34,195 bases of DNA from Ignavibacteria bacterium (GTDB lineage Bacteria; Bacteroidota; Ignavibacteria; Tepidaquicellales; OLB5): contig JACSRQ010000092.1 of the NCBI GenBank assembly GCA_014879675.1, forward strand, positions 1 to 34,195, given 5' to 3'. A program made the translations under genes and the position numbers. Shown one piece after another: positions 1 to 34,195 of this stretch. Below the pieces are notes generated by a model. That model ran no database searches and was not told the DNA's origin. It worked only from the letters and a program-made list of their open reading frames with translations. Position 1 is the first letter of the stretch. The number at the start of each line of letters is the position of its first letter.

Positions 1-1
1 A

Positions 2-652
2 AAAGGAACATCAGCTAACAAAGATAAAGAACTCGAAAAATGCGAGAACGATCTTTACGCTTTAGTTGGAACAACCAAAAGCGGCGTTGCTGATTTCAGA
101 AAAAAATTCGAAGAGACAGAGAAGAAAATCAACGGCAAAGTTGGAACACCGGCTGACGCTCGTAAGATGTACTTCGATGACATCACAAAAGACAAAGCTC
201 GCTGCTTACCAGAATTCCAGGACAGGTATGCTTCTATGAAGAAGAAACTTGCTGACTGGGAAGGTACACCGGTTAACGAAGCTTGCTACACTGTTGTAAA
301 AGGTGATTGTCTCTGGAAAATCTCCAAAATGAAATACGGATCACCGTACTACTGGCCAGCAATTTGGGACGCTAACAAAAATGGCGTTGCAAACATGGAC
401 AAAGTAAAAGGCAGACATCAGAAAGTTACTAATCCTAACTTGATCTATCCAGGTCAGTGTCTGAAGATCCCCACACTCACCGACGCTCAGAAAAAAGAAG
501 CTGAGAACAAGTCAAAGAAATACAGAAAAACAAGAAAAGTAAAGACTACTACCGATACAAAGACCGATGTTAAGAAAGATGAAAAGAAAGACGTAAAAAA
601 AGATGAGAAAAAAGACGTAAAGAAAGATGAAAAGAAAGACGTTAAGAAATAA
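2..652 (+). CDS. LysM-domain protein, 3' part (5' end outside window)
   Basis: The reading frame is open from the first complete codon at base 2, so the gene begins upstream of the window; the ATG at 167 is internal. The first ~75 visible residues are charged and probably helical. A LysM-type domain follows, running from YTVVKGDCLWKIS to the closing YPGQCLKIP, and it includes the YWPAIWDAN segment typical of LysM proteins of this group. LysM domains bind peptidoglycan or related N-acetylglucosamine polymers, so an envelope location is likely. The protein ends in a Lys/Asp/Glu tail made of an 8-residue repeat. A strong terminator follows the stop codon. The specific role is unknown. Confidence 0.85.
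   Translation, partial: KGTSANKDKELEKCENDLYALVGTTKSGVADFRKKFEETEKKINGKVGTPADARKMYFDDITKDKARCLPEFQDRYASMKKKLADWEGTPVNEACYTVVKGDCLWKISKMKYGSPYYWPAIWDANKNGVANMDKVKGRHQKVTNPNLIYPGQCLKIPTLTDAQKKEAENKSKKYRKTRKVKTTTDTKTDVKKDEKKDVKKDEKKDVKKDEKKDVKK
566..649 (+). repeat. In-frame 24-nt repeat encoding DVKKDEKK
   Basis: There are three 24-nt units (566-589, 590-613, 614-637) and a half unit (638-649). They encode DVKKDEKK three times and then DVKK before the stop codon. The units differ mainly at synonymous positions (gat/gac, gtt/gta, aag/aaa), so the protein repeat seems older or better conserved than the DNA repeat. Confidence 0.9.
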
Positions 653-704
653 TTAACGCTTATTTAATCTGACTTTGTCTTACTGTATTTTAAGCAAAGT
701 ACTT

Positions 705-741
705 CAAGCCCTTGGACTTCGGTTCAAGGGCTTGTTTATTT
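705..741 (+). terminator. Rho-independent terminator with UUCG tetraloop
   Basis: Bases 705-717 pair with 722-734 in a 13-bp stem (one G-U pair) closed by C(UUCG)G, followed by the T-rich run TTTATTT. It lies about 50 nt after the LysM gene and separates it from phoH. Confidence 0.9.
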
Positions 742-810
742 ATCAGAACTTTTATCACACCGAAACAGTTATTTTATACTCAACCTGTAATCAAATAAAG
801 GCTAAATTAA

Positions 811-1944
811 TTGATAGTAACGGATAAGAACATTACACTCGAAGGCATAGACCTGATGAATTTCGCAGGGGTCAACGAAAAAAACATTGATCTCCTGAGG
901 GAACACTTTGCTTCAAATATCACGCTAAGAGGAGAAAACATTTTCCTCAAAGGTGATGAAGCTGAGCTTGCAATTGTAGAAGTGATAATCAAAGAGCTAA
1001 TGCTGCTGCAGAAGCGGCAGGGCAAGATCACAGAAGGCGATGTACATCTCATTATTGAGCTTGTAACCGGCTCACAGGATTCTGCGCTTGAAAAGCGCGT
1101 AGGGCTCAGACGCGAAGAGCTTGATGACGTTATCCTGGTTGAAAAAAGCGATTATATTAAACCCAAAACCGTTGGACAGCTGGAGCTTTTCAGGAAAACT
1201 AAAAACAACGAGATCGTCTTTGCGATAGGACCCGCAGGTACCGGTAAAACATACCTTGCCGTTGCAATTGCACTGGCAGCACTAAAGGCAAAGAAGGTTA
1301 ACAGGATCGTGCTTTCGCGCCCGGCAGTAGAAGCAGGCGAGAGCCTGGGATTCTTGCCCGGCGACCTTTCCGAAAAAGTGAATCCATACCTCAAACCGCT
1401 TTTTGACGCGCTTGAAGATATGGTTCCCGCCGATAAGCTTAAAGCATATTTCGAAAGAAATATTATTGAGATCATTCCGCTTGCTTACATGCGGGGAAGA
1501 ACCCTTAACAATGCTTTCCTGATACTTGATGAAGCCCAGAACGCTACATCAATGCAGATGAAGATGTTCCTTACCAGACTTGGCATTAATTCTAAATGTA
1601 TTATTACGGGTGATATTACTCAAATAGATCTTCCAACCAAACAAACTTCGGGATTAGTACAGATACAGAACATTTTAAAAAATGTCGAAGGCGTAGCATT
1701 TGTTTACCTGGAGAAAAAAGATGTGGTAAGGCACCGCCTGGTAAAGGATATCATCAATGCATACGAAGAATTCTCGGTTAAGAACGGCAATGGCATAGAT
1801 CCGGGCAGAATAAACACAACTGCGGGAAATGGCATGGAAAGCGCGAATGTCAGTAATCCGGGTGGCAGCAAAGAAAAGGAACTAGAAAAAAATAAGCTTG
1901 ATGCAGACAACAAGGATGAAAACAGCAAACAGCTTGGTCAATAA
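811..1944 (+). CDS. phoH: PhoH-family ATPase
   Basis: PhoH-like P-loop ATPase, a cytoplasmic protein implicated in RNA metabolism in other bacteria. The Walker A motif GPAGTGKT is at residues 140-147 and Walker B FLILDEAQNA at about 236-245, followed by TGDITQIDLP. An N-terminal region of about 110 residues precedes the ATPase core, as is usual for this family. The start is a TTG at 811; no ATG earlier in the frame would give the family N-terminus. The last ~50 residues form an Asn/Lys/Glu-rich tail beyond the conserved core. The final 63 bases overlap the 3' end of the convergent permease gene. Confidence 0.93.
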   Translation: MIVTDKNITLEGIDLMNFAGVNEKNIDLLREHFASNITLRGENIFLKGDEAELAIVEVIIKELMLLQKRQGKITEGDVHLIIELVTGSQDSALEKRVGLRREELDDVILVEKSDYIKPKTVGQLELFRKTKNNEIVFAIGPAGTGKTYLAVAIALAALKAKKVNRIVLSRPAVEAGESLGFLPGDLSEKVNPYLKPLFDALEDMVPADKLKAYFERNIIEIIPLAYMRGRTLNNAFLILDEAQNATSMQMKMFLTRLGINSKCIITGDITQIDLPTKQTSGLVQIQNILKNVEGVAFVYLEKKDVVRHRLVKDIINAYEEFSVKNGNGIDPGRINTTAGNGMESANVSNPGGSKEKELEKNKLDADNKDENSKQLGQ

Positions 1945-2697
1945 GTAATGGTGCGTTTTCCTGTTCAGATAAACTCCCAGCCTCGCAGCCGGAATTGAAG
2001 CCGCAATAACAGGAATACTCGAAACCGTATCAACCATTCCAAATGAATATGGTAAAGTGACAGACCCTGCCGGCATATTAATAAGATAACTCAATACTCC
2101 AGCTACAGCAGTGATCAAAATTGCTGCAGAAGATGTACCAATGGCTTTTTTAAAAGGTATCTTCATCAGGTAGTGCATCAGCGGAATGACAAATACTCCC
2201 CCGCCCAGTCCGGAAAACGCGGCTATTGCTCCGCTAAGGGTACCAATTCCAATACTGATCCATATACTGTAAGTTCCGGGTTCGCTGTTCTCTCTTTCTT
2301 CATGACTCTTTTTGCCTGTAAAGAGCATCTTCAATGCCACTATGACCAGCACAAATGAAAATATTTTCTTCAAAACTTCCCCCGGCAAGAGTACCGCTAT
2401 TTTGGAAAACAGAAATACAGTTACAGCGCTTGAAAGTCCTATAATAAGTGCTTCCTTCCACTGTACGTTACCGTGAGAAAAATGCTTATGTGATGACGAC
2501 AGACTTGTAAAGATTATAATGAAGAGGCTGGTTGCGATAGCGATGTGTACAAGGTAAGGAGATTCAAAATGAATGTATCCATAAACAGCAATAAGCGAAG
2601 GAACTATGATAATTCCTCCGCCTACTCCAAATAAACCCGAGAGCACCCCTGCCGCTATACCTATTGATACCAGCAGGAGAATTACGTCAATACTCAA
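1882..2697 (-). CDS. TauE/SafE-family membrane permease
   Basis: This 271-residue polytopic membrane protein has the duplicated glycine-rich signatures of the TauE/SafE family: GLFGVGGGIIIVPSL near the N-terminus and AAFSGLGGGVFVIPLM in the middle, each beginning a hydrophobic repeat half. The family exports or imports sulfur-containing anions or organic acids; the substrate cannot be read from sequence. The start is TTG at 2697, with AGAAAGAG just upstream as ribosome binding site. The 3' end overlaps phoH tail to tail by 63 bp, so the last ~20 residues (ending VVCIKLIFF) are antisense to the phoH tail. Confidence 0.85.
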   Translation of the reverse strand: MSIDVILLLVSIGIAAGVLSGLFGVGGGIIIVPSLIAVYGYIHFESPYLVHIAIATSLFIIIFTSLSSSHKHFSHGNVQWKEALIIGLSSAVTVFLFSKIAVLLPGEVLKKIFSFVLVIVALKMLFTGKKSHEERENSEPGTYSIWISIGIGTLSGAIAAFSGLGGGVFVIPLMHYLMKIPFKKAIGTSSAAILITAVAGVLSYLINMPAGSVTLPYSFGMVDTVSSIPVIAASIPAARLGVYLNRKTHHYLLTKLFAVFILVVCIKLIFF

Positions 2698-2738
2698 AAC
2701 ACTCTTTCTGTATTATAGAAAGTCATTGATAGAATTAA

Positions 2739-4433
2739 TTACTTAGGTTCAAGCATGCTGTTGTAAAGTCCCCTGTCTTTAATTATCCTTAACGCTTCCT
2801 GAAGCTGGAGGTCCTCTTTAAGCCCGGTTTCAACCACAAGTTTTTCGGGTTTATTATACCTTCGCATTATTTCCGCCTCAAGCTTCTGTGAAATAACCGG
2901 CTTTGAGCTTTCAAAATCTTTGAACTTTTCAGTCTTCAGTTCGCCTTCAAGCAGTGAAATGTAGCTTTTAACTTTTTCAGAATACATCTTGTCTTCGGTA
3001 TCCTTCTTGAGCTGCGCAAGCTCACGCTCTGCATTGGTGTTGAATGAAAAATCAGCAGTACTTATGTAATTCAGGAAACCATTTAAAACACCGTCATTCA
3101 TAGTGAAATTAGCCCCGTCCGGATTTTCAGCCGCGTAAACCGCTGCGTACCTGTAATACATGTCCTCATAATTCAGCGCTTCAAGCAGCTCGTTATCTTT
3201 AATAACATCAACTACGTAATCAGGAGTAATTCCGCCTTCGGTAAGAACAGTTCTGCCATTCAGGGTTTTAAATTCCTTCTGGTTAAAGTACGGGTTAGGT
3301 TTAAACACTCCGTATTTATTCTCTTTAAAATAATTCTTTGATTGTATCCACCTGCCGCTTGGTGTAAAATACTTCTGGTTGGTTATCTTCAACTGGTTGC
3401 CGAAGCTGAGTGGCTGGAATACCTGGACAAGCCCTTTGCCGAATGATCTAGTCCCAACAAGCACCCCCCTGTCAAGATCCTGTATAGCGCCTGCAACTAT
3501 TTCGCTAGCTGATGCAGAGCCTTCATCTATCAGAACAACGAGCGGTACGTTCCTGTCAAGTATCGGGTTTTCGGCGGAGAAGTATTTACGCTCTGAATCG
3601 AGCTTTCTTCCCTTGGTGGTAAGAAGCAGGTCGCCTTTGTTGTTGAATTTGCTCAGGATCCCGATCGCTGCATCAAGCAAGCCGCCCGGGTTGCCTCTTA
3701 GATCCAGAATTATTCCTTTTACTTCACCTTTTGCTTTGATCTCGGTAATAGCGTCAACTATTTCATTTTCCGCATACCGGCTGAAGCGGTCAAGCTTTAT
3801 ATAGCCAATTCCTTCTTCAATCGTACCTTTGTAACTCACATTTTTAAGCTGTATCTCCTGCCTGGTCAGGGTAAAGTCCAGCTCCTTATCGCCGCGAAGA
3901 ACTTTTACCCTTAGCTGTGTTCCCGGTTCGCCCCTGGTATATGTCCGCACTTCGCTCACTTTTCTTCCTAACATGCTTGAGCCGTCTATTTCAATGATCT
4001 TATCTCCGCGCCTGAGACCTTCTTTTTGAGCTGAATATCCTTCAAGTATATCTGTTATAACTATCATACTATCCTTCATACCAACCGAAATGCCAACTCC
4101 ACCGTACTTTCCTGTTGTAATCAGGTCGATCTCATCCTTCCTGGATTCATCCAGGAAATTAGTGTACGGGTCAAGTGTACCAAGCATTCCTTCAATGCCA
4201 GCCTTCATGAATTTATCGCCGTCAATTTCATCTACGTAATCCAGCATGATTTCCTTATACAACTTGCCGAATACGTCCATGTTCTTATTGATCTGCGTAT
4301 AAACATCATCATCGCCATCGGCGCCTTTAAAGCCTGTCACCGAAAGGAATGTAGCAAAAATTAAGAGAAGGAAGAGCTTTTTGTAAATGTTCATTTTACT
4401 CATACGGAGTTTGCTCATTTGGAGTTTATTCAT
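2739..4433 (-). CDS. S41-family C-terminal processing protease
   Basis: CtpA/Prc-type serine protease that cleaves proteins near their C-termini in the periplasm. A hydrophobic segment (residues ~18-33) serves as signal peptide or anchor. The PDZ domain is at ~105-185. The S41 domain contains the catalytic Ser308 in GSASASE and Lys333 in GKGLVQ, spaced by 25 residues as in E. coli Prc (S430/K455). ILDLRGNPGG is also typical. The C-terminal ~140 residues are charged and helical. The ATG at 4433 overlaps the tmk stop by 8 nt (ATGAATAA), which suggests translational coupling. In-frame ATGs at 4418, 4403 and 4394 are equally possible; the last puts NIYKKLFLLL directly at the N-terminus. Confidence 0.92.
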   Translation of the reverse strand: MNKLQMSKLRMSKMNIYKKLFLLLIFATFLSVTGFKGADGDDDVYTQINKNMDVFGKLYKEIMLDYVDEIDGDKFMKAGIEGMLGTLDPYTNFLDESRKDEIDLITTGKYGGVGISVGMKDSMIVITDILEGYSAQKEGLRRGDKIIEIDGSSMLGRKVSEVRTYTRGEPGTQLRVKVLRGDKELDFTLTRQEIQLKNVSYKGTIEEGIGYIKLDRFSRYAENEIVDAITEIKAKGEVKGIILDLRGNPGGLLDAAIGILSKFNNKGDLLLTTKGRKLDSERKYFSAENPILDRNVPLVVLIDEGSASASEIVAGAIQDLDRGVLVGTRSFGKGLVQVFQPLSFGNQLKITNQKYFTPSGRWIQSKNYFKENKYGVFKPNPYFNQKEFKTLNGRTVLTEGGITPDYVVDVIKDNELLEALNYEDMYYRYAAVYAAENPDGANFTMNDGVLNGFLNYISTADFSFNTNAERELAQLKKDTEDKMYSEKVKSYISLLEGELKTEKFKDFESSKPVISQKLEAEIMRRYNKPEKLVVETGLKEDLQLQEALRIIKDRGLYNSMLEPK

Positions 4434-4440
4434 TGGAGAT
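4401..4440 (-). repeat. 15-nt imperfect tandem repeat multiplying ATG codons
   Basis: On the minus strand the S41 gene begins with two 15-nt units, AATAAACTCCAAATG (4430-4416) and AGCAAACTCCGTATG (4415-4401). They are preceded by the partial unit ATCTCCAATG and followed by AGTAAAATG. Every unit ends in an in-frame ATG, so four candidate starts lie within 40 nt. Confidence 0.7.
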
Positions 4441-5052
4441 ATTAAGTTTCTTATTTACGGTTTTTCTAATGGCCAGGCCAATCTCTTCTATAGTAAGAGA
4501 ACCCTTAATTACAACAAATCTTTTCTTATTACGGTTTGCTATATCTTTGAATCCTTTATACACCCGGTTATAAAAAGCAAGGTTCTTGATTTCCATCCTG
4601 TCTTTGGCGCTTGCGCGTTTATGTGCCCTGCTGAAGGCAGCTTTTGGGGTAAGGTCTATCAGAATCGTCAAATCCGGTTTCAGTCCGCCGGTGGCTATTT
4701 CATTAACTTTCTGTACGTCCTTAAGTTCCAGGCTGCCGCCGTATGATTGGTAGGCAGTGGAAGAGTCATAATACCTGTCACAGATAACCACATACCCCTT
4801 CCTAATATGGGGCTTTACTACCTGGCTTACAAGCTGCGATCTGGAAGCGGAAAACAACATAAACTCAGTTAAAGGTGTCATTTCTATATGTTTACGGTCA
4901 AGGATTATCTCCCTAACTTTCTCTGAAATCTTCGTACCGCCCGGCTCCCTAAGCAGCAGACATTTTACTCCAATAGAAAGCAAGTATTCATGCAGCATTT
5001 TAGCCTGCGTGGATTTGCCTGAAAAATCGAGTCCTTCAAATGTTATAAACAT
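4426..5052 (-). CDS. tmk: Thymidylate kinase
   Basis: Phosphorylates dTMP to dTDP in DNA precursor synthesis. The P-loop GLDFSGKS is at residues 7-14, REPGGT at ~35-40 and DRYYDSS at ~92-98, all in family order. At 208 residues the length is standard. I place the start at the ATG at 5052 (MFITFEGLD), preceded by AGAAG at a suitable distance. The frame extends 16 codons further upstream to 5100, but that stretch has no family similarity. The gene lies upstream of and overlaps the S41 protease gene, probably as an operon, and is divergent from the carbonic anhydrase gene. Confidence 0.93.
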   Translation of the reverse strand: MFITFEGLDFSGKSTQAKMLHEYLLSIGVKCLLLREPGGTKISEKVREIILDRKHIEMTPLTEFMLFSASRSQLVSQVVKPHIRKGYVVICDRYYDSSTAYQSYGGSLELKDVQKVNEIATGGLKPDLTILIDLTPKAAFSRAHKRASAKDRMEIKNLAFYNRVYKGFKDIANRNKKRFVVIKGSLTIEEIGLAIRKTVNKKLNISNE

Positions 5053-5202
5053 ACAATATCTTCTAATATAGTAAAATTCTTTTCCGGATAATGCATGCAA
5101 ATTAAGTATTTATATGGTTTAATTAAATTGACATTTTATGGTATCATATATTTTCATATTTTGCCAATTCAAACAAAAAACAACTCATAAACAGCAAAAA
5201 AT

Positions 5203-5742
5203 ATGGATAGACTCATTAAAATTGAATCAGCTTCCGATATCCCGACTGAATACCGCGATACACCCATAGGCAACCTGCTGGAGTATCATAACCTGAAGAA
5301 GCCTTTTTCAACATATACCAGCGCTCAGCTTCTCATAGGTATGTGTATGGATAACCGCAAACACCTGAATGTACCGGATAACTTTGCATTCATAATCCGC
5401 GCAGGAGGCGCAAACCTAAGGTACAGCGAATTCAAGGTATCTTTTGCTATCGCGATAGGGGGAGTTAAACATATTGCTCTCATCGGCCACAATCATTGTG
5501 GAATGGTGAACCTCATTTCAAAGAAAAAAACATTCATTGAAGAAATGGTAAAATCCGCAGGGTGGACAACAGAGCAAGCTGAAACACAGTTCAACGCATT
5601 TGCCCCAATGTTCGAAATAGGTAATGAAATTGATTTTACACTTAGTGAAACCGTCAGGCTAAGAAAAGTGTATCCCAAAATTCCCATAGCTCCAATGATG
5701 TACCTGGTTGAAGATAACAGGCTGTATTTGATTAAGGAATAA
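5203..5742 (+). CDS. Beta-carbonic-anhydrase-like protein
   Basis: This 179-residue protein resembles the beta-class carbonic anhydrases, which interconvert CO2 and bicarbonate at a zinc site. Visible signatures are C48-x-D50-x-R52 (CMDNR) and H96-x-x-C99 (GHNHC). These match the zinc ligands Cys/His/Cys and the Asp-Arg dyad. The intervening region (FAFIIRAGGANLR) also fits. It is somewhat shorter than typical enzymes and lacks some flanking helices. Activity is likely from the intact ligands but not certain, as carbonic-anhydrase-like proteins of unknown role exist. It is transcribed divergently from tmk. Confidence 0.8.
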   Translation: MDRLIKIESASDIPTEYRDTPIGNLLEYHNLKKPFSTYTSAQLLIGMCMDNRKHLNVPDNFAFIIRAGGANLRYSEFKVSFAIAIGGVKHIALIGHNHCGMVNLISKKKTFIEEMVKSAGWTTEQAETQFNAFAPMFEIGNEIDFTLSETVRLRKVYPKIPIAPMMYLVEDNRLYLIKE

Positions 5743-5793
5743 TCCTCTCATACCGAATTTGGCACCGAATGCCGGCCACTGCTAATTTTCTCA

Positions 5794-5825
5794 ATTGAAA
5801 CTCCCTCAATTTTAGAGTATTTTTG
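5794..5825 (+). promoter_or_regulatory. Bacteroidota-type promoter for mutS
   Basis: ATTG (5794-5797), a 20-nt spacer and TATTTTTG (5818-5825) fit the Bacteroidota -33/-7 pattern TTTG-N19/21-TAnnTTTG. Transcription would start about 7 nt downstream, leaving a leader of about 20 nt before the mutS ATG. Confidence 0.55.
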
Positions 5826-5854
5826 TGAATTCCCATAATTTTTAACCATATTTA

Positions 5855-8455
5855 ATGGCAGAAGCCCAGACACCTTTGATGCGGCAGTATTCACAGATCA
5901 AGGCCAGGTACCCTGATACTGTGCTGCTGTTCCGTATGGGCGATTTTTTCGAAACCTTCGATACCGATGCGCATATTGCTTCTAAGGTATTGGGTATAAC
6001 TCTGACAAAACGATCTAACGGCTCCGCATCCGAAGTTGCGCTTGCCGGATTCCCCCATCATGCAATTGATAACTATCTCCCAAAGCTGGTAAAAGCCGGT
6101 TATAAGGTCGCCGTATGCGAACAGATGGAAGACCCTAAGCTTGCTAAAGGTATTGTAAAAAGGGATGTAGTTGAAGTTGTAACACCGGGTCTCACATTTT
6201 CAGACAAACTTCTTGACCATAAAAGCAATAACTACATCGCATGCATTTTTTCACGGGAGGAAAAATGCGGCTTAGCATTTTGTGATATTTCAACCGGCGA
6301 ATTCTTTACCTGCGAAATACCTTTCAGGCATGCTAAGGAACAGATCGAGCTGATAAATCCCGCTGAAATAATCATATCAAAACCGCAGAAACAGCTTTTC
6401 GCAGGTGTGATCGATATGGAACCAAGTCCGCTTGTGCAAAACCGCCTTACTGTAACCCGGCTGGATGAATGGATATTCAGTCATGATTACTGCAGCGAAC
6501 TTCTGCTTTCACAATTCAAAACCAAATCATTAAAAGGATTCGGAATAGAGGAATTCCCCCTTGCAATAATTGCAGCAGGCGGAATTTTAAGCTATATCAA
6601 CGAAACCCAAAAGGGCAACCTTTCGCACATAAACAAAATAGCATATTACGATACAAGCGATTATATAATACTTGATAACTCCACCAAGCGTAACCTCGAA
6701 ATAATTTCTTCAATGGCAGGCGGCAGCCGCGAAGGAACGCTGATATCTATTCTGGATAGAACGCAAACGGCAATGGGTGCAAGATTGCTGAAGAACTGGA
6801 TATCCCGCCCGCTGAAGAAACTGGCACAGATCCAGAAAAGGCAGGAGTGTGTTACTGAATTTTACGAAAATAAGCCGCTCAGTATCAACCTTGCGGCAGC
6901 ATTGAAAAATATCGGCGACCTTGAAAGACTGATCTCAAAGATCGCAACTGCACGTGCAGTCGCTCGCGACCTTATCAATCTGAAATACTCGCTTAAGAAT
7001 CTCTCGGAAGCAAAAACCGAGCTTGATAAGGCAGAATGCAAAACGCTTAAAGATATTAACAGCAACATTAAACCGCTTGATGAACTTGTTAAGATAATTG
7101 ATGACTCTATAAACGAAGAGAATTCTGTACATATGGAAAGCAAGGTCATCATCAAGCCAGGTTACAATAATGAGCTTGATGAACTGCGGAACATTCTCAA
7201 CTCCGGCGAAGCTTGGATGGAAAACTACCAGCGCAAAGAACGCGAACGGACAAAGATCAATTCTCTGAAGGTCAGCTACAACAGGGTGTTCGGGTACTAT
7301 ATTGAAATATCGAAGGCAAACCTTGTGAAGGCTGACGCGATTGAAGGCTATATCCGCAAGCAGACGCTTGTAAACGCGGAGCGTTTTATCACACAGGAAC
7401 TTAAAGAATACGAAGAGAAGATACTTACAGCGAACGAAAAAATTGCAGCTCTCGAATCCAAACTGTTTGCCGATGTAAGGCTGCAGGTGGTGGAATATGC
7501 CAATGATATCCAGATGAATGCTGCTATGATAGGCATAATAGATGTAATGCAGGGCTTTGCGGAAATAGCGCGGCAATATAAATACACCCGCCCCTCGCTG
7601 AATGACGGTGACAGCATAGAGATCACCGAAGGCAGGCACCCGGTAATAGAACAGCTTTTGCCGGCGGGCGAAAAATATGTGCCTAACGATACAAATCTCG
7701 ACTCTTCCGATACTCAGGTAATAATAATTACGGGTCCCAATATGAGTGGTAAATCTTCCTACCTCAGGCAGGTTGGCCTGATAGTTCTGCTGGCGCAGAT
7801 CGGCTCATACGTACCTGCTAAAAAGGCTGCTATCGGACTGTGCGACAGGATATTTACACGCGTGGGAGCAATGGATAATATTGCAAGGGGCGAAAGTACT
7901 TTCCTCGTAGAAATGCAGGAATCCGCTAACATACTGAATAACCTCACTTCCAAAAGCCTTGTTCTGCTTGATGAAGTGGGCCGTGGTACAAGCACATATG
8001 ACGGTATCTCAATTGCATGGGCTATAACCGAGTTCATTCATGAAAATCCCCTTGCCAAAGCTAAAACACTTTTTGCTACGCATTACCATGAATTGAACGC
8101 GCTGGCAAGTCTTTACGCAAGAATAAAAAATTCCAGGGTAGAAGTGAAGGAAGTTGGCGACAAAATAATTTTCCTGCATAAGATCAATGACGGCACAGCA
8201 GATCACAGTTTCGGAATCCACGTTGCACAAATGGCCGGGTTACCGGATATTGTTACAAAACGCGCGAAGGAAATTCTGGCCAACCTGGAAAAGCGCGAAG
8301 AACGTTCACGCCGCAAAGATGAATTCCAGATAAACCTGTTCGAATATAAAGATAACGAGCTGAAGGATATCCTTGATAAGATCAATCTGGATAACATGAC
8401 GCCGCTCGAAGCCCTGAACAAGCTCCAGGAATTGAAAAAACTCAACACAGATTGA
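5855..8455 (+). CDS. mutS: DNA mismatch repair protein MutS
   Basis: Recognises mismatches and small loops in DNA and starts methyl-independent or MutL-dependent repair. All parts are present over 866 residues. The mismatch-reading Phe-x-Glu is F31-F-E33 (GDFFETF). The connector, lever and clamp regions follow. The ABC-type ATPase has Walker A GPNMSGKS at 627-634, Walker B LVLLDEVGRGTS at ~702-713 and the H-loop ATHYHEL at 741-747. The C-terminal MTPLEALNKLQELKK resembles the MutS dimer/tetramer segment. The full length and the FxE motif mark it as MutS1. It is the first gene of a plus-strand run reaching the MATE gene. Confidence 0.97.
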   Translation: MAEAQTPLMRQYSQIKARYPDTVLLFRMGDFFETFDTDAHIASKVLGITLTKRSNGSASEVALAGFPHHAIDNYLPKLVKAGYKVAVCEQMEDPKLAKGIVKRDVVEVVTPGLTFSDKLLDHKSNNYIACIFSREEKCGLAFCDISTGEFFTCEIPFRHAKEQIELINPAEIIISKPQKQLFAGVIDMEPSPLVQNRLTVTRLDEWIFSHDYCSELLLSQFKTKSLKGFGIEEFPLAIIAAGGILSYINETQKGNLSHINKIAYYDTSDYIILDNSTKRNLEIISSMAGGSREGTLISILDRTQTAMGARLLKNWISRPLKKLAQIQKRQECVTEFYENKPLSINLAAALKNIGDLERLISKIATARAVARDLINLKYSLKNLSEAKTELDKAECKTLKDINSNIKPLDELVKIIDDSINEENSVHMESKVIIKPGYNNELDELRNILNSGEAWMENYQRKERERTKINSLKVSYNRVFGYYIEISKANLVKADAIEGYIRKQTLVNAERFITQELKEYEEKILTANEKIAALESKLFADVRLQVVEYANDIQMNAAMIGIIDVMQGFAEIARQYKYTRPSLNDGDSIEITEGRHPVIEQLLPAGEKYVPNDTNLDSSDTQVIIITGPNMSGKSSYLRQVGLIVLLAQIGSYVPAKKAAIGLCDRIFTRVGAMDNIARGESTFLVEMQESANILNNLTSKSLVLLDEVGRGTSTYDGISIAWAITEFIHENPLAKAKTLFATHYHELNALASLYARIKNSRVEVKEVGDKIIFLHKINDGTADHSFGIHVAQMAGLPDIVTKRAKEILANLEKREERSRRKDEFQINLFEYKDNELKDILDKINLDNMTPLEALNKLQELKKLNTD

Positions 8456-8463
8456 ACTGATTT

Positions 8464-8868
8464 ATGGATTTCGCTGATGATAAAAGGAATTGCTACAAAT
8501 ACTCTGACCTTACAGGCAAGATCATCGGAGCAGCCATGCAAGTGCATTCTGCATTAGGAAACGGATTCCCAGAAGTCATATACCAAAGGAGCCTGGCAAT
8601 TGAACTTGAAAAGTCAGGAATCCAATTCAACAGGGAAATTCAACAAGATGTATTTTATGAAAATATCAAAGTGGGAACGAGAATTGCGGACTTTTTAGTT
8701 GAAGGGAAAATTCTGGTTGAGTTAAAAGCACTTAGTGAGATCAATGAAACTCATTACTCACAGATTTTGAATTATCTGAAATCCTTCAGGCTGGAAATCG
8801 GTTTATTGATAAATTTCGGTTCAAAAAGCCTTCAGTTTAAACGGTTCATAAACTCTAAACTACAATAA
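8464..8868 (+). CDS. GxxExxY-family protein
   Basis: This 134-residue protein carries the defining GFPEVIY (G-x-x-E-x-x-Y) motif after the helix AAMQVHSALGNG. A PD-(D/E)xK-like core follows: IADF, then ILVELKA, with Asp and Glu-x-Lys spaced as in nuclease folds. The family (PDDEXK_3) is common in Bacteroidota and relatives, but its function is not established. The gene starts 9 nt after mutS and lies 32 nt before tadA, so it is probably cotranscribed. A link to DNA repair is only a guess from position. Confidence 0.85.
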   Translation: MDFADDKRNCYKYSDLTGKIIGAAMQVHSALGNGFPEVIYQRSLAIELEKSGIQFNREIQQDVFYENIKVGTRIADFLVEGKILVELKALSEINETHYSQILNYLKSFRLEIGLLINFGSKSLQFKRFINSKLQ

Positions 8869-8900
8869 TCTGTGAAATCATATAATCAATTAAATCTGTG

Positions 8901-9347
8901 ATGAAGCATGAAATTTGGATGCAGTATGCCTATAAAGAGGCGGAAAAAGCATATGAAAAAAATGAGATCCCAATTGGAGCGGTGGTGATATTTGAAAACC
9001 ACATCATTGGCAAGGGCCATAACCAGGTAGAAACACTCCGCGATCCGACCGCGCATGCGGAAATCATCGCGCTAACCTCTGCGGCTGAATATCTATCATC
9101 TAAGGTATTGCTTGGATGTACAATGTATGTTACTCTTGAACCATGCTCCATGTGTGCAGGTGCAATAGTACTTTCAAAGCTTGAAGCCCTGTATTTCGGG
9201 GCGTACGATAATAAATCAGGTGCATGCGGCAGCGTGCTAAACATTACAAATAACAAGGCCCTTAACCACCGGTTATGCGTAACAGGCGGCATTATGGATG
9301 ACAGGTGCGGAGAATTGCTCAGAAGTTTTTTTGATGTGAAAAGATAA
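8901..9347 (+). CDS. tadA: tRNA adenosine(34) deaminase TadA
   Basis: Zinc deaminase that converts A34 to inosine in the wobble position of tRNA-Arg. The motif HAEIIAL supplies H52 and the proton-shuttling E54, and PCSMC supplies C82 and C85. Position and spacing are as in TadA, and the length (148 residues) fits. A GTG codon at 8898 directly before the ATG would add one residue; I prefer the ATG. Other nucleoside or guanine deaminases share this fold, but the N-terminal WMQYAYKEAEKA and the NEIPIGAVV strand favour TadA. Confidence 0.88.
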   Translation: MKHEIWMQYAYKEAEKAYEKNEIPIGAVVIFENHIIGKGHNQVETLRDPTAHAEIIALTSAAEYLSSKVLLGCTMYVTLEPCSMCAGAIVLSKLEALYFGAYDNKSGACGSVLNITNNKALNHRLCVTGGIMDDRCGELLRSFFDVKR

Positions 9348-9355
9348 AGTTACCA

Positions 9356-10753
9356 TTGCTTACAACTTCAGGAAATTTAAACAGGCAGATAGTAAGGCTT
9401 GCGTGGCCTGTGTTCTTGCAGAACCTGGGCAGGAGTCTTGCAGTGGCGATACTTGATTCATTCTGGATAGGAAAAATATCCAGCGAGCATCTTGCAGCGC
9501 TTGCTGTTGGTACTTTCCTTTCATGGGGCGCTTTTGCCCTTGGCGAGCTGGTGCCGATAGGCACTAATGCACTGGTGTCACAATCAGTTGGCGCAAAGGA
9601 TGAAGAATCCGCCAAACACATTGGCACACTTAACCTTGTGAATTCCGTAATATGGGGCTTGCTGATTGCGGCTATTATGATCCCCCTGCTGCCTGTTTTA
9701 TACGGTTTCACAAATCTTGATGCTCCAAAGGCTATACTTGCCAATGAATACCTTTTCCCGATACTTGTTTTGCTTCCTGCGATAATATTATTTGAATCAG
9801 GCAGCGCAATATTCAGGGGACACGGAAATACACAGACCCCGTTTAGATTACTGCTGGTAGTTTTTGCCCTTAAGATAGTACTTTCTCCCCTGCTGATATT
9901 CACATTTGATCTTGGAATTAAGGGCGCATCAATTGCCACAATGACATCTTACGGAAGCGTATTCTTAATAATGCTTGTATTACTAAAGAAAAAAGGCTTC
10001 ATTACTTCTGTACAAAAGAAATTCTCAAAGATAATTAAAGATGTCAAGTACAACTGGAAAGTTACAAAAGAAACTATAAAGATCGGTCTGCCGCTCTCGC
10101 TGGAAGGATTGGCGTTTTCTTTCATTTACATTTTCATCAGCCGGTATGTGGCTGATTTTGGCACAACGGGTCTGGCGGCCCTTGGTATAGGTCACCGCTC
10201 TGAGGCTATCCCCTACCAGGTCGGCGAAGCATTTGCAATTACAGCGTCAATTGTCGTTGGTCAGAATATTGGCGCCGGCAATGTTGACCGCGCCAACAAA
10301 GGCGCGTGGCGTGTACTGTTCTTATCATGGATACCTATGTCAATCTACGGGGTTATACTGTTTTTCTTCCCTGCGCAGATAGCGGGAATATTTACAACTG
10401 ACCAGTCAGTGATAGAAACCGCTAAGGTTTATAATATGATAGCAGCATTCAGCATATTTTTCGCTATGAGTGAGCAGATATTTTCCGGCGCATTTGCAGG
10501 CGCGGGTAATTCATTGCCGCCGCTTGCCATTTATCTTCCGGTTACCGCGCTGCGCATCCCGCTTGCCGCTATCCTTGCGCCTGAGTACGGAATGAACGGA
10601 ATATGGATAGCAATATTTGCAACATCTATAACAAAGGGAATACTGATAGCCATTTGGTGGAGTCTTGGCAGATGGAAGAACCGTAAGTTTGCATTGGGGA
10701 AAAAACCGGATGGACCAATCGAATCACCCATCGAGAAATTTGATATACATTAG
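9356..10753 (+). CDS. MATE-family efflux transporter
   Basis: This 465-residue inner-membrane protein has about 12 hydrophobic segments in two related halves. The N-terminal LNRQIVRLAWPVFLQNL and the loop LVSQSVGAKDEESAKH are typical of MATE exporters, which expel cationic drugs or metabolites with H+ or Na+. The substrate is unknown. The start is TTG at 9356, 8 nt after the tadA stop, with AAAG ahead of it. A palindromic element lies 8 nt after the stop codon. Confidence 0.9.
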   Translation: MLTTSGNLNRQIVRLAWPVFLQNLGRSLAVAILDSFWIGKISSEHLAALAVGTFLSWGAFALGELVPIGTNALVSQSVGAKDEESAKHIGTLNLVNSVIWGLLIAAIMIPLLPVLYGFTNLDAPKAILANEYLFPILVLLPAIILFESGSAIFRGHGNTQTPFRLLLVVFALKIVLSPLLIFTFDLGIKGASIATMTSYGSVFLIMLVLLKKKGFITSVQKKFSKIIKDVKYNWKVTKETIKIGLPLSLEGLAFSFIYIFISRYVADFGTTGLAALGIGHRSEAIPYQVGEAFAITASIVVGQNIGAGNVDRANKGAWRVLFLSWIPMSIYGVILFFFPAQIAGIFTTDQSVIETAKVYNMIAAFSIFFAMSEQIFSGAFAGAGNSLPPLAIYLPVTALRIPLAAILAPEYGMNGIWIAIFATSITKGILIAIWWSLGRWKNRKFALGKKPDGPIESPIEKFDIH

Positions 10754-10761
10754 CTTATTTC

Positions 10762-10781
10762 ATTCCCGCGAAAGCGGGAAT
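10762..10781. repeat. REP-like palindrome with GAAA loop (copy 1)
   Basis: The arms ATTCCCGC and GCGGGAAT enclose GAAA. The same 22-base core (including the flanking C on both sides) recurs at 21056-21077. Read through, it gives the HSRESGN peptide seen in spurious ORFs of many bacteria, a sign of a widespread intergenic repeat. It follows the MATE stop closely and may also slow 3' mRNA decay. Confidence 0.8.
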
Positions 10782-10818
10782 CTCTTTTCTGAGTCTAACA
10801 CACTTACTCTTAACACAA

Positions 10819-10850
10819 TTTGCAATTTAAATCTAAAACATTTATATTTG
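10819..10850 (+). promoter_or_regulatory. Bacteroidota-type promoter for the TetR gene / paa locus
   Basis: TTTG (10819-10822), a 20-nt spacer and TATATTTG (10843-10850) match the Bacteroidota consensus exactly. The predicted start of transcription falls inside the palindrome at 10852-10865, about 85 nt before the TetR start codon. Confidence 0.65.
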
Positions 10851-10851
10851 C

Positions 10852-10865
10852 CTAACAAGCGTTAG
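10852..10865. promoter_or_regulatory. Probable TetR/PaaR operator
   Basis: CTAACAAGCGTTAG is a 5-4-5 palindrome directly after the -7 box and over the expected +1. It fits 9 of the 10 fixed positions of the Thermus PaaR site as I remember it (CNAACGNNCGTTNG). Binding here would block initiation, so the TetR regulator probably represses itself and, if cotranscribed, the paa genes. Confidence 0.6.
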
Positions 10866-10915
10866 TATATCGTTTGTTTTGTTGATTTTTGTCATTTTAT
10901 TGCAAATTTTACAAC

Positions 10916-10934
10916 TTCCCACTACGGGAATGAC
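10916..10934. repeat. Degenerate REP-like half element
   Basis: TTCCC (10916-10920) and GGGAA (10926-10930) form a small hairpin, and CGGGAATG (10925-10932) is the reverse complement of CATTCCCG at 10761-10768. The two sites therefore look like the ends of a ~175-bp element. It stops just before the TetR start codon. Confidence 0.45.
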
Positions 10935-10943
10935 AACCAAAAA

Positions 10944-11534
10944 ATGGAAACAGTACAGTTATCACGTAAAGAACAGATAGTACTTGCCTCGGCCAAGTTG
11001 TTCAGAGAAAAGGGATTTGAGGCAGCATCAATGAGAGATATAGCCCGGGCACTTGGAATCGAAGCTGCGAGCCTGTACAGCCACATCAAATCAAAAGATG
11101 AGCTGCTGGAAATAATCTGCTTCCGGATGGCAGACCGTTTACTGAAAGCGATCGATGAGGTGAATGATATTTACTTCAATGCAGAAGAAAAGCTGCGTAT
11201 GGCCATAAGTAATCACGTTAAGATCGTAACGGATGACCTCGACGCATCATCAGTATTCCTTCGCGAGTGGCGGCACCTTAAGCCCGAAAAGCTGAAAGAG
11301 TTCATTCCGCTCAGGAACAAATACGAGGATGGCTTTACACATATCCTTGTAAATGGCGAAAATGAAAATGTGTTTGAAGCGGCAGATAAAAAATTCGCGG
11401 TACTTACAATACTCTCGGCAGTAAACTGGATCACAGAATGGTACCAGCCGAACGGCAGTAAATCACCCGGCGAGATTGCCGGACACTTAAGCGATTTTAT
11501 TCTAACCGGATTAAAAGTAAAAACACCGGCTTAA
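10944..11534 (+). CDS. TetR-family regulator, probably PaaR-like
   Basis: This 196-residue protein has an N-terminal TetR helix-turn-helix (residues ~8-55: KEQIVLASAKLFREKGFEAASMRDIARALGI-type, with SLYSHIKSKDELL). The rest is a helical ligand-binding domain. It lies 96 nt upstream of paaA on the same strand and has a palindromic operator overlapping its own promoter. PaaR regulators of Thermus are TetR proteins that respond to phenylacetyl-CoA, so the same role is likely here, by position and operator rather than by any diagnostic residue. Confidence 0.8.
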   Translation: METVQLSRKEQIVLASAKLFREKGFEAASMRDIARALGIEAASLYSHIKSKDELLEIICFRMADRLLKAIDEVNDIYFNAEEKLRMAISNHVKIVTDDLDASSVFLREWRHLKPEKLKEFIPLRNKYEDGFTHILVNGENENVFEAADKKFAVLTILSAVNWITEWYQPNGSKSPGEIAGHLSDFILTGLKVKTPA

Positions 11535-11630
11535 GCACAGTATATCCGGCACTGTTTATCAAACCAGAAATAAAGTTTATATAATTTAATTTAACGCGGA
11601 ATGCTTTAATACCGCGGCAGGAATAATAAA

Positions 11631-12620
11631 ATGTACGGAAACGCACAGATAGACCCAAAAGAAAAAGCCAAAAGCCTTACAGATGGCGAAGACCCTGTTT
11701 TACTCGCAGAATTTGAAGCAAGGGTAAGCGCAGGAGAAAAAGTTGAGCCTAAGGACTGGATGCCGGCAGCTTACCGCAAACAGCTTATCCGCATGATAGA
11801 ACAGCATGCTCACTCAGAGATCATAGGCGCATTGCCGGAAGGCACATGGATAACCCGGGCACCGGGATTCCGCAGGAAGCTTGCGCTGATGGCAAAAGTG
11901 CAGGATGAGGTTGGCCATGCACAGCTTCTCTACAGCGCCGCTGAAACGCTGGGCAAGACTCGCGAAGATATGATAAATGACCTCATCAACGGGAAATCCA
12001 AGTATTCCAATGTATTCAACTATCCCGCTATGACCTGGGCTGATACTGCGATCATTGCATGGCTTATAGATGCGGGCGCGATAATTAATCAGGTAACAAA
12101 CTCCAAGGGTTCATACGGACCATATTGCCGTGCGCTTGAAAGAATTTGCAGTGAAGAATCTTTCCACCTGAAATACGGACATGATAATGTTGTGTATCTC
12201 GCAACGGGCACGCCGCAGCAAAGGGATATGGTTCAGGATGCGCTTAACAGGTGGTGGACCCCTATCATGCATTTCCACGGCCCGCCGGATAAAATCTCGC
12301 AGCATACGGAAGTACTCATGAAATGGAAAGTTAAGATGGCATCAAATGATGATATGCGCCATAAGTTCCTTGAAGAATATGTGCCTAAGATATGGGATCT
12401 CGGCTTAACTATACCTGATCCGAATCTTAGGAAAAATCCGGATACAGGCGTGTGGGAGTACACCGAGCCGGACTGGGAAGAATTCAAAAGGGTTATAAAT
12501 GGCGATGGCCCATGCAATAAAGAGCGCCTGCAGGTAAGAAGGTGGGCTGAAGAAAAAGGCGCATGGGTAAGAAAAGCGCTGTTGAAGGCTGAAACTAAAT
12601 ATACTGTTCCGCTAGCATAG
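11631..12620 (+). CDS. paaA: Phenylacetyl-CoA epoxygenase (ring-1,2-epoxidase) subunit PaaA
   Basis: Catalytic diiron subunit of the multicomponent enzyme that epoxidises the aromatic ring of phenylacetyl-CoA. It follows E. coli PaaA closely: DWMPAAYRKQLIRMIEQHAHSEI, then KVQDEVGHAQLLYSAAETLG, then CSEESFHLKYGH. The expected diiron ligands are present: E63, the E93/H96 pair in DEVGH, and Glu175 or 176 with H179 in EESFH. Lys, Glu and Trp residues near the C-terminus (NKERLQVRRWAEEKGAWVR) also match. At 329 residues it is about 20 longer than the E. coli protein. AGGA precedes the ATG. It heads paaA-S23-paaB-paaC-paaD. Confidence 0.95.
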   Translation: MYGNAQIDPKEKAKSLTDGEDPVLLAEFEARVSAGEKVEPKDWMPAAYRKQLIRMIEQHAHSEIIGALPEGTWITRAPGFRRKLALMAKVQDEVGHAQLLYSAAETLGKTREDMINDLINGKSKYSNVFNYPAMTWADTAIIAWLIDAGAIINQVTNSKGSYGPYCRALERICSEESFHLKYGHDNVVYLATGTPQQRDMVQDALNRWWTPIMHFHGPPDKISQHTEVLMKWKVKMASNDDMRHKFLEEYVPKIWDLGLTIPDPNLRKNPDTGVWEYTEPDWEEFKRVINGDGPCNKERLQVRRWAEEKGAWVRKALLKAETKYTVPLA

Positions 12621-12627
12621 CTAAAGA

Positions 12628-12686
12628 TTGCAAGTTACAGGTTTCAAGTTACAAGTTTTTCAGGTTTTAGATTTCAGGTTGAAGTA
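12628..12686 (+). repeat. Degenerate heptanucleotide array, left arm
   Basis: From 8 nt after the paaA stop the sequence runs in 7-nt steps related to AGTTACA (AGTTACA, GGTTTCA, AGTTACA, AGTTTTT and so on) and becomes less regular beyond 12660. Bases 12632-12657 are the reverse complement of 13125-13150 apart from 3 positions, of which 2 would be G-U pairs in RNA. Confidence 0.75.
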
Positions 12687-12731
12687 TAGAAGACAATTTC
12701 AATTTAAGAGTAATACACCTTAATTACTATT

Positions 12732-13103
12732 ATGGGAAAAGTTAACAGGTTTGAGGACCTTGAGGTTTGGCAAAAGGGAATGCAGCTTGCGGAAGATATA
12801 TTTTTTATTACCCGGAATGAACAATTTGCCAGAGAATACGGTATAAAAGATCAGATCATAAGAGCATCAATCTCGATTTCAAACAACATATCTGAAGGGT
12901 TTGAATATGATAACCGAAAGGATTTTATTAAATTTCTCAGATATTCAAAAGGTTCCACCGGCGAAGTCAGAAACATGGTGGTTTATCTAAAAAGAGTAGG
13001 CTTGATTAGCAATGAAGTTCATGATAAACTGACAAACGATGCAGTAATCTTATCAAAACAGCTTTTTGCTTTCATAAATTATTTAAAGAATAATAATAAC
13101 TAA
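12732..13103 (+). CDS. S23 / four-helix-bundle protein (23S rRNA intervening-sequence family)
   Basis: This 123-residue protein has the family signatures in order: FEDLEVWQKGMQLA at the N-terminus, KDQIIRASISISNNISEGFEY in the middle, then FLRYSKGSTGEVRNMVVYLKRVGLI. Members were first found encoded in intervening sequences of 23S rRNA and are widespread as free genes. They form helical pentamers; the biochemical role is unsettled. It interrupts paaA and paaB, and 7-nt repeat arrays of opposite sense lie on both sides. No such gene belongs to known paa operons, so it looks like an inserted cassette. Confidence 0.88.
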   Translation: MGKVNRFEDLEVWQKGMQLAEDIFFITRNEQFAREYGIKDQIIRASISISNNISEGFEYDNRKDFIKFLRYSKGSTGEVRNMVVYLKRVGLISNEVHDKLTNDAVILSKQLFAFINYLKNNNN

Positions 13104-13110
13104 TAATGGT

Positions 13111-13187
13111 TACCTGCAACTTGTAACTTGTAATTTGCAACTTGTAACTTACAACATGCAGCATGTAACCTATAACCTGTAACTGAA
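13111..13187 (+). repeat. Degenerate heptanucleotide array, right arm
   Basis: About ten 7-nt units follow (ACTTGTA, ACTTGTA, ATTTGCA, ACTTGTA, ACTTACA, ACATGCA, GCATGTA, ACCTATA, ACCTGTA, ACTGAAC). They begin shortly after the S23 stop and reach to 2 nt before the paaB ATG, leaving no Shine-Dalgarno sequence. The unit is the reverse complement of the one in the left array. Confidence 0.8.
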
Positions 13188-13189
13188 CT

Positions 13190-13603
13190 ATGAGTTCTAT
13201 AGATCCGAGAATAGACCGGCTTGAGCTTCCTGCCAATGAGGACGGGAAAGAAGTAATGAACAAGCTTGAACAGTGGGAAACCTACGAAGTTTTCCACCAG
13301 AAAAAACGCGGCGACCAGCATATTCACGTTGGTATAGTACACGCCGTGACCCCTGAAATGGCTATTATACTTGCCAAAGAGCAATACACGCGCCGCAGGC
13401 AAACATCAAATCTATGGGTGGTTAGAACTGCCGATGTGACTGCTACAGCTTATGATGATGCAGATATGTTTGAATCAACCCCCGAAAAGACATACCGCGA
13501 GGCAAGTGACTATTATTGCATGGATAGGATACGCAAGTACCAGCTGGAGCATGGTATTAAAGATAGGAAAGAAGACAGAAGAAAGGTTAAGGAGGCAGAA
13601 TAA
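13190..13603 (+). CDS. paaB: Phenylacetyl-CoA epoxygenase subunit PaaB
   Basis: Small structural subunit that bridges PaaAC modules in the epoxygenase complex. The segment WETYEVFHQKKRGDQHIHVGIVHA, followed by MAIILAKEQYTRRRQTSNLWVVR, is characteristic of PaaB. At 137 residues it is longer than the ~95-residue E. coli protein, through both termini (about 25 extra N-terminal residues before the conserved start, and a basic C-terminal tail). The ATG comes straight after the heptanucleotide array and has no Shine-Dalgarno sequence. The stop is 3 nt before paaC. Confidence 0.93.
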   Translation: MSSIDPRIDRLELPANEDGKEVMNKLEQWETYEVFHQKKRGDQHIHVGIVHAVTPEMAIILAKEQYTRRRQTSNLWVVRTADVTATAYDDADMFESTPEKTYREASDYYCMDRIRKYQLEHGIKDRKEDRRKVKEAE

Positions 13604-13606
13604 CAA

Positions 13607-14377
13607 ATGGCTTATAATGAACAGGAACTTGCTGCAGTAAAAGAATTTTTATACAAGATCGCAGATGACCAGCTGATAATCGGTCACCGCAACAGCGAAT
13701 GGACAGGCCTCGGTCCGCTGGTTGAAGAAGACATTGCGTTTTCCTCTATCGCGCAGGATAAGATAGGGCAGGCGCAGCATATTTATGAAATTCTGCATAA
13801 CCTTGGCGAAGCAGATGCCGACACAATTGCATTCACACGCGATGCCTCGCTTTTCAAATGCTGCCATCTAACCGAATACCCTATTGGAGAATATGATTTC
13901 AGCCTCGTGCGGAATTTTTTCTTCAATCATGCAGAGATGCTCAGGTTTGAAATGCTTGCCTCATCATCACTTGAAGATCTGGCTAAACTTGCAAAGAAAT
14001 ACCGCGGCGAGATAAAATATCATGTGATGCATTCTGATACCTGGATCAAACAGCTCGGCAAGGCAAATGAAGAAAGCCACAACAGAATGCAGGCAGCGGT
14101 TAACAATACAATCAACCTGGCACTTGGAATATTTGAAGAAAGTGATTCAGCCGATACACTTAAGTCAATGGGTGTGTTTGAGGGAGAAAAAGTTCTTCAA
14201 AGCCGCTGGCTTGAGACAATTTTACCTATATTGGAAAGTGCATCGCTTAAACTGCCCGAATCTTCTAATTGGCAGCCTGCGTACGGAGGGCGAAAGGGCG
14301 TACATACTGAATTCCTCCAGCCGCTAATATACGAAATGGGAGAAGTCTTCAGGCTTGACCCTAAAGCCGAGTGGTAA
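13607..14377 (+). CDS. paaC: Phenylacetyl-CoA epoxygenase subunit PaaC
   Basis: Ferritin-like partner of PaaA, needed for complex assembly but without a working diiron site in characterised enzymes. Family features are DDQLIIGHRNSEWTGLGPLVEEDIAFSS-type sequence at residues 18-46, DKIGQAQHIYEIL, and the C-terminal GGRKGVHTEFLQPLIYEMGEV. Its 256 residues match the usual length. A perfect AAGGAGG lies at 13589-13595, inside the paaB tail and 11 nt before the ATG. This shows that strong Shine-Dalgarno sites are used here. Confidence 0.95.
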   Translation: MAYNEQELAAVKEFLYKIADDQLIIGHRNSEWTGLGPLVEEDIAFSSIAQDKIGQAQHIYEILHNLGEADADTIAFTRDASLFKCCHLTEYPIGEYDFSLVRNFFFNHAEMLRFEMLASSSLEDLAKLAKKYRGEIKYHVMHSDTWIKQLGKANEESHNRMQAAVNNTINLALGIFEESDSADTLKSMGVFEGEKVLQSRWLETILPILESASLKLPESSNWQPAYGGRKGVHTEFLQPLIYEMGEVFRLDPKAEW

Positions 14378-14381
14378 GCAT

Positions 14382-14424
14382 GGTTACAGGTTTCAGGTGA
14401 CAAGTGACAAGTGACAGGTTGTTA
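14382..14424 (+). repeat. Heptanucleotide array, third copy
   Basis: 7-nt units (GGTTACA, GGTTTCA, GGTGACA, AGTGACA, AGTGACA, GGTTGTT) begin 4 nt after the paaC stop, in the same sense as the left arm at 12628. The 13 bases GTTACAGGTTTCA occur in both (12634-12646 and 14383-14395). Confidence 0.75.
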
Positions 14425-14497
14425 AGTTATAATTTAGAGATAATCCAAAGCTGAAGATCCAAATATAATATCTAATTGCTGTCGGACAATTAAAAAA

Positions 14498-14998
14498 TTG
14501 AGTTCACTTGTGAAAATATCGAAGGAAGATGTATTGGAAGCGCTGCAGGAAGTGATGGATCCTGAGATACCTACTATATCCGTAGTTGATCTTGGCATTA
14601 TTTCAGAAGTAAATGTCAGCGATAACAATTTCGTATCTGTTATAATGACTCCCACTTTTTCAGGATGCCCTGCGTTGAAATACATGGAAAACATGGTAAA
14701 AGAACAGATCGAAAAGATGCAAGTGAGCGGAGTAGAAGTTAAAACTACTTTCGATAAACCGTGGAACACGAACATGATTTCTGCTAAGGGACTTGAAGGT
14801 TTAAAAAAACACGGACTCGCTCCGCCGCAAAAACACACCGGACTTGTACAGATAGAGATTCTTCAGAATGTTACCTGTCCCCATTGCGGCAGCAAAAACA
14901 CCACACTCAAATCACCCTTCGGACCTACTTTGTGCAGGTCACTGCACTACTGCAATGAATGCCTGAACGCATTCGAGCAGTTCAAGCCTGTAGATTAA
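14498..14998 (+). CDS. paaD: Phenylacetate degradation protein PaaD (MIP18/DUF59 family)
   Basis: PaaD belongs to the DUF59 (MIP18/SufT-like) family and is thought to help mature the iron cofactors of the epoxygenase. The DUF59 core is at residues ~9-75 (DPEIPTISVVDLGII, then MTPTFSGCPALKYM). The C-terminal part is the PaaD-specific Cys cluster CPHC, then C, then CNEC, probably a metal site. At 166 residues the length is usual. The start is TTG at 14498; a GTG at 14510 is an alternative. It is the last paa gene: the reductase paaE that normally follows is not in the window. Confidence 0.92.
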   Translation: MSSLVKISKEDVLEALQEVMDPEIPTISVVDLGIISEVNVSDNNFVSVIMTPTFSGCPALKYMENMVKEQIEKMQVSGVEVKTTFDKPWNTNMISAKGLEGLKKHGLAPPQKHTGLVQIEILQNVTCPHCGSKNTTLKSPFGPTLCRSLHYCNECLNAFEQFKPVD

Positions 14999-15029
14999 TA
15001 CACCCACCTTAATAGATTATCTGAAGTTT

Positions 15030-15058
15030 AAAAAACAGCCCCCCATACGGCCTTTTTT
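15030..15058 (+). terminator. Weak terminator candidate after paaD
   Basis: A6 (15030-15035) and GCC (15038-15040) can pair with GGC (15049-15051) and T6 (15053-15058), with a small bulge between the two helices. The GC part is only 3 bp, so this is a tentative call based mainly on position and the T run. Confidence 0.35.
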
Positions 15059-15108
15059 GTTAAAAAAGCATAATGAGCTAAATGTTACATGATTTTGTGA
15101 TATTAGTC

Positions 15109-15141
15109 ATTGCAATCTGCGCAGTTAAATAGTTAAATTTG
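15109..15141 (+). promoter_or_regulatory. Bacteroidota-type promoter for the lipoprotein gene
   Basis: ATTG (15109-15112), 21 nt, then TAAATTTG (15134-15141). The ATG at 15162 would be only ~15 nt after the expected start of transcription, with no Shine-Dalgarno sequence. Confidence 0.5.
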
Positions 15142-15161
15142 TACAAATAAACCACAACTTT

Positions 15162-16307
15162 ATGAACTACCTTAAATGTAAAGTGTGTTTCGGCACCTAC
15201 ACGAATTGCCCTTCTTCACAAGCCAGCCCAAATAAATCTTTCAATTTGAGAACACTGCTTTCTTTTTTGAGTGTATTGTATTCATTAATATTGTTTATTG
15301 GCTGCGGCGACGAAACTGTAACTGTAAAAAGTTACGTATTCGAAACACCCCGTTTTAACTGGCGGACATCTGAAATATATGCAACAGGATTTATTGATCT
15401 ATGGGCACAGGATACCTCAAAGATATTTCTGCTGGACTATTACCAAAGATCCCTCGCTATGTATTCGGGAGGAGTTCTCAACCGGTACAATGCCGGAAAT
15501 TTTGAAATGGTTTCAATGTCAGGTATATCTCAAAATGAGATAATGATATTCGGAGTTTCTTCTGATACAGAAATTACATTCATAAAATTCAATGGTGGCG
15601 GATTTGAGAACTATCCCTCTGGGGTTAACATGCCTGAATCATACGGCAATACATTTCCGGCATGTTATGTTAGCTCAAATGAAGCATGGATCTGCTCAAA
15701 AAATGGTATAGCCAGGCTTATTGGCAATAGTATCACTGCATTTCAGTACCCGGATTCATTTACAACTCCATCGGATATTTTCAAAAGTTCAAGCGGAACG
15801 ATGCAATTCATTAGCGCCGGAACATCGTCAGGTCAATCAGTTCAGAGAATTTATGAGCTTCAGGATACTGCCTTTGTGAAAGTATATGAAATGTCAATTC
15901 CGGAAAGAAATTCTTCGAGGTATGATCTTAGAGAGCTCAATGGCAGGAGTTATATCCTCGCTTATACAGATGATGAGTACAATCAAATAGCCTGCTTCAG
16001 AATTTTAGATGGCTACAATATCAGTGAGATAATTTGTATGGATGCAGGTATCTACATGTTTTACGGCATCGCAGGTACAAGCTTTCAAAACATGGCAATG
16101 GTTGCAATAACAAACGAAACTGTCTATAACAGCAAAAGGGGTATTCTCTTTTGGGACGGTGTAATTCTAAGCAGGGAACTTGAATTGCCGCCCCCGCCAG
16201 CGTTCATGGAATATAGATATTTAATTAGAAATCCTGATAATAATACAATTCTAATGATGTATGCCGGAGATAACACAACGAAAATCCTAACCGGTACACG
16301 AAAATAA
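15162..16307 (+). CDS. Putative lipoprotein of unknown function
   Basis: I do not recognise a named family. A hydrophobic stretch at residues ~30-47 ends in the lipobox-like LFIGC, with Cys48 followed by Gly-Asp. This suggests a lipid-anchored envelope protein with an unusually long N-region. A TTG at 15246 would give a normal-length signal peptide (LRTLLSFLSVL...) and is a real alternative start. The mature part is rich in Ser, Gly and aromatic residues in repeated strand-like stretches (DLWAQDTSKIFLLD, EAWICSKNGIARL), as in beta-propeller proteins. It is convergent with the next gene, with a shared terminator between them. Confidence 0.7.
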   Translation: MNYLKCKVCFGTYTNCPSSQASPNKSFNLRTLLSFLSVLYSLILFIGCGDETVTVKSYVFETPRFNWRTSEIYATGFIDLWAQDTSKIFLLDYYQRSLAMYSGGVLNRYNAGNFEMVSMSGISQNEIMIFGVSSDTEITFIKFNGGGFENYPSGVNMPESYGNTFPACYVSSNEAWICSKNGIARLIGNSITAFQYPDSFTTPSDIFKSSSGTMQFISAGTSSGQSVQRIYELQDTAFVKVYEMSIPERNSSRYDLRELNGRSYILAYTDDEYNQIACFRILDGYNISEIICMDAGIYMFYGIAGTSFQNMAMVAITNETVYNSKRGILFWDGVILSRELELPPPPAFMEYRYLIRNPDNNTILMMYAGDNTTKILTGTRK

Positions 16308-16308
16308 A

Positions 16309-16329
16309 AAAGCCGGCAGTGCCGGCTTT
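16309..16329. terminator. Bidirectional terminator
   Basis: AAAGCCGGC (16309-16317) pairs with GCCGGCTTT (16321-16329) around a 3-nt loop. A-rich sequence lies on the left and TTTAAAAA on the right. It sits between two convergent stop codons (16307 and 16358) and can serve both genes. Confidence 0.8.
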
Positions 16330-16357
16330 AAAAATATCTTGCTGTATTACAGAGCTT

Positions 16358-17674
16358 CTATTTGCCCGGGGTTTGCGACTTAATATACTCTGCAGGCACC
16401 AGATATATCTTCCCTACTTCGCCATCAAACGCTTTGGTGATCATTCCTAAAAAGTCACCTGATTGGGTAAATACTGCCCCGCCTTCAAGTGAAATTGGTT
16501 TATTGGGCTTAATCTCTATCACACTGGTATTGGTTGTCCATTTTTTCGTGGCGCTCATCATACCATCCATAGAATACACCACGGAAGAAAGCGTGTTGGG
16601 ATAGTAGAACAGCTTCACTTTATCGCCGTATGTAACGGATGAAAGAGAAGCGTATTTAATAGGTTTGAACTTATCCAGCGAGCCGTATCTTAAGAATACA
16701 AGGTCCTGCTTCTGGTCAAGATCCTTTTCTGTCATTTCATCAATACCTGCAAGCGAATCCGAGGGCAGTATCACGCTGAAATAGCCTGCACCTTCGATCA
16801 GGTTCATCAATTCAAAATTTGTGACAAGCAGCCCATCTTTAAGCACTACACCGGTACCGATCTTGACCGGCTCTTTGTTGCGGTTATAAACCTGTACCCT
16901 GATGAGCGGATTTTCTTTCTGGCTCACTTTGCCAACGGAGCGGTCGATCTTTTCAGCATAGGTCAATTCAAGCGTCGCATCTTTAACCATAGATGCGGTA
17001 TCGGTCTGCTGGTTAAACATAATATTTTCCATCGTCATTTCCCATGTCAGTGTATTACCGCTTGCTGTCATTGCATTTGATTCCTTTACTTCAAATGGGA
17101 ATGTTATGCTGTATGTTACTTTTTTTGCGGCATATGTTGGAGTGAATACACTGTTCATCAGTTCGTCGTCAAAGCTTCTTTCAGCCTTGCGTGTTGTATG
17201 TTTGAACACAAGGTCGCCTTCGTCATACTGAAATTTCAGCGTGCTGAACTGTACCGGAAGCTGGTTACTCCATGTGAAAGTACACTCCTTAACAACCTTA
17301 AGCAAAACTGAAGGATCATCAAAATGATACTGCAAAAAAACCTCTTTAGTGCCATCTGCATTTGAAGTTACTTTTACTTCTTTTACAGAAGTACCGCCGA
17401 CTCTCTGCATATCCATTTTGATGCGGTTCTCTATCATAGAGTTATCATTAACGCTATCGGCTTTTTTCTTCCATTTACCGGTCGCATCACTTGTGGCAAG
17501 AATGTTCATCCGCTCAAAAAATTCCTTATCAAGAGTTACGTAAATATTTTCCATACCGCTGCCATCCGGGTTCATCTGTATTTCCCTTTTAACATCAAAA
17601 CACCCCGCTGCAAGAAATGAAATTACAAGCAGCATAGGAACCAAAATGATATTAAAATATTTTTTTGGGCTCAT
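16358..17674 (-). CDS. Lipoprotein with a degenerate trypsin-like domain
   Basis: The signal peptide ends in the lipobox LAAGC (Cys25). Residues ~25-245 form a beta-rich domain beginning FDVKREIQMNPDGSG, similar in style to LppM-like envelope domains. Residues ~255-432 look like a trypsin/HtrA fold: TGVVLKDGLLVTNFELM aligns with the strand that carries the catalytic His, QDLVFLRY with the Asp strand, and LEGGAVFTQSGDFLGMI with the GNSGG...GxxIGI strand. The His position is Glu288 and the Ser position Glu397, while Asp324 is kept. It should therefore be inactive as a protease. The role may be ligand binding or scaffolding. Confidence 0.75.
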   Translation of the reverse strand: MSPKKYFNIILVPMLLVISFLAAGCFDVKREIQMNPDGSGMENIYVTLDKEFFERMNILATSDATGKWKKKADSVNDNSMIENRIKMDMQRVGGTSVKEVKVTSNADGTKEVFLQYHFDDPSVLLKVVKECTFTWSNQLPVQFSTLKFQYDEGDLVFKHTTRKAERSFDDELMNSVFTPTYAAKKVTYSITFPFEVKESNAMTASGNTLTWEMTMENIMFNQQTDTASMVKDATLELTYAEKIDRSVGKVSQKENPLIRVQVYNRNKEPVKIGTGVVLKDGLLVTNFELMNLIEGAGYFSVILPSDSLAGIDEMTEKDLDQKQDLVFLRYGSLDKFKPIKYASLSSVTYGDKVKLFYYPNTLSSVVYSMDGMMSATKKWTTNTSVIEIKPNKPISLEGGAVFTQSGDFLGMITKAFDGEVGKIYLVPAEYIKSQTPGK

Positions 17675-17737
17675 GGCTGTAAAATTAGATTTAATGTTTT
17701 TATATAATAACGCTGTTGTTATATAACACCGCTGATG

Positions 17738-18658
17738 TTATACAATAACCCTGTTGACTCTTTTCTGAACTAAAAATAAAACTATCATAAGTAAATTTAA
17801 AGGCAAAATGCAGATTATAAGGAAAGCTTCCATATTATTCAAAAGTGCCGCAGCAACACAAAGTGTAATGTGGGTAGTTGAGCCCACATAGCTCCACAAT
17901 CTAAGCAGCACCCTGTTGTTTGCAAAATAAACTTTGGGGTTAGGTTTCTGCTCTGCCTGCGACTCTTCGTGATCTTTCTGTATCTTAAGCTGAAGCGCGG
18001 AATATTTCAGATATATACTTATTAAAAACCTCTGGAAAAAATGTGAGCCTTTATCGTCATCTTTCAGCCTTTGGCTTTCCTGTTCATATTCCTTTATCTC
18101 TTCTATAATATTCGATGCTTTGCCGTAAACAACTTCAAGAAATTTATTCCGGTAGAAATCAAAATAAAAGGCCTGTACTGCAGAAGATATTCCTCCCAGA
18201 ATACTCAACACCCAAATATATGTTACAGGGGGCCATTGAAGTATGGCATTTCCCCAAAGCCCGATCTCATGGTAGCCAAACTGATTGGTTAGCCCGATAC
18301 CTATACCCACAAATACAAATGTGCTCACAATGTAATCCACAAAGCCGTCAACTATCCTGCCAACCTTAGTGCCGTTCTTTTTCAGCCGGGCTATCTGCCC
18401 GTCAGCGCAATCAAGCACATTACTTGTAAAATATAAGAAGGCACCGATGGCAAGGAAGGTGAAGCCGCCAAATCCGAATGCAATGCCGGCGCTGCACCCT
18501 ATCAGGAGTGCAGCTACGGAAACCATATCAGGCGTTAAATTGGTTGAATAAGTTGCCTTAACGAAAAGGAATGCAAGCGGACGAAATAGAATAAGATCGA
18601 ATACTTCTTCTACCTCTATAGCTTTAAGTGATGCTTTATATTGGCTGTATAAGCTCAA
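17738..18658 (-). CDS. CDP-alcohol phosphatidyltransferase family protein
   Basis: Integral membrane enzyme that joins a CDP-linked lipid or alcohol to a second alcohol in phospholipid synthesis. The signature D86-G87-x2-A90-R91-x8-G100-x3-D104-x3-D108 is complete (DCADGQIAR, then GRIVDGFVD), so the metal site is intact. Several transmembrane segments flank it, and a charged cytoplasmic loop (EEIKEYEQESQRLKDDDKG) lies at ~185-205. The alcohol acceptor cannot be assigned. It lies 58 nt downstream of the aminotransferase gene, on the same strand, and may share its pathway. Confidence 0.88.
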   Translation of the reverse strand: MSLYSQYKASLKAIEVEEVFDLILFRPLAFLFVKATYSTNLTPDMVSVAALLIGCSAGIAFGFGGFTFLAIGAFLYFTSNVLDCADGQIARLKKNGTKVGRIVDGFVDYIVSTFVFVGIGIGLTNQFGYHEIGLWGNAILQWPPVTYIWVLSILGGISSAVQAFYFDFYRNKFLEVVYGKASNIIEEIKEYEQESQRLKDDDKGSHFFQRFLISIYLKYSALQLKIQKDHEESQAEQKPNPKVYFANNRVLLRLWSYVGSTTHITLCVAAALLNNMEAFLIICILPLNLLMIVLFLVQKRVNRVIV

Positions 18659-18716
18659 ATACAGTTATTCTTCACGTTTATACTCATATTGATCTGGTTT
18701 GTGCATGTTGACCCGT

Positions 18717-19841
18717 TTACTTCCATTTTATCTCTTTGCAGTACTGCTTTATTGTATCCATAAGCAGCTTGTTTTCTTCCTTTGTGCCCAGCGATAACCT
18801 TGCTTCAGTCCTGAAGGCATCTTCATCCAGGAATTTGATGCGCAGATTCCTTTCATCAAGATATTTTTTCAGCCCGGCGCGTATTTCAACCGGAATATCG
18901 ACAAGCATAAAATTAGCGTATGATTTGAAAGGAACAAAATCCTTCAGTTTAAGGAATTCCCTGTACATCATAGCTTTGTCTTTTTCGTACTGCTTGCCAA
19001 TTTTAAGATACCACTTAATGTTATCAAGCGCAATTTGGCCCAGCTTTTCAGATACCCTGTTGTAACCAAGGTAACGTGTTGTGAAGTTAATCAGTACATC
19101 AAGGTTCTTGCCGGCAAATGCAAATCCGATGCGGAATCCTGCAAGTGCAAAGAATTTCGAAAATGTTCTGCAGATAATTAAATTCGGATATTCATCTATA
19201 TACGGCTTAACGTATTCGTTTTCGGTTGAGCCGAATCCCCAGTAAGCTTCATCTATCATTGTGATAGTATCCCTGGTTGCATCAAGGAATTTCTTAAGAT
19301 CTTTGGAATCTATCCTGTTGCCTGTCGGATTATTCGGTGAAGCGATCACAACAACTTTTGGCTTGGTATCATTGTATATCTGTATCATCGTATCAACATC
19401 ATACAGGAAATAGGGAATTCCATCCTCGGTTCCCTTTTTCATCGGGTACTCAACATTTGTGCCGCCGCGTTCTGAAGCGACCTTTTTGTAATACCACCAT
19501 GCTTCACGGGGTATAAGTATCTTATCACCCGGGTTAACATAGCAGTGAATTATCTGCTTGAGCAGATCTTCGCTGCCATAGCTGAGCAGTACATGCTTTT
19601 CATCAAACCCGTAATCATCGGCAATCCGTTTTGAAAGCGCTGATTTAATTCCCTTTTGGAAATCGCGGGAATACCATGAAAGATATTCCATATCAACTTT
19701 TTTAAGGAATTTGTAAACTTCAGGCACGGGGCCAGTTTGCGACTCGTTCCTATCCAGGAACAAAGGCTCCTTCGGGAATTTCGATTTAACAGATTTCTGC
19801 TTTTTTATGGATGATTTTTTAGACTTTTTTTCTTTTGCCAT
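18717..19841 (-). CDS. PLP-dependent aminotransferase, HisC-like (class I/II)
   Basis: Fold-type I PLP enzyme related to histidinol-phosphate aminotransferase and to threonine-phosphate decarboxylase (CobD). Visible landmarks are SPNNPTG (N171), DEAYWGF (D197, Y200) and the PLP lysine K229 in RTFSKFFALAGFRIG. The C-terminal Arg that binds substrate is probably in LSLG. The first ~22 residues are an extra Lys-rich tail (KEKKSKKSSIKKQKSVKSK). The start codon lies 1 nt from the pgk stop, so translation is likely coupled. The downstream neighbour is a CDP-alcohol phosphatidyltransferase; no his genes are nearby, so a histidine role is not supported by context. Confidence 0.85.
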   Translation of the reverse strand: MAKEKKSKKSSIKKQKSVKSKFPKEPLFLDRNESQTGPVPEVYKFLKKVDMEYLSWYSRDFQKGIKSALSKRIADDYGFDEKHVLLSYGSEDLLKQIIHCYVNPGDKILIPREAWWYYKKVASERGGTNVEYPMKKGTEDGIPYFLYDVDTMIQIYNDTKPKVVVIASPNNPTGNRIDSKDLKKFLDATRDTITMIDEAYWGFGSTENEYVKPYIDEYPNLIICRTFSKFFALAGFRIGFAFAGKNLDVLINFTTRYLGYNRVSEKLGQIALDNIKWYLKIGKQYEKDKAMMYREFLKLKDFVPFKSYANFMLVDIPVEIRAGLKKYLDERNLRIKFLDEDAFRTEARLSLGTKEENKLLMDTIKQYCKEIKWK

Positions 19842-19842
19842 T

Positions 19843-21048
19843 TTATTTGTTATTTAATGCCTCCACACCCGGCAACGTCTTACCTTCAAGAAATTCAAGG
19901 CTTGCGCCGCCGCCCGTGCTTACGTGGCTAACTTGTTTTTCGAGACCCGCCTTGGCAATTGCCGCGGCTGAATCCCCGCCACCTATAACCGTAACTGCAC
20001 CTTTTTTAGTTGCTTCCGCCAGCGCACCTGCAACTTCAAATGTACCCTTTGCAAAGTTATCCATTTCGAACACACCCATAGGGCCGTTCCAGACTACAGT
20101 TTTAGCTTTAAGTATTTCATCCCTGAAGAGCTTTATTGTTTCAGGCCCGATATCCATACCTATCATATCCGCCGGGATTGAATCTGCTTTATAGGTACTG
20201 AACTTCGCGCTGTTCTCAAATTTATCGGCGCAAACAACATCAACAGGCAGCATCAGCTTGTTTCCGGCTTCCGCGATCAGCTCTTTGGCAAGCTCAACTT
20301 TATCTTCTTCAAGCAGTGACTTACCAATTTCATATCCCATTGCTTTGTAGAAAGTGAAAATCATTCCGCCGCCAACTAATATTTTATCAGCTTTGCCGAG
20401 CAGGTTCTTAATTACATCGATCTTTCCCGAAATTTTGCTTCCGCCCAAGATCGCAGCATAAGGATGCTCGGGGCTTGCTATAGCTTTGGAAAGATACGCT
20501 AATTCCTTCTCCATCAGGTAACCTGCTGCGCTGGTTTTGATGAATTTGGTCACGCCTTCGGTTGATGCATGCGCGCGGTGTGCGGTTCCGAACGCATCGT
20601 TAATATAGATATCACCGTAAGATGCGAGCTTTTTGGCAAACTCGGGATTATTCTTTTCCTCTTCATTATAGAACCTCAGGTTCTCAAGAAGAAGTATATC
20701 GCCATCCTGCAGATCGTTTACAATAGCCTCGGTACTTTCTCCGATGCAGTCATCGGCGAAGAGAACGGGCTTATCGAGCAATTCCGATAGATGAATTGCA
20801 ATGGGCCTGAGGGAATACTTCATATTCATTTCACCCTTGGGCCTGCCCATATGGCTCATTAAGATCAGTTTGCCGCCCTCGCTGATAATTTTTTTGATAG
20901 TAGGAAGGGATTCTACAATTCTTTTATCATCTGTGATCTGTCCTTCGTTTTCTTTGGACATCGGCACATTGAAATCGACCCTTACCAGAACTCTTTTGGA
21001 TCTGAGCTCACCCGATCTTACAAGATCTTCTATTGCTAATTTGTTCAT
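19843..21048 (-). CDS. pgk: Phosphoglycerate kinase
   Basis: Catalyses 1,3-bisphosphoglycerate + ADP to 3-phosphoglycerate + ATP in glycolysis (reversible). Present are the N-terminal [18 protein letters not shown], the hinge [11 protein letters not shown] and the ATP-site GGGDSAAA. The protein ends in [17 protein letters not shown], the standard end of the family. Its 401 residues match. It lies downstream of gap with a 111-nt gap holding a REP-like palindrome, and directly upstream of the aminotransferase gene. Confidence 0.97.
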
Positions 21049-21056
21049 TGGTTTAC

Positions 21057-21076
21057 ATTCCCGCGAAAGCGGGAAT
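21057..21076. repeat. REP-like palindrome (copy 2)
   Basis: Same sequence as at 10762-10781 (ATTCCCGC-GAAA-GCGGGAAT), here 8 nt from the pgk start codon and about 80 nt after the gap stop. As an RNA hairpin between cotranscribed genes it could stabilise the upstream gap message or modulate pgk translation. Confidence 0.8.
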
Positions 21077-21159
21077 CCAAATAGTTTAATTTATAAAGAT
21101 CCATGCGGTTATACTTTGAGTATACGCGTCAAATGGACATTCAATTTCAGAGAGATAGC

Positions 21160-22212
<1,053 letters not shown>

Positions 22213-22258
22213 TTAAACTCCTGTTCTACTTTTTAAAATTTTTTCAGTAATTCTAATA

Positions 22259-22290
22259 CAAAAATACCGAAAAAGCGAGATTTATTCAAT
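22259..22290 (-). promoter_or_regulatory. Bacteroidota-type promoter for gap
   Basis: On the minus strand ATTG (22290-22287), 20 nt, then TATTTTTG (22266-22259). The start of transcription is expected near 22252, about 45 nt before the gap ATG. Confidence 0.6.
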
Positions 22291-22360
22291 GTAAGAGCAA
22301 ATAAGTATGAAACTTGATTTTCCGCGGTTTGAAGGTGACGCGCTGACGATATTTGTCATA

Positions 22361-22389
22361 AAAAAAGGGACTTCAAAAAAGAAGTCCCT
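22361..22389 (-). terminator. Terminator of the small secreted protein gene
   Basis: AGGGACTTC (22366-22374) pairs with GAAGTCCCT (22381-22389). On the minus strand the stem is followed by six T. It lies just after the stop at 22416 and marks the end of that gene. Confidence 0.85.
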
Positions 22390-22415
22390 GTATAAATATC
22401 GAAATCAAAAAAAAA

Positions 22416-22775
22416 TTACTCCATTGCTGTATAAGTACCATCTGCATTCAGTATCAGTGTATGCAGCTTGCAGGCATCCATTCCTGTGAAAGTAATATAG
22501 CTGCCTTCAAGGTCAGTTATTTTCATATCAAAAAGGCATGTGGTACCGTAATCCGAAGGAATATCAACCCTTACTGATGTGCTGGCTTCGAACAGGTCAT
22601 TTGGGAGTATATCATTTCCCCAGTTGCTGGTTTCCGCTGGAGTAACATAGATGTTATTCAGTGTTAAACCTGTGTTGTTTGTCACGAAGAAATACAATGC
22701 CTGTGAATTGCTGCTTGTTTCAGCGAACATGAAGCTAATAGCTAAAAACGATACAACGAGGAGAATCTTTTTCAT
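22416..22775 (-). CDS. Small secreted protein, NNTG...WG domain
   Basis: This 119-residue protein has a clear signal peptide (MKKILLVVSFLAISFMFA). The mature domain contains NNTGLTLNNIYVTPAETSNWGNDIL. This pattern is found in small secreted domains that databases often label argininosuccinate lyase by mistake; it has no lyase motif. Two Cys may form a disulfide (TTCLF and DACKL). The gene has its own terminator and a probable promoter facing that of the TPR gene. The function is unknown. Confidence 0.75.
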   Translation of the reverse strand: MKKILLVVSFLAISFMFAETSSNSQALYFFVTNNTGLTLNNIYVTPAETSNWGNDILPNDLFEASTSVRVDIPSDYGTTCLFDMKITDLEGSYITFTGMDACKLHTLILNADGTYTAME

Positions 22776-22804
22776 TTTTTAAATGTTTTAATTATTGTAA
22801 TGGG

Positions 22805-22836
22805 CAAAGATATACAATTAAACACATTTCTACAAC
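22805..22836 (-). promoter_or_regulatory. Promoter candidate for the small secreted protein
   Basis: On the minus strand GTTG (22836-22833), 20 nt, then TATCTTTG (22812-22805), about 30 nt before the start codon at 22775. Confidence 0.45.
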
Positions 22837-22864
22837 TGGCAAATTGTAATATTCTGTAAATTTG
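22835..22864 (+). promoter_or_regulatory. Promoter candidate for the TPR gene
   Basis: TAAATTTG (22857-22864) matches the -7 box. The upstream part (CTGG near 22836) is a poor -33 element. It faces the promoter at 22805-22836 and almost abuts it. Confidence 0.35.
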
Positions 22865-22907
22865 AGTTCAAAAAATTTAGAAAGTTCGTTTTTTACTTCC
22901 TTTTGAA

Positions 22908-23510
22908 GTGTATTTTGGGAATAAATCGCCTAAACTAAAATTGAAAACACTTCTTTTTTTTATACTATCAATCTTTCTTTTAGCTGCAAACTCCGGCAGC
23001 GTTAACTCGCAATGCCGGCTGGGTGAAGAAGATGCCGGGGTTTACAAGCAAATGCAGTTCAGCATGCAAAACGGATTGTACGGCGATGCAAAGATCAGGG
23101 CAAAAGTGCTGATCATCAAATACGGCAATTCCTGCCCTGAATTGTACTATGACGCAGGATGGCTCAGCTTTATGACCGAATCTTGGTGGGATACTATCGA
23201 GTTCATGCGGCTGGCCTTAAGAACGCTTGAATTCAGCAACCAGAGGCTCTTGTTTGCCTATGCTGCAGTTGGAATTGCATACTTCAATGTCGATTATAGC
23301 ACTGAGGCCATAGCTTATCTTGACAAGGCTATTTCGCTGGATGCCAGGGCTGATTATTATAAATACCGCGGATTAGCTTATTACAAGCTGGAAGAGTATA
23401 ATTATGCACTCACAGATTTTCAGGAAGCGAAGAGGCTGGGCTCAGAGTTTAACTCTTCAGAATCTGACATTTTTTGGGATGCCGCATCAAAGCTCAAAGA
23501 AAAGCTATAA
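22908..23510 (+). CDS. Exported TPR-repeat protein
   Basis: This 200-residue protein has a hydrophobic N-terminal export segment (TLLFFILSIFLLAANSGSVNS) and tetratricopeptide-like helices after it. The clearest is at ~117-175 (AYAAVGIAYFNVDYSTEAIAYLDKAISLDARADYYKYRGLAYYKLEEYNYALTDFQEAKRLG-type periodicity). TPR modules mediate protein contacts, so an envelope scaffold role is plausible. The start is GTG at 22908, the first start codon in this frame ahead of the signal segment. It is monocistronic by context. Confidence 0.75.
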   Translation: MYFGNKSPKLKLKTLLFFILSIFLLAANSGSVNSQCRLGEEDAGVYKQMQFSMQNGLYGDAKIRAKVLIIKYGNSCPELYYDAGWLSFMTESWWDTIEFMRLALRTLEFSNQRLLFAYAAVGIAYFNVDYSTEAIAYLDKAISLDARADYYKYRGLAYYKLEEYNYALTDFQEAKRLGSEFNSSESDIFWDAASKLKEKL

Positions 23511-23585
23511 AAACTAACACAATCATCAAATCCGTAACCCTTACTATAGAAAATCACAAAATTTACAAAAACCATGACATAGAAC

Positions 23586-23617
23586 ATTGATATTAGTGAC
23601 CTATATGGGTATATTTG
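23586..23617 (+). promoter_or_regulatory. Promoter for efp
   Basis: ATTG (23586-23589), 20 nt, then TATATTTG (23610-23617) fits the Bacteroidota pattern. The same bases also read as TTGATA-N17-TATATT of the sigma70 type. Transcription would begin near 23624, giving a leader of about 120 nt. Confidence 0.6.
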
Positions 23618-23642
23618 CATATAACTTTAACAGGAATCAAGT

Positions 23643-23700
23643 GTTTTTGGTCGGTTTTGGGTCAAAAATCACTCAAAACCATGTAAAAACAAGCAAAAAC
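23643..23700 (+). other. Structured leader upstream of efp
   Basis: GGTTTTGGGT (23653-23662) pairs with ACTCAAAACC (23671-23680) over an 8-nt loop, with one G-U pair. Outside it GTTTTTG (23643-23649) can pair with CAAAAAC (23694-23700). No T run follows, so it is not a terminator. The AAGGAG at 23725-23730 lies downstream of the hairpin. Confidence 0.45.
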
Positions 23701-23743
23701 CATCAAAAAAAGATAACATTTAATAAGGAGATTTTCGGCATTT

Positions 23744-24307
23744 ATGGGTTCAACTTCAGACTTACGCAACGGATTAGTTATAAAGTACAACGGCGAATTG
23801 CATGTGATAATCAAATGGGAACACCGCACACCCGGAAACCTTCGCGCCTTTTACCAGGTTAAAATGAAAAATCTTAAAAACGGCAAAACGATCGAGAACC
23901 GTTTCCGCTCAGGCGAAGAAATTGAAGTCGTTAGAATGGAAACCCGTAATTTCCAGTATCTCTATCACGATGGTTCAGGGTATGTATTTATGGATAACGA
24001 TAACTATGACCAGGTATCGATACCTGATGACATAGTCGGCGAGCAGGCCCTTTTCATGAAAGAAAGCGAAAATGTACAGATAATGTTTGATGGTGAAAAA
24101 CCAGTAACAGTAGAAATTCCCCCGCATGTTGAGCTGAAAGTTATCGAGGCTCCACCGGGCAATAAGGGCGATACCGCAACCGGCGGCACAAAACCCGTTA
24201 AAGTGGAAACCGGTGCAACAGTTAACGCGCCAATGTTCATTAACGAAGGCGATGTAATCAAAGTGGATACAAGAAACTCTGCGTACCTGGAAAGAGTAAA
24301 GAAGTAA
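23744..24307 (+). CDS. efp: Elongation factor P with Asn at the usual modification site
   Basis: EF-P enters stalled ribosomes and speeds peptide bonds at proline stretches. All three beta-barrel domains are present in 187 residues, ending in the signature GDVIKVDTRNSAYLERV. The tip loop reads HRTPGNLRAFYQ: aligned with E. coli KPGKGQAF, the modified Lys34 is replaced by Asn32. Arg34 two positions later is the only nearby basic residue. I recall the same HRTPGNLRAF tip in Chlorobium EF-P, so it is a lineage trait rather than a defect. AAGGAG lies 13 nt before the ATG, a long spacing, but there is no closer start in frame. Confidence 0.95.
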   Translation: MGSTSDLRNGLVIKYNGELHVIIKWEHRTPGNLRAFYQVKMKNLKNGKTIENRFRSGEEIEVVRMETRNFQYLYHDGSGYVFMDNDNYDQVSIPDDIVGEQALFMKESENVQIMFDGEKPVTVEIPPHVELKVIEAPPGNKGDTATGGTKPVKVETGATVNAPMFINEGDVIKVDTRNSAYLERVKK

Positions 24308-24436
24308 CAACAGCAGCTTGGGTATTTTTCAGCGCCCGCATTTACGGACACTGAAAAAAACGAACAAACTTTTTTTCCAGACAATAATGTCAATAATATC
24401 CACAATCTATAACAAGGTAAGGATAAAACAAAGAAA

Positions 24437-24949
24437 ATGAAAACTGATCTAAACTACATCAAAAAGTTGTTAAAGATCCTTGAGACCGGAGAGATCAACG
24501 AAATTGAGATCGAAGAAGAAGGTACAAGGGTAAGAGTGGTAAAAAGCAAGGCATCTGATTCACAGCCTTCACATATGATAACATACAGCGCACCGCCGCA
24601 GATGATGGCACCTCAGCAGAGCGCTCCCGCAGCCCCTACAGCGCAGGCTCCCCAGCCCAAAGCTGAAGAGAAAAAAGAAGTTCCTGCAGCACCGCCGGGA
24701 AAAGATCTTATCGAAGTACGTTCACCAATTGTTGGTACTTTCTACAGGGCGCCTTCGCCTAATGCCGACCCGTATGTACAGGTTGGGCAGCAGGTTTCCA
24801 AAGGTAATGTGCTTTGCATAATTGAAGCTATGAAGCTTATGAACGAGATTGAATGCGAATACGAAGGAAAAGTTGTTAAGATGATGGTAGAAAATGGCCA
24901 GCCCGTTGAATATAACCAGGTTCTTTTTCTTATTGAACCAAATAACTGA
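24437..24949 (+). CDS. accB: Biotin carboxyl carrier protein of acetyl-CoA carboxylase
   Basis: Carries CO2 as carboxybiotin between AccC and the carboxyltransferase for malonyl-CoA synthesis. The N-terminal ~40 residues are helical. They are followed by an Ala/Pro-rich flexible linker (~50-88) and the biotinyl domain (~90-170) with biotinylated Lys133 in EAMKLMNE. The AccB thumb is represented by the segment around [11 protein letters not shown]. Its 170 residues match. It lies 31 nt upstream of accC and probably forms an operon with it. Confidence 0.95.
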
Positions 24950-24980
24950 TCCGGCTTTTTAACCTAACGGTACACAGAAA

Positions 24981-26318
24981 TTGTTAAAGAAAATACTAAT
25001 AGCAAACCGGGGCGAAATAGCCCTGAGAATAATTCGAACCTGCCGGGATATGGGCATCAAAACAGTTGCCGTTTATTCCGAAGCAGATAAGGAATCCCTG
25101 CATGTAAGATTTGCCGATGAAGCGGTATGTATTGGTCCGCCGCCTTCAAGAGAAAGTTACCTGAGTATCCCCAGGATAATTGCAGCTGCCGAGATAACGA
25201 ACGCAGATGCCATCCACCCGGGTTACGGCTTTTTGGCAGAGAACTCCGAATTTTCGGAAATATGCAGTGAATCTGAAATAAAATTTATTGGACCCTCACC
25301 CCAGATGATACGCTCTATGGGTGATAAAGCTTACGCTAAAGAAACTATGAAGAAGTCCGGCGTTCCGGTAGTACCGGGCAGCGACGGAGTAATTGCAACT
25401 CCCGAAGAAGCAAAAAAGATTGCCGCTGAATACGGCTACCCCGTACTTATCAAAGCTTCCGCAGGCGGAGGCGGCAAAGGTATGAGGATAGTCCGTGAAG
25501 AAAGCGAGCTTGAAAATGCCTTTACAATGGCTACTAACGAAGCGCTGAATGCATTTGGTAATGGTGAAGTTTATGTTGAGAAATTCGTTGAAAACCCAAG
25601 ACACATTGAAATACAGGTAATGGGCGATCAGTTCGGTAACGTTGTTCATTTGGGCGAACGTGACTGCACTGTGCAGCGCAGGCATCAGAAGCTTATCGAA
25701 GAAACACCTTCCCCTTTCATAACCGAAGATATCCGCGAAGCAATGGGAGCTGCCGCTGTTAAAGGCGCTAAATCAGTTAGTTATGAAGGTGCCGGTACAG
25801 TGGAATTTATTGTTGATAAGAACAAGAATTTCTACTTCATGGAAATGAATACAAGGATACAGGTTGAACACCCCGTTACCGAGCAGGTTACAGGTGTTGA
25901 TCTTATCCGCGAACAGATAGCAGTAGCTTCGGGACTTAAGCTTAAAGTAAAAAAAGTTAAGCGCGAAGGACACTCAATTGAGTGCAGAATAAATGCTGAA
26001 AATCCTGATAAGAACTTTGCCCCTTCACCGGGCAGGATCACATCATTCCATATGCCGGGCGGTATCGGCATACGCGTTGATACACACGCATATGCTAACT
26101 ATTATATTCCCCCGTACTATGACAGCATGATTGCCAAACTTATTGTTACAGCAGATAACCGTGAAGAGGCTGTTAAACGTATGTACAGGGCTCTTGATGA
26201 ATTCATTATTGAAGGCGTTTTTACAACTATACCTTTCCACAAAAAAGTAATGAAGCATGAAAAGTTCATTGAAGGTGATTACGATACAAGCTTTATCGAA
26301 AAGTACGAGCTGGTATAA
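24981..26318 (+). CDS. accC: Biotin carboxylase subunit of acetyl-CoA carboxylase
   Basis: ATP-dependent carboxylation of biotin on AccB. An ATP-grasp enzyme with the N-terminal [29 protein letters not shown], the glycine-rich lid [28 protein letters not shown], and the metal/catalytic [14 protein letters not shown]. Its 445 residues match AccC. The start is TTG at 24981 (reading [11 protein letters not shown]), which agrees exactly with family N-termini. A strong hairpin terminator follows at 26345. Confidence 0.96.
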
Positions 26319-26344
26319 TTTAAACCGGCAAGATTGAAGATACG

Positions 26345-26375
26345 AAAAAAGACGGGTTTGGGCCCGTCTTTTTTT
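26345..26375. terminator. Bidirectional terminator (copy 1)
   Basis: AAAAAAGACGGG pairs with CCCGTCTTTTTT around TTTGGG, between accC (+) and katE (-). Bases 26346-26375 are identical to 28940-28969 on the other side of katE. Confidence 0.92.
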
Positions 26376-26418
26376 ATGCATCAAAAGCATCCTCTTTTAA
26401 AACATTGCGTATCTTCTC

Positions 26419-28761
26419 TTATACTTTCCTGTTCCAGAACCTGTGATTTGCAACTGCGGTGATAAATTCATCGGGCGTCTTATTCACAAGTACACCAACC
26501 GAGTTAAGTACATTAAGAATAGCAGAGTCATCTGCAATAGTCTCGCTTATAGGCTCATCGCCCATTGCTTTCCGGGAAACTGCAGTTTTATCCATTGTCT
26601 TCTTCTTAACAGCTTTATCCTTGCCGGCTTTACCATTAGAATTATTGCCGTCCGCAGAATTCTCGTTTTTCGGATCCGGACCTTTTTCAGAACCGCCCTG
26701 GCATTTTTTATAAGCATCTGAGCTGCGAAGCAATTCTACTGCTTCATTGCTGATGCCCAGCGGCTTATAATGTTTGTAAGCCTGGTTGATAAAATCCATT
26801 GCTTCGGGAATTTTCATCTGGCTATCGATATTTTTCCTGCCGCCTACCACATAAACTGCATCAAACAATGCTGATGATGTGGTCAAAAAACTTTCATCAA
26901 CCGGCACTTGTTTTCCGCCGCTTCCAATTACGCTTCCTAAATGAGATGCAATGATCATCGGCATTGCACCCGAAGACTTGGCAGCTTTGACTAATGCTGT
27001 AAGTGCCTTATCATCAAAACCATCATCGGCCAAAACTGCTATTTTTCTTGTATCGGGTTTTCTTACAGTATTTGCCATGCTTAATGCTGCCGACTTAGTT
27101 AATTTCTGTTTTACTGAAACAGGCTGGAAATCTTTTGGATTTGCATCGGCAGGAAAACTGTGATTCACCGGTTGTTCCGGAACAGGCACGGGAATACCCA
27201 GGCCGTCTGCAACATCCTTAGCCAGTTTAGCATCTACAAACGTAAGCAATCCAACCATTCTTTTCCTTATCTCTTCGACCTTCACTTTTCCAAGCTCGAA
27301 TCTCAGAGCTTTGGTCAAATGCTTTTTCTCAACATCCGATTGGCTGTTGAAGAAGAGCTTCGCCTGGCTGAAATGATCAAAGAAGCTGCCACTTCTTTCT
27401 CTGACTTTCACAGCATCTATTTTCTCTGCAAATGAAGTAAATCCGCCATCCGACATTTTAGCCTGAAATGGGCAGCCGCCGCCAAGTGAATTTGGCTCAT
27501 AGCTGGTTTTATCGGCAACAATAGTCTGCCTCATGAAGCCATCACGCTGGTTATTGAATACAGGTTTGATTGAACGGTTGATCGGGATCTCATGGAAATT
27601 AGGTCCGCCAAGCCTTATAAGTTGTGTATCAGTATAGCTGAAAAGCCTGCCTTGCATAAGAGGATCATTAGTGAAATCGATTCCCGGAACAATATTCCCT
27701 ACGTGGTAAGCAACCTGTTCGGTTTCTGCAAAAAAATTGGAAGGATTCCGGTCAAGTACAAGCTTGCCGATGCGTTTTACCGGCACCAACTCTTCGGGAA
27801 TCAATTTGGTTGGATCAAGCAGATCAAAATCAAAGCTGAATTCATCCTCTTCATTCACTATCTGCACACCAAGCTCCCACTCAGGAAAACTGCCGTTTTC
27901 AATGCTTTCCCACAGATCCCTGCGGTGAAAGTCCGGGTCTTTACCTGATATCATCTGAGCTTCATCCCATACAACTGAGTGCATCCCAAGCAGCGGCTTC
28001 CAGTGAAATTTTACAAAAACGGACTTGTTCTTTTCATTTACAAAGCGGAAAGTGTGTACACCAAAGCCTTCCATCATTCTATAACTGCGTGGAATTGCCC
28101 TATCAGACATCAGCCACATTATCATATGCATTGATTCCGGCATAAGCGAAATAAAATCCCAGAATGTGTCATGCGCGGAAGCAGCCTGCGGCATTTCATT
28201 ATCAGGCTCCGGTTTAACTGCATGGATAAGGTCAGGAAATTTGATAGCATCCTGTATAAAGAATACAGGCATGTTATTTCCTACCAGGTCAAAAATTCCT
28301 TCTTGCGTATAGAATTTTACGGCAAATCCTCTCACATCTCTTGCAAGGTCAGTTGAGCCTCTTGAGCCTGCAACTGTTGAGAACCTGACAAATACGGGTG
28401 TCTTTTCATCAGGATCCTGCAGGAAGGCTGCCTTGGTATATTTACGCATTGATTCATAAACCTGGAAATATCCATGAGCTGCCGAACCTCTTGCATGCAC
28501 AACCCTTTCAGGTATCCTTTCATGATCAAAATGTGTGATCTTTTCCCTGAGAATAAAATCCTCCATTAAAGTCGAACCCCTGTTCCCTGCTTTTAGGGAA
28601 TTCTGGTTATCGTTGATCTTTACACCTTGGTTGGTTGTAAGCTGTTTGCCAGCCCCTGAAGTCGTGTTTATCTCAAGGTCATGCTTCTTGGCATTACCCG
28701 ATGACAACTTATTGTTTTTTTTACTGCCTGTTTTTAGATTTTCTTTGCCGTTTTTACTCAT
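26419..28761 (-). CDS. katE: Large-subunit heme catalase (HPII type)
   Basis: Splits H2O2 to water and oxygen in the cytoplasm. The heme catalase core has the catalytic His89 in VVHARGSAAHG and Asn162 in LVGNNMPVFF, 73 residues apart as H128/N201 are in E. coli HPII, and the proximal Tyr in RLFSYTDTQ. The C-terminal flavodoxin/DJ-1-like domain of large catalases begins near RKIAVLADDGFDD. The first ~60 residues are polar and Lys/Asn-rich. A second Lys/Asn/Gly-rich insertion lies before the final AILNVLNSVGVLVNKTPDEFI segment. Total 780 residues, against 753 in HPII. Palindromes upstream suggest regulated expression. Confidence 0.96.
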   Translation of the reverse strand: MSKNGKENLKTGSKKNNKLSSGNAKKHDLEINTTSGAGKQLTTNQGVKINDNQNSLKAGNRGSTLMEDFILREKITHFDHERIPERVVHARGSAAHGYFQVYESMRKYTKAAFLQDPDEKTPVFVRFSTVAGSRGSTDLARDVRGFAVKFYTQEGIFDLVGNNMPVFFIQDAIKFPDLIHAVKPEPDNEMPQAASAHDTFWDFISLMPESMHMIMWLMSDRAIPRSYRMMEGFGVHTFRFVNEKNKSVFVKFHWKPLLGMHSVVWDEAQMISGKDPDFHRRDLWESIENGSFPEWELGVQIVNEEDEFSFDFDLLDPTKLIPEELVPVKRIGKLVLDRNPSNFFAETEQVAYHVGNIVPGIDFTNDPLMQGRLFSYTDTQLIRLGGPNFHEIPINRSIKPVFNNQRDGFMRQTIVADKTSYEPNSLGGGCPFQAKMSDGGFTSFAEKIDAVKVRERSGSFFDHFSQAKLFFNSQSDVEKKHLTKALRFELGKVKVEEIRKRMVGLLTFVDAKLAKDVADGLGIPVPVPEQPVNHSFPADANPKDFQPVSVKQKLTKSAALSMANTVRKPDTRKIAVLADDGFDDKALTALVKAAKSSGAMPMIIASHLGSVIGSGGKQVPVDESFLTTSSALFDAVYVVGGRKNIDSQMKIPEAMDFINQAYKHYKPLGISNEAVELLRSSDAYKKCQGGSEKGPDPKNENSADGNNSNGKAGKDKAVKKKTMDKTAVSRKAMGDEPISETIADDSAILNVLNSVGVLVNKTPDEFITAVANHRFWNRKV

Positions 28762-28788
28762 TTGTTTATTACATTAAAAATTAGTTAA

Positions 28789-28809
28789 TAGAATTTCGAA
28801 AGGATTCTA
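28789..28809. promoter_or_regulatory. Palindrome upstream of katE (candidate operator 1)
   Basis: TAGAAT and ATTCTA enclose 9 nt, 28 nt upstream of the katE ATG. In addition CGAAAGGAT (28797-28805), overlapping it, is the exact reverse complement of ATCCTTTCG at 28855-28863. Confidence 0.4.
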
Positions 28810-28810
28810 A

Positions 28811-28829
28811 TGCAATTATACATATTGCA
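28811..28829. promoter_or_regulatory. Palindrome upstream of katE (candidate operator 2)
   Basis: TGCAAT and ATTGCA enclose 7 nt, directly next to the palindrome at 28789-28809. Two adjacent dyads in a stress-gene upstream region are typical of a regulator site, but neither matches a consensus I know (for instance PerR, OxyR). Confidence 0.4.
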
Positions 28830-28939
28830 ATACAAAACTTGAAACATATACTATATCCTTTCGGTATAAATCAGCTATAGTAAACATTAGATAAACAAAT
28901 TAAACAGTGCCGGGGTTCTTTGAAAAAATCTGATTATAG

Positions 28940-28970
28940 AAAAAGACGGGTTTGGGCCCGTCTTTTTTTT
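28940..28970. terminator. Bidirectional terminator (copy 2)
   Basis: Same hairpin as at 26345 (GACGGG-TTTGGG-CCCGTC with A5 and T8 flanks). It lies 30 nt after the stop codon of the SDR gene, for which it is the terminator on the minus strand. Confidence 0.9.
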
Positions 28971-28999
28971 GAATAAATCTAAAGCCAAACTATTTTGAG

Positions 29000-29767
29000 C
29001 TACCTTGCTGTATATCCGCCATCAATAACCAGTTCACTGCCGGTTATGAATTTTGATTCATCTGAAGCCAGGTACACTACTCCGTAGGCAATATCATCAG
29101 CTTCGCCTAAATGTCCAAGCGGATGAAGGTTCTCAAGTATCTTCATGCCTTCATTTGGGTTGGTAAGCGGTTTAAGGAAGTTCTGTACCATTGGAGTATA
29201 GATGAATCCCGGGTGAATTGAGTTAACCCTGATCTGACCTTTTGCATAAAACAAAGCATCCGTTTTGCTCATAAGCCTTACCGCTCCTTTAGAAGCGTGG
29301 TATGGCGGAATATCTGCTGCACCTACAAGTCCGTACACAGAAGACATATTAATAATGCTCCCGCCGCCGGCTTCTTTCATATAGGGAATAACATATTTGG
29401 TACAAAGAAATACACCGTTGATATTAATTTTTATAACGGCATTCCACTCCTCGTAAGAAATTTCATCTGTGGGTTTGTTGATGCCGGAAATCCCTGCATT
29501 GTTCACAAGCACGTCAATGCTGCCGAATTTTTTGTGTATTTCAGGGATGACTTCTTTAACGTTCTTTTCGTTTGAAGTATCAAGATGCCAGTACTCAGCA
29601 ACTAATCCCATACCCTTAATTTCTTCTACAAGCTTTTCGCCTTCAGTATCAAGAATATCTGTTACGGCAACCCTTGCGCCTTCTTTTGCAAGAAGTACAC
29701 ACGAGGCTCTTCCAATTCCCAGGCTTCCGCCTGTTACTATTGCTGTTTTGTTTTCTACACGTTTCAT
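29000..29767 (-). CDS. SDR-family oxidoreductase
   Basis: Classical short-chain dehydrogenase/reductase of 255 residues. It has TGGSLGIG for NAD(P) binding at residues 12-19, NNAG at 89-92 and the catalytic Ser143, Tyr156 and Lys160 (YHASK). It ends in ITGSELVIDGGYTAR, as in glucose-dehydrogenase-like or 3-oxoacyl-reductase-like members. Asp37 after the second strand suggests a preference for NAD over NADP. The substrate cannot be told. It lies last in a minus-strand run of envelope genes, 60 nt after the lipoprotein gene. Confidence 0.9.
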   Translation of the reverse strand: MKRVENKTAIVTGGSLGIGRASCVLLAKEGARVAVTDILDTEGEKLVEEIKGMGLVAEYWHLDTSNEKNVKEVIPEIHKKFGSIDVLVNNAGISGINKPTDEISYEEWNAVIKININGVFLCTKYVIPYMKEAGGGSIINMSSVYGLVGAADIPPYHASKGAVRLMSKTDALFYAKGQIRVNSIHPGFIYTPMVQNFLKPLTNPNEGMKILENLHPLGHLGEADDIAYGVVYLASDESKFITGSELVIDGGYTAR

Positions 29768-29827
29768 GATAGGTTTAATAATTTTTTATAAACTTGATTT
29801 GGTATCGATTTTTTATCAATCGTTCAA

Positions 29828-30532
29828 CTAGTCTTCCTGGCCATTTTTATCGTTATCTCTGAAAGCTTTGAAGTTATTATTGATATTATCCTTAATGTTG
29901 TTATCAATATCATTGGAGTTATCAGGATTGAAAGGATCAAGGTAAGCACCATTTTTAATGAACCAAATGTACGGTTTTACGAGCAATGTTACATTAGTTG
30001 ACCTGTCAGCTGCTACACCGATATCTGAGGGGAAATTCAGTATTTGGTGCGCAGATTTAGTGGACTTGTAAACGAAATAATTTCCAAAATATTTGCCCTT
30101 AACAATTACAGAGTATCTTCCGTTAGCATCCGCAAACTCAGGATCGGGAATAACTTCGGCATCCTGGAGCTTATGAATTTCAAATTTTATCTTTTTGTAA
30201 TTTCCGGCCGGCACTATACCCGTTGAAATAACGTTAACGTTTGAAGTAAGATTGAGGAATAATACAAAGGGTCCTACTTTAAAATCCGTGGAATCATCAC
30301 TAGTATTGGCGTAATTAATCTTTATGTCCTTGATCAGTATTTTTACAGTATCCAGGATCAAATAGTTTTGAGCATCGCCAACAGAATCATCTGAACTAAC
30401 CCCGCTGAAACTTAAGTTATCAGCCTGTGTTGGTGTAGTTGTTGAGTCACCGCAGCCATAAAACACAGCCATTGAAACAACTGTGGCAACTAATAATACA
30501 TGTATCCGGTATATTAAGCTAACTGATTTCAT
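29828..30532 (-). CDS. Putative lipoprotein, DUF4382-like
   Basis: This 234-residue protein has a signal peptide and the lipobox-like VFYGC (Cys27). The mature part reads as a beta-sandwich: VKILIKDIKIN, PFVLFLNLTSNVNVISTGIVPAGNYKKIKFEIHK-type strands. The order (TVKILIKDI, LFLNLTS, PAGNYKKIKFEI) resembles DUF4382, a domain of carbohydrate- or surface-associated lipoproteins. An Asn/Asp-rich C-terminal tail follows (DNSNDIDNNIKDNINNN). It starts 8 nt after the end of the next gene upstream, so it is probably in one operon with it. Confidence 0.7.
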   Translation of the reverse strand: MKSVSLIYRIHVLLVATVVSMAVFYGCGDSTTTPTQADNLSFSGVSSDDSVGDAQNYLILDTVKILIKDIKINYANTSDDSTDFKVGPFVLFLNLTSNVNVISTGIVPAGNYKKIKFEIHKLQDAEVIPDPEFADANGRYSVIVKGKYFGNYFVYKSTKSAHQILNFPSDIGVAADRSTNVTLLVKPYIWFIKNGAYLDPFNPDNSNDIDNNIKDNINNNFKAFRDNDKNGQED

Positions 30533-30540
30533 TTTATTTT

Positions 30541-31836
30541 TTACTTGTTTTTATTATTACCATTCTCTTTGCTGCCATTATTCTTGTTGCCATCGTTTCC
30601 TTTTTTGTTTTTTCTATCATCTTTTTTACCATTGTCATCTTTGCCATTTCTCTTGTCATACATATTTCCGTCATCGCCTTTCCTGATCTCTTTTCTGAAT
30701 TCATTATCATTTTTGCTGTTCTTCTCATCTTTTTTCAGCTGCTTTTGATATTCTTTTTCACTTTTAGTATCCGGACTTTTCACGTTCCATTCGCCGTATT
30801 TTTTAAAAGATTTAGGCTGGTTCACATTGAATTTTTTACGGTCTTTGCTTTTAAACCTTTGAAATCCCGGCTTATAAACGAAATAATCATTGCCGGTATA
30901 TTTGACTTCATTAAAATTCCGGACATTTTGAATATTTATCAAAGGGATCTCTTTCCCGTAAATTGAGCGGATAACACCGATATCGGGACCTTTGTTTATC
31001 AGCTTGCCCTCTACCAGAACCAAACCGACAAGTGAAGAAAAGTCGTTGACTATAATTCTTTCCCCGTTCAGGTAATAGTTATTGTTGTACTTATAAACAT
31101 CGGGTTCAACAAAGTATCGCTTTTCAACTATGGTATAGTTGTTGTTATCAATTACAGACGGGCTCATTTCATCTTTTACAAGGTACACTGATGGCGGGAG
31201 CGGAGCCCATGATACATACTCGTCATTTTGTTTCCAGTCAACCCATGCAGGCGCCCATACTCTGCCGGGAACCCACAGCCATCCGGCTTCAGGATTGTTT
31301 ACCCACCTGCCGTAGTGAGATGTAGTTTCTTCAGCAGGGGTATTTGCTTTAAAGTACCAACCTGAATTTGTGTTCACCCATTTACCATTTCTGTAGGGAA
31401 CATAAACAGGTTCAGCACCCTCTATGCTATTCACTGCAAGGCTTGTTGAAGGCTTCCATACATAGACCATTCCGTTGCTTTCATATGATGAAGCAAGCGC
31501 ATGGCGTAAGCCTGAATCTATTTTACCGGGACTGCCGTTCATATTTCTTTGAACTGACTGCGGCTTCATGCCTATATCCTCAGGTTTAACCTGTATCCAC
31601 TCGCCGTATGGCGCAAGCTGTTCATAAAATTCCATGTAATTAACACTCGTAAGGTCTTCGTCAGATTCGCTTATATCGTTTTCATCAACTGCAACAGCTT
31701 CAAGATTTTTGTCTCCTTCATCATACTGTTCCCTGGTGAGGTTTCCATCCGCTGTTTTATTGCATGAAGAAAATAAAATGATTGCGAACAGAACAAAACA
31801 TAAACTTAGGAAGCGGGAAGTAATTTTTGTTAGCAT
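30541..31836 (-). CDS. DUF6600-like lipoprotein with Lys/Asn/Asp-rich tail
   Basis: The lipobox is LFSSC (Cys25). Residues ~65-235 carry the Trp/Tyr-rich pattern of DUF6600 proteins: FYEQLAPYGEWIQV, GWYFKA, SHYGRWVNNPEAGWLWVPGRVWAPAWVDWKQ-type repeats, and YVSWAPLPPS. These proteins are common in envelopes of diverse bacteria, with unknown function. The last ~100 residues are low complexity (Lys, Asn, Asp, Gly, Glu). The coding strand there is purine-rich, which produces long shadow frames on the other strand. It is followed by the DUF4382-like gene after 8 nt. Confidence 0.75.
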   Translation of the reverse strand: MLTKITSRFLSLCFVLFAIILFSSCNKTADGNLTREQYDEGDKNLEAVAVDENDISESDEDLTSVNYMEFYEQLAPYGEWIQVKPEDIGMKPQSVQRNMNGSPGKIDSGLRHALASSYESNGMVYVWKPSTSLAVNSIEGAEPVYVPYRNGKWVNTNSGWYFKANTPAEETTSHYGRWVNNPEAGWLWVPGRVWAPAWVDWKQNDEYVSWAPLPPSVYLVKDEMSPSVIDNNNYTIVEKRYFVEPDVYKYNNNYYLNGERIIVNDFSSLVGLVLVEGKLINKGPDIGVIRSIYGKEIPLINIQNVRNFNEVKYTGNDYFVYKPGFQRFKSKDRKKFNVNQPKSFKKYGEWNVKSPDTKSEKEYQKQLKKDEKNSKNDNEFRKEIRKGDDGNMYDKRNGKDDNGKKDDRKNKKGNDGNKNNGSKENGNNKNK

Positions 31837-31875
31837 TTTTTTAAGCCTGATTTCTGATAAATTAGCAGCAAAAGG

Positions 31876-32367
31876 TTAGAATTTGAAATCAACGCCAAGT
31901 TCAAGCGCATTAAAGTTAAAGTTTCCAAGGCCAAACCTGAAAACACCTGCAACATTGGGACTGAAGAAGTATCTTGCTCCTGCCTGTCCCCATGCCCATA
32001 ACCCGCTTTCTTTTAATGAATTGCCGTTTGGAGAAGAGGAGAAAAAACCTAAAACAACACCAAGAAATGGAACGAAAGTACCGTTACCTACCTGATTAAA
32101 GTTATAGTTTGCCTGGCCGCCAAGGAATACATTTGAATATCTCTCATTCTTTTCATAAGATGAATACCTTAGCAACACACCAAGCCCTATTGTGCCGATC
32201 CCTGCCTGTGTGACCTGGTTCTCGTAGTTGAAACCAAATGTAGGAGAGCTGTTCTTGGCCCAGAATCCGAGTGTTCCGCCCATCAGGTTATCTCTTTCTT
32301 TAAGCTGAGCGTTTGATGCAGCGGTGAAAGCAAGGATCATAATGAATGTGTAAAGTATTGTTTTCAT
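31876..32367 (-). CDS. Outer-membrane beta-barrel-like protein (small)
   Basis: This 163-residue protein has a signal peptide (MKTILYTFIMILAFTAASNA), then alternating Gly/aromatic strands (GTLGFWAKNSSPTFGFNYENQ, GLGVLLRYSSYEKN). It ends in Phe (LGVDFKF), a typical barrel-assembly signal. The size suits an eight-stranded barrel. No specific family is recognised. It is the first gene after a terminator and probably heads the operon running to the SDR gene. Confidence 0.7.
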   Translation of the reverse strand: MKTILYTFIMILAFTAASNAQLKERDNLMGGTLGFWAKNSSPTFGFNYENQVTQAGIGTIGLGVLLRYSSYEKNERYSNVFLGGQANYNFNQVGNGTFVPFLGVVLGFFSSSPNGNSLKESGLWAWGQAGARYFFSPNVAGVFRFGLGNFNFNALELGVDFKF

Positions 32368-32386
32368 GTTGTTAGGTTAGTTAATT

Positions 32387-32416
32387 AAAAAAGGAAGCCT
32401 TTTAAGGCTTCCTTTT
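32387..32416 (-). terminator. Terminator after the outer-membrane protein gene
   Basis: AAAAGGAAGCC (32389-32399) pairs with GGCTTCCTTTT (32406-32416), and the minus strand continues with further T. It lies about 25 nt after the stop at 32441 and before the start of the next gene at 32367. Confidence 0.88.
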
Positions 32417-32440
32417 AAGCAGTGTATCTATAGGAGAAAC

Positions 32441-33223
32441 TTATTTCTTTACAACTTTTTTTACAGGCTGTCCAAAGTATAAGCTTACACCTGCGAAGAA
32501 CTGCAGGTATGCCATTTTTTTGGATTTCTGCGTAGTAGTTTCTTTGTCGTTCAGGCCATAAGTTGTTTGTGTGTTTGTCGTGGAATCTTTGCCGAACAGA
32601 TTTGCAAAAGCATATCTTCCGCCGATAACAACACCTACTTGTTTGCTAAGCTTTACATCAACACCGGCTGCGAACATTGCACCGAATCTGACTGCTGAAG
32701 TCATATCACGTGAATAACTATCAACAAATCCGCCGTCTTTTTCAAACGTTGTATTGCCGCCAATTATGTTTGTGGTGAACTGAGCATTAACAAAAGGATT
32801 TGCCGGCCTCTTTGGAGCAAAATCGTATTCTGCGCCAACACCAATTGTGAATATATTCATATTGGATTTCCATGTACCTGAGCCAATTCCTAAAATACTA
32901 TTGCTATCCAGATCATTTACGCCAACATTGCCGCTGCTTAATGCGGTATATGTTAAAGATAACAATATACCGAAAGTGCTCTTTTTATCAATATAATACT
33001 TTATATCTGCACCGGCGTTAAAACCGTTGTTTACAAAGTACGGTGTTGGGTTTTTGCCTGATTGAAGATCCGCAGGAAAAGTACCCTTAAGATCAGGCAA
33101 GGTCAATGTGTAACCGCCATGAATATGAATGTTCCATTTCGGAACCGGAAAGGTCTGGGAATTCAGACCCACCGTTGCAGCAAGAAGCAGTAAAACTACT
33201 ACCAATGTATTTAATTTTTTCAA
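32441..33223 (-). CDS. Outer-membrane beta-barrel protein
   Basis: This 260-residue protein has a signal peptide (KKLNTLVVVLLLLAATVGLNSQ). Strands with alternating Gly, Tyr and Phe follow (WNIHIHGGYTLTLPDLKG, GADIKYYIDKKSTFGILLSLTYTAL, FTIGVGAEYDFAPKRPANPFVNAQF), as in OmpA-like or porin-type barrels of Bacteroidota. The start is TTG at 33223, supported by AAAGGAG a few bases upstream on the coding strand. A basic tail (VKKVVKK) follows the last strand. It has its own terminator and seems monocistronic. Confidence 0.75.
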   Translation of the reverse strand: MKKLNTLVVVLLLLAATVGLNSQTFPVPKWNIHIHGGYTLTLPDLKGTFPADLQSGKNPTPYFVNNGFNAGADIKYYIDKKSTFGILLSLTYTALSSGNVGVNDLDSNSILGIGSGTWKSNMNIFTIGVGAEYDFAPKRPANPFVNAQFTTNIIGGNTTFEKDGGFVDSYSRDMTSAVRFGAMFAAGVDVKLSKQVGVVIGGRYAFANLFGKDSTTNTQTTYGLNDKETTTQKSKKMAYLQFFAGVSLYFGQPVKKVVKK

Positions 33224-33393
33224 CTTTTGATTCTCCTTTTAGTTTAATTGAAATTGTTTGTTTAACATTACTAATCTAGTCAGATAATGCAGGCAAATCA
33301 ATCAGTCATGAGGATGAGTTTGGAACTACACCCAATGAATGACAGGTTTTGCCCGAAAAATGTGCTGTTTTAAGCATTTAAGTGTTATCTGAT

Positions 33394-34074
33394 TTACTGA
33401 ACAACGGGAATCTGATTTCTGAAATCATTATCACCATTGGTATTTATTCGAACTCTAAATGACATTCTGAATCCATATGGTGTTAATACCGAGTTATCAG
33501 TAGCTTCGCGCGGCTGTAAAATTCCGTAAACATTTTTGAAAGTCAGACCAGCATCCTTTTTTCCTTTTAACCAGAAACAATAAACGGGTGTTGAACTGAG
33601 CGGCGCATTAAAGTAACCCCAGGCACCGGTATTATCTTCCGTGAAGTCAATTGCTCTGAGTGAATCATGCCCGGTAGTGTAAATCTTTGAAAGTGTATCA
33701 AAGCTCTGTACACTCATATCCTGGCTAACCCTGAAAAAACGGATCTCATAGCCTGAAGCACGTGCATCGCTGAAGAACTGTCCGTTTTGCAGCAAAAAGT
33801 CTATTCCCAGGTTGTTCTGGTCATTTAGGCTGCAATCACGAAGGCTGGAGGAATCAAGCGTATTTACTCCGTTCAGCAAATTCAATCCGGTATAAGATTG
33901 GAATGCTGCAGAATCTTCATCAACACCGATACTATCGTAGTTTGCAACGTTAGGATTATCTATATAGACCGTGCCGGGATCAGTTGTGGTATCCGAACAG
34001 CCCGCTATAAATATAAACATTGCAGACATTGCTGCATAAATAAAGTAACTGAAGCGTTTAATCATTGTTTTCAT
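33394..34074 (-). CDS. Putative lipoprotein of unknown function
   Basis: The N-terminal MKTMIKRFSYFIYAAMSAMFIFIAGC has the lipobox FIAGC (Cys26). The mature sequence starts SDTTTDPGTVYIDNPNVANYD and has no family I recognise. It is rich in Asp, Ser and Asn with strand-like stretches, consistent with an envelope beta protein. An ATG at 34095 is in frame and would add 7 residues, but it lies inside a perfect palindrome with no ribosome site. I therefore prefer the ATG at 34074, preceded by AAAGA; the ATG at 34065 is also possible. Confidence 0.65.
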   Translation of the reverse strand: MKTMIKRFSYFIYAAMSAMFIFIAGCSDTTTDPGTVYIDNPNVANYDSIGVDEDSAAFQSYTGLNLLNGVNTLDSSSLRDCSLNDQNNLGIDFLLQNGQFFSDARASGYEIRFFRVSQDMSVQSFDTLSKIYTTGHDSLRAIDFTEDNTGAWGYFNAPLSSTPVYCFWLKGKKDAGLTFKNVYGILQPREATDNSVLTPYGFRMSFRVRINTNGDNDFRNQIPVVQ

Positions 34075-34085
34075 TTTTTCTTTAT

Positions 34086-34107
34086 GATCGTTCATTATTG
34101 AACGATC
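34086..34107. promoter_or_regulatory. Perfect 9-4-9 palindrome upstream of the last gene
   Basis: GATCGTTCA (34086-34094) and TGAACGATC (34099-34107) enclose TTAT. It is either an operator for a dimeric regulator or an RNA hairpin in the leader 12 nt before the preferred start codon. Confidence 0.5.
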
Positions 34108-34195
34108 TGATTTATAGTTTGTAACCCTGAATATTTTTGAAATTTTACAAATTGCGAGTTATTTCTTTTTAGCGGTTCTTTTTCTTTTTTTGGGT

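What the first reader, a model, noticed from the sequence alone, without database searches (positions are those of the whole stretch)
12628..13187. S23 gene in the paa operon framed by complementary repeat arms, like an rRNA intervening sequence in an mRNA
Seen: between paaA and paaB lies an S23 four-helix-bundle gene. Bases 12632-12657 and 13125-13150 are reverse complements at 23 of 26 positions, and two of the three differences become G-U pairs in RNA. The transcript can thus fold into a long stem with the whole S23 gene in the loop. Known: S23 proteins were first found encoded in intervening sequences of 23S rRNA, whose ends pair into stems that are cut out and leave fragmented rRNA. Inference: the same kind of cassette may sit here in a protein-coding operon and be processed, splitting the paa message, or it may be a small mobile element.
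Basis: partly seen in the sequence, partly recalled or inferred. Interest (0 to 1): 0.78.

Follow-up and report, generated by a model that had tools for sequence, protein, structure and literature searches.

The report
S23 gene framed by inverted repeat-arrays
A small gene of unknown function sits between two genes of a phenylacetate operon, inside matching but oppositely oriented runs of a seven-base repeat, and the same layout surrounds many free-standing relatives of this gene in other bacteria, which points to a widespread kind of gene cassette.

Summary
In detail: 23 of 26 positions complementary, two of three mismatches G-U. The arms are degenerate 7-bp tandem arrays, one in each orientation, filling the paaA-paaB gap.

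The layout recurs. Of 63 S23 loci from related genomes, 52 have strong inverted arms, against 6 of 308 control genes; two of those six are themselves a four-helix-bundle gene and a GxxExxY gene. With one locus per synteny group, about 40 of 60 qualify, against 6 of 60 in direct orientation. Unit length differs between S23 groups: 7, 8 or 9 nt. The upstream neighbour lies on the S23 strand in 135 of 139 loci.

Six of ten genomes examined carry the cassette between paaA and paaB; four do not. At another operon junction, distant S23 cassettes with different units occupy the same gap.

Best reading: a gene-plus-arms cassette, like the S23-coding rRNA intervening sequence in content and like REP-RAYT loci in layout. 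Cleavage of RNA is untested, and arm mismatches show no G-U bias. Seven literature searches aimed at this link found no description of it.

The parts
11631..12620 (+). paaA, upstream neighbour; the cassette begins right after its stop codon
   Evidence: TIGR02156 E 7.4e-134; stop 12618-12620
12621..12731 (+). left arm; array of AGTTACA/GGTTTCA-type 7-bp units at about 12627-12685
12732..13103 (+). S23 gene, 123 aa, four-helix-bundle family
   Evidence: PF05635 E 9.7e-31, TIGR02436 E 2.7e-29
13104..13189 (+). right arm; array of the reverse-complement unit at about 13108-13184, ending next to the paaB start
13190..13603 (+). paaB, downstream neighbour
   Evidence: PF06243 E 1.1e-23; NCBIfam TIGR02157 70.8 bits, under its cut-off of 85.45
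14378..14423 (+). one-sided array of the same unit after the paaC stop, without an S23 gene

Best explanation
It is a small gene cassette: one S23 gene, in sense within its host operon, between two arms made of the same degenerate short tandem repeat in opposite orientation. Shown: the architecture, its recurrence around S23 genes, placement in sense after a co-directional gene, junctions with and without it, replacement by a distant cassette at one junction, and unit lengths that differ between S23 groups. Inferred: the arms are the cognate sites of the S23 protein, which in its solved relatives has five chains, and which would read the repeated units on single-stranded RNA or DNA; the arms can close into a stem that loops the gene out, so the cassette sits at operon junctions at little cost. 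It is inherited mostly with its locus and is now and then lost, exchanged or replaced as a unit. It thus resembles a REP-RAYT locus in layout and an S23-coding rRNA intervening sequence in content. How it moves, and whether the protein acts on RNA or DNA, is not known.
For: Inverted arms in 52 of 63 S23 loci of related genomes against 6 of 308 control genes (Fisher p 1.7e-45, loci not independent); one locus per synteny group: mean 40.1 of 60 inverted, 6.0 of 60 direct; cross-locus and direct-orientation controls at background, 0 of 20,000 permutations. Period 7 or 14 is the best period in 48 of 66 upstream and 45 of 64 downstream flanks, 54 of 400 control pieces. GTDB set: 48 of 79 above the cross-locus 95%. 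Unit lengths by group. Upstream neighbour on the same strand in 135 of 139 loci. Junctions with and without the cassette. Replacement at an ABC-transporter junction. Cassette less diverged than its neighbours in G004/G008/G012. S23 under strong constraint there, dN 0.00-0.02. Solved relatives 2gsc and 2rld with five chains each. REP-RAYT loci recovered by the same test, 18 of 19.
Against: 11 of 63 related loci and 37 of 77 GTDB loci stay under the threshold. Many S23 groups sit at conserved places, so mobility is low. Coupling of unit and protein is not significant within genomes (189 of 2000 permutations, 28 pairs) and weak among non-syntenic pairs, so it may be shared descent and not recognition. 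Arrays without an S23 gene are common, also in genomes where no S23 with that unit was listed. No mobility enzyme is known for the cassette, and target-site duplications were not tested. Binding is not shown.
Confidence: 0.6

Rival explanations
1. RNA intervening sequence in an mRNA: the arms pair in the transcript, RNase III cuts the stem and separates the paaA, S23 and paaB messages, as in fragmented 23S rRNA.
For: Predicted stem, 0 of 100 shuffles as stable; placement in sense in operons; RNase III excision of the rRNA intervening sequence (PMC4990558, abstract and introduction read).
Against: No G-U bias in arm mismatches: 110 G-U type against 126 A-C type in 92 loci, not significant in three settings. 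The antisense strand folds almost as well, z -2.30.
Confidence: 0.3
2. Autoregulation: the S23 ring binds the arrays of its own message, one unit per subunit, and tunes expression of itself or of the next gene (compare TRAP; comparison recalled).
For: Tandem units next to the gene; five chains in solved relatives; the GGAGAAATTA gap before paaB in two genomes without the cassette is absent in the filled ones, so paaB start is altered.
Against: Binding by one array would not require two arms in opposite orientation; no binding data.
Confidence: 0.2
3. Bystander: short arrays collect at operon junctions of these genomes by slippage, and the two arms are made alike by template switching between inverted repeats; S23 plays no part.
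For: Arrays without S23 are common and are seen by eye at nine of ten paaC-paaD junctions; both arms of the paa cassette differ between its two subclades while most loci keep matching arms.
Against: Only 6 of 308 other genes have such inverted flanks, and two of these are a TIGR02436 and a GxxExxY gene; direct-orientation flanks are rare, 9 of 140.
Confidence: 0.2
4. A reverse transcriptase, as in diversity-generating retroelements whose Avd protein resembles S23, writes the arrays or moves the cassette.
For: PF05635 resembles Avd (PMC10053308, passages read).
Against: No RVT_1 match in the window's genome; 17 of 59 genomes have one, and counts do not follow those of S23, rho 0.04. The assembly is 94.66% complete, so one could be missed.
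Confidence: 0.03

Closest known systems
S23-coding intervening sequence (IVS) of 23S rRNA genes (PMC4990558; also 16S and 23S insertions of CPR bacteria, PMC11270868, passages)
   Same: S23 ORF inside an insertion of a few hundred bases whose ends are complementary; scattered presence.
   Different: Lies between protein genes of an operon, not in an rRNA helix; arms are short-unit arrays; excision by RNase III is not shown here.
REP-RAYT / REPIN systems (PMC3116915, listing only; otherwise recalled)
   Same: One small gene flanked by inverted repeats of a class of its own, with further repeats dispersed in the genome; Y1_Tnp genes of these genomes score alike in the same test, 18 of 19.
   Different: S23 has no Y1_Tnp domain in Pfam, and the arms are runs of a non-palindromic short unit, not palindromes.
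Avd of diversity-generating retroelements (PMC10053308, passages)
   Same: Related four-helix-bundle fold according to that paper.
   Different: No reverse transcriptase match in this genome; template and variable repeats were not looked for.
TAACTGA heptamer direct repeats of Beggiatoaceae, Cyanobacteria and some Bacteroidetes (PMC4679880, abstract and passages)
   Same: Intergenic 7-nt tandem repeats.
   Different: Described there as direct repeats mostly before start codons; S23, 'four helix bundle' and 'intervening' do not occur in its text.

Membership tests
PF05635 / TIGR02436 (S23, four helix bundle) | profile match over the curated cut-off | tested here: met
   106.6 bits against 33.8; 101.6 against 24
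rRNA intervening sequence | insertion inside an rRNA gene | tested here: not met
   lies between paaA and paaB; no Rfam match in the window
rRNA intervening sequence | complementary ends that can form a stem | tested here: met
rRNA intervening sequence | excision by RNase III | not testable with these tools
   no RNA data; no wobble bias in arms
REP-RAYT | gene flanked by inverted repeats of its own class | tested here: met
REP-RAYT | Y1 (HuH) transposase encoded by the flanked gene | tested here: not met
   PF05635 is the only Pfam match of the S23 protein at E 0.001
REP-RAYT | same repeats dispersed elsewhere in the genome | tested here: met
   31 forward and 21 reverse matches of the unit pattern against 1 and 2 of the backward control, overlapping matches in one array counted apart
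Diversity-generating retroelement | reverse transcriptase in the genome | tested here: not met
   no PF00078 match in G000, 94.66% complete
Insertion sequence or MITE | target-site duplication at the ends | not tested
   junctions were read but not searched for duplications

The most novel reading that the evidence does not exclude
S23 and GxxExxY genes are the core genes of a widespread, unnamed class of tiny operon-junction elements. Each keeps arms of inverted short-unit arrays with its own unit length (7, 8 or 9 nt in S23 groups, about 9 nt for GxxExxY). The protein reads its array and perhaps helps to write and spread it, leaving one-sided arrays after stop codons elsewhere, whose class can switch at one place between species. 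The rRNA intervening sequences would be the special case that landed in an rRNA gene.
Probability: 0.3. Interest if true: 0.88.

Novelty: new variant of a known kind. Interest (0 to 1): 0.74.

Why it matters
PMC4990558 (introduction) describes S23 proteins as having no known function. Here a large share of the sampled free-standing S23 genes come with a repeat of their own in a fixed layout, which gives the protein a candidate ligand that a binding assay can test at once, and which ties rRNA intervening sequences to cassettes in ordinary operons. If S23 reads or spreads the arrays, many short tandem repeats at operon junctions of these genomes would have an owner.

Tried and rejected
Rejected or weakened. 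Chance stem. A known RNA family: no Rfam match in the window. Reverse transcriptase as mover. Selection on RNA pairing seen through wobble: no signal. Strict coupling of protein and unit: weak outside syntenic pairs, not significant within genomes. Defence or phage protein: S23 has no match in PADLOC or PHROGs at E 0.01. Copy numbers of S23 and Y1_Tnp correlate over 59 genomes (rho 0.44), but without correction for kinship or genome size, so no weight is put on it. Counts of arrays against presence of an S23 with the matching unit across 13 genomes gave at most a loose trend by eye; for GATAGTT the tool's backward control is void, because the reversed unit is a rotation of itself. The same-arm comparison is confounded by conserved neighbouring genes and is not used. 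A structure prediction of S23 had not finished and is not used.

Rows left out. Searches fetched 60 of the matches listed (a list that was itself cut), favouring the same genus and strong matches. One search dropped L078 and L101 (contig ends), 64 of 66 left. L006, a weak match, is but not. One search kept the best 80 of 376; one search used 79; one search used 77 of them (two duplicates and one short flank dropped). One search used 40 of 66 loci that pass array thresholds. The groups were put together by hand from the tree and synteny and do not hold all loci. One search counts 63 of 66 and 76 of 78 loci, those with an ORF found on both sides. One search dropped 1 of 20, one search dropped 1 of 33. 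One search ended in an error after its table was printed, its last tally was not obtained, and arrays over 62% of one base were skipped there.

Full report
What is there. The gap between the paaA stop codon (12618-12620) and the paaB start (13190) holds an S23 gene, 12732-13103, on the same strand. Each arm is a run of a degenerate 7-bp unit, left as AGTTACA/GGTTTCA, right as its reverse complement.

Same genome. PF05635 has six matches in the window's genome, five over the cut-off. The flanks of these five show short repeats in opposite orientation left and right of the gene, with a different unit at each (read by eye; inverted scores 45, 40, 53, 41 and 35). The sixth, weak match has none that I see (score 19).

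Relatives. PF05635 matches in 52 of 59 genomes, the own one included. I fetched 60 loci and oriented them together with the own six. In 64 usable loci, the upstream flank against the reverse complement of the downstream flank has a median score of 41, against other loci's downstream flanks 19, and in direct orientation 19; 0 of 20,000 permutations reach the observed sum; 44 of 64 exceed 95% of their row. Lag 7 has the best self-match (0.67 upstream, 0.63 downstream, 0.40 in control pieces), and period 7 or 14 is the best period in 48 of 66 upstream and 45 of 64 downstream flanks, against 54 of 400 control pieces.

Controls. Among 308 genes in 400 kb of a same-genus genome, 6 reach score 32; among 63 S23 loci 52 do (Fisher p 1.7e-45, loci not independent). 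Of the six control genes one is a four-helix-bundle protein (TIGR02436) and one a GxxExxY protein (TIGR04256); the other four were not followed up. As a positive control, 18 of 19 Y1_Tnp loci reach 32; their aligned flanks hold palindromes such as AGCCCCGTAGGGGCG, as expected of REP sequences. Taking one locus per synteny group, on average 40.1 of 60 reach 32 inverted and 6.0 of 60 direct.

Breadth. A scan of GTDB species genomes kept the best 80 of 376 relatives; the titles name many Bacteroidota and also Ignavibacteria, Deltaproteobacteria, Desulfobacca, Nitrotoga, Acidobacteriaceae, Pleurocapsa, Gracilibacteria and a Woesearchaeote, many of them metagenome-assembled, so single assignments may be wrong. 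In 79 usable loci the median is 33 against 18 cross-locus; 48 exceed the cross-locus 95% and 22 the 99%. In the reduced set of 77, 40 reach 32.

Unit and group. In twelve groups that I put together by hand from the tree and synteny, the best unit length is 7 nt in ten, 8 nt in L003/L079/L087 and 9 nt in L070/L071/L099/L119. In the Flavobacteriaceae-type set 8 is the commonest best period, 28 of 58 flanks. Over 40 loci with clear arrays, unit similarity follows protein identity (Mantel r 0.37, 0 of 2000; pairs under 60% identity r 0.28, 0 of 2000), but not significantly within genomes (189 of 2000, 28 pairs). Among non-syntenic pairs the coupling is weak. So most of the coupling is inherited with the locus.

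Place in operons. Both neighbours lie on the S23 strand in 57 of 63 and 69 of 76 loci, the upstream one in 135 of 139.

Junctions with and without it. paaA is found in 9 of 13 same-genus genomes and in G013 of another genus. The cassette lies between paaA and paaB in six of these ten (G000, G004, G008, G009, G012, G013); four have none, with gaps of 10, 10, 23 and 92 nt. In two of the empty junctions the gap is GGAGAAATTA, which looks like a ribosome-binding site and is absent from the filled ones. The six S23 proteins at this site form one clade. Full and empty genomes are intermingled on a tree of PaaA, PaaB and TetR, some forks weak, so losses, gains or both occurred. Between G004, G008 and G012, S23 differs by dN 0.00-0.02 and dS 0.41-0.64, paaA by dS 1.36-2.57, paaB by dS 0.91-2.18, and the arms are 82-95% alike: there the cassette is younger than its neighbours or evolves more slowly. 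These three genomes group together on the host tree (93), so common descent is not excluded. Between the two subclades of the site, arms match within loci (pair means 26-41) better than across loci (16.5-27.5, near background); over all 53 older pairs within exceeds across in 38. G009 is the exception, with weak arms (18).

Replacement. At an ABC-transporter junction L082, L083 and L084 carry one kind of S23 with GATAGTT-type units, and L087 a distant S23 with 8-nt units, in the same stop-to-start gap. L003 and L079 have related S23 genes in opposite orientation beside the same gene.

Second family. GxxExxY genes show the layout too: 16 of 32 above the cross-locus 95%, best mean period 9. One lies in the window at 8464-8868 (27).

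Arrays without a gene. In 434 kb there are 15 period-7 arrays, two of them in the window's paa region, and at most 3 for any other period except 14. Three pairs form hairpins without a gene, one of them A-rich (L143, L157, L158). One-sided arrays often lie right after a stop codon, by eye. At paaC-paaD, without S23, nine of ten genomes show repeat-like sequence after the stop, by eye: GTTACAG type in five, AGGCAAAA type in three, another in one; the tenth, G012, shows none clearly.

How it may work. The solved relatives 2gsc and 2rld have five chains each, and the Xanthomonas protein is described as a homopentameric toroid (PMC4990558, introduction). A ring next to tandem units suggests reading of the units by the ring; this is inference. 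Pairing of the arms in RNA is possible, but mismatches show no wobble bias (110 G-U type, 126 A-C type, 92 loci), so copying between arms at the DNA level, or selection blind to wobble, is at least as likely. The window's genome has no RVT_1 match, which speaks against a retroelement mechanism.

Literature. Ten searches of the open PMC library were run. Seven were aimed at S23 genes with repeats or at S23 itself, one at GxxExxY (29), one at Avd (60), one at REP-RAYT (93). None returned a paper that, from its listing or the passages that I read, links S23 genes to inverted short-unit arrays. I read the abstract and introduction of PMC4990558, passages of PMC4679880, PMC5524665, PMC11270868 and PMC10053308; all other papers were seen in listings only. 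Subscription papers and preprints are not held, so this does not prove absence.

Noticed in passing
window 8464-8868; L126-L129, L190-L218: GxxExxY (PDDEXK_3) genes also tend to have inverted flanking arrays, best mean period 9; 16 of 32 loci above the cross-locus 95%.
   Followed up: partly
window 14378-14423; L174 and L319-L326 at paaC-paaD: Array without S23 after the paaC stop; the unit class differs between species at the same junction, GTTACAG type in five and AGGCAAAA type in three of ten genomes, by eye.
   Followed up: partly
L143 7306-7412, L157 10276-10383, L158 12415-12506: Hairpins of two inverted 7-nt arrays with a short loop and no gene between, like deletion derivatives of the cassette.
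   Followed up: no
L301-L318: Y1_Tnp (RAYT-like) genes flanked by palindromic REP-like repeats, several families per genome; 18 of 19 reach the inverted-arm threshold.
   Followed up: no
L143 11289-11996: Control gene with a very strong inverted-flank score of 81 whose protein matches neither theme at a glance; cause not examined.
   Followed up: no
window 17695-17756: Tandem repeat of a 19-bp AT-rich unit, 3.3 copies.
   Followed up: no
window 15162-16307: 381-aa ORF downstream of paaD without a Pfam or NCBIfam match at E 0.001.
   Followed up: no
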